In this document: piece after piece, positions 1 to 64,000 of the stretch
Numbering within the stretch: the first letter of the stretch is position 1
Layout of the letters: each line of letters starts with the position of its first letter
From: Desulforamulus reducens MI-1
GTDB taxonomy: Bacteria; Bacillota; Desulfotomaculia; Desulfotomaculales; Desulfotomaculaceae
Assembly: GCF_000016165.1 (NCBI RefSeq)
Contig: NC_009253.1
Span: forward strand, 3,297,484-3,361,483
Reading direction: 5' to 3'
DNA length: 64,000 bases
Made by a program: the position numbers and the translations under genes
Notes under the pieces: generated by a model
Told to the model about the DNA's origin: nothing
What the model saw: only the letters and a program-made list of their open reading frames with translations
The model's database searches: none

Positions 1-824
1 TTGCTAAGTTTTTCACCGCAATCCAATAATTGCTCCCTAGTAATCCAACCATTTATATATGCAATCTCTTCAGGTGCAGCAATCTTTATTCCTTGATGCT
101 CTTCAATGGTCTTAACAAAATTTGTTGCTTCAACTAAACTTTGATGAGTACCAGTATCCAACCATGTAAAACCGCGCCCCAATAACTCTACTTCTAATTC
201 ACCTATTTTTAAAAACGCTTCATTTATAGAAGTAATTTCCAGTTCACCGCGTAAAGAAGGCTTAACGGATTTAGCTATATCAACCACCCTATTATCATAA
301 AAGTACAATCCAGTAATTGCATAATTAGATTTCGGAACCTCTGGTTTTTCCTCAACACTAATAACCTTGCCGTTATTATCGAATTCAACTACACCAAACC
401 TTTGTGGATCCTGAACATGATAGCCAAATACGGTAGCCCCACTTTCTTTATTCGCTGCACGTTGAAGTATTTTTCGCATACCATTTCCGTAATAGATGTT
501 ATCTCCTAAAATCATAGCAACAGAGTCTTCACCAATAAACTTTTCTCCAATTAAAAAAGCCTGAGCTAATCCATCCGGGCTCGGCTGAATTTTAAATTCA
601 AGGTTTATCCCAAACTGAGAGCCATTTCCTAACAATGACTTAAAGCGCGGAGTGTCTTCTGGAGTTGAAATAATTAATATATCTTGAATTCCTGCAAGCA
701 TCAAAGTGGAGAGGGGATAATAGATCATAGGTTTATCATAAACTGGAAGTAATTGTTTACTTGTTACCATTGTCAATGGATATAGTCGGGTACCGCTACC
801 ACCAGCTAAAATTATTCCCTTCAT
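1..824 (-). CDS. rfbA: Glucose-1-phosphate thymidylyltransferase (C-terminal end cut by window edge)
   Basis: Makes dTDP-glucose from glucose-1-phosphate and dTTP, the first step of dTDP-L-rhamnose synthesis in the cytoplasm. The reading frame is open from the ATG at 822-824 to the window edge. It starts [18 protein letters not shown], the nucleotide-binding signature of sugar nucleotidyltransferases, and continues with [42 protein letters not shown] and [10 protein letters not shown], all typical of RmlA. About 274 residues are visible, so only a short C-terminal tail is missing (family length near 290). The start is supported by AAGGAG 9 bases upstream. It suggests that rhamnose genes continue to the left and that the polymer of this locus contains a dTDP-sugar. 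Family assignment is certain; the exact sugar made depends on genes outside the window. Confidence 0.95.
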
Positions 825-1154
825 CAAATCAGTACTCCTTCCCAATTTCCAATAATATTATTACACACATACAACAACTAGTCTTCCTGTTATTATTAAT
901 TGTTTTACAATAACGAAGAGCAAAGCAAGTCAGTATGTAAGCAATAACTAGCTTGCCGGCAAAACCGTGGCACCTTAATCTTTAAAATACATTTGTATCT
1001 GTAATGACTCTTTACAATAATATAGCTAATTAATTACTAAATATTATTCTAAGCAAATACATGAGAACATAATAGATACTAACCCAAAGAGGCCATTAGA
1101 AATAACTGGATTCATCATCGAGGAAAGGAAACGGCTTGTATAACTTGCATAAGA
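825..1154. other. AT-rich spacer without a recognisable gene
   Basis: About 330 bases separate rfbA from the first glycosyltransferase. I see no open frame resembling a known protein, no clear hairpin with a T-tract, and no word of the mosaic repeat found after 15.9 kb. The rfbA promoter should lie here, but no convincing -35/-10 pair stands out. Confidence 0.5.
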
Positions 1155-2081
1155 TTAATAATGATTCAAAAGAATTCTACCTTTGACACAGATAGTCTTC
1201 ACAAACTCTTCCGCACATGTTCTCTGACTAAATAGAAGTATAAATTTTGATTTTATATTGTGTCTATAACGGCTAACATGTGTCAAAAATATCTTGTCGC
1301 TTTCTTTTAGCTTATCACTATACAAATTCAATATTTGAATTGCTATTTCTTCAAATTGATGTCCCTGTCCTTTTATATGGAACAGTTTGTATAACCTATA
1401 TTTGAATAGGCTAACGCCTTTCTTTATTTCTCCTGAAACATTATTGCTATGTTGCCTATAGAGAATATATGATGATTGGTCAAATACTGTATTTCCTAAG
1501 AAAGCGCAAACCTCAAATAACCAATTATCATGATATATCTTGTTTTCTCCACCTGCCAAGCTAATCGTTTTTAAAGCTTCTTGATTAAAAACACATGTAC
1601 ATCCATATGTAAAAACTCTCGCGAAAGCTTTTTTCTGTGGTTCAAAATTACACGGCACATCAAATGCAAGTTCATTTCGTATGGTTTTCCCATCATATAA
1701 AATTAAGTTTGAAAAATACATATTGGGAAGATCTTCTGATAGCGCTCGTAATTTATCTACTGCTACATTCAGTTTATCAGGGTTCCAAATATCATCCTGA
1801 TCACAGTATGCGTAAAAAGGTGTTTTCTCTTTTTGACCATATACATATTGTGTTAGTAAATGAAAGCTGCGAGTAGCACCGACATTACTTTCTTTTAGTA
1901 AAGTAATATCATATCCATTTGATATATATTCTTCTATTATATCAACAGTATTATCTGAAGAACCGTCATCTCTGATAACAATACTAGCTATCACATTTTT
2001 TTGTGCGAAAACACTATCTAACAATTCACGCAAGTATGCCTGGCCGTTATAGGTTGACAATAATACTGTTACTTTATCCAT
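1155..2081 (-). CDS. Family 2 glycosyltransferase (rhamnosyltransferase-like)
   Basis: Likely adds a sugar, possibly rhamnose, to a lipid-linked polysaccharide precursor at the inner face of the membrane. The 308-residue protein opens with the GT-A nucleotide-binding segment VTVLLSTYNGQAYLRELLDS, followed by IRDDGSSDNT (about residues 36-45) and the metal-binding stretch YCDQDDIWNPDKL (about 91-103). This CDQDD form is common in WsaF/RfbF-like transferases. The C-terminal third is basic and has no clear membrane segment. The start ATG has GAGGT four bases upstream. It lies between rfbA and an insertion-sequence relic in an all-minus-strand polysaccharide locus. The donor sugar cannot be read from the sequence; proximity to rfbA is the only reason to suggest rhamnose. 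Confidence 0.85.
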   Translation of the reverse strand: MDKVTVLLSTYNGQAYLRELLDSVFAQKNVIASIVIRDDGSSDNTVDIIEEYISNGYDITLLKESNVGATRSFHLLTQYVYGQKEKTPFYAYCDQDDIWNPDKLNVAVDKLRALSEDLPNMYFSNLILYDGKTIRNELAFDVPCNFEPQKKAFARVFTYGCTCVFNQEALKTISLAGGENKIYHDNWLFEVCAFLGNTVFDQSSYILYRQHSNNVSGEIKKGVSLFKYRLYKLFHIKGQGHQFEEIAIQILNLYSDKLKESDKIFLTHVSRYRHNIKSKFILLFSQRTCAEEFVKTICVKGRILLNHY

Positions 2082-2188
2082 ATGTACCTCACTTATTCAA
2101 TTTGTTTACTCAACTTTCGCAGTTGTATAGAGCTTGATATTTGATAACTAAAAATCGATAAAAAACAAGGCGGAACCCAATTTTCGGT

Positions 2189-2248
2189 ATAATGGAAGTA
2201 GCACAGCAACCACAAACGAGAAGATCTGTTTCGCTTGACTTCCATTAT
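2189..2248. repeat. 11-bp perfect inverted repeat at the edge of the IS relic
   Basis: ATAATGGAAGT at 2189-2199 is exactly repeated in inverted form as ACTTCCATTAT at 2238-2248, with 38 bases between. It sits just before the transposase relic. It may be a leftover of the element's 5' region or an unrelated stem-loop downstream of the preceding spacer. Confidence 0.4.
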
Positions 2249-2774
2249 GTCAGGTCTTGACAAAGATTTTCAGACCGACTCTACAATGGCGCCAGTTTCA
2301 CGTATTCTGCTGTCGGAAAAAACGGAGATAAATACGGCATGCTTGCATCTGTGCTGGTTGACTGTGATGGCCTTCCGGTCCGGATCGTTTTCGTCCTTAA
2401 CCGAAAGGTTAGCAATATTGTCGACCGATATAATAATTTCGAAGAGAAAATTATCCGGATTTACGGAATTTACCGGGAAAATGAAGTCTATTTCAAAATG
2501 TGCAAATCCTTCTTGGGATTGGCCCAATTCAGAAGCTATGATGCTTGTCAGCATAACGTAGAAAAACCGAGAAAACAAAAATGATCTCACTGCCGGTGGT
2601 ATTTTCTATGATCTTTGTATTGAGCATAAAATATAAATTGCACAAGCATTGGTATTTTTACTTGATCTGTTGGCTCAATCACAACGCGATAAACTGATTT
2701 TATCTAATGAAGCAATTAACGTTGTTCTTGAACATTCCATCATATCTCAAGTCGAGACTAGCAATCAATACTAA
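2200..2774 (+). pseudogene. IS4-family transposase remnant (C-terminal half, frameshifted)
   Basis: Pieces of an IS4-type DDE transposase can be read in more than one frame. From 2273 the frame gives DRLYNGASFTYSAVGKNGDK and VDCDGLPVRIVFVLNR. After an apparent internal loss come EEKIIRIYGIYRENEVYFKM and CKSFLGLAQFRSYDA, which match the IS4 pattern EEIIRIYGKRWxIEVFFKxCKS carrying the catalytic Glu. From 2583 the frame shifts to GGIFYDLCIEH, meets a TAA at 2634-2636, then continues to a stop at 2772-2774. The N-terminal half with the first two catalytic Asp residues is not recognisable. It is the only plus-strand coding trace among the minus-strand glycan genes and marks past insertion. Certainly inactive; subgroup not determined. 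Confidence 0.75.
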
Positions 2775-2800
2775 AGCTTAAAAATCAGTTTAGTCAACTG

Positions 2801-3718
2801 CTAAAGTTGAGTTTGTTTATTCTTTCTTTTTGTCAAATATGCTGCAAAATCGTTATATTTACATTTGCCTCGAAGCTTTAGCGAAATAGCCTTGTGAATA
2901 TAAAAATTGCATATCAGAACAGTGTATTTAGCTCCAACACGTTTTATTGAATATTTGAGTAGTTTGAAAGATGGCTTATAATTATTTTTATCAGTTATTT
3001 TATTATAAATACCTCTAATGCTGTAATCGATAAATATACCATTGCTTTCAAACAAGGGTTTTACATCTTCTATAACCCATTTGCCTCTATAAACACCCAT
3101 TCCTTCATCATTATATCCATAGCTAACAGGTGAATTATCACGATCTTTAACTGTATAGAAAACATCTTTGCTATTAAAAGTCGTACAATTGGCTATTAGT
3201 TCCCAAGTCCATGGGTTATCTTCTTTTCGCCAATAGTTCAATAACTTTTCTGTCTTCCAAACACAAGCCTGCATATTTAACTTATATATCTCAATATCCT
3301 GCATTTTTACATAGCCATTATATTTTCCATCATCTATGCAATTTCGAGGATTTGCTCCAAATGAGAAATAAGCTATATCTTTGTTTTCGTCCATCCATTG
3401 AATTACTTCTGAAATATGATTTTGGTTAATAGGTTTCCTAATAAAAAAATCATCCAAAAAAAGAATGGTATACGGAGTATTTATTGCTTTTAAGCAATTT
3501 ATCATTCTCTCTCCATATGTTTCATTTACAGTATTGTCATTGTGACATGTATAAATATTTAGATCACCATATGAATATGTCTTGCTTTCTGTATTCAACA
3601 ATATCTTTAGTTCACACTTTTTCCAATACTTGTCCAATAAAAAGAAAAATGGGTACCATAAGTCTTCATACTTATCACATGTACAAACTAATATAGTTGC
3701 CTTTTTATTTAGGCCCAT
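2801..3718 (-). CDS. Probable glycosyltransferase of unknown family
   Basis: I do not recognise an established family with certainty. The protein begins MGLNKKATILVCTCDKYEDL, a nucleotide-sugar-binding-like beta-alpha start, and contains TPYTILFLDDFFIRKPI, in which LDDFF could act as the DxD metal site of a GT-A fold. Charged and aromatic residues follow, and a lysine-rich tail ends the chain. There are no membrane segments. A longer frame starts at 3772, but the ATG at 3716-3718 is preferred because GGGGGG lies about 8 bases upstream and alignment-like features begin there. It directly follows the flippase gene and sits in a glycan locus. A role in transferring a sugar or a phosphate-linked substituent is inferred from context. 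Confidence 0.6.
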   Translation of the reverse strand: MGLNKKATILVCTCDKYEDLWYPFFFLLDKYWKKCELKILLNTESKTYSYGDLNIYTCHNDNTVNETYGERMINCLKAINTPYTILFLDDFFIRKPINQNHISEVIQWMDENKDIAYFSFGANPRNCIDDGKYNGYVKMQDIEIYKLNMQACVWKTEKLLNYWRKEDNPWTWELIANCTTFNSKDVFYTVKDRDNSPVSYGYNDEGMGVYRGKWVIEDVKPLFESNGIFIDYSIRGIYNKITDKNNYKPSFKLLKYSIKRVGAKYTVLICNFYIHKAISLKLRGKCKYNDFAAYLTKRKNKQTQL

Positions 3719-3774
3719 ATAATTTATCCCCCCGCAAGTACAATACTGAAAAGAACTATGACAGTACTTCATTG

Positions 3775-5190
3775 CTACTTACGTAATATTTCAAATTCAT
3801 TTCGATGATACAGCCACACATAGGCATATGATAAAATAAAATAAATTATTATTCCTACAACAATTCTTGCTACTGTCGTTATTAAACTATTATTAATATA
3901 AATTTTATGTATACCAATATACATAATTATACCTATTGCAATAAAGGGTAATCCATTAATCAAATATTTTTTAATTTGCATATATTTCCATGCAATAATT
4001 GTCTGTATAATACAAACAGTTCCTTCTGCAATAGTAGTTCCAATCGCTGCTCCTATTGCTCCTAAGCGCGGAATTAATAAAGTATTAATAATAGCATTGA
4101 CAACAGCTCCAAATAAGACGGATAAGCAATAGTTTTTGTCCTTGGAATTTGGTAATAAGTATTGTGTTCGAATAACATTAGCCCAACTGATAAACAAAAT
4201 GGAAGGCAATAAATACATTATTACAGAAACAGAACTGCTAAATTCAGAACCATAAAATACAGGTATAAACTCATCTGCAATTCCAGCCAATCCGAATGTC
4301 ATTGCTACACTCAAAAACATCACAAAAAACATTGTCTCATAATTATATTTCTTCACATTATCGTTTTGCCCATTTGCAACAATGTTTGCAATTCTTGGTA
4401 ACATAACTATTCCAACAGCAGTAATAATTGCAGACGGAATGTTTATTAATTTTTCAGCATTTTCAAAGTATCCAACTTCAGTCATATTTGCCATAGCACC
4501 TAACATAATCTTATCCATATATTTGTAAATACTTACTGCAATGACTGGAATAAAAAGCATTAAATTGGGCTTTATGTGCATACATATTTGTCGCCATGAT
4601 ATACGTTCCCAATGAATATATTTAGGTAAAAGAATCCAATAAATAACTGCATTAATCAATAAACCCCCAGATACAATTCCTGCATAAAGCCATACTTGAT
4701 CTGCACGCTTAATCAGCAATAAAATAGCCAGCAAATTAACAACTTTCGTAATACCGCTTATCAGAGTTGTTAATTTGAACTTTTCTATTCCAAAGTAGAA
4801 CCAACTTATGTCAATAACACCTGAAATAACATAGATATATTGAATTAAGGCCACTAACTTATTACCTTCGTAAAAAAAGCCAACGTATATTCCATATAAA
4901 ATGAGAATGACTAATCCAGTCAACAATTGAAAAATATATATGCTCCAAAAAGTTGAGGATCTTAATTTGTCGTCATCACGAACTCTTGATATAGAGCGAT
5001 TTCCATAATTCAAAACACCCAGCATAGTAAATAGAACAAAATAATGCGCTATTGAGAATGTATAACTATATATGCCTATCCCATCAGCACCTAACACTCT
5101 AGATATATATGGCGCTGTAGTTAGTGGTACAATTAGGGCCAATATTTGATAGCTAATATTATAAATTACATTTCGCTTTATACTTGACAT
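3775..5190 (-). CDS. Polysaccharide repeat-unit flippase (Wzx/PST family)
   Basis: Moves undecaprenyl-linked repeat units across the cytoplasmic membrane for polymerisation outside. The 471-residue protein is hydrophobic throughout, with 12 or more membrane segments. It begins MSSIKRNVIYNISYQILALI and continues VPLTTAPYISRVLGADGIGI, the conserved N-terminal pattern of MATE/PST oligosaccharide flippases (PLxTxPYxxRxLGxxxxG). Further support comes from GVLNYGNRSISRVRDD and from ISWFYFGIEKFK, both common in Firmicute Wzx proteins. Length is normal for the family. The start is an ATG with a weak upstream site. It lies 35 bases after the polymerase-like gene, so the two are probably co-transcribed. 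Visibly AT-rich codon use matches its neighbours. Confidence 0.9.
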   Translation of the reverse strand: MSSIKRNVIYNISYQILALIVPLTTAPYISRVLGADGIGIYSYTFSIAHYFVLFTMLGVLNYGNRSISRVRDDDKLRSSTFWSIYIFQLLTGLVILILYGIYVGFFYEGNKLVALIQYIYVISGVIDISWFYFGIEKFKLTTLISGITKVVNLLAILLLIKRADQVWLYAGIVSGGLLINAVIYWILLPKYIHWERISWRQICMHIKPNLMLFIPVIAVSIYKYMDKIMLGAMANMTEVGYFENAEKLINIPSAIITAVGIVMLPRIANIVANGQNDNVKKYNYETMFFVMFLSVAMTFGLAGIADEFIPVFYGSEFSSSVSVIMYLLPSILFISWANVIRTQYLLPNSKDKNYCLSVLFGAVVNAIINTLLIPRLGAIGAAIGTTIAEGTVCIIQTIIAWKYMQIKKYLINGLPFIAIGIIMYIGIHKIYINNSLITTVARIVVGIIIYFILSYAYVWLYHRNEFEILRK

Positions 5191-5225
5191 ATATTTTATT
5201 CATCCAGTCATTTAATTATCACTGT

Positions 5226-6503
5226 TTATTTATTTAATTGTTTATTTGTAAACACCAATCTATCAATAATCAACGGCCAAGCATAACAAACCACCATAAA
5301 ATTGAAATGCAAAACGGAAAACATAATAAAAGTGCTAAAAAAATAAGCATATCTATATTTATCTCTCACATTTCCCTGTAGTATAAGTTTCCTATACAGT
5401 CGTTGCGCAATATAACCATAAATCCATGAACCAATTACAATACCAATAACACCACCATCAGCATAAAACTCAAAAAACACAGTTGCATATGAATTGAAAC
5501 GATGACCAGAAGTTATATATAAAACAATATTATGCAGGCTGTGGACAACATCCGTCGCTCGTGAGAAAGCTGCTGGCTCACTTAATCCAAATATCAAACC
5601 AAACACAGAAAAGAATGGGGCAAATATACCTCGAAATGAAGTAAATCCATAAGTAAATTGACTGTTGCTTGCCTGCCAAAGTTGAATTCTTTGATCAAAA
5701 TAAGGAATACTCCCAACATAATAAGTGTATAGATTGTAACTAAAACTATATGAATCTTCTCCCCTTCTTACCCTTGAAACAACAATAAAGGCAATAACAA
5801 GCATTACAATTGCAGTAATGAATTTCCATTTATGTCTCTTAATAAAATTAAATCCTTTTTTGGATTCTATAAATGCTATAATAACAACGAAAATTATTAT
5901 ATTAACTAAGTACGTTCTTCTAAAATCCACCAAAAATCTTATCAAAAATAGGCCGATAGCAACTATCAAATATTTTGATTTCCTTTTTTCGAAATACATT
6001 AAAATTGACATTGGAACAAGCATGTACAGTAACGGATAACCAATATATTGCTGCATTATTTCTTCAACATGTGAATATGTGTTCGTTAGTAATGTTTCTT
6101 CGCCACCAACCGTTCTTGCCATCATATTATATATATCTGCTATATTTAACCCTTGAGTAAAATATATTAAGATAACTTTATAATTTACTATAAGCCCAGC
6201 TAAACAAATTACTACTGCGATCCAGTAATATTTATCCGAAAAATTTTTATCACTCAATTTAACACATGGTAATTTTATCTTATTTGCAAACAGTGCGCCA
6301 ACAGTAAAAGCTACCACACCTAATATAATATAAAAGTAGACTGTATCACTAACAGAATATAACCCATATAACTGCAGGCGAGCAAATAGCATTAAAAATC
6401 CAAAAAAACAACTAAAAGTAACAATTGGACTGTAAATTTTCCTAGCCCCAATATAGCCAAAACTCCCAATAGCAAAGCACATACTTATTGCAATATAGCT
6501 CAA
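5226..6503 (-). CDS. O-antigen/EPS polymerase-like membrane protein (Wzy-type)
   Basis: Probably joins repeat units on the outer face of the membrane. The 425-residue protein has at least ten hydrophobic segments and little conserved sequence, as is usual for Wzy. A long non-membrane loop around residues 235-345 contains SRVRRGEDSYSFSYNLYTYY and YDFDQR-like text (VGSIPYFDQRI), which resembles the large periplasmic/extracellular loop of oligosaccharide repeat unit polymerases. The likely start is TTG at 6501-6503, with AGAGGTG ten bases upstream. Assignment rests on topology and on position between the flippase and an acyltransferase; no other polymerase candidate is visible in the locus. Confidence 0.75.
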   Translation of the reverse strand: MSYIAISMCFAIGSFGYIGARKIYSPIVTFSCFFGFLMLFARLQLYGLYSVSDTVYFYIILGVVAFTVGALFANKIKLPCVKLSDKNFSDKYYWIAVVICLAGLIVNYKVILIYFTQGLNIADIYNMMARTVGGEETLLTNTYSHVEEIMQQYIGYPLLYMLVPMSILMYFEKRKSKYLIVAIGLFLIRFLVDFRRTYLVNIIIFVVIIAFIESKKGFNFIKRHKWKFITAIVMLVIAFIVVSRVRRGEDSYSFSYNLYTYYVGSIPYFDQRIQLWQASNSQFTYGFTSFRGIFAPFFSVFGLIFGLSEPAAFSRATDVVHSLHNIVLYITSGHRFNSYATVFFEFYADGGVIGIVIGSWIYGYIAQRLYRKLILQGNVRDKYRYAYFFSTFIMFSVLHFNFMVVCYAWPLIIDRLVFTNKQLNK

Positions 6504-6586
6504 ACTTAGCTTGCACCTCTTTTTTGTAGTCTAAACTGCAAATAATTCTTTAATTTTCATACTATATCAAGCAAATACTTTTATTC

Positions 6587-7609
6587 CTATCTCCAACCAT
6601 TACATACTTTCCATATATGTGGGAAATATTTAGACAATAATGTTGCAGCACATACAATAATTGTCAAAATCACAAAAGGTGTTAACATATATTCTGCAAT
6701 TAAAAGCCAGCTATCAGCAAATACAACTCTCGATGTTACGTACTGCACTACAGATATTAGCGGCATATGCACGCAGTATGTAAAAAATGAATACCGCATA
6801 TAAAATTTTACCTGTATTTTACTACTATCATAACTACACAAAAGAAGCATGATGAATGGACATATAAGCCTGAATAAGTAGAAAGCCAATTCTCCATAAA
6901 TATCCATATCGCCAGTTGTGTTTGGCAAAAACCAAGCACTGCAAAGGAATAGTATACAACTCAACGGCACTACTATCTTCTTTTTATTATTGCGCAAGGA
7001 AAAGAAATTAAATGTTCCGTAATATACTGCGACATAAGCACCAAACAAATATATTGACGTCCAATAGATAAAACACCTGTAACTAGCTACACCAAATATT
7101 GACAAAAGAGCAGTTATTCCTAACACTATAATGGATACATATTTTCTATTTATCACCCAATATATTAGCGGAGATAAAATGGATAATATCATCAATTCAC
7201 GTATAAACCACAAAGGCATGGTAGAACTGCTGATAATAGAAACTATTAACTCATTAAAATTAAATGTAATATTATTAAACAAAATATACTTATAATAGCC
7301 TAAGATATTATACAGAATATAGGGGATTAATAAAGAAAATAATCTTTTCTTCAGTTTATATACATAGTAGTTAACTGATTGCTTATATGTTTTAAAAAAA
7401 AGAAATGCAGATATAAAAAAGAAAATCGGAACTGCGCACTCTGATATGTTATACATATAACGCTCTATAACATACGCAACTCTATAAACGCCCTGCCCCA
7501 CTATGGCATCATAGTCAACGTCTATATTGAAGCAGTGATGGAATATAATTAATACAGATAATATAAAACTGGTTATTGTGAGTTGCCATGTTAAGCGATT
7601 GTCTTCCAT
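6587..7609 (-). CDS. Acyltransferase family 3 membrane protein
   Basis: Likely adds an acetyl or other acyl group to a sugar of the exported polysaccharide, with the acyl donor on the cytoplasmic side. About 340 residues with around ten membrane segments. The first segment is followed by IIFHHCFNIDVDYD, carrying the His of the family, and the second by CAVPIFFFISAFLFFKTYKQ, the VPxFFxxSGF-like motif of acyltransferase 3 proteins. A longer frame begins at a GTG at 7636. The ATG at 7607-7609 is better because GGAG lies 7 bases before it. The gene lies 33 bases downstream of a GT2 gene, so it belongs to the same transcription unit. Confidence 0.88.
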   Translation of the reverse strand: MEDNRLTWQLTITSFILSVLIIFHHCFNIDVDYDAIVGQGVYRVAYVIERYMYNISECAVPIFFFISAFLFFKTYKQSVNYYVYKLKKRLFSLLIPYILYNILGYYKYILFNNITFNFNELIVSIISSSTMPLWFIRELMILSILSPLIYWVINRKYVSIIVLGITALLSIFGVASYRCFIYWTSIYLFGAYVAVYYGTFNFFSLRNNKKKIVVPLSCILFLCSAWFLPNTTGDMDIYGELAFYLFRLICPFIMLLLCSYDSSKIQVKFYMRYSFFTYCVHMPLISVVQYVTSRVVFADSWLLIAEYMLTPFVILTIIVCAATLLSKYFPHIWKVCNGWR

Positions 7610-7642
7610 TTTTTTCTCCATGTATATCATTTCCACAATAAA

Positions 7643-8536
7643 CTATATTTTGCGATAGCACCATTCAATAATTGACTTGCAATTAAGTCTTGCTAAAATA
7701 TATACCCAAAAGCGTGTTATCCGAAATCCGCTCCCTGATACACCGATCCACAAATCGTCATACCGTGTCTTTTCTTCCGTAAATATGGAATGCACACCCA
7801 TAAACCAATGAATCTGGACAAAAGCTTCATTGCATTCTTCGAAGCCTAACCTATTTTTCTCATACAATCTATCCAGTGCAAACAAAGTCTTTTTATGACC
7901 AGTTGAAGATGTAATACTAACAGTCTGAAATTCTTGTTCCATTAATGCTTTTTCGACGTAGCAAAAGCGATAATTCTGGCTGAGCCGAAGCGCAAGATCC
8001 CAATCTTGATATCTCGGCATGGCTGCATCGAATTGTACGTGTTCAAAGCATTCTCTTTTTCCTAAAATAGTTCCAGTAGTAATAGAATTACACCAAAGTA
8101 ATGAATCATATAATTGTTTACCTTCTTTAGGTTCTGCATAAACAATCTTCTCATTTTTATTCCGATCAGTATACTTATAATTACTCACACATATATCTGC
8201 TTCACACTGCTTTAGTTTAAGCATCTGTAATTCAATTTTTTGTGGTACAAATTTATCATCACTATCCAAAAAGGCTATATATTTTCCGTGCGCAATTGAT
8301 ACACCTGTGTTTCGAGCAACACAAGCGCCACTATTCTTAGCCAATCGATAGTATATTACTTTATCATTATCTCCATATTTTTCCTGCACAATTTTTTCCG
8401 TCTTATCTGTTGATGCATCATCAATAACACATACTTCTATCGCTTTATACGTTTGATTCAATACACTTTCAATTGACCTTATTATCGTTTTCTCACGATT
8501 GTAAGTTGGTATAACCACAGAAACCAATTCATTCAT
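7643..8536 (-). CDS. Family 2 glycosyltransferase
   Basis: A 297-residue GT-A enzyme that probably extends the lipid-linked repeat unit. It begins MNELVSVVIPTYNREKTIIR, continues VIDDASTDKTEKIVQ (about residues 38-52) and has GKYIAFLDSDDKFVPQK (about 85-101), where DSDD is the expected metal-binding DxD. The sequence YQDWDLALRL near residue 180 is the usual acceptor-side ED/WD motif of EpsH-like transferases. No membrane segment is seen. AAAGG lies 11 bases before the ATG. Upstream of it is a spacer holding a broken acetyltransferase. Sugar specificity is not deducible. Confidence 0.9.
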   Translation of the reverse strand: MNELVSVVIPTYNREKTIIRSIESVLNQTYKAIEVCVIDDASTDKTEKIVQEKYGDNDKVIYYRLAKNSGACVARNTGVSIAHGKYIAFLDSDDKFVPQKIELQMLKLKQCEADICVSNYKYTDRNKNEKIVYAEPKEGKQLYDSLLWCNSITTGTILGKRECFEHVQFDAAMPRYQDWDLALRLSQNYRFCYVEKALMEQEFQTVSITSSTGHKKTLFALDRLYEKNRLGFEECNEAFVQIHWFMGVHSIFTEEKTRYDDLWIGVSGSGFRITRFWVYILARLNCKSIIEWCYRKI

Positions 8537-8601
8537 TACTATTTATACCTTTCGTCGACTTCGCTTGTGAACAATCTTCTAAGTAGTTCTCATTTTTTAT
8601 A

Positions 8602-8850
8602 TCACAATTTCTTAATGTACTTAGCCGGAACACCACCATACAAAGCTCCGTTCTCAATTAAGTTATGGGTAACAACCGCACCTGCTGCAACTACACAATT
8701 ATCTGCAATTTCAACTCCGGGCAATATGGTAACGTTTGCACATATCCAAGTACTATTACGATTTTGACTGATCCTGCCTTATGATCTTTTTCTTTCTTTT
8801 TTGCATTGCTTATATAATCTGTCATATACATTCCTGTTTCCATTAATCAA
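8602..8850 (-). pseudogene. Hexapeptide-repeat acetyltransferase remnant
   Basis: Reading the minus strand, one frame gives NSTWICANVTILPGVEIADN, then CVVAAGAVVTHNLIENGALY and GGVPAKYIKKL followed by TGA at 8602-8604. This is the C-terminal left-handed beta-helix end of a WcaF/LacA-type O-acetyltransferase (GVPAKxIKK signature). Upstream, DYISNAKKKEKDHKAGSVKI is in a different frame, so a one-base shift lies near 8765, and further upstream in-frame stops appear. The catalytic His region and the N-terminal half are missing. The polysaccharide may therefore have lost an O-acetyl group present in an ancestral locus. The fragment lies between two GT2 genes in the same direction. Confidence 0.75.
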
Positions 8851-8982
8851 ACCAACTAGCTAGACCACCATTTGTTTCATGTATGACCTTGACCCTATTT
8901 TATTAACCAAACTTATCTGAATACTTCTTAAAGCTGAGTTAAATTGAAGATATGCAACAAAATATTATTTATATTAAGTTTT

Positions 8983-9798
8983 TCATCTTAAAAAATTTTT
9001 ATATATAAAGTTTTGTATGCTTATAGGACTAACAAACATAAAAAGTTGAGCTATAAACACACATACAAAATCAGAAAACCCCGAAAACCCCATTCTCCAA
9101 AAATTATAAATGGTTAAGATATAACTTTTAGTATTAGTCCAACTACGTCGGCGTTTTGCTAATTCATCATTTGATCGAAATAATAATAAGGCTTCATTCA
9201 AATTAATTGCTCTATAGCCCTTGAAAAGCATTCTTCCGAATAAGTCTACGTCTTGATTACGTCGTAAGTTAGAATAACCACCACAGTCTATTACTTTACT
9301 CTTTTTGTACATAACTGTAGGATGATTAAAAGGACTTCTTCTTTTAGCAAATTCATAAATTTTTTTATGTTGTAAAGGTACAATTCTTCTAGAAATAATC
9401 TGAGTGGGATCATGTTTAAATTCATCTACTATTGTTCCTACTATAACAAGTTTGTCGTCTTCTAAAAATGATTTAAGTTGCTTTTCGCATCTGTCCGGTA
9501 AAGAAATATCATCCGTATCCATTCTTGCTACTAATTCATTTTTACAATGCCTTAGCCCAAGATTAAGGGCTAAACCTAAACCTAGATTTTTTTCACTCAC
9601 AACAATCTTAATTAAATCTGGATAATCCAAATTATACCTATTTAGTACTACTTCAAGCTCATTAGTAAGTAGACCATCTTTAACTATAACAATTTCATCT
9701 GGAGGAACTGATTGATTAATCATGCTTTCTATGCTTTGCTTTAAATACTCGGGTTTTTCCTTTGTATAAAGTGACATTAGTACGCTGTATTTCTCCAC
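8983..9798 (-). CDS. Family 2 glycosyltransferase (AmsE-like)
   Basis: A 271-residue transferase. It starts with YSVLMSLYTKEKPEYLKQSI, the characteristic opening of the AmsE/EpsE-like GT2 branch, followed by PPDEIVIVKDGLLTNEL and NLGLGLALNLGLRHCKNEL. The metal site is in LVARMDTDDISLPDRCEKQ (about residues 88-106), where DTDD serves as the DxD motif. The segment RRNQDVDLFGRMLFKG near residue 180 is the conserved 'QDYDLW' equivalent. The C-terminus has one hydrophobic stretch, so membrane association is possible. GTG is the start codon, with GGAG 8 bases upstream. The gene lies 25 bases after the initiating sugar transferase gene, so it may add the second sugar. Confidence 0.9.
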   Translation of the reverse strand: MEKYSVLMSLYTKEKPEYLKQSIESMINQSVPPDEIVIVKDGLLTNELEVVLNRYNLDYPDLIKIVVSEKNLGLGLALNLGLRHCKNELVARMDTDDISLPDRCEKQLKSFLEDDKLVIVGTIVDEFKHDPTQIISRRIVPLQHKKIYEFAKRRSPFNHPTVMYKKSKVIDCGGYSNLRRNQDVDLFGRMLFKGYRAINLNEALLLFRSNDELAKRRRSWTNTKSYILTIYNFWRMGFSGFSDFVCVFIAQLFMFVSPISIQNFIYKNFLR

Positions 9799-9822
9799 AC
9801 TTAATACTCCTTATTTGTATTA

Positions 9823-10554
9823 TTACAATAGCAATTTACTTTTTTCTATTAATCTCTTATACTCATTTCTGGGAATCTTACCAGTTCTCAACAAATAATC
9901 ACCAAAGTCCTCTGCTGTATCCATACCTTCAGTGCTTATATCCTCCTTTTTAAACACCTTTGCTACGGTTTGAAAAATAATCTTCCAGTCCCTAACAAAT
10001 GAAATGTCATTAATATACTCCAAATCTAATGAAAGTTTTTCTTCCCAGGCCACATTATTCCTACCATTAACTTGTGCCCATCCTGTAAGTCCAGGCAGCA
10101 AACTATGTCGCTGTCTTTGCTCAGGAGTCATAAACACCATATCTCTTACAAGCAGTGGCCTCGGCCCCACAATACTCATATCCCCTTTGAGTATATTGAA
10201 CAGCTCTGGCAGTTCATCCAAGCTTGTGGACCGCAACAACCTGCCAAACTTATTTAGCCTCACTGAGTCTGGAAGCAACTCTCCATTCTCATCTGTCTCA
10301 TCCGTCATCGTTCTGAATTTATAAAGAGTAAATATCTTCTCATTTAAGCCAGGGCGTTTCTGTTTAAATATCACCGGACTGCCTAGTTTGACTCTTACAA
10401 GTACAGCAGTTACCAACAGAACAGGTGCTAACACAATAATTGCGCATAAACACAGGATAAAATCCATTGGCCTTTTTATGTATCTCCTGTACACCCCGCC
10501 ATCATCAATGTGCTGAACAGGGTTGTTTATACTTGATCTGACCTCAGTTTGCAT
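9823..10554 (-). CDS. Initiating sugar-1-phosphate transferase (PglC/WbaP family)
   Basis: Transfers a sugar-1-phosphate to undecaprenyl phosphate, starting each repeat unit at the inner membrane face. The 243-residue protein has one N-terminal re-entrant/membrane segment (RPMDFILCLCAIIVLAPVLL) followed by the polyprenol-phosphate sugar transferase core: FKQKRPGLNEKIFTLYKFRT, LRSTSLDELPELFNILKGDM, SIVGPRPLL and LPGLTGWAQVNGRN. These motifs hold the catalytic Asp-Glu pair. The size fits the short PglC/PglB type, not the large WbaP type. Start ATG has GAGGTG seven bases before it and lies 10 bases from the aminotransferase stop, so the two are translationally close. With the 4,6-dehydratase and aminotransferase upstream, its substrate is probably a UDP-2,4,6-trideoxy-4-amino sugar or its acetylated form (inference). 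Confidence 0.93.
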   Translation of the reverse strand: MQTEVRSSINNPVQHIDDGGVYRRYIKRPMDFILCLCAIIVLAPVLLVTAVLVRVKLGSPVIFKQKRPGLNEKIFTLYKFRTMTDETDENGELLPDSVRLNKFGRLLRSTSLDELPELFNILKGDMSIVGPRPLLVRDMVFMTPEQRQRHSLLPGLTGWAQVNGRNNVAWEEKLSLDLEYINDISFVRDWKIIFQTVAKVFKKEDISTEGMDTAEDFGDYLLRTGKIPRNEYKRLIEKSKLLL

Positions 10555-10564
10555 CTACGTCACC

Positions 10565-11713
10565 TCAGTAGTTACTAGCTATTTCTTTGTAGGCTTTTTC
10601 TTTCACCCACAATCCCTTAATAACATCACATACTCTACTCAAATCCTCATCCGTCATCTTAGTATCAGATGGCAAGCAAACCCCATTTTCGAAGAGCTTC
10701 TTGCTCTCATCGCCACCGATATAATCGTACTCCGCAAAAAACGGCTGCAAATGCATGGGTTTCCAAATTGGCCTTGACTCAATATTCTCCTTCTCCAAAG
10801 CTTCCATTATATCTAAAGGTCTAACTTGTCCACTTAGTGTTATACAACTTAACCAATAATTAGGCTCATTCCATTCATTAATAGGCATGAACTCGACACC
10901 CTCTAATGATCCCAACTCACGTTTATAAAAATCAAAGATATACTTCTTCTTGGCAATTCTCTGATCTAATACTTTAAGCTGTCCTCTGCCTATTCCAGCT
11001 ACTATATTGCTCATGCGATAATTAAATCCTAATTCACTATGCTGATAGTGTCTTGCTTGATCCCTGGCTTGAGTGGCCCAAAACCTAACCTTATTAATCT
11101 TCTCTTCATTATGAGAAACAAGCATCCCACCACCAGATGTGGTAATAATCTTGTTGCCGTTAAAACTAAACACACCATACTCACCAAAAGTCCCGGTATA
11201 TTTTCCTTTATAATAACTACCTAAGGACTCAGCAGCATCTTCAATAACAACCGCATTGTGCTCGTTGCAGATTTCCATAATCTTGTCCATATCAGCTGAT
11301 AAGCCATATAAATGAACAACTAAAACAGCCTTAGCATTTGGGTATTTCTCAAAAGCCTTTTCCAAAGCTACAGGGCTCATGTTCCACGTTTCAAAATCAC
11401 TATCTATAAACACAGGTATTGCATTCTGATAAATTATCGAGTTAGCTGTTGCGGAGAAGGTAAGCGACTGACAGAGCACGATATCCCCCGCTCCCACTCC
11501 AGCAGCTTTAAGAGCCAAATGAATAGCGGCCGTTCCTGAAGATAATGCTGCAGCTGACTTGGCTCCTACCATTGCAGCAAGTTCATTCTCAAATTCATTG
11601 ACGTTCTTCCCTAAAGGAGCAATCCAGTTGGTATCAAAGGCTTCCTTTATATATTGCATTTCGTAACCCTCATCACTCATATGGGGTGAAGAGAGGTAAA
11701 TTCTATCTCCCAT
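10565..11713 (-). CDS. DegT/DnrJ/EryC1-type sugar aminotransferase (PglE-like)
   Basis: A pyridoxal-phosphate enzyme that converts a UDP-4-keto-6-deoxy sugar to the 4-amino sugar in the cytoplasm. The 382-residue protein shows family features in order: YLSSPHMSDEGYEMQYIKEA, ALSSGTAAIHLALKAAGVG (cofactor phosphate site), VVIEDAAESLGSYYKGKYTG (Asp holding the pyridine nitrogen), and FSFNGNKIITTSGGGMLVS, with the Schiff-base Lys in NGNKIITT. The FNGNK form is typical of the PglE/LegC branch. The start is an ATG with a GGAAG site. It forms a unit with the sugar transferase that follows. Together with the CapD-type dehydratase at 12.7-14.6 kb it fits synthesis of a bacillosamine-like sugar, though no PglD acetyltransferase is visible here. 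Confidence 0.93.
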   Translation of the reverse strand: MGDRIYLSSPHMSDEGYEMQYIKEAFDTNWIAPLGKNVNEFENELAAMVGAKSAAALSSGTAAIHLALKAAGVGAGDIVLCQSLTFSATANSIIYQNAIPVFIDSDFETWNMSPVALEKAFEKYPNAKAVLVVHLYGLSADMDKIMEICNEHNAVVIEDAAESLGSYYKGKYTGTFGEYGVFSFNGNKIITTSGGGMLVSHNEEKINKVRFWATQARDQARHYQHSELGFNYRMSNIVAGIGRGQLKVLDQRIAKKKYIFDFYKRELGSLEGVEFMPINEWNEPNYWLSCITLSGQVRPLDIMEALEKENIESRPIWKPMHLQPFFAEYDYIGGDESKKLFENGVCLPSDTKMTDEDLSRVCDVIKGLWVKEKAYKEIASNY

Positions 11714-11743
11714 TTTTCAAGACTTCCTTCCTTTTTAGCTGGT

Positions 11744-11803
11744 AGTTGGTTAGTACTTAGTTGGGTAGACTTCAAAGCCTTTCCAACTAACTACTAACCA
11801 ACT
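11744..11803. repeat. 21-bp inverted repeat of GTTGG/CCAAC words
   Basis: The left arm at 11744-11764 (AGTTGGTTAGTACTTAGTTGG, one base over the quoting limit by position only) and the right arm at 11783-11803 are inverted copies with a single mismatch and an 18-base loop. The words GTTGGTTA and CTAACCAA are the same octad family seen in the mosaic repeats after 15.9 kb, so this is the leftmost member. It lies 30 bases upstream of the aminotransferase start and would form a strong hairpin in its leader RNA. Confidence 0.8.
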
Positions 11804-12285
11804 AAACACTCGTTCAATCTATCTCGCATACTCACTTCCTAATCTCCATTCAATCTTTTATCTCCCAAATATTCCGTTTTTCTAGCGTTTTCTACCCTAT
11901 CTGAGGCATTTTATCCGTTTAGCATCACCCAAGCAGACTATCATGTGCTTTAGACTAGAACACCTGTTCTCTATACAGCTTGCTCACTTCCGTATGTTAA
12001 TTCAATATTTTTCTATTTATGCAACATATTGTATGTCTTCTTTTTTAACCGCAATATATAGTATATGGTTCGATTTTTTTATCTCTTTCACATATTCATA
12101 TGCCCAATCTCGATTCAATCACGTTGCCCAAATGCCCATATTTTCTAAATACTTTACAAAAAGTCTGGAACCCTTGATATGACTGAACTCAGAGAGTCAC
12201 TCCTAGCTAGAATTGTCGTTTCTCTACGTTCACTCAATCACACAAACTTCCCCAATCTATCCCTCTAAATTTCCTATCTAAAATA
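11804..12285. other. Long C/T-rich, G-poor spacer
   Basis: This stretch between the pilin-like gene and the aminotransferase gene is poor in G on the plus strand, so a minus-strand transcript through it would be rich in A and G. I see no gene-like frame; the one plus-strand frame of about 79 codons has no family features. It would form part of a long leader if transcription runs from the pilin or dehydratase gene into the aminotransferase gene. Confidence 0.5.
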
Positions 12286-12723
12286 TCACAGATACGGCAC
12301 ACTTCCACCCTTATCATTGTTTTCATCATCATCCCTTCTAGTAGGATGCACGCTACATTGAACCTTCCCATCTACATACCTAATATCACCTTGCTTAGGA
12401 CATATATTAACCCCATAATCTTGCAAATATTGAGCAAAAGCTACCTCTGAGTGAATACCATTTCCTTCACTCAAATGCACCTCATACATCCTCTCCAATT
12501 TTAAACAATTAGTATTGCAAACATCTTTCTTAGTTCTTTCTACATACCCAAATAAGTAAGTAACTGCTATCGAAATCAAGATAGTCATCATAGCGATCAC
12601 TGCTATGATTTCGACTAATGTAAATCCCTTATCATAAACCTTTTTATTTCTATTTTCACTTATAACATTTTCAAACAAAAATCGAACATCCAAAACAGGA
12701 CACCCCCACTTGGCACTTCTCAC
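12286..12723 (-). CDS. Type IV prepilin-like protein
   Basis: A small protein with a class III (prepilin) signal: after a basic leader ending NKKVYDKG comes FTLVEIIAVIAMMTILISIA, with Gly at -1, Phe at +1 and Glu at +5 as needed for cleavage by the prepilin peptidase. The roughly 110-residue mature part is hydrophilic and has four Cys residues (NTNC, NIC, VQC and one in KKDVC), so disulphides are possible. It resembles GspG/ComGC-like pseudopilins in size. The longest start is GTG at 12721-12723 with no good ribosome site; TTG at 12691-12693, with GGGGGTG seven bases upstream, may be the true start. It stands alone, 18 bases after the dehydratase gene, with no pilus assembly genes nearby. Function unknown. 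Confidence 0.75.
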   Translation of the reverse strand: MRSAKWGCPVLDVRFLFENVISENRNKKVYDKGFTLVEIIAVIAMMTILISIAVTYLFGYVERTKKDVCNTNCLKLERMYEVHLSEGNGIHSEVAFAQYLQDYGVNICPKQGDIRYVDGKVQCSVHPTRRDDDENNDKGGSVPYL

Positions 12724-12740
12724 CCCAAGTCCGGCGTGCC

Positions 12741-14582
12741 CTAAGCCGTCCTGCCCTCCACATACAGCACCAACTCCGGCATCACCCGCAACAACCTGCC
12801 AAAAATCTCCTGGTGCTCCGTTACTTCCCTCTTCTCCAGCTTCAGCAGTTCCTGCAGCAGCACTGCCTCATCAATCTCCACCGGCTTTGCCTCAAAAATC
12901 CTTTTGTGCTTGGTGCTGGAGGAACCCTCTTCAGCCGTCAGCAATTCCTCAAAAAGTTTTTCCCCTGGACGGATGCCGGTATATTTAATCTCAATATCCT
13001 TCCCTGGCTCAAAGCCAGATAGCTTTATAAGGTTAGCCGCCAAATCCACAATCTTAACCGGTTCCCCCATATCCAGCAGGAAAACCTCCCCACCCTCGGC
13101 CATGGCACCAGCTTGAATCACCAGTTGCACTGCTTCCGGGATGGTCATAAAGTAGCGGGTCATATCCGGGTGAGTCACCGTAACAGGACCCCCCCGGGCA
13201 ATTTGTTCTTTGAAGATGGGCACAACGCTACCCCGACTGCCCAGCACATTGCCAAAGCGCACCGCAGCAAACTTGGTATGGGACCCCTTGAACAAATTCT
13301 GAATCACCAGTTCTGCTATCCGTTTGGTTGCTCCCATAACACTGGAAGGGTTAACCGCCTTATCCGTAGAGATCAGAACAAATCTTTCGCATCCTACCCG
13401 ATCTGCCATTTCAGCCACATTTTTTGTCCCAAAGACGTTGGTTTTCACAGCTTCATCCGGGTGCATTTCCATCAGCGGCACATGCTTATGGGCTGCGGCA
13501 TGAAAGACAACATGCGGTTGGTGCTTTTCAAAGGTTAGTTGTAGTTTAAAACGGTCCCGAACATCGGCGATCTCTACTTCCAGGGGCACCAGGGGGAACT
13601 TGTCCCGTAACTCCAACCAAATTTTATGGATGCTGTTTTCCCCATGGCCCAGCAGAATAATTTTGGCCGGGTCCATTTGTGCGATTTGGCGGCACAACTC
13701 GGAACCGATGGAGCCACCGGCGCCGGTTACCAGGACCACTTTTCCCTTGAGATAAAGGGATATTTCCTTAAGATCCACCTGTACTGGTTCCCTGCCCAGC
13801 AAATCCTCAATCTCTACAGGTCGAATTTTACTTATGGAAACATTGCCATTTAAAAACTGGTAAACACCCGGTAGGATCTTAACCTCTCCCACCGTATCCT
13901 TACAGAACTGAATAATATCACGCATACTTTTTCCGGCAACCGAAGGCATAGCAATGATAATTTCATCTATGTTATGTTTACATATTAATGAAGGAATACT
14001 TTCTCTGCCGCCCAGTACAGGCAGATCATAAATACTCAGGTGGTGTTTCTTGGTATCATCATCGATAAAACCAATAACCGGTTGATTGCCGTTGTAGTGA
14101 TTTTTATATTCTCTGGCCACCAGGGCACCGGCGGAACCTGCACCATAAATCAAAGCTCTTTTGGGAGTTCCCATTCTGACATATCCTTTTTTCGCTTTAT
14201 ACTCAACATACAGTCGCCAGGCAAACCTGGAACCGCCAACAAAAATAATGGCAAAGGCCCAAAAGGATAAAATTGTTTTTCCTAAGTGAGGTTCATCTAT
14301 AAAATGGGTGAGGATAAAAAATAAGAGGCTTACTAACGAAACAGATTGAATAATGGTAAGTAATTCTCCGGTGCTTGCATAGGCCCAAACACGGTGGTAT
14401 AGCTTGGAGCCATAAAAAACAAGTAAAATAACCGGTGTAGCCAGAAGAAAACCCCGCATGTCGGCCAAGTACTCCTGGGTAAATTGGCCGTGATAATGAA
14501 TATAGCAGGGAATCAAAAAGGCCAGATTTACTAAAACTGCGTCACAGAGCATTAATAAAGGTATTCTAAATTTGTTGGTCAT
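12741..14582 (-). CDS. Membrane nucleotide-sugar 4,6-dehydratase (FlaA1/PglF/CapD family)
   Basis: Converts UDP-GlcNAc to a UDP-4-keto-6-deoxy sugar using tightly bound NAD. The roughly 613-residue protein has four N-terminal membrane segments (about residues 8-120), then a CoA-binding-like Rossmann domain (RALIYGAGSAGALVAREY), and a C-terminal extended short-chain dehydrogenase domain starting GKVVLVTGAGGSIGSELCRQ. Its active-site region reads RFVLISTDKAVNPSSVMGAT: the usual Tyr of SDR enzymes is replaced by Met in the form known for PglF/WbpM proteins, followed by the catalytic Lys of GATKR. Length matches the long PglF/WbpM type. ATG at 14580-14582 has GGTGG five bases before it and is preferred over the ATG at 14594. 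It is the first gene of the minus-strand glycan block, divergent from a deacetylase gene. Confidence 0.92.
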   Translation of the reverse strand: MTNKFRIPLLMLCDAVLVNLAFLIPCYIHYHGQFTQEYLADMRGFLLATPVILLVFYGSKLYHRVWAYASTGELLTIIQSVSLVSLLFFILTHFIDEPHLGKTILSFWAFAIIFVGGSRFAWRLYVEYKAKKGYVRMGTPKRALIYGAGSAGALVAREYKNHYNGNQPVIGFIDDDTKKHHLSIYDLPVLGGRESIPSLICKHNIDEIIIAMPSVAGKSMRDIIQFCKDTVGEVKILPGVYQFLNGNVSISKIRPVEIEDLLGREPVQVDLKEISLYLKGKVVLVTGAGGSIGSELCRQIAQMDPAKIILLGHGENSIHKIWLELRDKFPLVPLEVEIADVRDRFKLQLTFEKHQPHVVFHAAAHKHVPLMEMHPDEAVKTNVFGTKNVAEMADRVGCERFVLISTDKAVNPSSVMGATKRIAELVIQNLFKGSHTKFAAVRFGNVLGSRGSVVPIFKEQIARGGPVTVTHPDMTRYFMTIPEAVQLVIQAGAMAEGGEVFLLDMGEPVKIVDLAANLIKLSGFEPGKDIEIKYTGIRPGEKLFEELLTAEEGSSSTKHKRIFEAKPVEIDEAVLLQELLKLEKREVTEHQEIFGRLLRVMPELVLYVEGRTA

Positions 14583-14853
14583 CTTTACCACCATTTCTAA
14601 GGCATTTTAGCATACCAACAAAGATGTCTTTAGGCCCCTGCCCCCTAGGATTTATTTCCTGCATAACGGGAACAAAAAAACTACTTTTCTACAAAAGCAG
14701 CAGTGACATAATTTAATTTATTGGTTTTTAAAACCTTTAAAAGTCACTTTTTTATCGGGTACCCTATAAAATTTATAAAGCTCTACGTATACTAATTTTC
14801 AGTAATATTTTGATAATATTAGTAATTTTTCCTGCTTTTTATTGTTAAAATAT

Positions 14854-15020
14854 TTCGACCTATTTCGTGTAATAGGACTAAATATCTACCCCTCTATGTC
14901 GAACGCTAGGACTTTTATCTTATAACAACTGACAAATAGGCGATGTCATTCTGTCGAAACATTATTAATTAATGTATCTTGGCTGTTTCATGCTTTCCAA
15001 TCAAGCGCATTATTCGACAA
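14854..15020. promoter_or_regulatory. Cluster of Spo0A-box-like sites
   Basis: Three exact matches to the 0A box core TGTCGAA lie within 125 bases: 14897-14903 and 14952-14958 on the plus strand, and 15013-15019 on the minus strand (extended to TTGTCGAA with 15020). A fourth, imperfect one (GGTCGAA, minus) is at 14854-14860. The consensus TGNCGAA is that known for Spo0A of Bacillus and Clostridia. The sites lie in the divergent region between the dehydratase gene (start 14582) and a polysaccharide deacetylase gene (start 15100), so either or both may respond to phosphorylated Spo0A. Matching is by eye. Confidence 0.5.
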
Positions 15021-15099
15021 TGGTTTATGGTTAAAACCCCACATAATACCAACCCCTTTGAAATATATTTTTTTATATGTTTCAAAAGGAGTTGGCAAT

Positions 15100-15894
15100 G
15101 TGGTTATTTATTTGGGCAAGTCCACCATTAATTATTTAATCTGTGGTCTTTTGTTAATGGCCCTGTTGGTAGGGGCTGTTTCCTATAGTACCCTTACTGC
15201 TTCCAAAGGAGTTTCGGTGGAGCAGTGGCTGCGGGATGGCCAGGTGATTAAGCAGGTAAGCACCTCTAAAAAAGTGGTGGCCCTCACCTTTGACGATGGC
15301 CCAAGTGAGCTCTATACCTCTAGGATTCTGGATGTTCTGAAACAGAACGAAACCAGGGCTACTTTCTTTGTGGTGGGGAAACGGGCAGAAAAATATCCGG
15401 CAGTGATTAAACGAATGGTAACAGATGGGCACGAGGTGGCAAACCATACTTATACCCACCCTCTGTCCCCTGTAAAGTCGGCAAAACTGACCAGAGAATT
15501 AGATAAAACCGATGATATTGTCTATGGTATCATCGGTCGGCATACCCAGTATTATCGTCCACCAGGTGGAAAGTGCACCCATTCCATGATCGACCCAGCC
15601 GTTGATAAGGGTTATAAAGTGATTCTCTGGACCAATCGGGAAGATCCCAAGGATTTGTCCGACCCGGGGGTTCCGCAAATTGTGTCCCAGGTGGTGGACT
15701 ATGTACGGAATGGTTCCATTATTATTTTGCATGACTGTGGCGGGGACCGGAGCCAGACGGTGGAGGCTTTGCCCCAAATTATCCAGGGGGTACAGGAGAA
15801 GGGGTATGTCTTTGTGACAGTCAGTGAACTGCTGCGGGATAGTAATACGGTGCCGGCCATTGAGGAGTTTCGCATGGAGAATTGGGTGGAATAA
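15100..15894 (+). CDS. Membrane-anchored polysaccharide deacetylase (PdaA/PdaB-like, NodB domain)
   Basis: A carbohydrate esterase family 4 protein that likely removes acetyl groups from peptidoglycan or a related polymer outside the membrane. After one N-terminal membrane segment (INYLICGLLLMALLVGAVSY) the NodB domain shows all motifs: ALTFDDGPS (catalytic base and metal Asp), HTYTHPLS (metal His pair), RPPGGK, and IIILHDCGGD with the C-terminal His. Length fits spore-associated deacetylases. A frame from TTG 15058 is open, but GTG at 15100-15102 is preferred because AAAGGAG ends eight bases before it. Spo0A-like boxes upstream point to sporulation-linked expression. Cortex or cell-wall substrate is inferred, not shown. 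Confidence 0.88.
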   Translation: MVIYLGKSTINYLICGLLLMALLVGAVSYSTLTASKGVSVEQWLRDGQVIKQVSTSKKVVALTFDDGPSELYTSRILDVLKQNETRATFFVVGKRAEKYPAVIKRMVTDGHEVANHTYTHPLSPVKSAKLTRELDKTDDIVYGIIGRHTQYYRPPGGKCTHSMIDPAVDKGYKVILWTNREDPKDLSDPGVPQIVSQVVDYVRNGSIIILHDCGGDRSQTVEALPQIIQGVQEKGYVFVTVSELLRDSNTVPAIEEFRMENWVE

Positions 15895-15904
15895 CTTGGG
15901 GGGA

Positions 15905-16056
15905 TAGTTTTTGGGGTCAGCTGGTTTTTGGTGGTTCTTTCTCTGGGGGGTCAGACCCCCTGGGGTTTGGATTATGAGTCCCCTAACCAACAAACCAACT
16001 TTCCAACTAACCAACTGAAGTTGGAAAGTTGGTTTGTTGGTTTGTTGGTTAGGGAC
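15905..16056. repeat. Mosaic intergenic repeat copy with large palindrome
   Basis: This copy fills the gap between convergent deacetylase genes. The left part (about 15909-15965) holds GGGGTCAGCTGGTTTTTGG, TGGTGGTTCTTTCTCT and the core GGGGGGTCAGACCCCC. The right part (15978-16056) is a near-perfect palindrome of CCAAC words against GTTGG words, flanked by GTCCCCTAACC and GGTTAGGGAC; the right arm has one extra 8-base unit. It could terminate transcription from both sides although no long T-run follows. Confidence 0.85.
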
Positions 16057-16088
16057 TTTGGTTCACGGGGTCGTGCTAGTGGCTAGGG

Positions 16089-16919
16089 TTAGTATTTATG
16101 CAATTCTTCGATGAATCTTTCGTTGCTGTAGTGGCCGGTGACTCGGATGCGGTGGATTTTAAAGGGATCGGATGTTTGTTTGGCCAGACCTAACTCGGTG
16201 GTGACAGCGGCCCGGTAGCCTGCTTTTTTGGTGATCTGGGCCACGGTATCGTTGTAGCTGCCATAGGGGTAGGCCAGTACTTCCACGGGTTTTTTCAGTC
16301 CGTGTTCCAGAGTCCGCTTGGATTCTTCTATCTGGTAACGGGCCACTTCCGGCGCCACTTCTGCCAGGTGGGGGTGGTCCACCGTATGGGCGCCGATGAC
16401 AAAACCGGCTTCATCCAGTTCCCGGATTTCATTCCAATCCATAATTTTGTTTTCGGGCTGCAGTTTTTTCTCCACATCAAAGAAATTGGTATTGCCAATG
16501 GCCTTGGATACCACAAAGATGGTGCCGGTATAGCCATATTCCTTCATAATGGGATAGGCAAAATCATGGTTATCCTTGTAGCCATCATCAAAGGTAATGA
16601 CAATGGGTTTATCGGGCAAATGTTTACCCCTTTGGAAATGGTCCATAACATCGGTCAGGGAGACACTTTCGTAGCCATTCTTGTGCAGGTATTTCATCTG
16701 CCATTCAAATTTATCCGGCGGTACCCGGAGACCCAGCCCGCCGGTGCGGGGGTCTGGATTCACTTTGTGGTACATGAGTACCGGGATACCCTGCAACGGG
16801 GGATATTTAGCATCGGTGGGTATGGTTTTGTACTGATGCTGGTACCATATGCCTGTCCCTGTAAGAGCCACAGCAATAACCAGTAAACTAACTAGGAAGA
16901 ATTTTTTAAATGATGACAG
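16089..16919 (-). CDS. Polysaccharide deacetylase with N-terminal membrane anchor (probable CTG start)
   Basis: A family 4 carbohydrate esterase acting outside the cell, like PgaB/IcaB- or YheN-type proteins. One membrane segment (FFLVSLLVIAVALTGTGIW) is followed by PVLMYHKVNP, an IcaB-like opening, then PIVITFDDGYKDNHDFAYPI (catalytic Asp pair) and VIGAHTVDHPHLAEV (metal His residues), and VLAYPYGSYND. Start choice is odd: GGAGG at 16926-16930 (minus) has CTG at 16917-16919 eight bases downstream, whereas the only standard codon, GTG at 16926-16928, overlaps the Shine-Dalgarno itself. No ATG or TTG is available before the membrane segment. Convergent with the other deacetylase gene. Substrate (poly-N-acetylglucosamine or peptidoglycan) is not determinable. 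Confidence 0.87.
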   Translation of the reverse strand: MSSFKKFFLVSLLVIAVALTGTGIWYQHQYKTIPTDAKYPPLQGIPVLMYHKVNPDPRTGGLGLRVPPDKFEWQMKYLHKNGYESVSLTDVMDHFQRGKHLPDKPIVITFDDGYKDNHDFAYPIMKEYGYTGTIFVVSKAIGNTNFFDVEKKLQPENKIMDWNEIRELDEAGFVIGAHTVDHPHLAEVAPEVARYQIEESKRTLEHGLKKPVEVLAYPYGSYNDTVAQITKKAGYRAAVTTELGLAKQTSDPFKIHRIRVTGHYSNERFIEELHKY

Positions 16920-16935
16920 GGTGTTCACCTCCGTT

Positions 16936-17120
16936 TTAGCCGTCAGCTTTTTTTGCGTGGGTTGGTGATTCTTTCTCTGGGGAGTCAGACCCCTCAGGGT
17001 GCCGGGCTTTGGGGGCGGGGTCAGACCCCCCGTTGGTTATCATCAGCCGTCAGGCTTCTGCTTTCTGCTTTCCAACTGACCAACTGAAGTTTTGGCTCAT
17101 TGCAGACCCCAAAGGTATGC
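16936..17120. repeat. Mosaic intergenic repeat copy
   Basis: Contains TTAGCCGTCAGC, TTTTTTTGCGTGGG, the double core GGAGTCAGACCCCTCAGGG...GCGGGGTCAGACCCCCC, CCGTCAGGC, CTTCTGCTTTCTGCTTTCC (7-base period), CAACTGACCAACTGAAG and a tail ending GACCCCAAAGGTATGCC just outside the yvcK stop codon. It separates yvcK from the deacetylase gene. Confidence 0.85.
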
Positions 17121-18449
17121 CTATTCTCTTAAGGTTCTTGATGGTTGGTATATCTTGACTGGTGCTCGCTCCATACTGGCTGCCTTGGAATCGTAAATAA
17201 TTTCCATCACGGCCTGGGCCAGTTTTTCCGGTTGGTGGCGCACTAGGTTGCTGTGCTGTACCAGGTATTTTGACCAGACCTTGACGCCCATTTTGGCCAG
17301 GGCAGTTCCATCCACCTTCACCGGGGCGGCACCCTTTTCCCGGTATTTTTTCAGCAGCCTGCCGGGAATGGGCTCGTTATTCACCAGGATTTGGTCCACA
17401 AGGGGTCCCACATGGTCAAAAATGGCCGCCAGGTGTTGTTTGGCCGTATAACCCTGGGTTTCCCCGGGCTGGGTCATGATATTGCAAATATAGATTTTCT
17501 GGGCCCCGGACCTTTGAATGGCCTCGGCAATGCCTTCCACCAGGAGGTTCGGAATCACACTGGTATAAAGGCTGCCGGGTCCCAGGATAATCATGTCGGC
17601 CTCTTCGATGGCCGCCAGGGCTTCGGGCAGGGGTTTACAAACCTCCGGGTGCAGAAAAACCCTTTTAATTTTGCTTTCCGTGGCGGAAATGTTGCATTCC
17701 CCATAAACCGTGCTATGATCCGCCAGTTCCGCCCCCAGTATGACGTTTTCCAGGGTTACCGGCAGTACCTGGCCACGAATGGCCAGTACCTTGGAAAGGG
17801 CCCGCACAGCCCCATCAAAACCGCCGGAAACATTGTTTAAGCCCGCCAGAAAAAGATTGCCCAGATTGTGTCCTGCCAGTTCGCCGCTTTCAAAGCGGTA
17901 CTGCAGCACTTCTTCCATTAAGGTCTCTTTATCCGCCAAAGCCACCAGGCAGTTGCGGATATCGCCGGGTGGCAGGATACCCAAATTATCCCGTAATCTG
18001 CCGGAACTGCCACCGTCATCGGTAACGGCCACAATGGCGGTGATGTTGCTGGTGTATTCCTTTAAGCCCTTTAACAAACTGGATAGCCCGGTTCCCCCGC
18101 CGATGGCCACCACCTTGGGACCCTTTTTCAAAGAACGGTGGTGGTAAAGGGTTTCCACCAGACGTTCCGAAGGGTCTGGTCGAATCACTGTCATAATGGA
18201 GGCTATCCCCATTTTAAAGCTGTATCCCATAATGCCTAGGCCGCTGGCTACAATAACCACGCCCACAAACCACTGGGGAATGCCAGCTAATCGGTTAGAG
18301 AGGGTATCCATCACCACCCCCATCATGCCAACCAGATGCCGGTCCAGTATGGCCAACCCTAGCCCCAGTAGGGAAATTCCTACTAGGGCTAGGAGAATCC
18401 AACGCTTTATATTCATGCCAGGGGCAAACCATTTAAATAAGGAAGCCAA
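17121..18449 (-). CDS. yvcK: YvcK/MgfK family gluconeogenesis factor
   Basis: In Bacillus this UDP-sugar-binding protein is needed for growth on gluconeogenic carbon sources and for cell shape. The 442-residue protein has two N-terminal membrane segments (about residues 17-35 and 60-90), then the CofD-like core starting KVVAIGGGTGLSSLLKGLKE, with AIVAVTDDGGSSGRLRDNLG, LPPGDIRNCLVALAD, GHNLGNLFLAGL and ADMIILGPGSLYTSVIPNLL. The N-terminal membrane part is seen in several Clostridia but not in B. subtilis YvcK. Start is TTG at 18447-18449 with GGTGGG upstream. It lies 13 bases after rapZ, as in the conserved rapZ-yvcK pair; the usual next gene, whiA, is not present downstream, where a repeat and a deacetylase gene occur. 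Confidence 0.93.
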   Translation of the reverse strand: MASLFKWFAPGMNIKRWILLALVGISLLGLGLAILDRHLVGMMGVVMDTLSNRLAGIPQWFVGVVIVASGLGIMGYSFKMGIASIMTVIRPDPSERLVETLYHHRSLKKGPKVVAIGGGTGLSSLLKGLKEYTSNITAIVAVTDDGGSSGRLRDNLGILPPGDIRNCLVALADKETLMEEVLQYRFESGELAGHNLGNLFLAGLNNVSGGFDGAVRALSKVLAIRGQVLPVTLENVILGAELADHSTVYGECNISATESKIKRVFLHPEVCKPLPEALAAIEEADMIILGPGSLYTSVIPNLLVEGIAEAIQRSGAQKIYICNIMTQPGETQGYTAKQHLAAIFDHVGPLVDQILVNNEPIPGRLLKKYREKGAAPVKVDGTALAKMGVKVWSKYLVQHSNLVRHQPEKLAQAVMEIIYDSKAASMERAPVKIYQPSRTLRE

Positions 18450-18462
18450 ATTAACCCACCGC

Positions 18463-19359
18463 CTAAACTCGCATGATATCTCGGTGCCTTACATTAACTC
18501 GGTAGCCCTTTTCACTTAATACTTCACCCAGCTTATTGGTGAGGGTTACGGACCGATGCATACCACCGGTACAGCCAATGGCAATCATCAGTGTAGCCTT
18601 GCCCTCCCTTTGATAGTGGGGCACCAGAAACTGGACGAAATCAATTAGTTTTTCCATAAATTCTTTGGTTACGTCCTGGGACATGACATGCTGCTGCACG
18701 GGTTCATCATTGCCCGTGAGGCAGCGCAGTTCCGGTATATAGTAGGGATTGGGCAGAAACCGTACATCCAGCACCAAGTCGGAATCCATGGGAATACCGT
18801 ATTTGTAGCCAAAGGAAATAACGGTAATGAGCAGCCTGTTGGAGTTTTCCTTGTCACCACCGTACTGGGTGATGATTTGTTCCTTTAACTGGTTGTTGGA
18901 AACGTTGGAGGTATCAATGACTTTGGTGGCTCTGCCCCGGATTTCCCGCAGCAGTTCCCGCTCCTCCTGGATAACCTTTAATACCTCGCCGTGGTTATCC
19001 AGCGGGTGGCGGCGCCGGGATTCTTTATAGCGACGTACCAGTGTTTCATCCGATGCTTCTAAGAATAAGACTTCAAACCGGTATCCCTGTTCACCGAGGT
19101 CATGCAATACTTCTATGGCCTGGTGAAAGAACGCCCCACCGCGAATATCCACCACCAGGGCAACTTTCTCCACTTTGCCATTGGACTGGGAAACCAGTTC
19201 GGCAAATTTGGGAATCAGGGCCGGAGGTAAATTATCCACACAGAAGTAGCCCAGGTCCTCCAAACTTTGCACAGCTTGGGTTTTACCCGCTCCGGACATG
19301 CCGGTAACAATTAATAGCCGTGGACTGGACACTTCAACACCCCCCTCTGAGTCAGACAT
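18463..19359 (-). CDS. rapZ: RNase adapter/nucleotide-binding protein RapZ (YvcJ)
   Basis: A P-loop protein; in Enterobacteria it guides RNase E to a small RNA, and in Bacillus YvcJ hydrolyses GTP. About 298 residues. The Walker A GMSGAGKT is at residues 20-27, followed by ALEDLGY-type text ([20 protein letters not shown]), [28 protein letters not shown] and the C-terminal signature [13 protein letters not shown], typical of the family. The frame is open to 19446, but ATG at 19357-19359 is the sensible start because AAAGGAG lies 11 bases upstream and similarity begins there. It is followed after 13 bases by yvcK and preceded by a Crh-like gene, a classic Firmicute neighbourhood. Confidence 0.95.
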
Positions 19360-19449
19360 GCTGTTAATATCTCCTTTATTGTAAACTGTCCGATTCATAT
19401 AAGCAAATAGTTCACTTACTCTTAGGGGGGTAGTATATATAACCATATT

Positions 19450-19482
19450 ATGAACTTTTTCTCCGGGGAGTCAGCCCCCCTG
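19450..19482. repeat. Short core of the mosaic repeat
   Basis: CTCCGGGGAGTCAGCCCCCC followed by TGG is a reduced, single-core copy of the mosaic element, between the Crh-like gene and rapZ. No flanking heptad words are kept. Confidence 0.7.
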
Positions 19483-19529
19483 GTTTTACCTATTGGTTAA
19501 AAAATAAATATTTACCCCCATTATAGTAA

Positions 19530-19552
19530 AAGGGCACCCGAAAGGTGCCTTT
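19530..19552 (-). terminator. Rho-independent terminator after the Crh-like gene
   Basis: On the minus strand AAGGCACC and GGTGCCC pair around a TTTCG loop, followed by TTTTAC. The hairpin lies about ten bases after the stop codon of the Crh-like gene, so rapZ likely has its own promoter or depends on read-through. Confidence 0.7.
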
Positions 19553-19562
19553 CTTTAAAACT

Positions 19563-19823
19563 TTATTGTTTGCTACTTTCGTTTTCCAGCAGGTTCCCCA
19601 ATACTTCCAGTGCCCGGGGGGCATCTTCCCCCTCGGCCATAAGGGTTACACCGCCTTCATTTCGATTGGCTAATTCCATGAGGCCCATGATGCTTTTGCC
19701 GTTTACTCTGTGGCCGCCCTTTTCCAGACTGATTTCTGCATGAAACTGGTTGGCTGCTTTTACAAACTCTGCCGCAGGGTGGGAATCCAGCTTACTGAAG
19801 CTTTTTATGTCCTTTTTTAACAT
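19563..19823 (-). CDS. crh: Crh-like HPr-family protein lacking the phosphorylatable His
   Basis: An 86-residue HPr fold protein. The region around the active site reads KLDSHPAAEFVKAANQF. Aligned to HPr (GLHARPAA) and Crh (GLQARPAA), the phosphorylated His15 is replaced by Asp and the conserved Arg17 by His, while the Ser46 region VNGKSIMGLM is intact. This pattern fits Crh, the catabolite repression HPr that is phosphorylated only on Ser46 by HPr kinase and acts with CcpA, not a sugar-transport phosphocarrier. Position beside rapZ-yvcK, as crh in Bacillus, supports this. AAGGAG lies 9 bases before the ATG. The His two places on (SHPAA) could confuse automatic annotation; alternative alignment by a shift would not preserve PAA. 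Confidence 0.8.
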   Translation of the reverse strand: MLKKDIKSFSKLDSHPAAEFVKAANQFHAEISLEKGGHRVNGKSIMGLMELANRNEGGVTLMAEGEDAPRALEVLGNLLENESSKQ

Positions 19824-19845
19824 GAGTAGTCTCCTTGTGGTATGT

Positions 19846-20049
19846 CTTTTAGCCGTCAGCCTTCAGCCGTCAGCCTTCAGCTTTTTTTGCATGATTTGCT
19901 TTGGGGTTAGCTAGGTTTTGGTGGTTCTTGCTTTGGGGGTCAGACCCCTCAGGATGCCGGGCTTTGGGGGCGGGGTCAGACCCCCGGTTGTTTGCTTTGG
20001 CCCAAGGCCCACAGCTCATGGCCCATGGCTAGACCCAATAGGAATACCC
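19846..20049. repeat. Mosaic intergenic repeat copy (near full length)
   Basis: From left to right: heptads AGCCGTC/AGCCTTC repeated four times, TTTTTTTGCATG, TTTGCTTTGGGGTTAGC, TTTTGGTGGTTCTTGC, the double core GGGGGTCAGACCCCTCAGG...GGGGCGGGGTCAGACCCCC, then GGTTGTTTGCTTTGG, five heptads of the GGCCCAA/GGCTCAT type, and the tail GACCCAATAGGAATACCC which runs into the stop codon of the HAD phosphatase gene. One of the best copies for building a consensus. Confidence 0.9.
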
Positions 20050-20856
20050 TTAAGCCCCAAAAATAAACTTGGCAATGACCTCTGCCACTCCATCCTCTTC
20101 GTTGGAGTGGGTGACATAATCTGCCTTTGCTTTTACTTCGGGTTCTCCATTACCCATCACTACGCCCAGTCCCGCATAATCGATCATTTCCAGGTCATTG
20201 GGAGCGTCCCCGATGGCAATTACTTGCTCCGCCGTTAATCCCCAACCCTTGGCCAGGGTATCCAGGGCCAGTCCCTTGGTGGCCTGGGGGTGGGAAAACT
20301 CCAGAAAATGAGGTTTTGATTTGCATATGTGCAGGGATGTTCCATATTGACAGCGCATTTCTTCTCCCAACCGATCCAGTTCTTCTATTCCCCCCACCAT
20401 GAGAACCTTGGTGGGGTCCTCCTGCAGGAAGTCCAGCAAATTCCCCACCGGGTGGGCAGTGATGCCGGATATTCTCTGGTAGACCTCTGCTTCCGGCGTA
20501 ATTTTTTCCACATAAAGGGTATCATCCACATAGACATTGATATGATAGCCCAGTTGGCTGCCACGCTGGATCACTTCTCGCGCTAGGACCAGTGGTACTG
20601 GACGGTGAAGCAGGACTTCCCCGGTTTGGGCTTCTTTTACCAGGGCCCCTTGATAGGTGATTAGGGGCAGATTTAGTTCCAGTTCTTTGGCGTAGCGTAG
20701 GGCTGAACAGTACATTCTTCCGGTGGCCAGGGTTACATGGATACCAGCCTCCTGGGCCCGTTTGATATATTCTTTGTTGCGGGACGATATTTTAAGCTGG
20801 CCGTTTAGTAGGGTGTCGTCGAGATCGATGGCCAGGAGTTTGTAGTTTTTGTTCAT
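20050..20856 (-). CDS. Cof-type HAD-IIB phosphatase
   Basis: A cytoplasmic haloacid-dehalogenase-type phosphatase, probably acting on phosphorylated sugars or cofactors. About 268 residues. Motif I is LLAIDLDDTLLNGQLKIS (nucleophile and acid Asp), motif II is VTLATGRMY, motif III Lys lies in HPQATKGLALDTLA, and motif IV is VIAIGDAPNDLEMIDYAGLG followed by GVVMGNGEPEVKAKADYVT. The large C2B cap sits between residues about 80 and 190, defining the Cof subfamily. The ATG at 20854-20856 is chosen because GGAG lies seven bases upstream; a frame from TTG five codons earlier overlaps that site. The stop codon is embedded in the adjoining repeat tail. Substrate not deducible. Confidence 0.92.
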   Translation of the reverse strand: MNKNYKLLAIDLDDTLLNGQLKISSRNKEYIKRAQEAGIHVTLATGRMYCSALRYAKELELNLPLITYQGALVKEAQTGEVLLHRPVPLVLAREVIQRGSQLGYHINVYVDDTLYVEKITPEAEVYQRISGITAHPVGNLLDFLQEDPTKVLMVGGIEELDRLGEEMRCQYGTSLHICKSKPHFLEFSHPQATKGLALDTLAKGWGLTAEQVIAIGDAPNDLEMIDYAGLGVVMGNGEPEVKAKADYVTHSNEEDGVAEVIAKFIFGA

Positions 20857-20887
20857 AGGTTTCTCCAATCTCTTGATTATACTGTAG

Positions 20888-21130
20888 TGCTTTTAGCTGT
20901 TAGCTGTTAGCCGTTAGCTTTTTTGCATGTATTTCTTTGGGGTTAGCTAGGGTTTGGTGGTTCTTTCTCTGGGGGTCAGACCCCTCAGGGTGCCGGGCTT
21001 TGGGGGCGGGGTCAGACCCCCGTTGGTTTGCTTTGGCCCACAGCTCATTCCAACTTCCAACTTTCCAACTTCCAACTTTCCAACTTCCAACTTTCCAACT
21101 TCCAACTTTCCAACTTCCAACTTTCCAGCT
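20888..21130. repeat. Mosaic intergenic repeat copy with 15-base tandem array
   Basis: Starts with heptads of AGCTGTT/AGCCGTT, then TTTTTTGCATGTATTTC, GGGGTTAGCTAGGGTTTGG, the double GGGGTCAGACCCC core and CGTTGGTTTGCTTTGGCCC. From about 21048 to 21128 a tandem array of TTCCAACTTTCCAAC (15 bases, an alternating 7+8 unit) is repeated about five times. It ends about 20 bases beyond the uvrC stop codon. Frames across the array encode monotonous KVGSW repeats and are not genes. Confidence 0.9.
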
Positions 21131-21147
21131 ACTGCTAGACCCATTAT

Positions 21148-22998
21148 TCACTCCCGAAAGTAATTGTACACCGCTTCGGCGGCTTTGGTGTTCATGCCTG
21201 GGATCTTGGCCAATTCTTCCACTGAGGCCTGCTTAATGGACTCCAAATTTTTATAGGCTTTATAGAGTTCCCGGCGGCGTACCGCCCCAATGCCATCGAT
21301 TTCATCCAAAAGGGATTTCAGGTTTCTCTTGGTGCGCAGCTTCCGATGATAGGTTACCGCAAAACGGTGGGCTTCATCCCTCAATCGCTGCAACATTTGC
21401 AACCCCTTGGATTCCCTGGGTAAACGGATGGGGTCCGGACGTCCCGGTGCAAACAGTAGTTCTTCCTCCTTGGCTAGGCCAAAGGTGGCAATGTGGGCAA
21501 AGCCCTGTTCCAACATGGCTTGCCGGGCCGCCGACAGCTGACCCTTACCTCCGTCGATAATAATTAGGTCTGGCAGTCGGGTAAATTTGGCCTGCTTGGG
21601 GGTAAGTTCTCCCCTGGACAAAAGGTCTTGTTCTTCCTTGGCCCGGGAAAAGCGCCGGGTCAGGGTCTCATGCATGGAGGCAAAGTCGTTGGGTCCCTCT
21701 ACCCAGCGGATCTTAAATCTTCTGTATTGGTCTTTTTTCGGTCGACCTTCTTCAAAAACCACCATGGAGGAGACGGTTTCAGTACCTTGAATATTGGAAA
21801 TATCGTAGCATTCCATGCGATGGGGGGGATTTTCCAGCCCCAGGGCGGCCATTAGTTCTGCCAGGGCCCCATCCACCGCTTCCCGGTTGGCCTGACGCTG
21901 CAACTTAGCCTGTTCCAGGGATAACAATGCATTTTGGGCCGCCATTTCCACCAATTTATGTTTATCCCCCCGTTTGGGGGCTTTAATAGTAACCTTACTG
22001 CCCCGTAGTTCACTGAGCCAAGACCTTAGGAGTTCCGGCTTAGCAATTTCTTCAGATATTAATACCTCTGCGGGGATAAATTCCGTTTGGTTATAAAACT
22101 GCTGGATAAAGGTGGTCATAATCTCCCCCCGCTCCAGGGTATCTGTGCCTTCCAGAAAGTAATGCTCACGCCCAATGAGTTTACCGCCACGGATAAAGAA
22201 CACGGTTAGGCAGGACTCATCAAAACCCCGGGCCATGGCAATGACATCTTGGTCCACCAGATCGGTGGACACCACCTTTTGCCGTTCCACAATTTTTTCC
22301 ACCGCCAGCAGTTGATCCCTAAGTTCCGCGGCCTTTTCAAATTCTAGCTTCTCCGCTGCTTCTTCCATGCGTTGGCGCAATCGCTTCATTAAATCTTCCT
22401 GCCGCCCCTCCAAAAAGAGTACCACTTCGTTAACGGTTTCCCGGTAGGTTTGCCGCTCCACCAGGTTGCAGCAGGGACCCAGGCAGCGCTTGATGTGGTA
22501 GTTCAGGCAGGGGCGATCCCTGGGACTAAGTTTCCGTTGCTTGCAGGTTCGCAGGGGAAAGATTTTTTTCAGCAGACGCATGGTTTCGTTAACGGCCCCC
22601 ACGTTGGTAAAGGGACCAAAATAGCGGGCACGGTCTTTGAGAACCCGGCGGGTTAAATAAACCCGGGGAAATTCTTCCTGGACAGTTACCTTGATATAGG
22701 GATAAGTTTTATCATCCTTTAATAGGATATTGTACTTAGGTCGGTGTTCTTTAATTAGATTATTTTCCAGAATCAGAGCTTCCATCTCGGAATCGGTGAC
22801 GATAAAATCCAGGTCTACCGCCCGGCCCAGCATGGCCTTTACTTTGGGTGCTTGCTTGGCCCCGGCCTGGAAGTAGGAACGAACTCGGTTTTTCAGGGAC
22901 ACCGCCTTCCCCACATAGATGACCTGTCCGTCTTGGTCTTTGTATAGGTAAACCCCCGGGCGTGAGGGGATGTTTTTAATTTTGTCTGATAACGGCAG
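21148..22998 (-). CDS. uvrC: Excinuclease ABC subunit C (probable CTG start)
   Basis: Makes both incisions around DNA damage loaded by UvrA and UvrB. The 616-residue protein has the GIY-YIG nuclease (SRPGVYLYKDQDGQVIYVGK, about residues 11-30, then NRVRSYF), the Cys cluster CKQRKLSPRDRPCLNYHIKR, the UVR domain (about 205-240, FEKAAELRDQLLAVE), the RNase H-like endonuclease (MECYDISNIQGTETVSSMVV, LIIIDGGKGQL) and C-terminal helix-hairpin-helices (IDGIGAVRRRELYKAYKN, IPGMNTKAAEAVYNYF). No ATG, GTG or TTG precedes the first GIY-YIG motif: the frame is closed by TAA at 22999-23001, and the next codon is CTG at 22996-22998, eight bases after a perfect GGAGGTGAT. Starting at the later GTG of VGKAV would destroy the nuclease domain, so CTG (or a downstream ATT) is inferred. 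Confidence 0.93.
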   Translation of the reverse strand: MPLSDKIKNIPSRPGVYLYKDQDGQVIYVGKAVSLKNRVRSYFQAGAKQAPKVKAMLGRAVDLDFIVTDSEMEALILENNLIKEHRPKYNILLKDDKTYPYIKVTVQEEFPRVYLTRRVLKDRARYFGPFTNVGAVNETMRLLKKIFPLRTCKQRKLSPRDRPCLNYHIKRCLGPCCNLVERQTYRETVNEVVLFLEGRQEDLMKRLRQRMEEAAEKLEFEKAAELRDQLLAVEKIVERQKVVSTDLVDQDVIAMARGFDESCLTVFFIRGGKLIGREHYFLEGTDTLERGEIMTTFIQQFYNQTEFIPAEVLISEEIAKPELLRSWLSELRGSKVTIKAPKRGDKHKLVEMAAQNALLSLEQAKLQRQANREAVDGALAELMAALGLENPPHRMECYDISNIQGTETVSSMVVFEEGRPKKDQYRRFKIRWVEGPNDFASMHETLTRRFSRAKEEQDLLSRGELTPKQAKFTRLPDLIIIDGGKGQLSAARQAMLEQGFAHIATFGLAKEEELLFAPGRPDPIRLPRESKGLQMLQRLRDEAHRFAVTYHRKLRTKRNLKSLLDEIDGIGAVRRRELYKAYKNLESIKQASVEELAKIPGMNTKAAEAVYNYFRE

Positions 22999-23009
22999 TT
23001 AGATCACCT

Positions 23010-23205
23010 CCGTTAGCTGTTTCTTATGGGTAGTGCTTTGGGGTCGTTTGGCCGTGGGCCTTGAGCCATGAGCCTTGGGCTTTGGGCTTTATTGCATGTG
23101 TTTCTTTGGGGTCAGTTGGGTTTTGGTGGTTCTTGCTCTGGGGGTCAGACCCCCGTTGGTTTGCTTTGCCCATGGCTGACCCAAAAGGAATACCCCTAAT
23201 CCCTA
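23010..23205. repeat. Mosaic intergenic repeat copy
   Basis: Between uvrC and the tetR gene. Includes TAGTGCTTTGGGGTCGTTTGG, heptads CCTTGAG-CCATGAG-CCTTGGG-CTTTGGG, TATTGCATGTGTTTC, TTTGGGGTCAGTTGGG, TTTTGGTGGTTCTTGC, a single core GGGGGTCAGACCCCC, and the tail CCATGGCTGACCCAAAAGG followed by AATACCCCTAA. Here no minus-strand gene ends at the tail, so the module is not tied to a stop codon in this case. Confidence 0.85.
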
Positions 23206-23307
23206 AAACTGTTACTATTAGTTTATCACTTCTCGGCCAGGGAAATATTAAGAATTTCTTAAACTACTATTCATTAGCATGCAACAAAAATAGTTTTTTT
23301 ACCACCC

Positions 23308-23336
23308 TTGACAAAGATGGTTTTGAGGAACAAAAT
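23308..23336 (+). promoter_or_regulatory. Candidate SigA promoter of the TetR gene
   Basis: TTGACA at 23308-23313 and CAAAAT at 23331-23336 are spaced by 17 bases. The start codon lies about 120 bases downstream, after a palindrome and a repeat block. Confidence 0.45.
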
Positions 23337-23347
23337 AGTAATGAAGT

Positions 23348-23367
23348 AAGTAACTAGTTAGTTACTT
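23348..23367. promoter_or_regulatory. Candidate TetR operator palindrome
   Basis: AAGTAACTAGTTAGTTACTT is a 20-base palindrome with only the two centre positions unmatched. It lies just downstream of the candidate -10 box, where binding of the TetR protein would block transcription of its own operon. Confidence 0.45.
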
Positions 23368-23445
23368 GAGTTGGAAAGTTGGTTAGTTGGTTTGTGAGTA
23401 TTTTTGCCCCCTTTCCAACTATCCAACTAACCAACTTTCCCACTG
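23368..23445. repeat. GTTGG/CCAAC octad block in the tetR leader
   Basis: GTTGGAAAGTTGGTTAGTTGG on the left and CCAACTATCCAACTAACC with CAACTTTCCCACTGAAGG on the right form an inverted pair of 8-base-period blocks around TTTGTGAGTATTTTTGCCCC. The block ends at the Shine-Dalgarno of the tetR gene. Confidence 0.75.
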
Positions 23446-23458
23446 AAGGAGGGTTGTT

Positions 23459-24076
23459 ATGAACGAGGAACTATCCCGTGCCGAAGAGAGTAAACAGCGA
23501 ATACTGCTGGCGGCTGCCCGTATCTTTTCCCATAAGGGCCTGGATGGGGCCCGGGTGGATGAGATCGCTGCCGCTGCTAAAATTAATAAACGAATGATTT
23601 ACCATTATTTTGAAAGCAAGGAAAACTTGTATGTGGAGGTGCTTCGTTACAACTATCAAAAAATCTATCATATAAGTAAAGGCGCTTTTATTCCCGGGGC
23701 GGACCCTGTGGAGAATGTAACCAGAGCCCTGCGCCAGTACTTTTATTTTCTGGCCCAGGATGAGGAATTTGTGCGGCTGGTTAGTTGGGAAGCCCTGAAC
23801 CGGGGGGTCTACAGCAGCAAAGTACTGCCCCAACTGTTAGATTTATTCCAGTCTGATCTAGGGGATATTTTACAGGACGGTATCAACCGGGGTATTTTTC
23901 GGCCGGATCTGGATATACGCCAGATTTTATTAAGTCTTCACGCCCTGTGCCTGGTTTATTTTACTCGCCGGGAAATGGTGCAGCCCATGTGGACCAGTGA
24001 CATGATGTCCGCTGAGATGCTGGAGGACCGTCTGCAGCATATCCTGGATATGGTTTTCCACGGTATTTTAAATTGA
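23459..24076 (+). CDS. TetR/AcrR family regulator
   Basis: A 205-residue DNA-binding repressor, most likely of the exporter genes that follow. The N-terminal helix-turn-helix spans about residues 10-60: KQRILLAAARIFSHKGLDGA, RVDEIAAAAKINKRMIYHYF and ESKENLYVEVL are canonical. The rest is an all-helical ligand domain of the AcrR/YcfQ-like C-terminal type. AAGGAGGG lies six bases before the ATG. It is the first gene of a plus-strand set with membrane fusion protein, ATPase and two permeases, with 59 bases to the next start. The inducer is unknown; drug or envelope stress is usual for such sets. Confidence 0.92.
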   Translation: MNEELSRAEESKQRILLAAARIFSHKGLDGARVDEIAAAAKINKRMIYHYFESKENLYVEVLRYNYQKIYHISKGAFIPGADPVENVTRALRQYFYFLAQDEEFVRLVSWEALNRGVYSSKVLPQLLDLFQSDLGDILQDGINRGIFRPDLDIRQILLSLHALCLVYFTRREMVQPMWTSDMMSAEMLEDRLQHILDMVFHGILN

Positions 24077-24135
24077 CTAACAAATTGACATCACTTTTTT
24101 ATAAAACTGTACGATAACTGGAGGTGTTTCATTAT

Positions 24136-25197
24136 ATGGATGAATTGTTAAAAGTTCAGCAAAAAAAGAAAAATATTTTATTTTTGTTTATTGGACTAAT
24201 TGCTTTAACGACTCTAATCTTTGGCGGCTATTTTTATAAAAATCAAGTATCCCTGGCTAAGGAACAGGATAGTCTGACAGCCACTGGAACCCTGGAGGCC
24301 ACCAGTGTAATGGCTTCCTTTAAGGTGCCGGGTCGCATTGATACGCTTTTGGTGGCTGAGGGGGATCAGGTGAAAAAGGGAGCTGTGCTGGCTGCCCTGG
24401 AAACCAAGGAACTGCAGGCTAAGTTGTCCCAGGCTAAGGGTGCCCATGAAGCGGCCCTGGCCGCCAGCCGCCAGGCCGAAGAGGCTGTACCCCTAACCAG
24501 CCAGCAGGTGGAAACCACCATCGCCCAATGCAATGCCAAGGTGGAGCAGGCCACGGTAAAAGTTCGCAGTGCCCAGCAACTTTATGATCGGATGGTTGAG
24601 CTACATAAAGCCGGTGCCATCTCGGATAGCCAATTTGATGATGCCACCAACAATTATGATGCCGCTAAGCAACAACTGGAAGAGGCTAAGGCGGCCCTGG
24701 CCCAGGCCGAAGCCGCCAGACTGAAGGTAGAAGTTTCTCAGGCTCAGCATGATGCCGCCGTGGGGCAGGCCAATCAGGCCCAGGGGGCCGTTGATGAGGC
24801 CTCTGCCTATTTGGAAAACAGTAAACTAAAGGCCCCCATGAACGGTTTCATTACCCAAAAGTACCTGGAGCAGGGTGAAATGCTGAATGCCGGAACCCCA
24901 GTCTTTGAAATAACCGACCTAGTCAACTCCTACGTCAAGGTGTTTATCAGCGAAAAGAAAATTGGCCGGGTTCGTCTGGGCCAAAAAGTAGAAATTCGGG
25001 TGCCTGCTTTCCCGGATAAGGTCTTTGAGGGGAAGGTTGTGTTTATTAATAACGCCGGGGAATTTGCTGTGAAAAAGGCGGTTAATGAGCAGTACCAACA
25101 TGATATTCGCAGCTTCGAGGTAAAAATTGATGTTCCCAACCAGGATCTTCTCTTAAAAGTCGGCATGACCGCCAATGTCAAGATATTGGAGGAATAA
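24136..25197 (+). CDS. HlyD-type membrane fusion protein of an ABC exporter
   Basis: An envelope adaptor that works with the ATPase and permeases encoded next. One N-terminal membrane segment (ILFLFIGLIALTTLIFGGYF) is followed by a biotinyl-lipoyl-like half (TGTLEATSVMASFKVPGRID), an Ala/Gln/Glu-rich coiled-coil hairpin (about residues 85-220), the second lipoyl half (LKAPMNGFITQKYLEQGEML) and a beta-barrel domain (VKVFISEKKIGRVRLGQKVE). The arrangement matches YbhG/EmrA-like proteins. The frame is open from GTG 24124, but that codon is part of GGAGGTG; ATG at 24136 is the likely start. The ATPase gene begins three bases after the stop. Confidence 0.9.
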   Translation: MDELLKVQQKKKNILFLFIGLIALTTLIFGGYFYKNQVSLAKEQDSLTATGTLEATSVMASFKVPGRIDTLLVAEGDQVKKGAVLAALETKELQAKLSQAKGAHEAALAASRQAEEAVPLTSQQVETTIAQCNAKVEQATVKVRSAQQLYDRMVELHKAGAISDSQFDDATNNYDAAKQQLEEAKAALAQAEAARLKVEVSQAQHDAAVGQANQAQGAVDEASAYLENSKLKAPMNGFITQKYLEQGEMLNAGTPVFEITDLVNSYVKVFISEKKIGRVRLGQKVEIRVPAFPDKVFEGKVVFINNAGEFAVKKAVNEQYQHDIRSFEVKIDVPNQDLLLKVGMTANVKILEE

Positions 25198-25200
25198 AAA

Positions 25201-25908
25201 ATGCAGCCTGTCTTAAAAGCCCGTGATATCGTGCAGGTCCTGAATAAGAAGACCGTCTTAAAGGGCATTAACCTGGAGGTGTCTGTGGGGGAAATTGTGG
25301 GTATTTTTGGTACCAAGGGAACAGGTAAAACCACCCTGCTACACCTCTTGGCCGGCATCGATCAATTCAAGTCCGGTACGTTGGAAATTTTGGGCCAGGA
25401 CACCAAAAAGGGGGATGCCTATAAAAGGCACCTGGGCCTGGTAACCCAGGAGCGCAGTTTGTTTCAGGAATTATCTGTGTTGGAAAACCTTGATTTCATT
25501 GCCACCCTGCGGGGTGGCCAGCGGTCCACCATTAAGCAGTTGGTGGATCGGCTGGAATTGCAGGACTTATTAAAGGAACCGGTGGCTACCTTAGACAATG
25601 GATTATTCCAGCGGGTAGCCCTGGCCTGTGCCCTGTTAAATAACCCTAAACTATTAATCGCTGACGAGTTAATTAAGGATATAGATTTTTATTCCCGTCG
25701 GTTAATCATGCAGACCATTAAGCAGTTCCTCCAAGAGGGCGGCACCTTTATCTGTGGCTTTAGCCACATGGATTATGTCAATCAATTGAACCGGGTGGCC
25801 TGGCTAAGCGACGGTCAACTGACCTTCTACCAGCCCGCAGAGGCAGCGGCGGAATGGCAAAGACAGTTTGAAGAATTTAATCTGCGAAGCGGTGAAATCA
25901 ATGATTAG
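25201..25908 (+). CDS. ABC transporter ATPase with degenerate signature motif
   Basis: A 235-residue nucleotide-binding domain that should power the two permeases downstream. Walker A is IFGTKGTGKTTLLHLLAG (about residues 36-53), the Q-loop is GLVTQERSLFQELSVLENL, Walker B is KLLIADELI and the switch His is in CGFSHMDYV. The signature loop, normally LSGGQ, reads LDNGLFQRVALACALL, so the Ser and one Gly that contact ATP are lost; in this type of protein the partner's site would also be affected in a homodimer. GGAGG lies six bases before the ATG. The stop overlaps the next gene by 8 bases. It may be weakly active or use the unusual loop; sequence alone cannot decide. Confidence 0.88.
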   Translation: MQPVLKARDIVQVLNKKTVLKGINLEVSVGEIVGIFGTKGTGKTTLLHLLAGIDQFKSGTLEILGQDTKKGDAYKRHLGLVTQERSLFQELSVLENLDFIATLRGGQRSTIKQLVDRLELQDLLKEPVATLDNGLFQRVALACALLNNPKLLIADELIKDIDFYSRRLIMQTIKQFLQEGGTFICGFSHMDYVNQLNRVAWLSDGQLTFYQPAEAAAEWQRQFEEFNLRSGEIND

Positions 25909-27031
25909 ATCCCTCATGCGGCGTGAGTTAATTTATCTTTGGCGGGACCGGGGTCTGCGCAATATTTTACTCTTTAGTTCTTTGCTGGGACTAATTCTGT
26001 TCTTTGCCCTTTACAGTGCCCAGGTTTTGCTGGATATCCCCACCGCAGTGGTGGATCTGGATCATTCCAGTGAAAGCCGACAACTGATTGAAAAAGTGAA
26101 TCAGTCAGAAAATTTACAGGTGGTGGCCTACCTAGACAGTTACCAAGAAGCTGAGGAACTGATCAAAGGGGGGGACATCGTGGTAACCATGGTGATCCCG
26201 GAGAACTATGGCAAAGCCCTTACCCTGGGGCGTCAAAGCAATGTGTTTTTGGCCATTGACGGCAGTAACATGATCTACTCCACCAATGCCACCACCGCAG
26301 CCATGATGGTAGCTGGTACCGTCAGTGCCCAGGCCGGGGTGAAGGCCCTGATGGCCCGGGGGTTTCAGCCGGACGAGGCCAAAAACGCCTACCTGGGGGT
26401 CGAACTGCGGGAAGAGGCCTGGTTTAACCCAACTTTAAACTATGCCTACTTTCTTGTGTTGGCCTTGATTCTCAATATCTGGCAGCAGTGCTGTACCATA
26501 GCCGCAGCCATGAATATCATTGGTGAAACGGGCCGCCCCAGTTGGCAGCAGTTCAAAATGGCTGGTTTGTCCAAATGGACATTATTTGCCAGTAAATCCG
26601 TGGTGCACATTGCCACCTTTATGCTGATGGTATTGCCCGTGTACCTGATTGCCTTTGGGTTCTTTAAGGTACCGCTCCACTGCAACTTGTGGCTGTTTTT
26701 GCTCTTTACTCTGGTATTTACCATTGCCATGCATAGTGTGGGGACCCTTGCCTCCAGTTTTGCCCGCAATGCTGTGGATGCCACCCGGTATGGCATGATT
26801 ATTGCCCTGCCATCCTTTATTCTTTCTGGTTATGGTTGGCCCCTGGAAGCCATGCCTTCCTTTATCCAGTACATGGCCAAACTGCTGCCCCAAACCTGGT
26901 TTTTCCAGGGACTGAACTATTTGACCTTCAAAAACCCGGACTGGTCCTTTGTGCAAACGTATTTTCTGATTTTGGGTGTAATCGCTGTGGTTTGTTACGG
27001 TGCCGCCGCACTGGTGACAGCCCGCAAGTAA
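25901..27031 (+). CDS. ABC-2 type permease (YhhJ/YbhS-like), first of a pair
   Basis: A 376-residue membrane component of the exporter. One N-terminal membrane helix (ILLFSSLLGLILFFALYSAQ) is followed by a large extracytoplasmic domain (about residues 45-180, containing PTAVVDLDHSSESRQLIEKV and VTMVIPENYG), then five C-terminal helices, as in ABC-2 efflux permeases YhhJ/YbhS/YbhR. LSGYGWPLEAMPSFIQYMAK and LPQTWFFQGLNYLTFK are the usual conserved C-terminal text. ATG at 25901 overlaps the ATPase stop (ATGATTAG), implying translational coupling; the longer frame from 25868 has no ribosome site. Paired with a second, related permease. Confidence 0.9.
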   Translation: MIRSLMRRELIYLWRDRGLRNILLFSSLLGLILFFALYSAQVLLDIPTAVVDLDHSSESRQLIEKVNQSENLQVVAYLDSYQEAEELIKGGDIVVTMVIPENYGKALTLGRQSNVFLAIDGSNMIYSTNATTAAMMVAGTVSAQAGVKALMARGFQPDEAKNAYLGVELREEAWFNPTLNYAYFLVLALILNIWQQCCTIAAAMNIIGETGRPSWQQFKMAGLSKWTLFASKSVVHIATFMLMVLPVYLIAFGFFKVPLHCNLWLFLLFTLVFTIAMHSVGTLASSFARNAVDATRYGMIIALPSFILSGYGWPLEAMPSFIQYMAKLLPQTWFFQGLNYLTFKNPDWSFVQTYFLILGVIAVVCYGAAALVTARK

Positions 27032-27044
27032 GGGGGCCTTTGGA

Positions 27045-28238
27045 TTGAAACAAGTTTTTAATATTGCCTGTTATGAAACCATGATGATTTTTAAAGAACG
27101 TATTCTTTTTTTGCTGTTATTTACCGTACCCTTGCTTTATGCCACGGTCTTTGGTTTTGTCTATTTACAAGGGGTTATCAATCATGTGCCCCTGGCGGTG
27201 GTGGATCTGGATCATTCAAAATTAAGCCGGGAGGTTCGGTCCTCCTTTGCCAACAGTCCCCATTTTGAGTTAATTTCTAACATAGAAAACTCTGCCCAAA
27301 TGGAGCAGGCCATGCGGGAGGGGAAAATCCGAGCGGCTATTGTTATTCCAGAAAAGTTTGAGTTTGCTATGCAGAAGCACCAGCCCACTGAGTTATTGGG
27401 GGTGTATGATGCATCCAATTTAATTTGGGGCTATAATACCCGGCGCTATATCCGGGAAGTAACCACGGATTTTAATACTCAGCAGACGGCGGCTTACTTA
27501 GCCGGCCTGGGTATTTCTGAGAATCAGGTAAAAAACATTATGAATACGGTGCATTTAAACTATGAGGTTTGGTATAATCCCACCTTCAGCTATGCCACTT
27601 ACTTTTATACCGGACTGCTATTGATGGTGATTCACCAAATTTCCCTCTTGAGTATCAGCCTGACGGTGACCCGGGAGAAGGAACGGAATACCTGGGTTCA
27701 GTATCTTAGTTCTTGCCTGCCCAGTTGGAAAATATTTGTGGGCAAGGCGCTGCCCTATTTTATCGTCAATTTCTTTAATTATGCTTTGCTGCTCTGGGTT
27801 GCCGCCCATTTTGTCAATGCGAAAATAGGTGGCTCCATAGGTTTGGTGTTACTTTTTGGTTTGTTGTTCGATGTAATTATTACTTCTCTGGGTTTTTATA
27901 TCTCGGTACTGGCGCCCAATTCCCTGCAGGTAACCCGCTACCTGATGCTGATTTCTGTACCCATCTTTATGGCTTCGGGCTTAACCTGGCCCCAGACCCA
28001 TATCCCCTTCGCCGTTAATGCCCTGGCCTCTTTGATGCCCTTTACCTGGATGGCCGAGGCCTTTCGTTTAATCACGGTGAAGAATTTGCCCCTGGCTTAT
28101 TTGTTGAATCACCTATTGGTGCTGTTGGCCATGGCCGGGGTGAGCCTGGGTCTGGCCATGAATTTCAAGAAGAGCCGCCGTCCACCCTCCAGCAGCGGCT
28201 TGGTGGTAAATAGCGGTACCAACTATCCTGGACTATAG
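27045..28238 (+). CDS. ABC-2 type permease, second of the pair
   Basis: A 397-residue paralogue of the preceding permease with the same plan: one N-terminal helix (ILFLLLFTVPLLYATVFGFV), an outer domain starting VPLAVVDLDHSKLSREVRSS and including AAIVIPEKFEFAM, then five helices and the C-terminal text ASGLTWPQTHIPFAVNALAS and LMPFTWMAEAFRLIT. The two probably form a heterodimer in the membrane with the ATPase. The start is TTG at 27045-27047 with AGGGGG eight bases upstream and 13 bases after the previous stop. The basic, Pro/Ser-rich tail (KKSRRPPSSSGL) is cytoplasmic. The transported substrate is unknown. Confidence 0.9.
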   Translation: MKQVFNIACYETMMIFKERILFLLLFTVPLLYATVFGFVYLQGVINHVPLAVVDLDHSKLSREVRSSFANSPHFELISNIENSAQMEQAMREGKIRAAIVIPEKFEFAMQKHQPTELLGVYDASNLIWGYNTRRYIREVTTDFNTQQTAAYLAGLGISENQVKNIMNTVHLNYEVWYNPTFSYATYFYTGLLLMVIHQISLLSISLTVTREKERNTWVQYLSSCLPSWKIFVGKALPYFIVNFFNYALLLWVAAHFVNAKIGGSIGLVLLFGLLFDVIITSLGFYISVLAPNSLQVTRYLMLISVPIFMASGLTWPQTHIPFAVNALASLMPFTWMAEAFRLITVKNLPLAYLLNHLLVLLAMAGVSLGLAMNFKKSRRPPSSSGLVVNSGTNYPGL

Positions 28239-28245
28239 TTTAACC

Positions 28246-28270
28246 CCCCGTAATCAGTGAGTTTACGGGG
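28246..28270 (+). terminator. Stem-loop after the exporter operon
   Basis: CCCCGTAA and TTTACGGGG pair around an 8-base loop just after the last permease stop codon. No T-run follows, so it may act in RNA stability; a stronger terminator lies 35 bases on. Confidence 0.5.
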
Positions 28271-28302
28271 ACAGGTTGTTGAAATACCCTTGCTGCTTTG
28301 TC

Positions 28303-28334
28303 AAAGAACCGAGCCAAAGATAGCCCGGTTCTTT
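28303..28334. terminator. Bidirectional rho-independent terminator
   Basis: AAAGAACCGAG pairs with CCGGTTCTTTT around a 10-base loop, with T-runs on both sides (TTTTATTTATTTTCC to the right). It lies between the convergent exporter operon and the DUF389 gene, and touches the stop codon of the latter. Confidence 0.75.
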
Positions 28335-29731
28335 TATTTATTTTCCAGAGGTAATACGCCTGGGATCTTTTCTATGTTGTCTTTCTTTTGTTCCGTAGCT
28401 TCGGATTCTTCGGTTTTGGCTTTATCAGCATCCTGGGTGGTGTAACTGATGGCCAGTAGCACACGTCTTTTTAACTGGTCTTCCAAAATCCGGGTAACGG
28501 TTTTTTGGAACTTTTCATCCAAGGGCTCCGGCCCTTGAATATACAAATTAATAATATAGGTACCATTACTTCTCTGGTAGCTGAAGGTAAAGTCTGTTAG
28601 TACATTCCCGGGGATTAATTTAAGTTTTTCGGAAACCACATCATTAATAACCTCTTCTGGTTCTTTGGCGTTGCTTGCACTAACCGCCGGAGCAGTCTCC
28701 TTCGGCTGTTTGGGGATCAGTTCGTTGTAGGCATGGGTTGAGGTTTCGGTGTTTACATCCTGAATGAGCACCACCTGGGTGCTCAGGGTCACCGGTTTAC
28801 TCAATTTGTATTCCAGCATGTTTTCCAGTTGGCGAACGTAGTCGGTCTTAAACACCCTGCTGGAGCGCAGGACAGCCCGAATGTTGTATTCATCTTTATT
28901 ATTTTGAAATTTTACATCCACTAGGTCGGTACCCGGTACCATAGAGATACTCTCTACTAAGGTATTTTTGATGAGTTTTTCTGTTTTTGAATAGTTAACC
29001 ACTTGATTCATAATACCGATTAGGGGTATGGAGATGACGACTAGCAACGTAAGGGAAAGCACCAATCTGTTTTTAAACAGGGGGAATGCCTGGCTATCGG
29101 AATCATATTTGGCCCGAGCCGTAAAGCCTGCCAAACGGAAAACCCCTGAACTGGCAATGCTGATGGCAATTAAGTTGGCCAGAAACAGTAGGAAAGCACC
29201 GCCGGCCACACTGTTATTCCCCAGGGCTAAGCCGATCCCCACCACACAGAGGGGCGGCATCAGGGCGGTGGCTATGGCCACCCCAGGCAGGGCAGCTCCA
29301 CCGGGCCGGAAGCACATGGCGTAGGCGCCGGCTGCCCCGGAGGCCAGTGCAATTAAGAGGTCGATGAAGGTGGGTTTGGTTCTGGCCAATATTTCACTGG
29401 TAAGTTCCTTGGTGGGTGACAATAGGGTCAAAAAGACCGAGATGGTAATGGCCAGCACCACGCCGGTTAGTTCTGCTTTGGCAGAAATGCGCAGCAACCG
29501 GGTATTCCCTAGGGTAATGGCCAGGGACCCTGCCACGATGGGGGTCATCAAGGGAGCAATAAGCATGGCTCCGATGATCACTGCCACACTGTTCATGAGC
29601 AGGCCAAAGGTGGCAATGGAACAGGATAGGACAACCATGACGTAAAAGAATAGATCCGGGTGGGAATTATCCCGCAGTTCCATGTAAATTTTGTTCCGGG
29701 CATTTTCATTAATTGGTTCTAATAAGGCCAT
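28334..29731 (-). CDS. DUF389 (TIGR00341-like) membrane protein
   Basis: A 465-residue membrane protein of unknown function. The N-terminal half has six or more hydrophobic segments with conserved text: FGLLMNSVAVIIGAMLIAPL, MTPIVAGSLAITLGNTRLLR, ASGAAGAYAMCFRPGGAALP and GVAIATALMPPLCVVGIGLA, which together define DUF389. The C-terminal half (about residues 245-465) is hydrophilic and contains two similar alpha/beta repeats (LIKNTLVESISMVPGTDLVD and VVSEKLKLIPGNVLTDFTFS). A charged Lys/Glu tail ends the chain. ATG at 29729-29731 follows GAGAGGTG by six bases; a longer frame to 29761 has no site. Single gene with terminators on both sides. Confidence 0.9.
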   Translation of the reverse strand: MALLEPINENARNKIYMELRDNSHPDLFFYVMVVLSCSIATFGLLMNSVAVIIGAMLIAPLMTPIVAGSLAITLGNTRLLRISAKAELTGVVLAITISVFLTLLSPTKELTSEILARTKPTFIDLLIALASGAAGAYAMCFRPGGAALPGVAIATALMPPLCVVGIGLALGNNSVAGGAFLLFLANLIAISIASSGVFRLAGFTARAKYDSDSQAFPLFKNRLVLSLTLLVVISIPLIGIMNQVVNYSKTEKLIKNTLVESISMVPGTDLVDVKFQNNKDEYNIRAVLRSSRVFKTDYVRQLENMLEYKLSKPVTLSTQVVLIQDVNTETSTHAYNELIPKQPKETAPAVSASNAKEPEEVINDVVSEKLKLIPGNVLTDFTFSYQRSNGTYIINLYIQGPEPLDEKFQKTVTRILEDQLKRRVLLAISYTTQDADKAKTEESEATEQKKDNIEKIPGVLPLENK

Positions 29732-29851
29732 AGAACACCTCTCAGGATCTTTTTCTGCCACATTGTAACAAAAAAGGATATTATTTGATAGTTATAGTTA
29801 TTATATCAAATGTTATTCAGGTAATTGAAGCTTTTTTTAAAGTAATTCTTA

Positions 29852-29890
29852 TGTAACAAAATCGTGATCCAACAGATCACGGTTTTGTTT
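29852..29890 (-). terminator. Rho-independent terminator of uvrA
   Basis: On the minus strand CGTGATC and GATCACG pair around a 5-base loop, followed by ATTTTGTTAC. It lies 15 bases after the uvrA stop codon. Confidence 0.8.
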
Positions 29891-29903
29891 GTGCTTTCGA
29901 TAA

Positions 29904-32774
29904 TTATGCTATGATTGATGAAACTTCGCCGTTCTCCAGGGCCTGTAGGGTGCGCTGGCGGTCTCGCTCCAGCACTGGCTTTAGGAAATGGCCGGTGTAG
30001 GAGGCAGCTACCTGACAGATTTCTTCCGGAGAGCCGGTTGCCACTACGGTTCCTCCTTTGTCGCCACCCTCAGGACCCAGGTCGATGATATAATCGGCGG
30101 TCTTAATAACATCCAGGTTGTGTTCGATGACCACCACGGTGCTGCCATTGTCCACCAGACGGTGCAGTACTTCCAGCAGTCGAGCAATGTCAGCAGTGTG
30201 CAGGCCGGTGGTGGGCTCGTCCAGGATGTAGATGGTCCCTCCATTGCTGCGTCGACTCAACTCGGTGGCCAGTTTTACCCGCTGGGCCTCCCCGCCGGAA
30301 AGCTCCGGTGCCGGTTGACCCAGACGCACGTAGCCCAGACCCACATCCTGCAGGGTCTTTAATCTGCGGTGAATTTTGGGAATGTTAGCAAAAAACTCCA
30401 CCGCCTCATCCACTTCCATACTCAGTACATCGGCAATGCTTTTGCCTTTATATTTTACTTCCAGGGTCTCCCGGTTGTAGCGCAGTCCTTTGCAGATTTC
30501 GCAGGGTACGTAGACATCCGGTAAGAAGTGCATTTCAATTTTTATGATACCGTCTCCTTGGCAGGCCTCACAGCGGCCCCCTTTGACGTTAAAACTAAAG
30601 CGTCCGGCTTTGTAGCCCCGCACCTTGGCCTCGGGCATCTGGGTGAAGAGTTCCCGAATGTCGTTAAAAACCCCGGTATAGGTGGCAGGGTTGGATCTGG
30701 GGGTACGACCAATGGGAGATTGGTTTACATCTATGACCTTTTCCAGGTGTTCAATGCCCTCGATGCCGCTGTGTTCACCGGGTTTGCTTTTGGCCCGGTG
30801 CAGTTTTTGGGCCAGGGATTTATAAAGGATTTCGTTAATCAGGGTACTCTTACCGGAACCGGAAACCCCGGTGATACAGACAAAACCACCCAGGGGAATC
30901 TCCACATCAATCCCCTTCAGGTTGTTTTCGGTAGCCCCCTTAATGACCAAACTCTGTCCCTTGCCCAGGCGTCGACTGAGGGGTACCGGGATAAATTTCT
31001 TACCACTAAGGTACTGGCCGGTGAGGGACTCCGGTACTTGCATAATGTCTTCCATGGTCCCTGCGGCCACCACCTGGCCCCCCTGACGACCTGCCAGAGG
31101 GCCAATATCAATGATGTGGTCCGCCACCCGGATGGTATCCTCGTCGTGTTCCACCACAATGAGGGTGTTGCCCAAATCCCGTAGGCGTTCCAGGGTGGTT
31201 ATGAGTCTTTCATTATCCCGCTGGTGCAGACCGATGCTGGGTTCGTCCAGAATGTAGAGAACACCCATAAGACCGGAACCAATTTGGGTAGCCAGCCGAA
31301 TCCGCTGGGCCTCTCCCCCGGACAGGGTCCCGGCGGAGCGTCCCAGCGTTAGATAATCCAGGCCCACATTAACCAGGAAACCCAGTCGTTCGTTAATTTC
31401 CTTGAGGATTTGCCGGGCAATCATGCGTTCCCGCTCGGTGAGGTCCAGGTTGTTAAAGAATTTCAGTGCATCGGCTATGGAAAGGGAGGTTATATCTACA
31501 ATATCTTTCCCCCCAACCTTCACAGCCAGGGCCTCGGGCTTTAACCTGGCACCCTTACAACTGGGGCAGGGTTTAATGCTCATGTATTTTTCAAACTCTT
31601 CTCGCATGGCTTCCGATTGGGTTTCCCGGTAACGCCGGGAGAGGTTGCCAATAATTCCTTCAAAGGGTACTTCGTAATGGTGGGTGTGGCCGTAGCTATC
31701 GGTATAGTCAAATTTAACTTTTTCCTGGCCGGTACCGTAGAGAATCACTTTCATGTGTTTGGTGGAAAGATTCTCCACCGGCGTATCCAGACTAAAATCA
31801 TATTGTTTTGCCAGGCCGGATAGGTAGGCTGCGGCAATGTTCCCCTTGTGCCAGCCCTCAATGCCTCCTTCCCGGATACTTTTGCTTTTATCCGGCATAA
31901 TCATATCCGGGTCAAACTCATGGTTAATCCCCAGTCCGGTACAGGCGGGGCAAGCTCCGTGGGGATTGTTAAAGGAGAACAGCCGGGGACTAATTTCACT
32001 GATGTTAATGCCACAGTCGGTGCAGGCAAAGTTTTCGGAAAAGGTATATTCCTCCCCATCAATCACTGCGGCAATGACAATGCCTTCACTTTGTTTGAGG
32101 GCTGTTTCCATGGAGTCCGCCAGGCGTTTTTCAGTGCCGGGGCGAAGAATAATGCGATCCACCACAATCTCGATGTTGTGTTTCTTTTTTTTGTCCAGCT
32201 GAGGAACTTCGGATAGATCGTAAATTTCTCCATCCACCCGAACCCGCACAAAACCATTGCGCTTAATGTCTTCGAGGATCTTAACATGCTCTCCCTTTTT
32301 ACCCCTAACCACCGGGGACAGAAGTTGCAGCTTGGTGCCTTCGGGCAGTGCCATCAGTTGATCTACCATTTGCTGTACGGTCTGCTGAGTGATAGGCTGG
32401 CCGCATTTGGGGCAGTGGGCCCGGCCCGCCCGGGCAAAAAGCAGCCTCAGGTAGTCGTAAATTTCCGTTACGGTACCCACTGTGGAGCGAGGGTTATGGC
32501 TAGTGGTCTTTTGGTCAATGGAAATGGCCGGCGAAAGCCCTTCTATATAGTCCACATCGGGTTTGTTCATCTGGCCCAGAAACTGCCGGGCGTAGGCAGA
32601 AAGGGATTCCACATAGCGACGCTGACCTTCGGCGTAGATGGTGTCGAAGGCCAGGGAGGATTTACCAGAACCGGACAGACCGGTTACTACCACCAGCTTG
32701 TCCCTAGGGATTTCCACATCTATATTTTTCAAATTATGGGACCGGGCACCCTTGATGAGTATTTTGTCTTGCAT
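29904..32774 (-). CDS. uvrA: Excinuclease ABC subunit A
   Basis: Damage-recognition ATPase of nucleotide excision repair. The 956-residue protein has two ABC modules: Walker [21 protein letters not shown] (about 28-47) and [20 protein letters not shown]; signatures [20 protein letters not shown] and [20 protein letters not shown]; and zinc sites [17 protein letters not shown] with [10 protein letters not shown], and [11 protein letters not shown] with [10 protein letters not shown]. The [20 protein letters not shown] stretch is diagnostic. Length is normal for the family. Start ATG follows AAGGAG by 11 bases. uvrB lies just upstream but is separated by about 500 bases of repeat and promoter sequence, so the two are probably not one transcript. 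Confidence 0.98.
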
Positions 32775-32825
32775 GGTGTGAGTACTCCTTCGTTTTATCT
32801 ATCAGCATTGGGTTACGTTATGGTT

Positions 32826-32912
32826 GTAGTTTGCAATCCGTTGACCGTGGCCATGGGCCTTTTTTACATGCTTTGCTTTGGGGTCATTTTGGCCTTGAGC
32901 TTTGGGCTGGTT
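32826..32912. repeat. Partial mosaic repeat in the uvrA leader
   Basis: TGGCCATGGGCC, TTTTTTACATGCTTTGC, TTTGGGGTCATTTTGGCC and TTGAGCTTTGGGCTGG are words of the mosaic element without its GC-rich core. It lies between the predicted uvrA promoter and the uvrA start codon, so it would be part of the 5' leader. Confidence 0.7.
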
Positions 32913-32929
32913 AATGGAAAGTCAATACA

Positions 32930-32958
32930 AATATACTTCATTAGTGGGAAAAAGACAA
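32930..32958 (-). promoter_or_regulatory. Candidate uvrA promoter
   Basis: On the minus strand TTGTCT (32953-32958) and TATATT (32930-32935) are spaced by 17 bases. The leader to the uvrA start would be about 150 bases and include a repeat fragment. Confidence 0.45.
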
Positions 32959-32966
32959 CGGTAAAT

Positions 32967-32980
32967 CGAACATTTGTACT
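32967..32980. promoter_or_regulatory. LexA-box-like half-conserved palindrome
   Basis: CGAACATTTGTACT resembles the Gram-positive LexA (DinR) box CGAACxxxxGTTCG, with one half exact and the other differing. It lies nine bases upstream of the candidate uvrA -35 box. Nucleotide excision genes are usual SOS targets, but the right half is weak. Confidence 0.35.
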
Positions 32981-32990
32981 ATTTTTGTAA

Positions 32991-33272
32991 GGCAGAAAGT
33001 TGGAAAGTGGAAAGCAGAAAGGAGAAAGTAACCAACGGCAATCTGACTCCGCCACACTTAGCCGTCAGCTTTTAGCTTTTAGCTTTCTACTTTCTGCTTT
33101 CTGCTTTCTAGGTTTTAGTGGTTCTTTCTCTGGGGAGTCAGACCCCTCAGGGTGCCGGGCTTTGGGGGCGGGGTCAGACCCCCGTTGGTTTCCTTGGGCC
33201 CAAGGCCCACAGCTCATGGCCGACCCCAGAGAAATACTTAGCCGTCAGCTTTCTGCTTTCCAACTTCCGCTA
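32991..33272. repeat. Mosaic intergenic repeat copy (longest heptad arrays)
   Basis: Begins GCAGAAAGTTGGAAAGTGG, has TTAGCCGTCAGC, then AGCTTTT-AGCTTTT-AGCTTTC-TACTTTC-TGCTTTC-TGCTTTC in strict 7-base register, GGTTTTAGTGGTTCTTTC, the double core GGAGTCAGACCCCTCAGGG...GGGGTCAGACCCCC, heptads GGGCCCA-AGGCCCA-CAGCTCA-TGGCCGA, GACCCCAGAGAAATAC and a second TTAGCCGTCAGC. It ends within a few bases of the uvrB stop codon. Confidence 0.9.
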
Positions 33273-33275
33273 TAC

Positions 33276-35303
33276 CTAATACTCTATCTCCGGTATTGCT
33301 GGCTTGATGTTCTTCTCTCCCCTAAGCTGCAGCCGTAGCTCAATCAGGGCATCTCTAAGCTGGGCTGCCCGCTCAAATTCCAGGTGCTTGGCGGATTCTT
33401 TCATTTCTTTCTCCAGCTTAGCAATCATCTTCTTCAGCTCGGTTTTTGTTAGCTTACCCGCCTTGCTCTGGGCCACATAGGGTGCTTTTTCTTCAGCCGC
33501 CCGGGTGGCTTCAATGACATCCCTGATGGCCTTGCGAATGGTTTCCGGGGTAATATTATGTTTACGGTTATACTCCATTTGAATCTTGCGGCGTCGGTTT
33601 GTTTCTCCGATGGCTTTCTTCATGGAGTCGGTCATTTTGTCTGCATACATGATCACCCGGCCCTCTGCATTACGGGCAGCCCGGCCGATGGTCTGGATCA
33701 GAGAGCGTTCGGAACGAAGATAGCCTTCTTTATCGGCATCCAGAATGGCCACCAGGCTTACTTCCGGTAGGTCTAAGCCCTCCCTCAGCAGGTTAATGCC
33801 CACCAGGACATCAAAGGTACCCAGGCGCAGATCCCGCAGGATTTCCATCCGCTCCATGGTATGAATATCCGAGTGCAGGTAACGAACCCGCACGCCATTT
33901 TCTTTAAAGTAGTCGGTGAGGTCTTCGGCCATTTTTTTCGTTAGGGTGGTTACCAGCACCCTTTCGTCCCGCTCTACCCGCAGGCGAATTTCTCCCAATA
34001 AATCATCAATTTGCCCCTTGGTGGGCCTGATAAATATTTCAGGGTCTATCAATCCGGTGGGACGAATAATCTGTTCCACGATTTGCTCTTGGTGTTCAAA
34101 TTCGTATTTACCCGGTGTGGCCGATACATAAATCACTTGATTGACTTTTTCTTCGAATTCTTTGAACTTCAAGGGTCGGTTATCCAGGGCTGAGGGCAGG
34201 CGAAAGCCGTGCTCCACTAGGGTTGTTTTTCTTGAACGGTCCCCTTCGTACATACCACCAATCTGTGGTACTGCCACGTGGGACTCATCGATGATTAACA
34301 GCCAGTCTTCGGGAAAGAAGTCCAGCAGGGTAAAGGGTGACTCTCCGGGGGCACGTCCTGTGAGATGCCTGGAATAGTTCTCAATGCCCGAACAAAAACC
34401 CACTTCAGCCATCATTTCCAGGTCATATTGGGTACGCTGCTGCAGGCGTTGGGCTTCCAATAATTTATCGGCAGCCCGCAATTCCTGTAGCCTCTGCTCC
34501 AGCTCTGCCTCAATGGTGGTAATGGCTCTTTTCATGTTATCTTCGGCAGTTACGAAGTGGCTGGCAGGGAAAACAGCAATATGTTGGCGTTGACCCAGAA
34601 TTTCACCGGTGACAACATCGATTTCCAACAGACGGTCCACTTCATCTCCAAACAATTCCACCCGCAGGGCCCTTTCACTGGCGTTGGCGGGAAAAATTTC
34701 AATGACATCGCCCCGTACCCGGAACTTACCCCGGCTAAAGTCAATGTCGTTTCTTTCATATTGAATATCTACCAGCTTGCGCAGGATGGCATCCCGGTCG
34801 TAGGTACCGCCCACCCGCAGGGATAGGACCAGATCCCGGTAGGTTTCTGGGTTACCTAAACCGTAAATGCAGGAAACACTGGCTACAATAATTACATCCC
34901 GCCGCTCCAACAGCGCAGTGGTTGCTGAGTGACGCAGTTTATCAATTTCGTCGTTCAGTGATGAATCCTTTTCAATATAGGTATCGGTATGGGGAATGTA
35001 GGCCTCGGGCTGGTAGTAATCAAAGTAACTAACGAAATATTCAACGGAGTTTTCCGGGAAAAATTCTTTCATCTCACTACACAGCTGGGCTGCCAGGGTT
35101 TTGTTGGGTGCTAATATTAAGGTGGGGCGCTTAACCTCTTGAATGATGTTGGCCATGGTAAAGGTTTTCCCTGTACCGGTGGCCCCCAATAGTACCTGGT
35201 GTCTCAAGCCCTTATCAATGCCTGCCACCAGTTTTTCAATGGCCCTGGGCTGATCGCCCCGGGGGCTAAAGTCAGACTTCAACTTAAATTCCAAGGAGTT
35301 CAC
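33276..35303 (-). CDS. uvrB: Excinuclease ABC subunit B
   Basis: Damage-verifying helicase-like protein that receives DNA from UvrA and recruits UvrC. The 675-residue protein has Walker [19 protein letters not shown] (about 38-55), the beta-hairpin region [20 protein letters not shown], helicase motifs ([80 protein letters not shown]) and a C-terminal UVR domain (about 630-665, [20 protein letters not shown]). The GTG at 35301-35303 overlaps AGGTG; TTG three codons later, with AGGTGA six bases before it, may be the true start. An extended -10 promoter lies about 20 bases upstream. Confidence 0.98.
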
Positions 35304-35323
35304 CTACTTTCTATCCATCTAAT

Positions 35324-35332
35324 ATTATACCA
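35324..35332 (-). promoter_or_regulatory. Extended -10 promoter of uvrB
   Basis: TGGTATAAT on the minus strand is an extended -10 element (TGnTATAAT). No good -35 sits 17 bases upstream, as is common for extended -10 promoters. The leader would be short. Confidence 0.5.
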
Positions 35333-35384
35333 AATAGGTCAATATTAGAAACCTGGCAGCAATGGGGGATTTTAGCCAGGGGGC

Positions 35385-35464
35385 TTAGGGGTATTCCTTG
35401 GGGGTCAGACCCCCGTTGGTTTCCTTAACTCACAGCCCATGGCCCACGGCTGAGGGCTAGACCC
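35385..35464. repeat. Mosaic intergenic repeat copy (short form)
   Basis: GCTTAGGGGTATTCCTTG (an inverted version of the usual tail), a single core GGGGGTCAGACCCCC, GTTGGTTTCCTTAACTC, heptads CACAGCCCATGGCCCACGG and the tail GACCCTTAAGAATTACCC that runs into the last codons of the uracil-DNA glycosylase gene. It carries tail words at both ends. Confidence 0.85.
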
Positions 35465-36028
35465 TTAAGAATTACCCTTAAGCTTATGGTACTCTTCCTG
35501 TACCATTTGAAAGTCCTCCCAGACTGGTCGCCTTCTGTTGGGGTCCCGCAGCACTGCTGCTGGGTGGTAGGTGGCGATAATCTTGATGCCGCTCTGGCTT
35601 TCCAGCCACTGCCCGCGCATTTTAGTAATGCGGGCATCGGGGCCAATTAGGTTTTGTAAAGCGGTGTTACCCAACAGCACAATAATTTGTGGCTGGATTA
35701 ATTCAATTTGACGATACAAATAGGGTAGGCAGGCCTTGGCCTCCACCCGGTTGGGTACCCGGTTGTTGGGTGGGCGGCATTTAACTATATTGGCAATGTA
35801 GACGTCTTCCCTGGTAAGGTCGATGGCCGCCAGTATCCGGTCCAGCAGTTGTCCGGCCCGTCCCACAAAGGGCACTCCCTGTTCATCCTCGTCCTTGCCA
35901 GGCCCTTCACCAATTAACATTAATTTAGCCTTAGGATTCCCCACACCGAAGACAAGTTTGTTGCGGCCCTCGGATAGGCCACAACGGGTACAATTTTGCA
36001 TATCCTTTGCCAGTTGTTCTAAAGACAT
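35465..36028 (-). CDS. Uracil-DNA glycosylase, family 4 (Fe-S)
   Basis: Removes uracil from DNA. The 187-residue protein has the first two cluster cysteines in NCTRCGLSEGRNKLVFGVG (Cys12 and Cys15), the active-site motif LMLIGEGPGKDEDEQGVPFV, then GRAGQLLDRILAA, the other cysteines in VKCRPPNNRVPNRVEAKACL and the C-terminal motif IIATYHPAAVLRDPNRRRPV containing the His of motif B. These features define the 4Fe-4S UDG family found in anaerobes and thermophiles. AGGAGGTC lies four bases before the ATG. The last codons are made from the tail of the adjoining repeat. Divergent from the DUF3243 gene with overlapping promoters. Confidence 0.95.
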   Translation of the reverse strand: MSLEQLAKDMQNCTRCGLSEGRNKLVFGVGNPKAKLMLIGEGPGKDEDEQGVPFVGRAGQLLDRILAAIDLTREDVYIANIVKCRPPNNRVPNRVEAKACLPYLYRQIELIQPQIIVLLGNTALQNLIGPDARITKMRGQWLESQSGIKIIATYHPAAVLRDPNRRRPVWEDFQMVQEEYHKLKGNS

Positions 36029-36036
36029 AAAAGACC

Positions 36037-36082
36037 TCCTGTAGTAGTTGGACAGTTGGACAGTTGGTTAGGGGTTAGGTGG
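36037..36082. repeat. GTTGG octad block
   Basis: AGTTGGACAGTTGGACAGTTGG followed by TTAGGGGTTAGG, an 8-base-period block of the mosaic family in the leader of the glycosylase gene. Confidence 0.65.
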
Positions 36083-36095
36083 TAGAGCTTGTTTT

Positions 36096-36124
36096 ATGAT
36101 AGAATACATTCCCCCGGTTGACAA
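36096..36124 (-). promoter_or_regulatory. Promoter of the uracil-DNA glycosylase gene
   Basis: Minus-strand TTGTCA (36119-36124), 17-base spacer, TATCAT (36096-36101). Its -35 box overlaps that of the opposite promoter. Confidence 0.55.
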
Positions 36125-36146
36125 CCTTGTAGCCTGTGGTTAATTT
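36118..36146 (+). promoter_or_regulatory. Promoter of the DUF3243 gene
   Basis: TTGACA (36118-36123), 17-base spacer, TAATTT (36141-36146). It shares five -35 bases with the divergent glycosylase promoter, so the two cannot easily be occupied at once. About 95 bases of leader precede the start codon. Confidence 0.5.
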
Positions 36147-36250
36147 AAGTTTTTATTTCCAACAATGCATATTTTGCCTTTGGTTTGCCAAACTATAGGT
36201 AAACACGTAGCTGTATTGATGGCTATGGATTGAATAAGGAGGAAGCGCAC

Positions 36251-36514
36251 ATGCTGGATTTATCAAAGGCTAATACTAGTTGGGATAACTGGAAAAAATA
36301 CCTGGGACAGGCCATGGAGTTTGCTGAAGAATTGGGTATCTCCCGGGATAAAGTACAGCATTATGCCATGACTGCCGGGTCTATTTTAGCTGACAATGTT
36401 CAGCCGGCTAACCCTGAGCAAAAGGCCCTTAAGGAGCTATGGGATGTGGCAGATAAGGATGAACAAGCGGTTATCGCCCGTCTGATGACCAAACTAGCCA
36501 GCCGTTCCCGCTAA
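36251..36514 (+). CDS. DUF3243 family small protein (YmfJ-like)
   Basis: An 87-residue acidic, helical protein without a known function. The text NTSWDNWKKYLGQAMEFAEE and LGISRDKVQHYAMTAGSILA match DUF3243 proteins of Firmicutes, which also have the pattern W..W...L..A...A...G. No membrane segment or signal is present. The ATG at 36251 has AAGGAGG eight bases upstream and is preferred over the longer frame from 36230. It is a single gene with its own promoter and a strong terminator. Confidence 0.85.
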   Translation: MLDLSKANTSWDNWKKYLGQAMEFAEELGISRDKVQHYAMTAGSILADNVQPANPEQKALKELWDVADKDEQAVIARLMTKLASRSR

Positions 36515-36570
36515 ATTTTTAAGGGAGTGCCGCAACTACTTTAGTAGCAGTGACACTCCCTTAAATTTTT
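36513..36570. terminator. Long bidirectional terminator
   Basis: AAATTTTTAAGGGAGTG pairs with CACTCCCTTAAATTTTT, with an inner stem CTACT/AGTAG. T-runs flank the stem on both strands. It closes the DUF3243 gene and could also stop minus-strand read-through. Confidence 0.85.
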
Positions 36571-36574
36571 CACC

Positions 36575-36862
36575 GGGGAGTTGGGCAGTTGGAAGGTTGG
36601 AAGGTTGGAAGGTTGGATAGTAGTTGTTGATTTGGCTCATGGCTAAAAGTTGCACTGCCACACTAGAAGTCAGACACCTGGGGTTAACTTGAAGAGCAAA
36701 TCCCCCAGGGTTACCTTTTTTCACCGGGGAGTCAGACCCCTCAGACTGCCGGGCTTTGGGGGCGGGGTCAGACCCCCTGGGCTTGACAAACTTTCCAGGG
36801 CTTGACTAAGCTCCCAAACTTTCCAACTGTCCAACTTTCCAACTGTCCAACTTTCCAACTCA
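36575..36862. repeat. Mosaic intergenic repeat copy with two octad arrays
   Basis: From left: GGTTGGAA repeated three to four times (36588-36617), GGCTCATGGC, the double core GGAGTCAGACCCCTCAGAC...GGGGCGGGGTCAGACCCCC and a right array of CCAACTGTCCAACTTT with a 16-base period (about 36818-36862). It begins six bases beyond the stop codon of the PDZ protein gene. The left and right arrays are complementary in type (GTTGG against CCAAC). Confidence 0.88.
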
Positions 36863-36865
36863 AGA

Positions 36866-38113
36866 TCATTTCCTATGCCTAGCAATACGGTTGTTGAACC
36901 ACCTGCGCAGGGGACCGTTGGTGGATAGCTCCATGAAGGTTTCTTCATTACCCTCGGGAACCGGCAACACACCCAGCATATCCTTTTCTTTGAATTCAAT
37001 GCCCTCTCGGTATACTTTTTTTTGGGCCATTGAGTAGTAGGTAATCTGTACCTGGTGATAAACACCCAAGGCAAATTCTAACCCCTGACGGCTTCCCACT
37101 GTCATGCCGTTTACTTCCTTGATAATATCCCCGGAACGAATTCCCGCCTGCCAGGCAGGATAGCCCGGAATCACATCCAGTATCTTAACCCCTTGATCCA
37201 CAGGCTTATAGATGGCGTTGGTGGCCTCCAGACGCCTGCCCAGGTAGATCACCATTTCATGCCCCAGTGGCGAAAATAGTGCCGCTGCAACCCCCACCAG
37301 AGGGTAGCGATCAGTCAAAACCGCCAGTGCCAACAAAATCACACTGTATAAACCCAGAAATACTGCCGATATCCTGCCCTTTTGCTTAGGAGTACGGGCC
37401 ACGGCCAGGTCTCCATAGCCCAGTCCTGCCACCACCGGCATAAGGGAATAGATCACATTATCTACATTTGCCCCCATGTCCCCTTTAATTAAAGGCCACC
37501 ACTGGGGCATGTGGATGCCCCCGGCAGCACCACTGGTTTGACCCACAATAACCATAACCACCAGGGGTATGGGCCAGAATTTTTGCAGGGCAAACCCCCC
37601 TACAACCTTGCCTTCTGCATTCCGAATAAAGACAGGCATGGCCCCCAAATGACCACTGACCAGAATAAGAACTGCTTCCGCAAAATGCAGAATGGCCACC
37701 AGGCCCAAAAGCTGAGGTATGCTAACCTCCGGCCAACCTAAGGCGATGGAACTCAAGGCCAAAAGGCCACCGGCATAGGCAAAGCATAAAAATCTGGCGT
37801 CAATAAACATTAGCAGAATGGCCAAGGGCCAGAGATAGATTAACCCGGAATCGGACAGTGTCAAGCCGACGAATACCATGATGTAACTGGCCAAAACCCC
37901 ACCCAGCAAGCCAAATAGGGTGGCGGCCAAAACATCTCGCCAGACACCCCGTGGCTTCAAACCAAAGAATTTTTCCTTTGCCCTTCCCATACGGTAATAT
38001 TGCAGGGCCACAATAGCCACCACCAGAAGAAATAACTCTAGAATCTGGGGTTCCATAAAAACTGCCCCTAGGGTCTGAAACAAAATCGGTGTTATATCGG
38101 TAAAGGGAAACAT
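36866..38113 (-). CDS. Polytopic PDZ-domain protein, MinJ-like
   Basis: A membrane protein of about 415 residues with eight or so hydrophobic segments in the first 290 residues and a C-terminal PDZ domain (about 300-385; LDVIPGYPAWQAGIRSGDII, KEVNGMTVGSRQGLEFAL). This plan is that of MinJ, which links DivIVA and MinD at division sites in Bacillus; there minJ also lies beside ctpB and ftsEX, as here. Sequence outside the PDZ region is not conserved enough to prove the function. ATG at 38111-38113 with AGGTG six bases upstream is preferred over GTG at 38122. Ends within the repeat region; separated from ctpA by another repeat. Confidence 0.75.
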   Translation of the reverse strand: MFPFTDITPILFQTLGAVFMEPQILELFLLVVAIVALQYYRMGRAKEKFFGLKPRGVWRDVLAATLFGLLGGVLASYIMVFVGLTLSDSGLIYLWPLAILLMFIDARFLCFAYAGGLLALSSIALGWPEVSIPQLLGLVAILHFAEAVLILVSGHLGAMPVFIRNAEGKVVGGFALQKFWPIPLVVMVIVGQTSGAAGGIHMPQWWPLIKGDMGANVDNVIYSLMPVVAGLGYGDLAVARTPKQKGRISAVFLGLYSVILLALAVLTDRYPLVGVAAALFSPLGHEMVIYLGRRLEATNAIYKPVDQGVKILDVIPGYPAWQAGIRSGDIIKEVNGMTVGSRQGLEFALGVYHQVQITYYSMAQKKVYREGIEFKEKDMLGVLPVPEGNEETFMELSTNGPLRRWFNNRIARHRK

Positions 38114-38129
38114 GGTAAACACCTACTTT

Positions 38130-38260
38130 TTTAGCCTTCAGCCATCAGCTTTTTTTGCATGCTATAATTTGGGGTCATTTGGCCTTGGGTTTTTACTCAC
38201 AGCTCATGGCCCATGGCCTGACCCATAAGAAATACCCCTAAGGCTAACGGCTGACGGCTA
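38130..38260. repeat. Mosaic intergenic repeat copy without GC-rich core
   Basis: TTAGCCTTCAGCCATCAGC, TTTTTTTGCATGC, TTTGGGGTCATTTGGCC, heptads CTCACAG-CTCATGG-CCCATGG-CCTGACC, the tail CATAAGAAATACCCCTAAGG, then GGCTAAC-GGCTGAC-GGCTATT in 7-base register ending two bases from the ctpA stop codon. Shows that the core can be absent while flanking words remain. Confidence 0.85.
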
Positions 38261-38262
38261 TT

Positions 38263-39414
38263 CTATTGATGTATCTTGTCTCGAATTATTTTAATGGCTG
38301 TTTCCAACTGTTTATCTTGTTTAGCATGGATTTCCTGTTCTATAACCACGTGGGGGGCAATCCCCTTTTTGTGGATATCATTTTTATTCGGCGTTAAATA
38401 ACGGGCTGTGGTTAGTTTAAGCCCGGCACCGTTATCCAGCGGGAAAACTGTTTGGACAATGCCTTTACCAAAGGTCTTGGTCCCCACTAGGGTTCCTACA
38501 CCTGCATCCTTAATGGCGCCGGCCAGAATTTCCGAAGCACTGGCACTTCCTTTGTTAACCAACACCACCAGGGGCATATTCAATTGATCTGGCTCAGCAT
38601 CAAAGGTGTAATCCTTACCAATTCGGTAGTCAATATGCACGATGGGTCCTTTGCCCAAAAACTGGTCGGCAACTTTAATGGCCGAATTCAGTTCCCCGCC
38701 GGGGTTATCCCGCAGGTCCAGCACCAGTCCTGCCATGTTTTGCTCCCGCAGTTCAGCAATGGTCCTCACCATTTCTTCTCCGGTATTTTCGGTAAACTGG
38801 CCGATCACGATATAGCCCACGTTGTTTTCATCGGGAACCATCCGACCTTCTACAGTGGGTACGCTAATTTCTTCCCGTGTTAATTGAACTGGAAAAGGTT
38901 TTTCATCTCCCTCCCGCAGGATGGTTAACTCCACTTTGGATCCTACGGGACCCCGCATAAGGTTAACCGCTGTATCGGTATCCATATCCTTGGCCTGCTT
39001 GTCGTCAATGGCAATGATGATATCGCCGGCTCGAATATCCTTTTCCGCTGCCGGTGTATTGGGGAAGGGTTTAACTACCGTTAGGTAATGGTCCTTCATC
39101 CCCACCAGGATACCGATGCCGCCGAAGGAACCTCGAATTTGTTCCTGCAAAGCAGAGTAGGTTTTCTTATCCAGGTACGCAGAGTATGGGTCATTCAGGG
39201 ACTCCACCACCCCTTTAATGGCCCCTTCCACCAGTTTTTCCGGCGTCACTTCAAATAAATACTGGCCTTTAACCAGGGTTACCACTTTGATTAAATTACC
39301 CATCCCCTTATAGTTTGCTGCCAGTGTACCGCCCACTAACAGTAAGATCGCAAATACCACCGAAGCTAATACAATTGTCAGCCTTCCCCAAAAGGCCAAT
39401 GAATCTCTTTTCAC
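38263..39414 (-). CDS. S41 carboxyl-terminal processing protease (CtpA/CtpB)
   Basis: A membrane-anchored serine protease that trims extracellular proteins; Bacillus CtpB cleaves a sporulation factor, and others control wall hydrolases. One N-terminal membrane segment is followed by GVVESLNDPYSAYLDKKTYS, a PDZ domain (about 85-165, GIGILVGMKDHYLTVVKPFP and AGDIIIAIDDKQAKDMDTDT), and the protease core LVLDLRDNPGGELNSAIKVA and LVNKGSASASEILAGAIKDA (catalytic Ser), with the Lys in VGTKTFGKGIVQ. GTG at 39412-39414 has GGGTG six bases upstream; an ATG at 39450 is in frame but lacks a site and lies right after TATAAT. Neighbours suggest control of the M23 peptidase. Confidence 0.93.
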   Translation of the reverse strand: MKRDSLAFWGRLTIVLASVVFAILLLVGGTLAANYKGMGNLIKVVTLVKGQYLFEVTPEKLVEGAIKGVVESLNDPYSAYLDKKTYSALQEQIRGSFGGIGILVGMKDHYLTVVKPFPNTPAAEKDIRAGDIIIAIDDKQAKDMDTDTAVNLMRGPVGSKVELTILREGDEKPFPVQLTREEISVPTVEGRMVPDENNVGYIVIGQFTENTGEEMVRTIAELREQNMAGLVLDLRDNPGGELNSAIKVADQFLGKGPIVHIDYRIGKDYTFDAEPDQLNMPLVVLVNKGSASASEILAGAIKDAGVGTLVGTKTFGKGIVQTVFPLDNGAGLKLTTARYLTPNKNDIHKKGIAPHVVIEQEIHAKQDKQLETAIKIIRDKIHQ

Positions 39415-39518
39415 TGTAACACCCGCCCGTCCCTTGATCTCCTTACACATGTATTATACTACAATAAAGAGGTGTTCATTACAAACATTTTCCATTTTAT
39501 GGTTTCTCTCTATACTAA

Positions 39519-39545
39519 AGAAAAAGCCGGGCTAACCCAGCTTTA
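39519..39545 (-). terminator. Rho-independent terminator of the ftsEX-M23 operon
   Basis: AAAGCTGGG and CCCGGCTTT pair around TTAG, followed by TTCTTTAG. The stem overlaps the stop codon of the M23 peptidase gene. Confidence 0.75.
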
Positions 39546-40667
39546 TAAGTAATTATGGGGGCTTACCGCAGAGCCGTTCTTGCGAACCTCGAAATGCAGG
39601 TGGGGCCCTGTGGACATACCCGTGCTTCCTACCTGTGCAATGGTGGACCCTTTGGTAACAACCTGTCCTTTACTCACCAGTTGGGCTGACAGGTGACCAT
39701 AGAGACTCACCACATCACCACCGTGGTCAATCATAACAACTTTCCCGTAGCCGGTCATGGTGCCGGAATAAATCACGGTACCATCTGCCGGAGCAATGAC
39801 GGAGGTCCCGGTGGGAGCTGGTATATCAATCCCCGCGTGAAAGCGTTTTTGCTTTAAAATGGGGTGAATGCGATAGCCAAAGGGTGATGATACCCGGCTG
39901 TAGCCAGGCACCGGCCAGCTAAACACGCCCCCATTGTAGTTGCCACCCTTCTTGGCATTTTCCAGAGCAATCTGTCTCAGGATGGCATCTTCCTGGGCTT
40001 CTAAACGGTCAACTTCTTCAGCAGTCTTCTTTAAATCCTGCTCTGCTTCGTTAAGCAGACCTTTCTTTTCCTCTTGGGCCTTGGTCAGGGTTTCCTTTAC
40101 ATATTCCTGTTCCCTTTTCATGCTGGCTATTTGGCGGGTCCTGGTTTCCAGAACATTTTTATATTCCTCTATTTGCTGCTTTTCCTTGCTCATCCGGTCC
40201 ACCAGGGTTTTATCACTTTCGATCATGCGGGTTAGGAATTCCATCCGGTTGGTAAACTCCGAAAAGCTTCCTGCATTAAGCAAGACCTCCAGGTAGCTTA
40301 CTGGACCACTCTGGTACATACCCTTGACACGTTTTTTCAATTGATCATTACTTTCTTCCAACCGTTCTTCTGATTTGGCCAAATCCTTTTTGGTTTCCGC
40401 CAGCTTACTAAGGGAACTGGCCAGGGTAGCCTCTAATTCTTTAATTCTGGCTTCCTTTTGGTTAATGGATTGGTTCAAAGAAACCAGTTGTTGTGAATAA
40501 TCCTTAACGGCTCGCTTCGTCTGTTTTTCCTCTGCTTTTTTCTGATTTAACTGGTTCCTAACGTTGTTTAGCTGCTGATCCAAGGTTGCTGCCATCACTG
40601 GAGTCCCAGCCAGTAGCACCAGGCCCAGGGTTAGGGCCGTCAGCCTGTGGGTCCATGTTCTTTGCAC
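39543..40667 (-). CDS. Coiled-coil M23 murein hydrolase activator/peptidase (EnvC-like)
   Basis: A secreted 374-residue protein: signal peptide ([20 protein letters not shown], cut after Ala), two long coiled coils (about residues 30-115 and 150-235), then a LytM/M23 domain with [20 protein letters not shown] (His and Asp metal ligands), [17 protein letters not shown] and [12 protein letters not shown] (last His pair). All zinc ligands are present, so unlike E. coli EnvC it may itself cut peptidoglycan. It lies 21 bases after ftsX in the same direction. In several bacteria FtsEX drives a coiled-coil hydrolase or activator of this kind, so a direct partnership is likely. GTG start with GGAGG seven bases upstream. 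Confidence 0.92.
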
Positions 40668-40688
40668 CGGTATTCCTCCAAACTTTTC

Positions 40689-41576
40689 TTATACTTTTAA
40701 AAATTTACGCAGTGAAACCCAACTACCCAGTGCACCAATCAGTACTCCCAGGCCAATCATACCGCCAAGGATGTACAGCATGGTATTGGGTTCATTCATT
40801 AGTTGAATAAATGGCAAAGATATTTTTAATTTTTGAATTAAGGACACATAACCCAAGTCCACCACCAATACAGCTAGAAGTCCCCCTGTTAGGCCCAGCA
40901 CAATGCCCTCCATCATGAAAGGGAAACGTATAAACCAGTTGGTGGCCCCTAAAATTTTCATGATGCCGATCTCACGACGCCGGGCAAAGACAGACATGCG
41001 GATGGTGGTTGCAATGAGAAAACCTGCTGCCAGGGTTAACAGGGATAAGGTGACGGCACTGGCCAGTCGAACCCAGTGTGTCACTGTAAGGAGTTTTTCC
41101 ACCACACCCTGTCCATAGCGAACCTGTTCAATGCCCTCAATTTTTTCCAAGGCCTTGGCGGTGGCCGGCACCGCTTCTGCTTTGTGGGTCTTGACCCGGA
41201 AGGCATCGGGCAGGGGGTTGCTTTCTTCCAAGGATTCTAAAATATCGGCCCGATCCCCCAAGCTCTTTTTCATCTCCTGCATGGCTTGTTCCTTGGATAT
41301 ATATTCTATGGAGGCTACGTCATGGTTTTCTTTGATGACCTCTTCAATTTTTTCCCGGTCCACTTTCCCTACATTTTCTTTAAGAAAGGTGGTGATCTCT
41401 ACACTGCTTTCTACGGATTTTGTGAGTTTGTCCGCATTCACCACCAGCAGCAGGGACGCTCCAAGAATAATCAGGGATACGGTAACGATCCCCACGGAGG
41501 AAAGGGACAACCAGCTGTTTCTTACCAGGGAGGTAAAGGTTTCCCGAAAAAAATATTTGATGGTATTAAAGTTCAC
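40689..41576 (-). CDS. ftsX: Cell division ABC permease FtsX
   Basis: Four-helix membrane protein that passes ATPase movements of FtsE to an outer hydrolase partner. About 295 residues: first helix in LSLSSVGIVTVSLIILGASL, an extracellular loop (about 45-155) with AEAVPATAKALEKIEGIEQV, and three C-terminal helices with RREIGIMKILGATNWFIRFP, the family signature. GTG at 41574-41576 overlaps the ftsE stop by 11 bases, with GGGGTG seven bases upstream, which implies translational coupling. The longer frame starting inside ftsE is not credible. The M23 peptidase gene follows at once. Confidence 0.95.
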   Translation of the reverse strand: MNFNTIKYFFRETFTSLVRNSWLSLSSVGIVTVSLIILGASLLLVVNADKLTKSVESSVEITTFLKENVGKVDREKIEEVIKENHDVASIEYISKEQAMQEMKKSLGDRADILESLEESNPLPDAFRVKTHKAEAVPATAKALEKIEGIEQVRYGQGVVEKLLTVTHWVRLASAVTLSLLTLAAGFLIATTIRMSVFARRREIGIMKILGATNWFIRFPFMMEGIVLGLTGGLLAVLVVDLGYVSLIQKLKISLPFIQLMNEPNTMLYILGGMIGLGVLIGALGSWVSLRKFLKV

Positions 41577-42252
41577 AGCGGTACACCCCGCTCTCTTCGT
41601 CACGTACAATGCTGCCACTGGTCAGGGCGATAACCCGTTTTTTCATGGTATCAACTATATCGGAATCGTGGGTTGCCATGAGGATGGTGGTACCCCTGCG
41701 ATTAATATCTTGGAAGAGTTTCATGATTTCCCAGGAGGTATCGGGGTCCAGGTTACCTGTTGGTTCGTCGGCAATGATTACCAGGGGGTTGTTGACGATG
41801 GCTCTGGCAATGGCCACCCGCTGCTGTTCACCACCGGACATTTGGCTGGGCAGTAGGTTTCCTTTGTCCTTTAACCCTACCTGTTCAAGTACCTGGGGAA
41901 CTGCCCTTTTTATTTCTTTGCCCGAGGCCCCGGTAATTTCCAGGGCAAAACCTACGTTTTCTGCTGCGGTTTTTTGAGGCAACAGGCGAAAGTCCTGAAA
42001 AACCATGCCAATTTTACGACGCATGTGGGGAACTTCACGTCCCTTCATGCGTAGGCAATTCTTGCCGTTAAACATAACATGGCCCCGACTGGGCAGTTCT
42101 TCACGGGTAATAAGTTTAATCATGGTTGATTTTCCTGCACCGCTGGGACCCACTAAAAACACAAATTCACCCTTTTTAATTTGAAATGTTAAATCAGAAA
42201 TTGCTTTGACACCGTTGTCATATATTTTGGATACGTTGTAAAACTGTATCAT
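41566..42252 (-). CDS. ftsE: Cell division ATP-binding protein FtsE
   Basis: ATPase partner of FtsX. A 228-residue ABC domain: MIQFYNVSKIYDNGVKAISD, Walker A FLVGPSGAGKSTMIKLI (about 34-50), Q-loop GMVFQDFRLLPQKTAAENVG, signature PSQMSGGEQQRVAIARAIVN, Walker B PLVIIADEPTGNLDP and switch His ILMATHDSD. ATG at 42250-42252 has GGAAGGGTG five bases upstream; the longer frame to 42306 lacks one. It heads the ftsE-ftsX-M23 unit. A TGTCGAA heptamer lies at 42299-42305 upstream, but such sites can occur by chance. Confidence 0.96.
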   Translation of the reverse strand: MIQFYNVSKIYDNGVKAISDLTFQIKKGEFVFLVGPSGAGKSTMIKLITREELPSRGHVMFNGKNCLRMKGREVPHMRRKIGMVFQDFRLLPQKTAAENVGFALEITGASGKEIKRAVPQVLEQVGLKDKGNLLPSQMSGGEQQRVAIARAIVNNPLVIIADEPTGNLDPDTSWEIMKLFQDINRRGTTILMATHDSDIVDTMKKRVIALTSGSIVRDEESGVYRCEL

Positions 42253-42378
42253 TTTGACACCCTTCCAAATCAAAGATGTAGACACACACCTAATCGGGTT
42301 CGACACCTAAAAAGCAAATTCCTTTAAGATTCGGCAATTTTTCCTGGTAATAGTAGCAAATATTTTACAAAAAATGCA

Positions 42379-42409
42379 AAAAGAGTGCCTGTCTTATAGG
42401 CACTCTTTT
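42379..42409 (-). terminator. Rho-independent terminator of the transketolase genes
   Basis: On the minus strand AAAGAGTGCCT and AGGCACTCTTT pair around an ATAAGAC loop, followed by TTGC and a second T-rich stretch (ATTTTTTG). It lies some 130 bases after the transketolase stop, beyond a repeat copy. Confidence 0.85.
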
Positions 42410-42538
42410 GGGGTCAATTGGCCGTGAGGCTTAGGGGTAGTTCTTTTGGGTCCTTTTATTTAAACTCATGGCTCACTGCTCATAGCTCAGGGCCTGACCC
42501 CAAAGTTCTATCCCCCAAGCCCATAGCCTGACCCTATA
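42405..42538. repeat. Mosaic intergenic repeat copy, heptads only
   Basis: TTTTGGGGTCAATTGGCCG, GAGGCTTAGGGGTAG, then strict heptads CTCATGG-CTCACTG-CTCATAG-CTCAGGG-CCTGACC, TCTATCCCCCAAGCCC, and ATAGCCTGACCCTATA ending at the stop codon of the transketolase C-terminal subunit gene. No GGGGTCAGACCCC core. Confidence 0.85.
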
Positions 42539-43480
42539 TTACTTATTCTTAGCCATGACTTTTTTAGCTGCTTCGATGATGTTGGCAGCAGTGAGGCCAA
42601 AGTATTCCAGCAGTTCTGCTGGTTTGCCGGATTCGCCAAAGGTGTCGCGGACACCAACCCGCTGCAGGGGTACGGGGAAGTGTTCCGAGAGTGTCTCGGC
42701 CACAGCACTGCCTAATCCGCCAATGATGGAATGTTCTTCGGCTGTGACCACTGCGCCACACTGCCGGGCTGCTTCCACCACTGCAAAGATATCCAGGGGC
42801 TTGATGGTATGTACGTCCAGTACCATGGCCTGTATGCCTTCCTCTGCCAGCTTTTCTGCGGCTTCCAGTGCAGCGGAAACCATGATGCCAGTGGCAATGA
42901 GAGCTACATCGCTACCCTCCCGTAGGGTGACAGCCTCGCCGGGGGTAAATTTAAAGTCTTCGCCATGGATAACTGGCACTCCTGAGCGTCCCAGGCGAAT
43001 ATAAACTGGTCCTTGAATTTCTGCGGCAGCCCGAATGGCTGCGGCTGTTTCCACCGCATCTGCAGGAACAAAAACGGTCATGCCGGGCAGTGCCCTCATA
43101 ATGGCGATGTCTTCGATGGACTGGTGGGAACCACCGTCCTCTCCTACGGTGACGCCGGCGTGGGTGGCTGCAATCTTAACATTTAGTTTGGGGTAGCAAA
43201 TGCTGTTGCGAATTTGTTCAAAGGCTCTACCAGTGGCAAACATGGCAAAGGTGCTGGCAAAGGGAATTTTTCCGGTGGCGGCCAAACCGGCGGCAGTGGC
43301 CATCATGTTTGCTTCAGCAATACCCATGTTAAAAAAACGTTCCGGGAAGTTTTTCATGAAATCGTGGGTTTTGGTGGATTTGGATAGGTCAGCATCCAGA
43401 ACAACTACGTCTTTATTTTCAGCTCCCAGGCGAACCAGTTCCTGACCGTAGGCATCCCGGGTGGCAATTTTCTTCGTCAT
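42539..43480 (-). CDS. Transketolase, C-terminal subunit
   Basis: Carries the pyrimidine-binding and C-terminal domains of transketolase; pairs with the N-terminal subunit encoded upstream for the non-oxidative pentose phosphate pathway. The 313-residue protein has NKDVVVLDADLSKSTKTHDF, ERFFNMGIAEANMMATAAGL (catalytic Glu for thiamine diphosphate), HAGVTVGEDGGSHQSIEDIA and VFVPADAVETAAAIRAAAEI. ATG at 43478-43480 with AGGAGG upstream is used; the longer frame runs through repeat sequence. Split transketolase is common in Clostridia and archaea. A repeat copy of about 195 bases separates it from the N-terminal subunit gene, an unusual gap for subunits of one enzyme. Confidence 0.95.
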   Translation of the reverse strand: MTKKIATRDAYGQELVRLGAENKDVVVLDADLSKSTKTHDFMKNFPERFFNMGIAEANMMATAAGLAATGKIPFASTFAMFATGRAFEQIRNSICYPKLNVKIAATHAGVTVGEDGGSHQSIEDIAIMRALPGMTVFVPADAVETAAAIRAAAEIQGPVYIRLGRSGVPVIHGEDFKFTPGEAVTLREGSDVALIATGIMVSAALEAAEKLAEEGIQAMVLDVHTIKPLDIFAVVEAARQCGAVVTAEEHSIIGGLGSAVAETLSEHFPVPLQRVGVRDTFGESGKPAELLEYFGLTAANIIEAAKKVMAKNK

Positions 43481-43499
43481 GGTAAAACCCTCCTTCTTA

Positions 43500-43694
43500 T
43501 ACGGTAATGCTTTGGGGTCGGCCATGGGCTTTGGGCTTTTTTGCATGTATTTCTTTGGAGTTAGCTGGGTTTTAGTGGTTCTTCTCTGGGGGTCAGCCCC
43601 CCGTTGGTTTCGTTATTTCCTTTGGCTCATGGCTCATGGCCGACCCCCAAAGGTCTATCCCTCAAGCCCATGGCCTGACCCATAAGGAATACCT
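43500..43694. repeat. Mosaic intergenic repeat copy inside the transketolase pair
   Basis: TAATGCTTTGGGGTCGGCC, TGGGCTTTGGGCTTTTTTGC, ATGTATTTCTTTGGAGTTAGC, TTTTAGTGGTTCTTCTC, a single core GGGGGTCAGCCCCCC, heptads GGCTCAT-GGCTCAT-GGCCGAC, CCAAAGGTCTATCCC, AGCCCATGGCCTGACC and the tail CATAAGGAATACCTCTAAGC whose last bases include the stop codon of the N-terminal subunit gene. Confidence 0.88.
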
Positions 43695-44510
43695 CTAAGC
43701 TAAGTCTTTCAAGGCTTGTTCCACTTGGTCTGGTTTGGGGGCGTTGCCGTGCCAGCCCACTTGGTTTTCCATAAAGGATACACCTTTACCTTTAATGGTC
43801 TTGGCAATGATCATGGTCGGTTTGCCCTTGGTGGCTTTGGCTTCTTCGAGGGCCTTGAGAATTTGTTCAATGTCATGTCCGTCGATTTCAATGACATGCC
43901 AGCCAAAGGCCCGCCACTTGTCGTTAAGGGGTGCCACATTCATCACAACGTCCACAGGACCGTCAATTTGCAGGTTGTTGTAGTCCAGGAAGGCCGTTAG
44001 GTTATCCAACTTGAAATGGCCAGCGGCCATGGCTGCTTCCCAAATTTGTCCTTCTTGCACTTCACCATCACCCAGCAAAGTGTAAACCCTTTGCTCTCCT
44101 CCATCCAACCGCAGGCCCATGGCCATACCAATGGCAGCGGAGAGACCTTGCCCCAGGGAGCCTGTGGACATCTCCACACCTGGCAGTTTTTTCATATCCG
44201 GGTGTCCTTGCAGACGGCTTCCCAATTTACGCAGGGTCATCAGTTCTTCTTTGGAGAAAAAGCCCTTTTCCGCCAAGGCAGCATAGAGTACCGGAGCTGC
44301 ATGTCCCTTTGATAGAACAAAACGATCCCTAGCTTGCCAGTCCGGCTGATCCGGATCCACTTTCATGGTGTCAAAATAAAGTACACTGACAATATCTGCT
44401 GCGGACAGTGAGCCACCGGGGTGGCCGGAACCGGATTCACCTAACATCGTTACAATATGACGGCGAATAGCTTTAGCCCGTTCCTGTAGTTCTTGAATTC
44501 TTTGGCCCAT
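43695..44510 (-). CDS. Transketolase, N-terminal subunit
   Basis: Thiamine diphosphate-binding half of transketolase. The 271-residue protein has [75 protein letters not shown], and the cofactor motif [20 protein letters not shown] ... [10 protein letters not shown] (GDG...NN), where Mg and diphosphate bind. Ends with [23 protein letters not shown] lies five bases before the ATG. It is 23 bases after the YitT gene stop, so transcription may start further upstream. Its stop codon TAG is part of the adjoining repeat tail. Confidence 0.95.
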
Positions 44511-44533
44511 TTTATTCCCTCCAGTTATATAAA

Positions 44534-45385
44534 TTAACTTTGAGTTTCTAACTCTTTAAAGCCCTCTCCCAACACTTCATGGACATTGGCCAGAATGACA
44601 AAGGCAAGGGGGTCTTCCCTTTTGACAATATCCTTTAGTCTGGTCACCTGGGAACGGCCCACAACGGATATAAGTACTTCTTGTTCTGTGCCGCTGTACA
44701 TTCCCTGGGCCTTCCAGGCCGTGGCACTGCGATCTAAATCTTTAATAATAGCCTGGCTGATGGTATCTGCCCGCCGGGTAATGATAATAAAGGCTTTGTC
44801 AGAACTAAAACCTTCTATTACCAGGTCGATGATCCAGGCTGTAAGGAAGATGGCAATTAAGGCATACATGGCCAGTTCCGCCGAACGAAAGACAAAACCT
44901 GCCCATATGACCACCACTCCGTCAATGATGAACAGCAGTTGACCTATATTAACCCCCATGTAGGTTCGAATAATGGCCGCCAGCAATTCGGTGCCACCGG
45001 TGGTGCCATTGAATCGAAAGACCATTCCCAAGCCAATCCCCATTAGCACACCCCCATAGAGACAGGCCAGAAGTAAATCCTCCGTCAGCAAGGGTATATA
45101 GGGTGCCAGTAAATCAATAAATAGGGATAAGGCAACGGTACCATAGATGGAATTAACCGTGTATCTCGAGCCCAGCCTTAAAAATGACCAGATAAAGAGA
45201 GGCGCGTTCATTAGTAACATCATCAGACCAACGGGTAAATTAAAAAGATGATAGAGAATGGTGGCCACACCACTCAACCCCCCGGCAGCAATCTTTGCCG
45301 GGACCAAAAAGGCATCTAGCCCAATGGCGGTTAGAATAACACCAATGGTAACGCCTAAGGTGTCCTTTATAAATCTTGCAATCAT
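44534..45385 (-). CDS. YitT family membrane protein (DUF2179)
   Basis: A 283-residue membrane protein of unknown role with five or six N-terminal helices (about residues 8-170; [40 protein letters not shown]) and a cytoplasmic C-terminal DUF2179 domain (about 200-280; [40 protein letters not shown]). The pattern FxxxNxxAxGGxxGxxxxL is that of the YitT/YqfU family. AAAGG lies eight or nine bases before the ATG. It is co-directional with and 23 bases before the transketolase gene. Confidence 0.92.
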
Positions 45386-45529
45386 GATGAAATCCTTTCA
45401 TAGGAGTCTTTAACCTAAATTTTTCAGCTTTATCATACCCCAAATACGATAATAAAACAGATTAACTTTTTTCAACTTAAAGTATTTCTCTAAAAAAATG
45501 GTACATCCTTCCGAAATATGTCAAAAAAC

Positions 45530-45565
45530 AAATAAAAAGAGCCTCTACCCTTAGGATAGAGGCTC
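45530..45565 (-). terminator. Rho-independent terminator of prfB
   Basis: GAGCCTCTA and TAGAGGCTC pair exactly around a 9-base loop; on the minus strand TTTTTATTTG follows. It begins six bases after the prfB stop codon. Confidence 0.9.
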
Positions 45566-45571
45566 ATAAGA

Positions 45572-46685
45572 TTAACTACCTTGTTTCTTACCGGCCATAT
45601 ATTTCAGGTAGGCAGTTACAAATTGGCCAATATTTCCGTCCATCACCGCATTGACATTGCCTGTTTCTTCTCCGGTGCGATGATCCTTGGCCAGACTATA
45701 GGGGTGAAACACGTAGGAACGAATCTGGCTACCCCAGGCGATATCCTTCTGTTCTCCTCGAAGGGCCGCCATTTCATCTTCCTTCTTTTGCAGTTCCAAA
45801 TCAATCAGCTTGGACTTTAGTAATTTCATGGCAGCCTGACGGTTGGTGGTTTGGGACCGCTCATTCTGGCAGGCCACCACAATGCCCGTGGGCAGGTGGG
45901 TAATACGAACCGCCGAGTCTGTCTTGTTTACGTGCTGTCCACCGGCCCCACCGGCACGGTAGGTATCAATCCTTAGATCCTCCGGACGAATATTAACTTC
46001 CACTTCGTCATCCACCAGCGGTAGAACATCCACCGATGCAAAGGAGGTGTGGCGGCGTCCCGCTGCATCAAAGGGTGAAATCCTGACCAGCCTATGGACA
46101 CCCTTTTCACAACGAAGATAGCCGTAGGCATTGGGTCCGGTAACCTGGATGGTGGCACTTTTAATCCCCGCTTCATCACCGGGCAACAGATCTAAAATCT
46201 CTACTTTGTAGTTGTGGTTCTCACAATAACGGGTATACATCCGCAGGAGCATCTGGGCCCAATCCTGGGACTCGGTACCCCCGGCCCCGGGATGCAGGGA
46301 CAAAATGGCATCACCCCGGTCGTAGGGGCCGGCTAGCATGATTTCCAGTTCCATCTCCTCAAGACGTCCGGTCAGAGTACTTAGTTCGGAGCTGAATTCC
46401 TCCTCCAGCAGAGGGTCCTGCTCTTCCTGACAAAGCTCCAGCATAACCTCCAGATCCTGTAAAGATGACTCCAGGGTGTTAAAGGCTGCTACCCTGTCTT
46501 TTAATCCGGCAAGTTTCTGACTAACTTTCTGGCTATATGTTAGGTCGTCCCAGAAACCATCCTTCAGCATTTCATGTTCTAGTTTCTCAATTTCCCCTTG
46601 CTGACTAGCTATGTCAAAGGGAAACCCTCAAATCTTCGATACGCTTGCCCAGTTGCTCCAGGCCACGCCTTACTTCAGCATCCAT
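45572..46685 (-). CDS. prfB: Peptide chain release factor 2 (programmed +1 frameshift)
   Basis: Ends translation at UGA and UAA. The first frame starts at ATG 46683-46685 and reads MDAEVRRGLEQLGKRIEDLR then VSL before an in-frame TGA (46614-46616). The slippery site CTTTGAC lies at 46613-46619; a +1 shift continues as LDIASQQGEIEKLEHEMLK into the long second frame. The body has the catalytic GGQ in YRAGGAGGQHVNKTDSAVRI, the stop-codon region after SPFDAAGRRHTSFASV and the usual C-terminus. Total about 370 residues, normal for RF2. An AGGG a few bases before the slip site can serve as the stimulatory internal Shine-Dalgarno. secA lies just upstream. Confidence 0.97.
46613..46619 (-). promoter_or_regulatory. 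prfB frameshift site CTTTGAC
   Basis: Autoregulatory slip site: when RF2 is scarce, ribosomes pause at the UGA and shift +1 to read GAC. The heptamer is the conserved one of bacterial prfB genes, and the reading frames before and after it differ by exactly one base. Confidence 0.95.
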
Positions 46686-46726
46686 CAAATGGTATCCACC
46701 CCTTCTGGGTTTGTTCTAGGTTTACC

Positions 46727-49348
46727 CTAGGCATTTTTGCCGCAGCATTTTTTATATTTCTTGCCACTGCCACAGGGACAATCGTCATTTCTGCCAATTT
46801 GGTTTTCCTTGCGAATGGGTTGCTTGCCCTCTTCTTCAGCATAGCGGTTTTCCACAACCTGCCGCTGGGTTCTTTCCTGGGGAGCAGCAACATTCACTCG
46901 GAAGATGTACCGTACAACATCATCCTGAATATTGGCGATCATATTATTGAACATTTCATAGGCTTCAAATTTATATTCAATCACAGGATCTTTGCTGCCA
47001 TAGGCCCTTAGACCAATGCCTTCCCGAAGTTGGTCCATGGCATCCAGGTGATCCATCCATTTTTCATCCACCAAACGCAAGAGTACAATACGCTCAATTT
47101 CACGCAGGGTTTCGGCACCCAGTTCTTCTTCTCTCTTTTGGTAAAGTGACATTGTTCTTTCCAGGAGTTCGTCCTTGAGTCCCTGCCGTCCCATTTCTTC
47201 CAGCTCCGCCGGCTCTATATTGTGGTTTGGCATATATAGACCCTCGGCGTATTCCAGTAGCCCTGCCAGATCCCATTCTTCTTCATGGACACCTTCGGGG
47301 CAGTACATATCAACGGAACGTTCCACCACAGCAGTAATGGTATCCTTAATATTTTCGGCTAAATTATGTCCGGTTAATACTTTGCGTCTTTGGGCATAAA
47401 TAACTTCCCGCTGCTGGTTCATCACATCGTCATAATCCAAGACGTGCTTACGAATACTGAAGTTGCGGCTTTCTACTCGTTTCTGGGCCGTCTCAATGGA
47501 TTTTGTGATTAAAGCATTTTCAATGGGCACATCTTCTTCCATGCCCAGGCGGTCCATTAATCCCGCAATGTTATCCGAACCAAAGAGGCGCATCAGGTCG
47601 TCTTCTAAAGCGATATAGAACTGACTGGAACCAGGGTCCCCCTGACGGCCTGCACGACCCCGCAGCTGGTTATCAATACGGCGGCTTTCGTGGCGCTCGG
47701 TACCGATGATATGCAAGCCACCTTTTTCCATCACCTTGGCTCGCTCTTCGTTACACAGAGCCATATATTTTTCCACAATCTGTTGATACTCTGCGGGGGC
47801 ATTTTCCTCAGTGATACCCTTTTTGCGCATTTCTGCCCGGGCAAATACTTCCGGGTTACCGCCTAGCAAAATATCGGTACCACGGCCAGCCATGTTGGTG
47901 GCAATGGTTACTGCCTTAAACCGACCGGCCTGGGCAATAATCTCCGCTTCCTTATCATGGTGCTTGGCGTTTAATACCTGATGGGGTACGCCCCTTCTCT
48001 TAAGCAGGCTGCTTAACAGTTCAGATTTAGCAATGGAGATGGTTCCCACCAGAACCGGTTGACCAGTTTCATGGCGTTGTACAACATCTTCCACCACCGC
48101 CCGGAATTTAGCCATCTCGGTTTTGTAAACCAAATCTGCTAAGTCTTTCCTAATAGTTGGTTTGTTGGTGGGAATAACCACCACATCTAAACCATAGATT
48201 TTACGGAATTCTTCCTCTTCGGTCAGGGCTGTACCGGTCATACCGGCAATCTTATTGTACATACGGAAATAGTTCTGGAAGGTGATGGTGGCCAGGGTCT
48301 GGGACTCTTTTTCTATTTTCACACCTTCCTTGGCCTCAATGGCCTGGTGTAAACCGTCGCTGTAGCGGCGGCCAAACATAAGACGGCCAGTAAATTCATC
48401 AACGATGACCACCTCACCATCTCTTACCACATAGTCTCTATCTCTGTGCATAAGACCATGGGCCTTCAGGGACTGGTTGAGGTGATGGTTAATTTCCATA
48501 TTTGCTTCATCATATAGGTTTTCAATACCCAGCAATTTTTCCGCTTTACTAACCCCTTCTTCTGTCAGCAAAACATTATGGGCCTTTTCATCAACGGTGT
48601 AATCCACTTCTCTGACTAACTTGGGTACAATCTTTGCCATGGTATAGTAAAGATGGGTGGGCTTGTCGGCTACCCCTGAAATAATTAAAGGGGTTCGGGC
48701 CTCATCAATTAAAATACTATCCACTTCATCCACGATGGAGTAGTTTAGTTCCCGCTGCACCAATTGCTCCGGGTGCAGTGACATGTTATCCCTCAGGTAA
48801 TCAAAGCCAAATTCATTGTTGGTTCCGTAGGTAATATCTGCATTATAGGCCAGGCGACGATCTTCCGGCTTTATACCGTGCACAATTAACCCCACTGACA
48901 GTCCAAGGAAACGGTATAGTTTACCCATCCATTCACTATCACGGGTGGCCAGATAGTCGTTTACGGTGATGACGTGGACACCTTTACCACTCAGTGCATT
49001 CAAATAAACCGGCAGGGTGGCCACCAGGGTTTTACCTTCACCAGTTCTCATCTCCGCAATGCGGCCCTGGTGTAAAACCATACCACCAATTAATTGAACA
49101 TCGTAGTGGCGCATACCCAAAACACGTTTAGAGGCTTCGCGGCAAACGGCAAAGGCCTCGGGTAAAATATCATTCAAGGTTTTACCATTTTCTAATAGTT
49201 GTTTGAATTCGGCTGTTTTACCTTGTAGTTCTTCATCAGTCAGTTTGGCTATTTTTTCTTCCAACCCATTGATTTCTTCAACCACGCGTTGGAGTTTCTT
49301 GACTTCCCGAGCATTATCGTCGAACAGATTTTTGAAAAAATTTAGCAC
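46727..49348 (-). CDS. secA: Protein translocase ATPase SecA
   Basis: Motor that pushes preproteins through SecYEG. The 873-residue protein has the Walker A region [20 protein letters not shown] (about 100-120), [21 protein letters not shown]-like [20 protein letters not shown], the second motor domain ([40 protein letters not shown]) and the C-terminal zinc tail [14 protein letters not shown] that binds SecB or ribosomes. Length is typical. GTG start with AAAGGTGG seven bases upstream. It is followed by prfB, a conserved Firmicute pair. The leader holds two hairpins and a candidate promoter. Confidence 0.98.
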
Positions 49349-49392
49349 CGGTTAACCACCTTTCAGGTTTTCCCATTAAAATAACAGTTGTA

Positions 49393-49437
49393 CTTATACA
49401 CAGTATCTGTATAAGTTAAAGGAACCCTACGGTTCCT
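49393..49437 (-). promoter_or_regulatory. Two hairpins in the secA leader
   Basis: CTTATACA and TGTATAAG (49393-49400, 49408-49415) form a perfect 8-base stem, and AGGAACC/GGTTCCT (49420-49437) a 7-base stem with a 4-base loop. Both lie between the candidate promoter and the secA start and would be in its 5' untranslated RNA. Neither has a clear T-run. Confidence 0.5.
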
Positions 49438-49463
49438 GACAAACACAAATTTATGGCAAAATT

Positions 49464-49493
49464 ATTCTACCACTACCAACCATAACAAAGCAA
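49464..49493 (-). promoter_or_regulatory. Candidate secA promoter
   Basis: Minus-strand TTGCTT (49488-49493), 18-base spacer, TAGAAT (49464-49469). The transcript would begin about 110 bases before the secA start. Confidence 0.45.
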
Positions 49494-49590
49494 GAAATCG
49501 CTTTTCTAGTAGACTATTCGCCCTATCAAAGATTTTTCCTCCCTTATCTAGCCTGGTAATGTTAGGTCCCTTTACCTAAAAATTATAGAA

Positions 49591-49611
49591 GGCACACCCT
49601 CTGGGTGTGCC
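49591..49611 (-). terminator. Rho-independent terminator of hpf
   Basis: GGCACACCC and GGGTGTGCC pair exactly around a 3-base loop; minus-strand TTCTATAATTTTT follows. It starts ten bases after the hpf stop codon. Confidence 0.85.
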
Positions 49612-49620
49612 CTGGTGAGC

Positions 49621-50142
49621 TTAAAATTCCGGCTCTATTAAGCCGTAATTACCGTCTTTTCTTTTGTAAATGACGTTGGTTTGTTCTGTTTCAGCGTTGG
49701 AGAAGACAAAGAAGTCATGGCCCAGCAGGTTCATCTGCATAATGGCTTCATCCAGTGCCATGGGCTTAATGGCAAAACGCTTGGTTTTGATGACTTGTGG
49801 GGTTTCATCTTCCATATCCTCTACCACAACTCCCAAGTCAGCAATACCTCGATTGTCACGTCGGTTAATCTTGCCTTTATAGCGTTCAATCTGGCGTTCC
49901 ATTTTTTCTACAACATTATCTACCGCAGAGTACATTTCTTCGGTGGCTTCCTCGCCCCGTAGAATCATGCCATTGATTGGGATGGTAACCTCAATCTTAT
50001 GTGTTTCGCCTTCGACCACAAGTGTTGCGATGGCTTCACCCATATTTTCTAAAAATCGATCTAACTTACCCAGACGTTTTTCTACATAGTCCCTTAAGGC
50101 GGGAGTCACTTGAATGTTCTTACCGCGAACTTGCACTTTCAC
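49621..50142 (-). CDS. hpf: Long-form ribosome hibernation-promoting factor
   Basis: Binds the 30S decoding centre and joins 70S ribosomes into 100S dimers during slow growth. About 173 residues: the N-terminal S30AE domain (residues 1-100; MKVQVRGKNIQVTPALRDYV, EKRLGKLDRF, DLYSAVD-like EEMYSAVDNVVEKMERQIER) and the C-terminal dimerisation domain (about 115-170; IKTKRFAIKPMALDEAIMQM and NLLGHDFFVFSNAETEQTNV). The two-domain length defines the long form of Firmicutes. GTG at 50140-50142 with GGAG eight bases upstream is used; the longer frame to 50166 overlaps that site. Sits upstream of secA, a conserved order. Confidence 0.96.
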   Translation of the reverse strand: MKVQVRGKNIQVTPALRDYVEKRLGKLDRFLENMGEAIATLVVEGETHKIEVTIPINGMILRGEEATEEMYSAVDNVVEKMERQIERYKGKINRRDNRGIADLGVVVEDMEDETPQVIKTKRFAIKPMALDEAIMQMNLLGHDFFVFSNAETEQTNVIYKRKDGNYGLIEPEF

Positions 50143-50261
50143 AAGCACCACTCCTTTCGCAGTCATTGGAAGTATCTGCCTTGCTTATAGTATTCCCGAA
50201 AAGAGTTAAAAATCCTTTTAGCTGTTTCACAAAAATTTGGCAAATTTCGGGCGGCTTGATA

Positions 50262-50291
50262 TTTAAAAAACCCCTGGTCATTGACCAGGGG
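50262..50291 (-). terminator. Rho-independent terminator of the cold-shock gene
   Basis: CCCCTGGTC and GACCAGGGG pair around a 3-base loop; minus-strand TTTTTTAAAT follows directly. It begins about 20 bases after the stop codon. Confidence 0.92.
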
Positions 50292-50310
50292 TAGAAGTTT
50301 CAATCTTATG

Positions 50311-50508
50311 TTAACGCTTCGTAACGTTAGCAGCCTGGGGACCACGGGCACCTTCAACGATGTCGAATTCAACCTCTTGACCTTCAGCTAAGCTTTTGAA
50401 ACCTTCTTCTTGGATTGCGGAAAAGTGAACGAATACGTCGCCACCTTCTTCTCTCTCAATGAAGCCATAGCCTTTTTCCGCATTGAACCATTTTACTTTG
50501 CCGAGCAT
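50311..50508 (-). CDS. Cold-shock protein (CspA/CspB family)
   Basis: A 65-residue single-stranded nucleic acid chaperone. It begins [19 protein letters not shown], with RNP1 KGYGFIE and RNP2 VFVHFSAIQ, and ends in GPQAANVTK, as is standard for the family. A clear promoter (TTGACA-17-TAATAT) gives a leader of about 50 bases. The terminator is equally clear, so it is a monocistronic gene. GC content and codon use are like the surrounding housekeeping genes. Confidence 0.97.
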
Positions 50509-50567
50509 TTACATTCCTCGCTTTCAAAATACTTTCAGGAGCCGCAATTGTAGACTCACATGTTAGT

Positions 50568-50596
50568 ATATTACCCCTTTCACAATTGGCTGTCAA
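50568..50596 (-). promoter_or_regulatory. SigA-type promoter of the cold-shock gene
   Basis: Minus-strand TTGACA (50591-50596) and TAATAT (50568-50573) with an exact 17-base spacer; the -35 box is perfect. Confidence 0.7.
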
Positions 50597-50625
50597 GGGA
50601 TTCCGCCTCTGACAGTATCTGCAGG

Positions 50626-50635
50626 TTTGTCGAAA
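50626..50635. promoter_or_regulatory. Spo0A-box-like site upstream of the cold-shock promoter
   Basis: TTTGTCGAAA at 50626-50635 contains TGTCGAA and matches the extended 0A box. It lies about 30 bases upstream of the cold-shock gene's -35. It is a single site in a spacer of about 450 bases (50509-50957) with no gene, so it may be chance. Confidence 0.3.
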
Positions 50636-50906
50636 TATTTCTTGTTGAAAACTATTTTTCTGTGGATAATGTGGATAAGTCTGTTAATAACCCATCAAAT
50701 CGGAGGTTTTACTGTGGACACTGATTAACAGGCGTGTTATTTTTTGTCAATTCTTGAAATTGATTGGCACATTTTTTGTAGAAGACTTTTGGATTCCATT
50801 ATTTTCCATAGAAATCTGGTGGTTGATTATTTCCGATTTGCTGTCAAAAAGATGGGTGCCAGGTTCTCAGTTCGTGAGACTGTACAAAAGATCGACCGGA
50901 GGTCGT

Positions 50907-50942
50907 GAAATTCCCGATAAAGAGGTTTATCTGGGAATTTCC
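50907..50942 (-). terminator. Long stem-loop after comFC
   Basis: GAAATTCCCGATAAA pairs with TTTATCTGGGAATTTC (one bulge), with a 4-base loop. It lies 16 bases after the comFC stop codon. No T-run follows on the minus strand, so its strength as a terminator is uncertain. A smaller stem CGACC/GGTCG lies just beside it. Confidence 0.6.
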
Positions 50943-50957
50943 TTATAGCCTGCTATA

Positions 50958-51671
50958 TTATTTGCCAGCATTGGCCAGGGTAATAACATAAAGCTTTCCG
51001 GCACCCTTTTTGTGCAAGGTTTCTGCCACCTCGGCCATGGTGGAACCCGTGGTAAAGACATCATCGACGATCAAGATAGCTTTGCCCTTTATGGCCTCCG
51101 GTGTATTCACATCAAAAGCACCTCTTAAATTTTCTCTGCGTTGGTTTTTATCGAGACCCGTTTGGGGCGGGGTTTCCTTAGGTTTGGTTAATACGTTGCT
51201 CATTAAAGGCAGTTGCAAGCCCCGGGCCACTTCCCGGGCCAGCAGTTCTGCTTGATTAAAACCCCGCTGGCGCCTTCTGCCTGGCGACATGGGAATCGGC
51301 ACCACAAGCTCGGCCCGTAACAGCTCCGGCTGCCTCTGCAACAGCTCCAACATCAGTTTACCCAGAAGCGGCACCAAGGTTTTTCTGCCCTTGTATTTGA
51401 GCAGGTGAATGGCGTCCCGCAGGCCCCCTTCGTAGGGTCCCACTGCCCGTGCCTGGACGAAGGGGGGCTGTCTGTGCTGACATTCTTGACAGAGAACCCC
51501 CGGGTAAGCCAAGGATCTACCACAAATTTGGCATTTAGGTTTACCTTCCCATTGGACCAGCCAATGGGAACAGGTGGGGCAAATATCCCAGTCCCCTGTA
51601 CGGCCGCAAAGTTGACAACCCGGTGGAAGGGGGAAGAGTAAATTGAGCAGTGCCTCCAACAAAAAATGCAT
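50958..51671 (-). CDS. comFC: ComF family phosphoribosyltransferase-like protein
   Basis: In competent bacteria ComFC helps single-stranded DNA enter the cell and contacts DprA/ComFA. About 237 residues: an N-terminal double zinc site (CQLCGRTGDWDICPTC and CQICGRSLAYPGVLCQEC) and a C-terminal phosphoribosyltransferase fold with PIPMSPGRRRQRGFNQAELL and the PRPP loop AILIVDDVFTTGSTMAEV. These are the family hallmarks. ATG at 51669-51671 with AAGGGGCG upstream is preferred over a start at 51725, which lies near the stop of the upstream gene. comFA is not in the window. It may share a transcript with the small genes upstream. Confidence 0.93.
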   Translation of the reverse strand: MHFLLEALLNLLFPLPPGCQLCGRTGDWDICPTCSHWLVQWEGKPKCQICGRSLAYPGVLCQECQHRQPPFVQARAVGPYEGGLRDAIHLLKYKGRKTLVPLLGKLMLELLQRQPELLRAELVVPIPMSPGRRRQRGFNQAELLAREVARGLQLPLMSNVLTKPKETPPQTGLDKNQRRENLRGAFDVNTPEAIKGKAILIVDDVFTTGSTMAEVAETLHKKGAGKLYVITLANAGK

Positions 51672-51702
51672 GGGCCATCGCCCCTTTTGAAAAACTTTGA
51701 CC

Positions 51703-52131
51703 CTATTTCTGCAACCTTCTTTCATTCTCCTGCTGCTTAGGGTCCCTTTTCACATCATAAACCCAGGCCTCCATACGAGTGGTAATGGCTCTGTCAAGGT
51801 CCTGATGCAGTTTCCTCAGCATGTGCCGGCTGGTTTCTGAAAGTTGCTGCAGTACCAACCCCTTGGCTTCCTGTTGTATTTCTATAATCTGTTCTGGCTT
51901 GAGACGCCTTTCCTCATTTAAAGCCTTTAGCTTATTGACCCTGGGCATTAACGCTTTCACCGTGGCAGACACAGCTTGGTCCAGCAGTTCAAGATAAAAT
52001 CCATAGTCTGGGTCCCTTTGCTTTTTGAGGTGGGCCAATGCGCTGTGCAATAGCACAGCACTCCAGCCCAATAGAATGGGGATAACTGCCAGCAGGCAAT
52101 CCATCAGAAAGGCCTGTAATTCAGTGCTCAT
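51703..52131 (-). CDS. Small membrane-anchored helical protein, holin-LLH-like
   Basis: A 142-residue protein with one N-terminal membrane segment (LMDCLLAVIPILLGWSAVLL) and a long charged helical part. The stretch LLDQAVSATVKALMPRVNKL resembles the AVxAVEQ region of LL-H-type phage holins, and total plan (one helix, then a hydrophilic tail) fits that family. The remaining text (RRLKPEQIIEIQQEAKGLVL) is coiled-coil-like. I do not recognise the family with certainty. GGAGGG lies six bases before the ATG, 12 bases after the previous gene. No other phage genes are nearby, so a domesticated role in membrane function is possible. Confidence 0.6.
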   Translation of the reverse strand: MSTELQAFLMDCLLAVIPILLGWSAVLLHSALAHLKKQRDPDYGFYLELLDQAVSATVKALMPRVNKLKALNEERRLKPEQIIEIQQEAKGLVLQQLSETSRHMLRKLHQDLDRAITTRMEAWVYDVKRDPKQQENERRLQK

Positions 52132-52143
52132 GCTATCCCTCCT

Positions 52144-52353
52144 TTACAGTTTGCCGGTGGTTAAATTTAGCAGCAGTAAAATCAAGGAGGTGGCCACACC
52201 CCCCAGTAGGCCCAGAAGCCACATGAGGATTTGATCCAGCCTGGCCTCTAATCTTTCCAGGGCTTCAACCTGCTGCCCCTGCCCCTCCTTCAGGTGACTC
52301 ACATCCGTCTCCAAGGCCGCAACCTGCCGAGCCAGGCTAAGCTCAAGGGTCAT
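52144..52353 (-). CDS. XhlA-like small coiled-coil/tail-anchored membrane protein
   Basis: A 69-residue protein: a heptad-rich coiled coil (LARQVAALETDVSHLKEGQG, VEALERLEARLDQIL) followed by one C-terminal membrane helix (LGLLGGVATSLILLLLNLTT). This is the plan of haemolysin XhlA, the accessory protein of phage-like PBSX lysis, and of other tail-anchored regulators of holins. The pair with the preceding holin-like gene supports a related function. GGAGGG lies seven bases before the ATG. It is separated from the DUF2922 gene upstream by a short repeat copy. Confidence 0.65.
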   Translation of the reverse strand: MTLELSLARQVAALETDVSHLKEGQGQQVEALERLEARLDQILMWLLGLLGGVATSLILLLLNLTTGKL

Positions 52354-52377
52354 AGAGAGTCCCTCCTTTCGGGTATT

Positions 52378-52470
52378 ACCTTTGGGGTCTATCCGTCAGC
52401 CTTCAGCTTTTAGCCTTTAGCTTTCTGCTTTCCACTTTCTGCTTTGGGCGGGGTTTTACCCCCGCCCCTT
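52378..52470. repeat. Mosaic intergenic repeat copy, variant core
   Basis: GTATTACCTTTGGGGTC, heptads ATCCGTC-AGCCTTC-AGCTTTT-AGCCTTT-AGCTTTC-TGCTTTC, TTTCTGCTTTGGGC and a different palindrome GGGCGGGGTTTTACCCC followed by CGCCCC. It ends near the DUF2922 stop codon. The rightmost copy seen in the window. Confidence 0.85.
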
Positions 52471-52473
52471 GCT

Positions 52474-52692
52474 TTAAATCAGATCTATTTCAGCCACGTC
52501 ACGGCTAACTATTCTGGCACTGGCTACGCCAACTAGGCTGCCCCCCGAGCTGGTGAAAACATCCTTAGCCACTACTTGGTCCATAACCGTCTTAACCTCA
52601 GCCTCGGTTAGGTTTTCCTTGGGGTCAACAACCCTGAGGGTTACCTTGCCGCCGGTGGCATTGACAAAGGTTAATTCCAGTGTTTTACTCAT
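52474..52692 (-). CDS. DUF2922 family small protein
   Basis: A 72-residue beta-rich protein starting MSKTLELTFVNATGGKVTLR and continuing VVDPKENLTEAEVKTVMDQV with VFTSSGGSLVGVASARIVSR; the F.N..G....L.V..P...LT pattern is that of DUF2922. Function is unknown. It has AAGGAGG upstream and lies 13 bases after the DUF1659 gene; these two families are regularly neighbours in Firmicutes. No signal or membrane segment, so cytoplasmic. Confidence 0.88.
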   Translation of the reverse strand: MSKTLELTFVNATGGKVTLRVVDPKENLTEAEVKTVMDQVVAKDVFTSSGGSLVGVASARIVSRDVAEIDLI

Positions 52693-52705
52693 GGTTTATT
52701 CCTCC

Positions 52706-52930
52706 TTATTGGTTAATTAGTTGGGCATCGTCCACCCGGTAGACCGCTAACATGGGGCTATTCTGCAGGCTATTCAGAGCAGCAGCCACATCGTGGATGT
52801 CTTGATCGGTGGCGGTGACTTTCACCTTTGAGAAGGTCTTGTTAACATAAACAGGGTCACCATTGTTATTAACGCCCTTTTGATAGCGCAGCTTCATGCT
52901 GCAAGAATAGGGTTCCTTTACCACTGCCAT
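52706..52930 (-). CDS. DUF1659 family small protein
   Basis: A 74-residue protein with YSCSMKLRYQKGVNNNGDPV, YVNKTFSKVKVTATDQDIHD and VAAALNSLQ, matching DUF1659: a small beta protein of unknown function found before DUF2922 genes. ATG at 52928-52930, with AGGAGG seven bases upstream, is chosen over the ATG two codons earlier, which is too close to the site. It heads a four-gene set ending in the holin-like gene, and has two strong terminator-like stems upstream. Confidence 0.88.
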   Translation of the reverse strand: MAVVKEPYSCSMKLRYQKGVNNNGDPVYVNKTFSKVKVTATDQDIHDVAAALNSLQNSPMLAVYRVDDAQLINQ

Positions 52931-53002
52931 TGCCATTCCTCCTTAATTTTAGGGCCGGCCCCTTTGGTTTAGCGCTTGATGTTATTCTAAGGGTATTCTT
53001 CT

Positions 53003-53066
53003 AAAAAGAAAAAAGCCGACTTGGCCAGGGTTGATCTTTTAATTGCCTCAACCTGAATCAAGTCGG
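53003..53066 (-). terminator. Second of two tandem terminators upstream of the DUF1659 gene
   Basis: On the minus strand CCGACTTGA...TCAGGTTGA pairs with TCAACCCT...CAAGTCGG, a two-part stem followed by GCTTTTTTCTTTTTAG. It lies about 70 bases upstream of the DUF1659 start, so it acts either as a back-up stop for the GGDEF gene or as an attenuator in the leader of the small-gene operon. Confidence 0.65.
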
Positions 53067-53079
53067 ATATACCAGGAAA

Positions 53080-53111
53080 TAAAAAACACCAACTTGTTAC
53101 AAGTCGGTGTT
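53080..53111 (-). terminator. Rho-independent terminator of the GGDEF gene
   Basis: AACACCGACTTG and CAAGTTGGTGTT pair around TAA, followed by TTTTATTTCC on the minus strand. It begins six bases after the stop codon. Confidence 0.85.
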
Positions 53112-53116
53112 CTACT

Positions 53117-54829
53117 TCATTGAACTACGTTGTTTTTAGCACTGGTAATTTTGAATTTCATTTGCTTGATAAGCTGGCTGTAGGCAATGGAGCGATCTCG
53201 CCCCAACTCCTTGGCCCTGGCTACAGCCTTTTCCGCCCCTTGAAAAAGTTTATCCGGATCCGAGGCGTCCTGGGGAAAGACCGCCACACCAATGGATACC
53301 GTAACCATAACCTGGGCCCTGGCACCTTCTGGCATCAACCGGCGGTCCCTGACTTCGATTCTTATTTTTTCTGCCAGTTGCAACGCCTCGGGGGTAGCCA
53401 AACCCATGGCTAACACGGCCAATTCGCCGCCCCCGTAACGGCATAGAATATCAGAGGGCGGGGTGACATCCCGCAAAACTGAGGCCACCATTTGAATAAC
53501 CCCATCCCCTGCGGCATGACCGTAATGTGCCTGAAAGCGGCGCAGGTTATCAATATCCACCAGCAGGAGCGCTCCCAGCGTCCCTTCGGCATTGGCTTTT
53601 ACCATTTCCTTGACCACCAGTTGGTAAAACTGTCGGTGGTGCAGAAAATTAGTGAGGCGATCTGTGACGGACAGATACTTTATTTTATCCAACAACATGC
53701 CATGGGCTAGTACGATACCGGCTTGCCCACCAATGATGTCTAACATTTGCAAGTGTTTCTCTTCGTAGGCATAGGGCCGCATTTCTCCTAAAATCAAAAC
53801 TCCGGTCACTTCCCCCTGGGACAATAGGGGTGTGATTAACAAGGAGCGAAATTTTCCAAAGGGTCCTGCATCTACGGCAGGGATTTCCCTTATATCATCC
53901 ACCAGGAGGGATTCTTTACTTTGTACAGCCTGTCCCACTAATCCTTCACCCGGTGTTAGCACAAGATTGCGTGTTTCTTCCAGAGCTGCTCCCTGGGCTG
54001 CTCCGGGCAAAAACAACTGACGTTCCTGGGACCAGATTAGAATAAGTGCTGTATGATAGTCAGCCATACGTCGAGCTTCTTGCAGTATTTGATCAAAGAA
54101 CTCCTCCTGTTGATATCTGCCCCGCAGTCCCTTGGCCACTTGAAAAAGGGCGGTCAATTCCCGGTTGGATTCCTCCAACTGTACATATTTTTTCAGTAGG
54201 ATCTGAGCCGCCAGTACCGGCAGAAAGAATAACAGGGCCCATTTGGTGCCGCTGGTTAAATATAGCTTAGCCATTAAGGCACCGTAGGGAGCCGTTAAGA
54301 GGTAGGTATAACTGTCCCAGCGCAGGGCATCCCAACCAAAGAGTCCCGGGTGATCCCGGCAACCGGGCAACAGATAAAGGTAGACCAGTAAATGGTTGAC
54401 CCCGAAATATACCAGTGTGTAGAGAAATATGGGCAAAACCTCACCGTTTGTCAGACTAAAGGCAATGTCCGCAACGGCCGCTGCCAAAACATGTTGGGCA
54501 CCGTTAAACAAGGTTGTTCTTAGGGGATTGCCTCGATTGGCAATGCCCAGGCCAATGACTGAAATAAGCCCCGTAACCCAGACCGTGGCTACTCCCCCGC
54601 CAATTAATTGAGCAGCAAGGACAATAACAAATCCTCCGGAAAGATAGCCCTGGGAAAAGGGCACCGCCACCCATTCAGCTAATATTCCCAGAACGATAAG
54701 AATAGCCAGGGTATCAATCTGGTCAAAGTTAAGCTGTGGAAAAACTATCCACAGCCAGCCGCCGCCCAGGATAATGATTGTCCATGTATATAGTAAACCA
54801 AGACTTCCTTGTCTTGAAATAATAACCAC
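53117..54829 (-). CDS. Membrane GAF-GGDEF protein with degenerate GGDEF motif
   Basis: A roughly 570-residue signalling protein. The N-terminal part has about eight hydrophobic segments (residues 5-205), the middle is a GAF domain (about 235-370, TAL...LVGQAVQSKESLLVDDIR) and the C-terminus is a GGDEF fold (about 405-550; LLLVDIDNLRRFQAHYGHAA, VSIGVAVFPQDAS). The active-site motif reads RYGGGELAVLAMG instead of RYGGDEF: the metal-binding Asp/Glu is Gly and Phe is Leu, and no RxxD inhibitory site precedes it. It is probably not a diguanylate cyclase but a GTP/c-di-GMP sensor or a scaffold. GTG at 54827-54829 after AAGGTAAGGGG is preferred; the longer frame to 54898 overlaps the previous gene. 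Confidence 0.85.
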   Translation of the reverse strand: MVIISRQGSLGLLYTWTIIILGGGWLWIVFPQLNFDQIDTLAILIVLGILAEWVAVPFSQGYLSGGFVIVLAAQLIGGGVATVWVTGLISVIGLGIANRGNPLRTTLFNGAQHVLAAAVADIAFSLTNGEVLPIFLYTLVYFGVNHLLVYLYLLPGCRDHPGLFGWDALRWDSYTYLLTAPYGALMAKLYLTSGTKWALLFFLPVLAAQILLKKYVQLEESNRELTALFQVAKGLRGRYQQEEFFDQILQEARRMADYHTALILIWSQERQLFLPGAAQGAALEETRNLVLTPGEGLVGQAVQSKESLLVDDIREIPAVDAGPFGKFRSLLITPLLSQGEVTGVLILGEMRPYAYEEKHLQMLDIIGGQAGIVLAHGMLLDKIKYLSVTDRLTNFLHHRQFYQLVVKEMVKANAEGTLGALLLVDIDNLRRFQAHYGHAAGDGVIQMVASVLRDVTPPSDILCRYGGGELAVLAMGLATPEALQLAEKIRIEVRDRRLMPEGARAQVMVTVSIGVAVFPQDASDPDKLFQGAEKAVARAKELGRDRSIAYSQLIKQMKFKITSAKNNVVQ

Positions 54830-54869
54830 CCCCCTTACCTTCGTTGAGCATTCGACAGTAAATGGTAAT

Positions 54870-55331
54870 TTACCTCCAGCCCTGGCATAAAAATACACGA
54901 AAAACCTTGTCAGCCTGCAGACCCTGGGGAAGCTTTCTTAAATCAACTAACCATACCAGAGCATTGTGGCAATACAGCAAACCCGTTTGCAAGGCCTGCT
55001 CGCCCCTTGCTTCCCCTGCAGGCTGTTCTTTTTCCAGGGTGATTAATCGAAAGGAGTATTTTTGTTGCAGCTTGCCTAGGATCTCTGTGGTATCATCTTT
55101 GGATCCATCATCCACTACCACAAGCTCCAATTCTACCCATTGCTGTTTCCGCCAGTTATCCATTTTTCGAATCAGATACTCCACATCCGGAGCCCGATCT
55201 TGGAGAACCACCAGTAAACTCACCGGCGGACCTGGTTCATAAATGAAGAACCGTAACAGGTCCTGAACCAGGTAGTAAACCCCGTAGCAGGCCAGTACTA
55301 AAATAACCATGTAACCCATCACTGACCACAT
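54870..55331 (-). CDS. Short membrane-anchored GT2-like protein
   Basis: A 153-residue protein with one N-terminal membrane helix (YMVILVLACYGVYYLVQDLL), then a truncated glycosyltransferase-2-like fold: VSLLVVLQDRAPDVEYLIRK, ELELVVVDDGSKDDTTEILG. The DDGS loop is kept, but the DxD metal motif and the acceptor half are absent (LVWLVDLRKLPQGLQADKVF stands where it would be). It is therefore probably not a functional transferase and may sense a nucleotide-sugar or simply be a relic. CAGGGGGTG lies five bases before the ATG and can be hidden in a hairpin. It lies upstream of the GGDEF gene. Confidence 0.7.
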   Translation of the reverse strand: MWSVMGYMVILVLACYGVYYLVQDLLRFFIYEPGPPVSLLVVLQDRAPDVEYLIRKMDNWRKQQWVELELVVVDDGSKDDTTEILGKLQQKYSFRLITLEKEQPAGEARGEQALQTGLLYCHNALVWLVDLRKLPQGLQADKVFRVFLCQGWR

Positions 55332-55336
55332 AAAAA

Positions 55337-55380
55337 CACCCCCTGTATCCTAGAGTATGTTTGGACCAACCCAGGGGGTG
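55337..55380 (-). promoter_or_regulatory. Hairpin covering the ribosome binding site of the GT2-like gene
   Basis: CACCCCCTG (55372-55380 read on the minus strand) pairs perfectly with CAGGGGGTG (55337-55345), which is the Shine-Dalgarno of the gene starting at 55331. The loop is 26 bases. Pairing would hide the site. Confidence 0.6.
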
Positions 55381-55399
55381 CGGGTATTTTCAACATTTT

Positions 55400-55744
55400 T
55401 TACTGGGGTGTAACCCACGCAACAGCAACTAACACGAGTAAATGAAAGGTTTGGTCATTCATGATTCTTAACCAAAGGATATCCGGAGATTTGTTGATAT
55501 TTGTAATCCACCAGTTGGTAAGGGTCCTTTTATCCAAAATAAGATGGGAGATAAAAATTACGGCAACACCGCTGAGTTTTATACCTCCGACGGGCAGGGA
55601 AAATACGAAGACTGCCCCGGTGTATACAAGGCTATGCAACACCAACGCCAGGGTCTGACTACCTTTATTTTCAGCCATCCAACGGGTTTGCAGTAAATAG
55701 TCTCCTACCAAATGCCCCATCAGCAACCACTCAAATAAATTCAT
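55400..55744 (-). CDS. DUF3307 family membrane protein
   Basis: A 114-residue membrane protein with four hydrophobic segments. MNLFEWLLMGHLVGDYLLQT with RWMAENKGSQTLALVLHSLV is the DUF3307 signature (GHxxGDYxLQ...MA..K......LxxHxxxY), which has conserved His and Asp that look like a metal or catalytic site. FISHLILDKRTLTNWW continues the pattern. GGAG lies seven bases before the ATG, overlapping the end of the HD-GYP gene. Function is unknown. Confidence 0.88.
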   Translation of the reverse strand: MNLFEWLLMGHLVGDYLLQTRWMAENKGSQTLALVLHSLVYTGAVFVFSLPVGGIKLSGVAVIFISHLILDKRTLTNWWITNINKSPDILWLRIMNDQTFHLLVLVAVAWVTPQ

Positions 55745-55748
55745 AGGA

Positions 55749-56849
55749 TTACTCCTTTTTCATTTCTGTTAAAAATATTTCTGCCAGTTGGGGATCAAAC
55801 TGGCTGCCGGCACAGCGTTTTATTTCCTGTAACGCTAATTTCACCGGTAACCCCTTGCGATATGGTCTGTCTGTTACCATGGCGTCAAAGGTATCAGCAA
55901 TGGCCATAATACGTGCAGCAAGGGGGATTTCTTCTCTTTGCAATCCCTGAGGGTATCCCTTGCCGTCATATCGTTCGTGATGACAGGCGGCTCCCTGGGA
56001 TATCTCCTGAACCAAATAGTTAGGCTCAATCTGTTGTAGAATATTTTGCCCAATGGTGGTATGGGTCTTCATAATTATAAATTCCTCATTATCCAGTGGC
56101 GATTCTTTTAGCAGTATATGGTCTCTAATACCAATCTTCCCAATATCATGCAGAAAAGCAGCTCTTTCTAATAATTCTAAATCCTGTTCAGGAAGTCCCA
56201 GGGCTTTTCCCATCATCAGGCTATACTGGCTAACTCGCTCTGAATGACCTCGAGTATAGGGGTCCCGGGCATCAATGGCCGAGGCTAAGGCCACCAGAAA
56301 ACTCTTAAACATGGTCTTTAAGTCTGTATAAAGACGACTGTTTTCCACAGCCATACCAATAACTCCAGCCAGGGCTTCGCATAAGCTTAAATCATCCTCA
56401 TCGAATAGTTGACCATCGAGCTTATTAACCAGTTGCAGACACCCAATACAGGAAGTTTGGGTTATTAGTGGTACACAAAGCAAAGAGCGGGTAATAAAAC
56501 CGGTGGACTGGTCAAATCGTTGGGACCAGCGGGAATCTTTAAGAACATCACTGACCATTTGGGACTGACCATTGGCGGTTACCCAGCCGGCCATCCCTTC
56601 GCCTATCTTTAGTTTTAAGCCTTTCAGCCCATCTGCCTTGGGACCCCTTGCTAAAACCGGTTGGATAAATTCATTGGTCTGGTTATCGTTTAACCAGAGG
56701 GTACCTGCCTCTGCATGGACTGCTTTCATCGCTTCAGTAAGGGCCATGTCCAGTACTTCTTCCAGATCAAGAGATGTATGAAGGATTCTTGTAATTTCCC
56801 AGAGGGCTTCTAAATGATACCATCTTTTCTTTTTTACCTTATCACTCAT
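55749..56849 (-). CDS. GAF and HD-GYP domain phosphodiesterase
   Basis: Probably degrades cyclic di-GMP or a related signal. The 366-residue protein has an N-terminal GAF domain (about residues 20-170; HAEAGTLWLNDNQTNEFIQP and GEGMAGWVTANGQSQMVSDV) and a C-terminal HD-GYP domain (about 190-350). Metal ligands appear in GHSERVSQYSLMMGKALGLP, AFLHDIGKIGIRDHILL (HD), THTTIGQNIL, ACHHERYDGKGYPQGL (HH and GYP) and MAIADTFDAMVTDRPYR. All required residues are present. AGGATAG lies before the ATG. The gene lies upstream of DUF3307 and diverges from the CHASE2-cyclase gene. Confidence 0.94.
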   Translation of the reverse strand: MSDKVKKKRWYHLEALWEITRILHTSLDLEEVLDMALTEAMKAVHAEAGTLWLNDNQTNEFIQPVLARGPKADGLKGLKLKIGEGMAGWVTANGQSQMVSDVLKDSRWSQRFDQSTGFITRSLLCVPLITQTSCIGCLQLVNKLDGQLFDEDDLSLCEALAGVIGMAVENSRLYTDLKTMFKSFLVALASAIDARDPYTRGHSERVSQYSLMMGKALGLPEQDLELLERAAFLHDIGKIGIRDHILLKESPLDNEEFIIMKTHTTIGQNILQQIEPNYLVQEISQGAACHHERYDGKGYPQGLQREEIPLAARIMAIADTFDAMVTDRPYRKGLPVKLALQEIKRCAGSQFDPQLAEIFLTEMKKE

Positions 56850-56975
56850 TTGCTATCCTCATTCCCTTGAATTTTTTATATTTTAAATATTTTAACTGAA
56901 TGAACAAGGAAAAAGAACTAAGCTACCAGAATATTTTGTTTATTTTTAGTGATTTGTATTTTGGGAGTGAATAAC

Positions 56976-58820
56976 ATGAACTTTTCTCAAAGATTATTAC
57001 AGCTTGGTCTTAAGCATAAGTTGTTAATTCCGATCATCTTACTTATTGTCATAGAATTAGCTATAACTATGGGTATCTTCTCCCGTCCGGAAATGGATAT
57101 TTATGATGCCTGGTTTCGTTTTAAAGGGCGGCAAAACCCTGGCAATCAAATTGTCATTGTGGCCATTGATGAGTCCTCCATTAATAGAATTGGCCCCCTG
57201 GCCTGGCCCAGGTCGGTGCACGCTGAGCTTCTGGAAAGGTTAAGGGAGGCCAAGGTGGTTGGTTTTGATATGGTGTTTGACTCACTCAGTAATCCTGCTG
57301 AAGACCAAGCCTTTGCCGAAGCAATTAAGAAACATGGCAGAGTGGTGCTGGCCAGTACCTTCTCTTTTATGAAAGATGATACCGACCAAGTAGAGCAAAG
57401 GCTGTTAACACCTCAGCAAAATTTCTTGTCAGCCGGTTTAGCCGGCTTAGGGTTTGCCAATACTCCCACCGATCCAGATCAGGTGGTAAGAAGAATCACT
57501 CTGGTTGACATAAACACCTTCGATATCCCCTTTCCTTCCTTTGGTCTGGCTGTGGCCCTGGTTGCCGAAGGCATTGACCCCCGAAATATAACACTTTCTA
57601 AGGATCATCTTCTGGTTGGTAAAAAAATGATACCCATTGACAGTGCTAACCGAGCCCTAGCAAATTTCTGGGGTCCCCGGGAAACCTTTAAAACCATTGG
57701 TTATGCCGATGTATTAGAGGGAAGAGTTCCCACCAGCTTTTTTAAAGATAAGATCGTTCTTATTGGAGATACCACCGCCATGGGCCACGATGAGTTGTCA
57801 ACACCTTATACCACAACCAACATGGTATTAAGCGGTGCCTTGCCAACCCCGGGTGTAGAGATCCATGCCTCCGCGGTAAACAGTTTTATTTTGAATGGTT
57901 GGTTCCGCCAAGTGCCCCCCTATGTTAATTTTATTTTTCTTGTCTTGGCGGGCTTAACAACTTCTATTATGGTTTCCGGTGGTGGACCTTGGAAGGGTTT
58001 AGTGGGCACCCTGTTTTTAGTTACCCTAAGTATGGGCATTGTCTTTGCCCTCTGGCAATCCCATTGGTGGTTGAATTTGGCCGCCCCGGTTACCCTTATT
58101 TTTTTGACCTATGCTGTGACCACCGCTACGGAGTTTCTTCAAGCGGAAATGGCCCGTCGCAAAACAAAGGCTATATTCAGTCGGTATCTTTCTCCCGATG
58201 TGGTGAATGAGTTAATACAAAACAACGATAGCCTTTCCCTGGGAGGTAAGCGCCAGGATCTTACCATTATGTTCTGTGATATCCGAGGCTTTACAGCCTA
58301 CAGTGAAGGTAAGCCTCCGGAAGAGGTTGTAAACCGATTAAATGAATACCTGACAGCCATTACCCGAGTTGTTTTTAACCATGGAGGTATGCTGGATAAG
58401 TACCTGGGTGATGGCTTGATGGCAATTTTTGGGGCACCCATTTTTTATGAGGATCATATTGAGAGGGCTATCCTGGCTGCGGTGGAAATCCAAGAAGCCA
58501 TTGAAATGCTGAACCAGAAATGGGCCGAACAGGGTGCCCCGCCGTTAAATGTGGGGGTTGGCATCAATTCCGGCAGTGTCCTAGTCGGTAATGTGGGTAG
58601 TCCCGAACGCATGGATTATACCGTCATTGGTGAAGATGTAAATCTAGCCTCCCGGGTGGAAGGGTTGACGAAAAATTTTGGTGCTTTGATTGTTATCAGT
58701 GAGCGTTCGGTGCAGCAACTGCCCGATACCTGTGGACTGAAATCATCCTTGAGATTTCTAGGCCAAGCTGAGGTGAAAGGTTTTAGTCACCCTGTGGGGG
58801 TCTATACCATTGAAAAGTAG
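56976..58820 (+). CDS. CHASE2 sensor and class III nucleotide cyclase
   Basis: A membrane receptor that likely makes cAMP or cGMP. The 614-residue protein begins with one helix (LIPIILLIVIELAITMGIF), an extracellular CHASE2 domain (about 40-310; VAIDESSINRIGPLAWPRSV and GFDMVFDSLSNPAEDQAFAE), three more helices (about 320-395) and a cyclase domain (about 430-590). The two metal Asp residues are in LTIMFCDIRGFTAYSEGKP and MLDKYLGDGLMAIFGAPIFY, and the specificity and transition-state residues are in DYTVIGEDVNLASRVEG, so the enzyme should be active. ATG at 56976 is chosen because GGGAGTG lies about nine bases before it. Divergent from the HD-GYP gene. Confidence 0.94.
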   Translation: MNFSQRLLQLGLKHKLLIPIILLIVIELAITMGIFSRPEMDIYDAWFRFKGRQNPGNQIVIVAIDESSINRIGPLAWPRSVHAELLERLREAKVVGFDMVFDSLSNPAEDQAFAEAIKKHGRVVLASTFSFMKDDTDQVEQRLLTPQQNFLSAGLAGLGFANTPTDPDQVVRRITLVDINTFDIPFPSFGLAVALVAEGIDPRNITLSKDHLLVGKKMIPIDSANRALANFWGPRETFKTIGYADVLEGRVPTSFFKDKIVLIGDTTAMGHDELSTPYTTTNMVLSGALPTPGVEIHASAVNSFILNGWFRQVPPYVNFIFLVLAGLTTSIMVSGGGPWKGLVGTLFLVTLSMGIVFALWQSHWWLNLAAPVTLIFLTYAVTTATEFLQAEMARRKTKAIFSRYLSPDVVNELIQNNDSLSLGGKRQDLTIMFCDIRGFTAYSEGKPPEEVVNRLNEYLTAITRVVFNHGGMLDKYLGDGLMAIFGAPIFYEDHIERAILAAVEIQEAIEMLNQKWAEQGAPPLNVGVGINSGSVLVGNVGSPERMDYTVIGEDVNLASRVEGLTKNFGALIVISERSVQQLPDTCGLKSSLRFLGQAEVKGFSHPVGVYTIEK

Positions 58821-58826
58821 AAAATT

Positions 58827-58860
58827 AGGGGGCCTCCCATTGCTGGGAAGCCTCCTTTTT
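58827..58860. terminator. Terminator between convergent cyclase and SLH genes
   Basis: GGGGGCCTCCC and GGGAAGCCTCC pair around an ATTGCT loop, followed by TTTTT on the plus strand. It serves the cyclase gene and may also stop the opposite gene. Confidence 0.85.
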
Positions 58861-58866
58861 ACGGTC

Positions 58867-60723
58867 TTATTGTATTTGCTCATATAGCCGGTGCAGCATT
58901 ACAATTGCCTGGGCCCGGGTGGCATTGGCCCTGGGCTGAAAGGTTCCGTTCGGATAACCACCAATTAGACTAAGCTGGGCTGACTGGGATACTCCTGCCA
59001 CCGCCCAAGGGGAAACCATACCTTTATCAGAGAAGGTTAACTCTAAAGAAGAGGGTATCGTTTTCCCTTTCTCTTCCATAGCACGAACCAGCATCACAGC
59101 CATTTGCTCCCGGGTAATATTCTCGTTGGGGGCAATTTTATCTGCGGTTACACCTTTAACTAGACCTGCTTGATAAGCCGCGGCCAGCGGTACATAGTAC
59201 CAGTCTCCGGCTTTTACATCTGTAAAATTCAGGGCTGTATTGGACTGGGGCACATCAAGAATACGGACCAGGAACGCAGCAAATTGCGCTCTGGTTATGT
59301 TGGCCTCGGGGGCAAACACTCCATTGCCAACTCCACCGACAAATCCTTTGTCTGCCATAAACTCGATATCAGCTCTGGCCCAGTGATTGGCAATATCCTT
59401 AAAGACAGTTGTTTGTACCTGTTTCACTTCTATAACAGCATATTTACTGAGATGGTTGGTTTCAAAGGTAATGGTACCCGTAACAGGATTATATTGGCCA
59501 GCTATATTCTGCCAGGTCTTTGTCTGTTCATTATAGTAGCCGACGGTCAACCGTCCCTCCGCAGCTTGGCCCCTGGCACTTTGCGGCACTGGCAGGCTTA
59601 CTTGAATTTTACCATTGAACTGTTTGATATTCTTTTGGCTGCCATCTTTTAAAACAACACAGGCTGAAAGTTCGAATACTTCACCGGCAATATTGAAGAG
59701 TCCACCCCGATTTGCCTGGGCAATGGCTTCCTTTGCCTCATCTCTGTCCACTGGTGCAGCAGTAAACTGTACCTGATTCAATTCCCCCGAAGATAATTGG
59801 GGAACCTTTAGGGAACCGGGTGCAAAGGCCATGGTTATATTGTTGACCTTTGTTTCCAGCGGTTTGCCTGTACCCTGAATGTCTTTCCATTGGTCAAAGG
59901 ATAAAGCTAAGTGGCTCTCCCCAGCAGGGACCTGAACCGTTACCTTGCCTGTGTTGGCAGACTGGCTGATGGCAGCTTGAAGGACTTTATCACTGATGGT
60001 ATTTAAAGGTTGCTTAGTTTGTGGAGCACTGCCCCCTCCACCAGATACTCCGCCACCAGCCGGTGGTGTTACAGAGGCCTGATTAATAGTTAGAGAAAAA
60101 CTTTGTGTAGCCTTTGTATTTAGTTTATCCGTTACCGTCACTGAAAAATTATATTCCCCGGTCGACGTGGGTGTACCGGTTATTACACCGTTGTTTGAAA
60201 GGGTTAAACCGTCTGGTAATTTACCTGCTGTTATGGCAAAGGAATAAGGTGTTGCCCCGCCGGATACAACAAAACTATAGGAATATGGCTGACCTTTTGT
60301 CCCGGATAGTGTATCGCTATTAAATATTAATGGAGATGGGTTAACCGGAGGGTCTGTTAAATTTACTATCAGGTTAACTTCTTGACAATCGTCGCTTTTC
60401 CAGGCAATTGTTTGTTGACATTCGGTCCCATTAACACGAAAATGTACTGTCTTACCAACAAAGTCTCCCTGTACAACCAATTTGGTCCCTGTACCAGTTG
60501 ATCCAAACATACCATTATCGATGTTTATCGAACCACACACATCCCCGTCAACAACTGCTTCAACCACACCGGATATAACTGGGTTGCCTGTGGCAGTTTT
60601 TACACTCCCCCAATAGAGCGCCGGTAAAGGCGGTAGGGAATCGGCTGCTAAGGCCGACACCCCACATTGGAGAAGCATGACAATGACAGCAACTAGGCAA
60701 AAGACCCTTTGCACATGCTTCAC
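58867..60723 (-). CDS. Secreted S-layer-homology protein with Ig-like domain
   Basis: A cell-surface protein of about 618 residues. A signal peptide (VFCLVAVIVMLLQCGVSALA, cut after Ala) precedes a domain of about 100 residues (LPALYWGSVKTATGNPVISG and KLVVQGDFVGKTVHFRVN) shared with the gene at 63583. A putative Ig/He-PIG domain follows (PYSFAITAGKLPDGLTLSNN, GVITGTPTSTGEYNFSVTVT), then a Gly/Ser linker, a beta domain, and three C-terminal SLH motifs (FKDIANHWARADIEFMADKG, FTDVKAGDWYYVPLAAAYQA, FSDKGMVSPWAVAGVSQSAQ). SLH motifs bind pyruvylated wall polymers. GTG at 60721-60723 follows AGGGGGGGCG and is preferred to the longer frame at 60774. Confidence 0.92.
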   Translation of the reverse strand: MKHVQRVFCLVAVIVMLLQCGVSALAADSLPPLPALYWGSVKTATGNPVISGVVEAVVDGDVCGSINIDNGMFGSTGTGTKLVVQGDFVGKTVHFRVNGTECQQTIAWKSDDCQEVNLIVNLTDPPVNPSPLIFNSDTLSGTKGQPYSYSFVVSGGATPYSFAITAGKLPDGLTLSNNGVITGTPTSTGEYNFSVTVTDKLNTKATQSFSLTINQASVTPPAGGGVSGGGGSAPQTKQPLNTISDKVLQAAISQSANTGKVTVQVPAGESHLALSFDQWKDIQGTGKPLETKVNNITMAFAPGSLKVPQLSSGELNQVQFTAAPVDRDEAKEAIAQANRGGLFNIAGEVFELSACVVLKDGSQKNIKQFNGKIQVSLPVPQSARGQAAEGRLTVGYYNEQTKTWQNIAGQYNPVTGTITFETNHLSKYAVIEVKQVQTTVFKDIANHWARADIEFMADKGFVGGVGNGVFAPEANITRAQFAAFLVRILDVPQSNTALNFTDVKAGDWYYVPLAAAYQAGLVKGVTADKIAPNENITREQMAVMLVRAMEEKGKTIPSSLELTFSDKGMVSPWAVAGVSQSAQLSLIGGYPNGTFQPRANATRAQAIVMLHRLYEQIQ

Positions 60724-60742
60724 TCTTACGCCCCCCCTAAGG

Positions 60743-63460
60743 TTATGACCTAAACTCTTTATAATGATAATCATAAACCGGTGTGGAACTAAAACCGGCT
60801 AACTCACCATTTTCCTTCATGTATACCCAATAACCCCGTCCGGCTTCCATGTATTTGGTTTGATTACCAATCAGGCCGCTTAAGAGCAGTTCTAAATCGC
60901 CCACTAAACCGATATTGGGTGGTATATAGGTCCATGCTTCCTGACTAACCAGTGAAGGACTGACTACCTGAGCATACTTATCCTTTATACTGATTAACAC
61001 TTTGTAAGCAGGCATCACACCATATTCATAATAGTCTTGTATGGCTGCCCCTGCTCCCCCTGCTGCCTCTTTACTGACAGCGTTTTGATAGCTATCCCAA
61101 TCTTCGTCTTCTAATGAAATTGCCGGGCTTACAAGATTCCAGCCAGTAACTAATTGACGAGTTGGTGGAGCAGATATCAGCTTTGAAGCATAGAAGTGTA
61201 CCTCTGAATCACCTTTCATTTTGACAAAAACAGCCTCTTGGGGTTCAAATGTAAATTTAGGATCGGTATCAGTGGGACCGATTCCCTCCTGAATACGCCA
61301 GTCACCCGCTGCCCTTTCGTAAACCAAGAGCCATTTTCTTTGAACTTCATCATACTTGTAGGTAACTAAAATATTACTTACTTTTTCAATGGCATCCTGA
61401 ATGGACTTGCGGTCATAATCAAGGGCTATGGGAGTTGAAAGTGTGTTCCAGCCACGTTCTAAGTAAGTGCAGAAATAGGGTTGTTCTTCAACCTTTACCA
61501 CTACATCCCCTGTATCACCATACTGATTTCCTGCGTCTGTTGCAGAAATGCTAATAGTTCCTTCGTTTTCTGGTCCCTCTAAATACACCTGTACACCATG
61601 GCATCCTTTAGGAATGGTTACAGTTGTAACAGGTTCCGTATCTCTTTCATCTTCGTAGAAATTACCGCCATTCAGGTTAACGTTTATTTCTTTGTCAGCC
61701 CACGCCGGGTGCCCTTCTGCATCTTTTAGAAGAACGATAAAGGGTACACGCCCCTCCGGTTGTACAGCATTTTCATAGGGGAATTGAAGGGATAAATGGT
61801 CGGGCCCTATAAGATTAATGTCAAAGGTTCCTTCTCCAAAATTTGGGGCAAGGGCTTTAATCGTTGCAGCCCCGGCTCCCCTGGCAACAAAGTAAATGGT
61901 CTTTGAGCTTTCACCAGCATTAATTTGGATGTGGTCAATGGGGTAGACCGTTGCCCCATTCCAATAGTCATAATTGATATTCTCAAAGAAACTGCCATAT
62001 ACATCATCAGATACCGATTGCAGAGATAAGTCTAGGGTTAATGGAGTGTCCAATTTTTTTGAATTGTTAAATTCATCCAGCATGTTGATTTGCACTGGGA
62101 AGATCATTTCAGAAAGTAGGTTATTCTGTACGCCACCTTCACACTCCACTTCCCAACCTCTACCTTCATTATTGGCAATATAGAGTGGTGGCGTATGACC
62201 ATAACCATATGTTGTGTAACGTTCATTATCAAGGACTTTAAGGTCGATTCTGTTGGCAACAGCAGGATCAACCATAACATCAATGAATGTTGAACAATTT
62301 GGGGTTATTTGTGTATATATGGCAACATAGTACTGATTTCTCCAGTCTGTTGCCTTGGTATCGTAATAGTAGACGTCCACACTATCGTTACCAGCCTGAA
62401 TGACTGCCTCCTGAATAGGGCTCCCTTTCGATCCATCGGGGTTAATTGTGTAAAAGGCACCCGTATCGGATATTTCGTTGTAGTAGGCGTTTAGTACGGT
62501 TAATTTTACTCGTAAATCATTTGTTTGCTTAACAGGGTTGCCATATTGATCGTAGGCAGTGAATGTAAGTTTTTTAGGCGCACCGGCAGTCGTCCAAAAA
62601 CGATCATAGGGTGCGCCATCGTTATTGACTAGCACCTTGGTAGCCCCCGTTGGCAGTGCTTTAATGATGGTTTGTGAAGGATTGTTGGAGTTCCATTCAT
62701 ATATCTGTACACTTATTTGATGTTCCCCCACTACCTCGGGGCGGTAGAATACTTCCAAACTGGAACTGCCCTGGGGAATCGTTGACGATCCATAGCAGTA
62801 CCACCCGTCTGCTGAACGTTGATAAAAATTACCCATATTATTTGAAGATAAATAGACATTCACATCATGGGGAGCAAGGAAGGGATTATCCTTTGCATCC
62901 GATAATGAGAGAACTATTTTATCTCTAAGATTGACCTCTATATCTGCTGGGTAAGGTGTCAAAGTGACTTTTGGTGCTACAATGTTTAATGAATTCAGTG
63001 GAGCCCAACCCACTCCGTTTATCTGAACACCATAGGCAAAATAATAATGGTTCCCAACAATTGCAGGATTTGATAATCCCTTAATAACAAATCGCAGTTT
63101 ATCTCCAGCATTAACAGAAGTACCCACTGGAATAATCAGCGTATTATTGTCCAGTTGTCCCTGGGAATCTGTTGAATATACTGTGTCATTAACGGAAACC
63201 TCAATATTATTTAATTGTATTTTGCTTAAATCGTAATAACAGTTGTCTAGATTAACATAGACTTCATCATTAACACTTAATTCTGTATCTGCAGTAATGT
63301 CTAAAAAATAGTTGGATTCCACAGTAATTGTAGGATTGTCTACTGTGACTGTGGCACTGGTGATGGCTGCTTGGGCCGGTATGGCCATTGCTAAAGTTAA
63401 TAGCAAAGTCATAATCAGCCAGAGCATAGGCTTTCTGCCGCCTTTGGAGAAACCCCTCAT
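60743..63460 (-). CDS. Large secreted beta-sandwich protein with two GWN motifs
   Basis: A 905-residue exported protein of unknown function. A signal peptide (PMLWLIMTLLLTLAMAIPAQ, cut after AQA) is followed by about five beta-rich modules (VTVDNPTITVESNYFLDITA; VTLTPYPADIEVNLRDKIVL; KKLTFTAYDQYGNPVKQTND; FPVQINMLDEFNNSKKLDTP; GRVPFIVLLKDAEGHPAWAD), similar to invasin/Ig-like folds. Near the C-terminus two related units start YLERGWNTLSTPIALD (about residue 665) and LVTGWNLVSPAISLED (about 770), a motif known at the ends of some secreted proteins. No SLH motif is present. GGGAGG lies eight bases before the ATG. It lies 20 bases before the SLH gene, so they are probably co-transcribed and may form one surface complex. 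Confidence 0.75.
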   Translation of the reverse strand: MRGFSKGGRKPMLWLIMTLLLTLAMAIPAQAAITSATVTVDNPTITVESNYFLDITADTELSVNDEVYVNLDNCYYDLSKIQLNNIEVSVNDTVYSTDSQGQLDNNTLIIPVGTSVNAGDKLRFVIKGLSNPAIVGNHYYFAYGVQINGVGWAPLNSLNIVAPKVTLTPYPADIEVNLRDKIVLSLSDAKDNPFLAPHDVNVYLSSNNMGNFYQRSADGWYCYGSSTIPQGSSSLEVFYRPEVVGEHQISVQIYEWNSNNPSQTIIKALPTGATKVLVNNDGAPYDRFWTTAGAPKKLTFTAYDQYGNPVKQTNDLRVKLTVLNAYYNEISDTGAFYTINPDGSKGSPIQEAVIQAGNDSVDVYYYDTKATDWRNQYYVAIYTQITPNCSTFIDVMVDPAVANRIDLKVLDNERYTTYGYGHTPPLYIANNEGRGWEVECEGGVQNNLLSEMIFPVQINMLDEFNNSKKLDTPLTLDLSLQSVSDDVYGSFFENINYDYWNGATVYPIDHIQINAGESSKTIYFVARGAGAATIKALAPNFGEGTFDINLIGPDHLSLQFPYENAVQPEGRVPFIVLLKDAEGHPAWADKEINVNLNGGNFYEDERDTEPVTTVTIPKGCHGVQVYLEGPENEGTISISATDAGNQYGDTGDVVVKVEEQPYFCTYLERGWNTLSTPIALDYDRKSIQDAIEKVSNILVTYKYDEVQRKWLLVYERAAGDWRIQEGIGPTDTDPKFTFEPQEAVFVKMKGDSEVHFYASKLISAPPTRQLVTGWNLVSPAISLEDEDWDSYQNAVSKEAAGGAGAAIQDYYEYGVMPAYKVLISIKDKYAQVVSPSLVSQEAWTYIPPNIGLVGDLELLLSGLIGNQTKYMEAGRGYWVYMKENGELAGFSSTPVYDYHYKEFRS

Positions 63461-63582
63461 TCTTTAGCCTCCCTTAGTTTTCTCTAATTAATTAACTTAA
63501 TATGGGTTGTTTTGTCCATCAACTCCTCCCCTAAAAGATTTCCATCACTAACCACTACCTAAGTGGTAATGGCTAGTTTGGC

Positions 63583-64000
63583 TTAAATATTTACGATAAG
63601 ATTGTGTTCTTTCACATCACCACTGATAAATGTGCAGTTCTCTGGGACCTTAACAAAGTTGCTGTATCCCGGTAACTTTAGCCAGAATTCTATTTCTGTT
63701 CCTGCCGAAATTCCCTGCACCACTAACTTAGCCGTATTACCGTAAAGATTGTCACTGTCCGTGATGAGGTTAGCTATGACCTGTCCGCCCACACGCACCT
63801 CAACCAATGTTCCCGGTGCCGCATCCACCGAGCCACCATTAACTGTAATGGTTCCATAATAGGCCGCAGGCAGCGAAGGAGTTGATCCCTGATAATTAAA
63901 CTTTGTTTTATTACTGATTAAGCCGTTGGTTCGCTTAATCCAAACATCAAATTCCGAACTAGATTGTAAATTCGGTACATAGAAAATAATTTCGCTATCA
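63583..64000 (-). CDS. Secreted-type beta protein, C-terminal part (N-terminus beyond window)
   Basis: The minus-strand frame is open from the window edge to TAA at 63583-63585. It reads DSEIIFYVPNLQSSSEFDVW, then IKRTNGLISNKTKFNYQGST, a TIG-like end, and PSLPAAYYGTITVNGGSVDA followed by LVEVRVGGQVIANLI, KLVVQGISAGTEIEFWLKLP and HNLIVNI. The last 85 residues are the same domain as residues about 30-130 of the SLH protein at 58867-60723. The apparent start at 63828 is only an internal GTG. It is the first gene of a three-gene surface-protein block on the minus strand. Function unknown. Confidence 0.8.
   Translation of the reverse strand, partial: DSEIIFYVPNLQSSSEFDVWIKRTNGLISNKTKFNYQGSTPSLPAAYYGTITVNGGSVDAAPGTLVEVRVGGQVIANLITDSDNLYGNTAKLVVQGISAGTEIEFWLKLPGYSNFVKVPENCTFISGDVKEHNLIVNI

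Follow-up and report, generated by a model that had tools for sequence, protein, structure and literature searches.

Two genes of Desulforamulus reducens MI-1, for which the names uvrB (33276-35303, minus strand) and uvrA (29904-32774, minus strand) are our own reading of the conserved proteins, are separated by DNA in which runs of seven-base words drift in sequence and keep their step. This raises the question of how such runs are laid down and of what holds them together, the spacing alone or the letters as well. A preliminary description of the window, as the whole stretch of 64,000 nucleotides is called here, had quoted four strings of such words, and all four (AGCTTTT-AGCTTTT-AGCTTTC-TACTTTC-TGCTTTC-TGCTTTC and three others) were found in it. 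The features of the locus, of the remainder of the window and of one rRNA stretch (L005) are collected in Table 1.

Table 1. Repeat features of the window and of the rRNA stretch L005, with positions in the stretch named.
Feature	Stretch	Position	Strand	Remarks
Heptamer array GAAAGNN (NNCTTTC on minus)	Window	32994..33030	-	Period 7, 5.1 copies; hairpin arm with 33060-33108
Array AGCCGTC AGCTTTT AGCTTTT AGCTTTC TACTTTC TGCTTTC TGCTTTC	Window	33060..33108	+	Skeleton RGCYNTN
Facing array, minus strand GGCCATG AGCTGTG GGCCTTG GGCCCAA	Window	33194..33221	-	Skeleton scan; faces 33060
Outer words AGCCGTC AGCTTTC TGCTTTC	Window	33240..33260	+	By uvrB end
Dispersed repeat core with two GGGGTCAGACCCC-type palindromes	Window	33118..33240	+	18 genome matches
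Left terminal-repeat-like sequence, diverged GTATTTCTTTGGGGTC	Window	32870..32885	+	
Right terminal-repeat-like sequence GACCCCAGAGAAATAC	Window	33222..33237	-	
Whole hairpin region	Window	32985..33275	+	ssDNA fold -63.1 kcal/mol, z -5.8 vs dinucleotide shuffles
GGCTAAC GGCTGAC GGCTATT	Window	38241..38262	-	RGCYNTN reverse complement
CTCATGG CTCACTG CTCATAG CTCAGGG	Window	42465..42492	-	RGCYNTN reverse complement
Octamer array CCAACTNT	Window	36808..36860	+	Perfect 16-base double unit
Octamer hairpin	Window	15985..16050	.	CCAACNNN arm vs GTTGGNNN arm
TTCCAAC TTCCAACT x5.3	Window	21048..21127	+	Perfect 15-base double unit (7+8 step)
RGCYNTN array	Window	52393..52445	+	Seven units
AGCCGTC AGCCTTC array	Window	19851..19884	+	14-base double unit
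TTCGANN arrays	L005	10112-10228; 12649-12768; 13388-13420 with 13787-13819; 15439-15557		Predicted long stems

The seven-base step and the RGCYNTN skeleton

Plain base autocorrelation is too blunt a measure of the step because signals from lag 3, homopolymers and repeat families are superimposed on it, and exact words and arrays were therefore counted in the intergenic sequence of the window and 60 evenly spaced 20 kb stretches (1.26 Mb in total, one third of the closed genome of 3,608,104 bp). With low-complexity words dropped, exact 6-base repeats formed 156 runs at lag 7 against 64 in dinucleotide shuffles, 137 against 66 at lag 14 and 115 against 61 at lag 8, lags 9-11 lying at chance level or barely over it. 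Gapless arrays numbered 86 at period 7 (2 in shuffled sequence), 52 at period 14 (0), 16 at period 8 (3), a weak peak, and 7 at period 16 (5), and the remaining periods within 5-24 held between 0 and 15, with the maximum at 21, itself a multiple of 7. The quoted words and their step are thus real and genome-wide. With the window excluded, 78 period-7 and 9 period-8 arrays are left, 41 of the 78 being made of rRNA words (TTCGANN) and 37 spread over 20 stretches, which rules out an excess confined to the handful of quoted loci. The peaks predicted at 7 and 8 fared differently, the array periods 7 and 14 being clear and period 8 weak. An exact four-unit search of 31 genomes found the octamer CCAACNNN in this genome alone with six of its seven matches inside the window, so that most of the period-8 excess is local.

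Most of the heptamer words belong to a single degenerate pattern. Expectation-maximisation without a given motif, applied to 93 distinct period-7 arrays out of three species, placed 69 in two components that are both RGCYNTN, shifted or reverse-complemented, and 16 in a component of TTCGANN words. CTCATGG and GGCTAAC show the AGCTTTY skeleton in reverse complement and, with 69 of 93 arrays in one pattern, the three are therefore one family on two strands. As such the statement that different word families share the step was mostly mistaken, only the octamer being separate, and this octamer may have grown out of GTTGGTTT, which is included in the local repeat core. The arrays are mostly intergenic, 57 of 69 lying outside open reading frames of 100 aa or more. 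It had also been argued that coding is excluded because three does not divide the step. The argument is unsound, a heptamer array being a 7-residue repeat in any stop-free frame, and a TAACTGA array does read in this way (PMC4679880).

The drift between units is far from even. Across 239 pairs of neighbouring units the mismatch rate was 0.38 at R, 0.07 at G, 0.10 at C, 0.35 at Y, 0.59 at N, 0.05 at T and 0.10 at the last base, so that an array follows a degenerate skeleton rather than one exact word, with neighbours differing at position 5 in 59% of cases. G, C and T are fixed, N is free, and R and Y vary almost only by transitions (79/92 and 80/84 changes, together 159/176). The last base is stable inside one array and may be any of the four letters across arrays.

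The same spectrum of RGCYNTN words recurs in three further families of the order (f5, f13, f17) and in a second genus of the organism's own family, most other families surveyed having none. RGCYNTN read backwards, the control in this survey, gave at most single matches there. Within one genus the number of four-unit matches per genome runs from 0 (G004, G007) through 6 (G005) and 74 in D. reducens itself (G000) to 404 (G008). Reversed-pattern matches number 18 in G013 and 85 in G038, and a further heptamer family, TNYCGNN, is therefore recognised there.

Several features of these arrays have been described elsewhere. The (GGGANTN)n repeats of Xanthomonas and the GGGGA(C/T)T repeats of Nostoc likewise have a 7-base step with positions 1-4 and 6 conserved and positions 5 and 7 variable, differ in copy number between close relatives and include some inverted pairs, but are G-rich, quadruplex-forming and for the most part not described as hairpin arms (PMC4692102). 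The TAACTGA repeats of Beggiatoaceae, Cyanobacteria and Bacteroidetes and the cyanobacterial STRR are also intergenic direct heptamers; TAACTGA is however one exact word with nearly no inverted pairs, one indirect repeat having been reported (PMC4679880). Features shared with STRR are the period-7 excess over shuffles and, in G008, whole-unit length polymorphism of left arms.

Facing arms and stable-RNA genes

The hairpin-arm layout and the parallel arrays in rRNA genes were absent from the preliminary description. RGCYNTN arrays followed within 500 bp by their reverse complement form 34 facing pairs, with 3 pairs pointing outward, and for 41 of 69 arrays a partner on the opposite strand lies no more than 500 bp away, compared with 5% for a random intergenic position. 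At the uvrB-uvrA locus the array at 32994..33030 forms an inverted repeat with 33088-33108 (95% complementary). The loops between facing arrays vary in content and some hold palindromic repeat cores; the cores of G000 and G008 differ and the arms share the skeleton. In G038, which belongs to another family, facing AGCYNTC arrays enclose unrelated loops (L100), and no copy of the terminal repeat was found in that stretch. The heptad arms are therefore the common element, with the cores as passengers or vehicles.

Eight of the 18 genome matches to the repeat core of the locus lie within ~28 kb here on the same strand. Cores of the GGGGTCAGACCCC type cluster at 15.9-43.7 kb of the window (G000:C1:3313414-3341130) on one strand, the octamer arrays cluster likewise, and this same-strand clustering looks like local spread.

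A second word, TTCGANN, plays the corresponding part in rRNA genes. In stretch L005 the 16S gene (10041-11659) and the 23S gene (12066-15659) exceed their models by about 86 and 669 bases, and at least four inserts, each closed by a stem of TTCGANN arrays, are present in the 16S and 23S genes of this genome. The third insert, inside 23S, encodes at 13412-13786 a 124-residue protein of the PF05635 family (23S_rRNA_IVP, E 9e-34). The interiors of the smaller inserts (GGGTC...GACCCCAAAGRAATRC) resemble, by eye, the intergenic repeats at their inner end (GTATTYCTTTGGGGTC). Across the operons of G000 the inserts are identical bar one base, with no variation in length. In having an S23-type open reading frame (PF05635) and a long closing inverted repeat the largest 23S insert resembles the intervening sequences exemplified by the Coxiella IVS (PMC4990558). 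A departure from the Coxiella type is that TTCGANN arrays make up the closing stems and that the smaller inserts look, by eye, like intergenic cores. The rRNA inserts tie the heptad-arm architecture to intervening sequences.

In G038 and G024, hairpins of TTCGANN also lie between tRNA genes (L101:5303-5414, L103:4267-4379), and the word resembles the 7-base T-loop of tRNA. The idea that TTCGANN is limited to stable-RNA genes was dropped, as it adjoins a ribosomal-protein gene, named by eye, in G001 (L104) and lies elsewhere in G022. An expanded 5S rRNA gene has been reported at 361,111-361,315 of NC_009253.1 (PMC7812874) and was found at that position here (L011). In the window and L005 no known RNA family other than rRNA and tRNA scored above its gathering threshold, and weak microRNA matches from lax searches of two loci were set aside as chance hairpin matches.

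Gain and loss of arrays and units

Arrays are present or absent at the same junction in sister species. Among nine congeners the uvrB-uvrA junction is no longer than 36 bp and free of heptads in G001, and G004, G005 and G007 have none, while G008, G003, G006, G002 and G000 each carry their own heptads, the words differing. In most sister species the uvrA fragment used shows 93-96% identity, and in most a LexA-box-like sequence, CGAACATTTGTAC (32967-32979), is kept beside the array site. In G001 (L108), where uvrB and uvrA are ~36 bp apart, the LexA-box-like promoter region of most congeners is absent.

Units are gained and lost whole. The G008 repeat core has 41 matches, with copies at unrelated sites, and in five such copies the cores are 98-100% identical (about 99%), differing at 0.9% of positions with gaps of one base. 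Their left arms differ at 1.1% of positions with gaps of 7 and 14 only, which brings whole-unit slippage in these arms close to being directly seen. The right arms differ at 9.0% of positions, tenfold the value for the core, with a mixed list of gaps that reflects the inclusion of unaligned tails in the excised segment, and the few unit differences, read by eye, fall at R, Y and N. The fast right arm would be explained most simply by words taken over from other arrays. Perfect multi-unit runs were found for AGCCATC in G001 and G009 and for the 15-base double unit of the window, the latter being evidence of recent slippage. The G008 repeat family ends in TTAGGGGATGATGCG and GTGTCGCATTACCGTAGTTATGCGACAC (L165-L169).

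Heptamer repeats of this sort, a letter pattern like that of Xanthomonas and a paired layout like that of Geobacter (see below) are already known. As far as the literature was searched, the novel elements are the skeleton, its positional constraint, the unit-sized differences between near-identical copies, the spread of the skeleton over several families within an order and the heptad arms of rRNA inserts. Within one genus there are hundreds of arrays, very recent copies that differ in unit-sized steps, sister species whose sites are filled or empty and a skeleton with a constraint that can be measured letter by letter, and slippage, protein binding and RNA-stem selection can therefore be tested against one another.

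Accounts of the skeleton

The reading that we favour, tentatively and at rather less than an even chance, is copying by slippage or template switching, in which the skeleton serves as a pairing code. A growing DNA end would detach and pair again, either shifted by one or two units or on the opposite arm, the latter permitted by the near self-complementary RGCY (or TCGA). Only the letters engaged in re-pairing would have to match, such that G, C and T would stay fixed, R and Y would change by transition via G.T or A.C mispairs and N would be free, and a word losing its anchor letters would no longer be copied. The constraint would then be the copying mechanism itself, a benefit to the cell not being required, and mobile repeat cores could carry the arrays to give their wider spread. 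In favour of such a pairing code are the gaps of 7 and 14, the fast right arms with their R, Y and N differences, the perfect runs, the position-specific variation, the skeleton of lone arrays, the 34:3 ratio of facing to outward pairs and the core-less hairpins of L100. Against it, slippage copies words exactly whereas position 5 is near random inside an array, so that slippage would need array-to-array conversion or rapid mutation at N beside it; the recurrence of the same skeleton, rather than of any word, in several families goes unexplained; and the octamer CCAACNNN lacks a self-complementary tetramer. Slippage or selection on spacing had been proposed from the start. Unit-sized gaps and perfect runs bear out the former, and a constraint does exist but falls on the letters too, not on spacing alone, so that slippage and some constraint survive from that interpretation and the separate families and the coding argument do not.

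The main rival, though unlikely, is that a DNA- or RNA-binding protein recognises one RGCYNT or TTCGA core in every 7 bases, with the arrays as clustered sites. Fixed anchors around a free N resemble a binding motif, G, C and T are held as strictly in the 28 lone arrays as in the 41 paired ones, the skeleton recurs in f1, f5, f13 and f17, and paired tandem sites of 7-8 bases in Geobacter metallireducens provide a precedent (PMC2700814). In the extract of that account drawn on here, the sites fall into classes 1-3 (GTTGCTYN, TCTCCGTS[Y] and MTYCTGA) and are proposed as sites of a putative IHF/HU-type regulator (PMC2700814). The resemblance extends to tandem degenerate units in opposite-strand pairs of variable spacing, tens of copies, a mostly intergenic location and insertion sequences near some pairs, but the words are different and the extract describes neither rRNA inserts nor a position-by-position analysis (PMC2700814). 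No candidate protein was found in the present work, and the coming and going of arrays at the same junction and copy numbers from none to hundreds inside one genus speak against such a reader. Likewise, the arrays show no strand preference relative to neighbouring genes, and divergent spacers are under-represented among those with arrays (5/110, compared with 38/416 tandem and 13/82 convergent), a distribution that suits tolerated insertions better than a role in gene control.

It is a rather unlikely extension of the pairing code that the heptamer words are themselves replicating units, able to copy themselves inside an array, into the opposite arm and from locus to locus, so that a process at the level of the word, and not the host or a transposase, would maintain the skeleton across families and build the rRNA inserts.

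Selection for an RNA hairpin, in which a transcript stem would be needed as a terminator, an mRNA stabiliser or a processing site for RNase III or intervening sequences, is quite unlikely. The facing polarity of the arms would suit it, as would the very strong stems predicted (folds of G008 elements as RNA reach about -200 kcal/mol) and the arms that close rRNA inserts, one of them encoding the 23S_rRNA_IVP protein. However, own arms pair no better than arms swapped in from other elements, that is, there is no covariation, and upkeep through covarying stems was rejected on this ground. Since lone arrays keep the skeleton just as strictly, stem pairing alone is not what maintains it, and the lack of strand preference also counts against a transcript. 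For the favoured pairing code, equal pairing of own and swapped arms is as expected if any word pairs with any other.

Bacterial MITE and REP elements are short, palindromic, dispersed and without genes, as are these repeats. Their arms differ from those seen here, which are degenerate 7-base arrays whose length differs between near-identical copies. That the arrays are mere internal parts of one transposing family of this kind, shared by descent only, is improbable. The cores have terminal repeats of the GTATTTCTTTGGGGTC type (70 matches against about 9 expected from shuffles) and G008 has 41 related cores at unrelated sites. These ends form only 7 inward pairs in the 1.26 Mb, and no autonomous parent with the same ends was seen in the sampled third of the genome. 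The same heptads forming core-less hairpins in other families already contradict this account, as do G000 and G008 arms that share a skeleton around different cores, and letters that vary by position. A Y1/RAYT transposase was considered as driver and rejected, there being no link between Y1 genes (G000 1, G008 2, G005 2) and arrays (74, 404 and 6).

To our knowledge the over-representation of heptamers in bacteria, reported since 2007, has no accepted cause. Heptamers exceed expectation among the simple repeats of many bacteria, polymerase slippage having been suggested without detailed study (PMC4692102). Plain slippage followed by neutral drift of unconstrained letters would fit the unit-sized gaps and perfect runs, but as a full account it is highly improbable and is refuted by the uneven spread of differences over the seven positions (uniform drift, chi-square p 2e-54), a pattern that recurs in other species and families.
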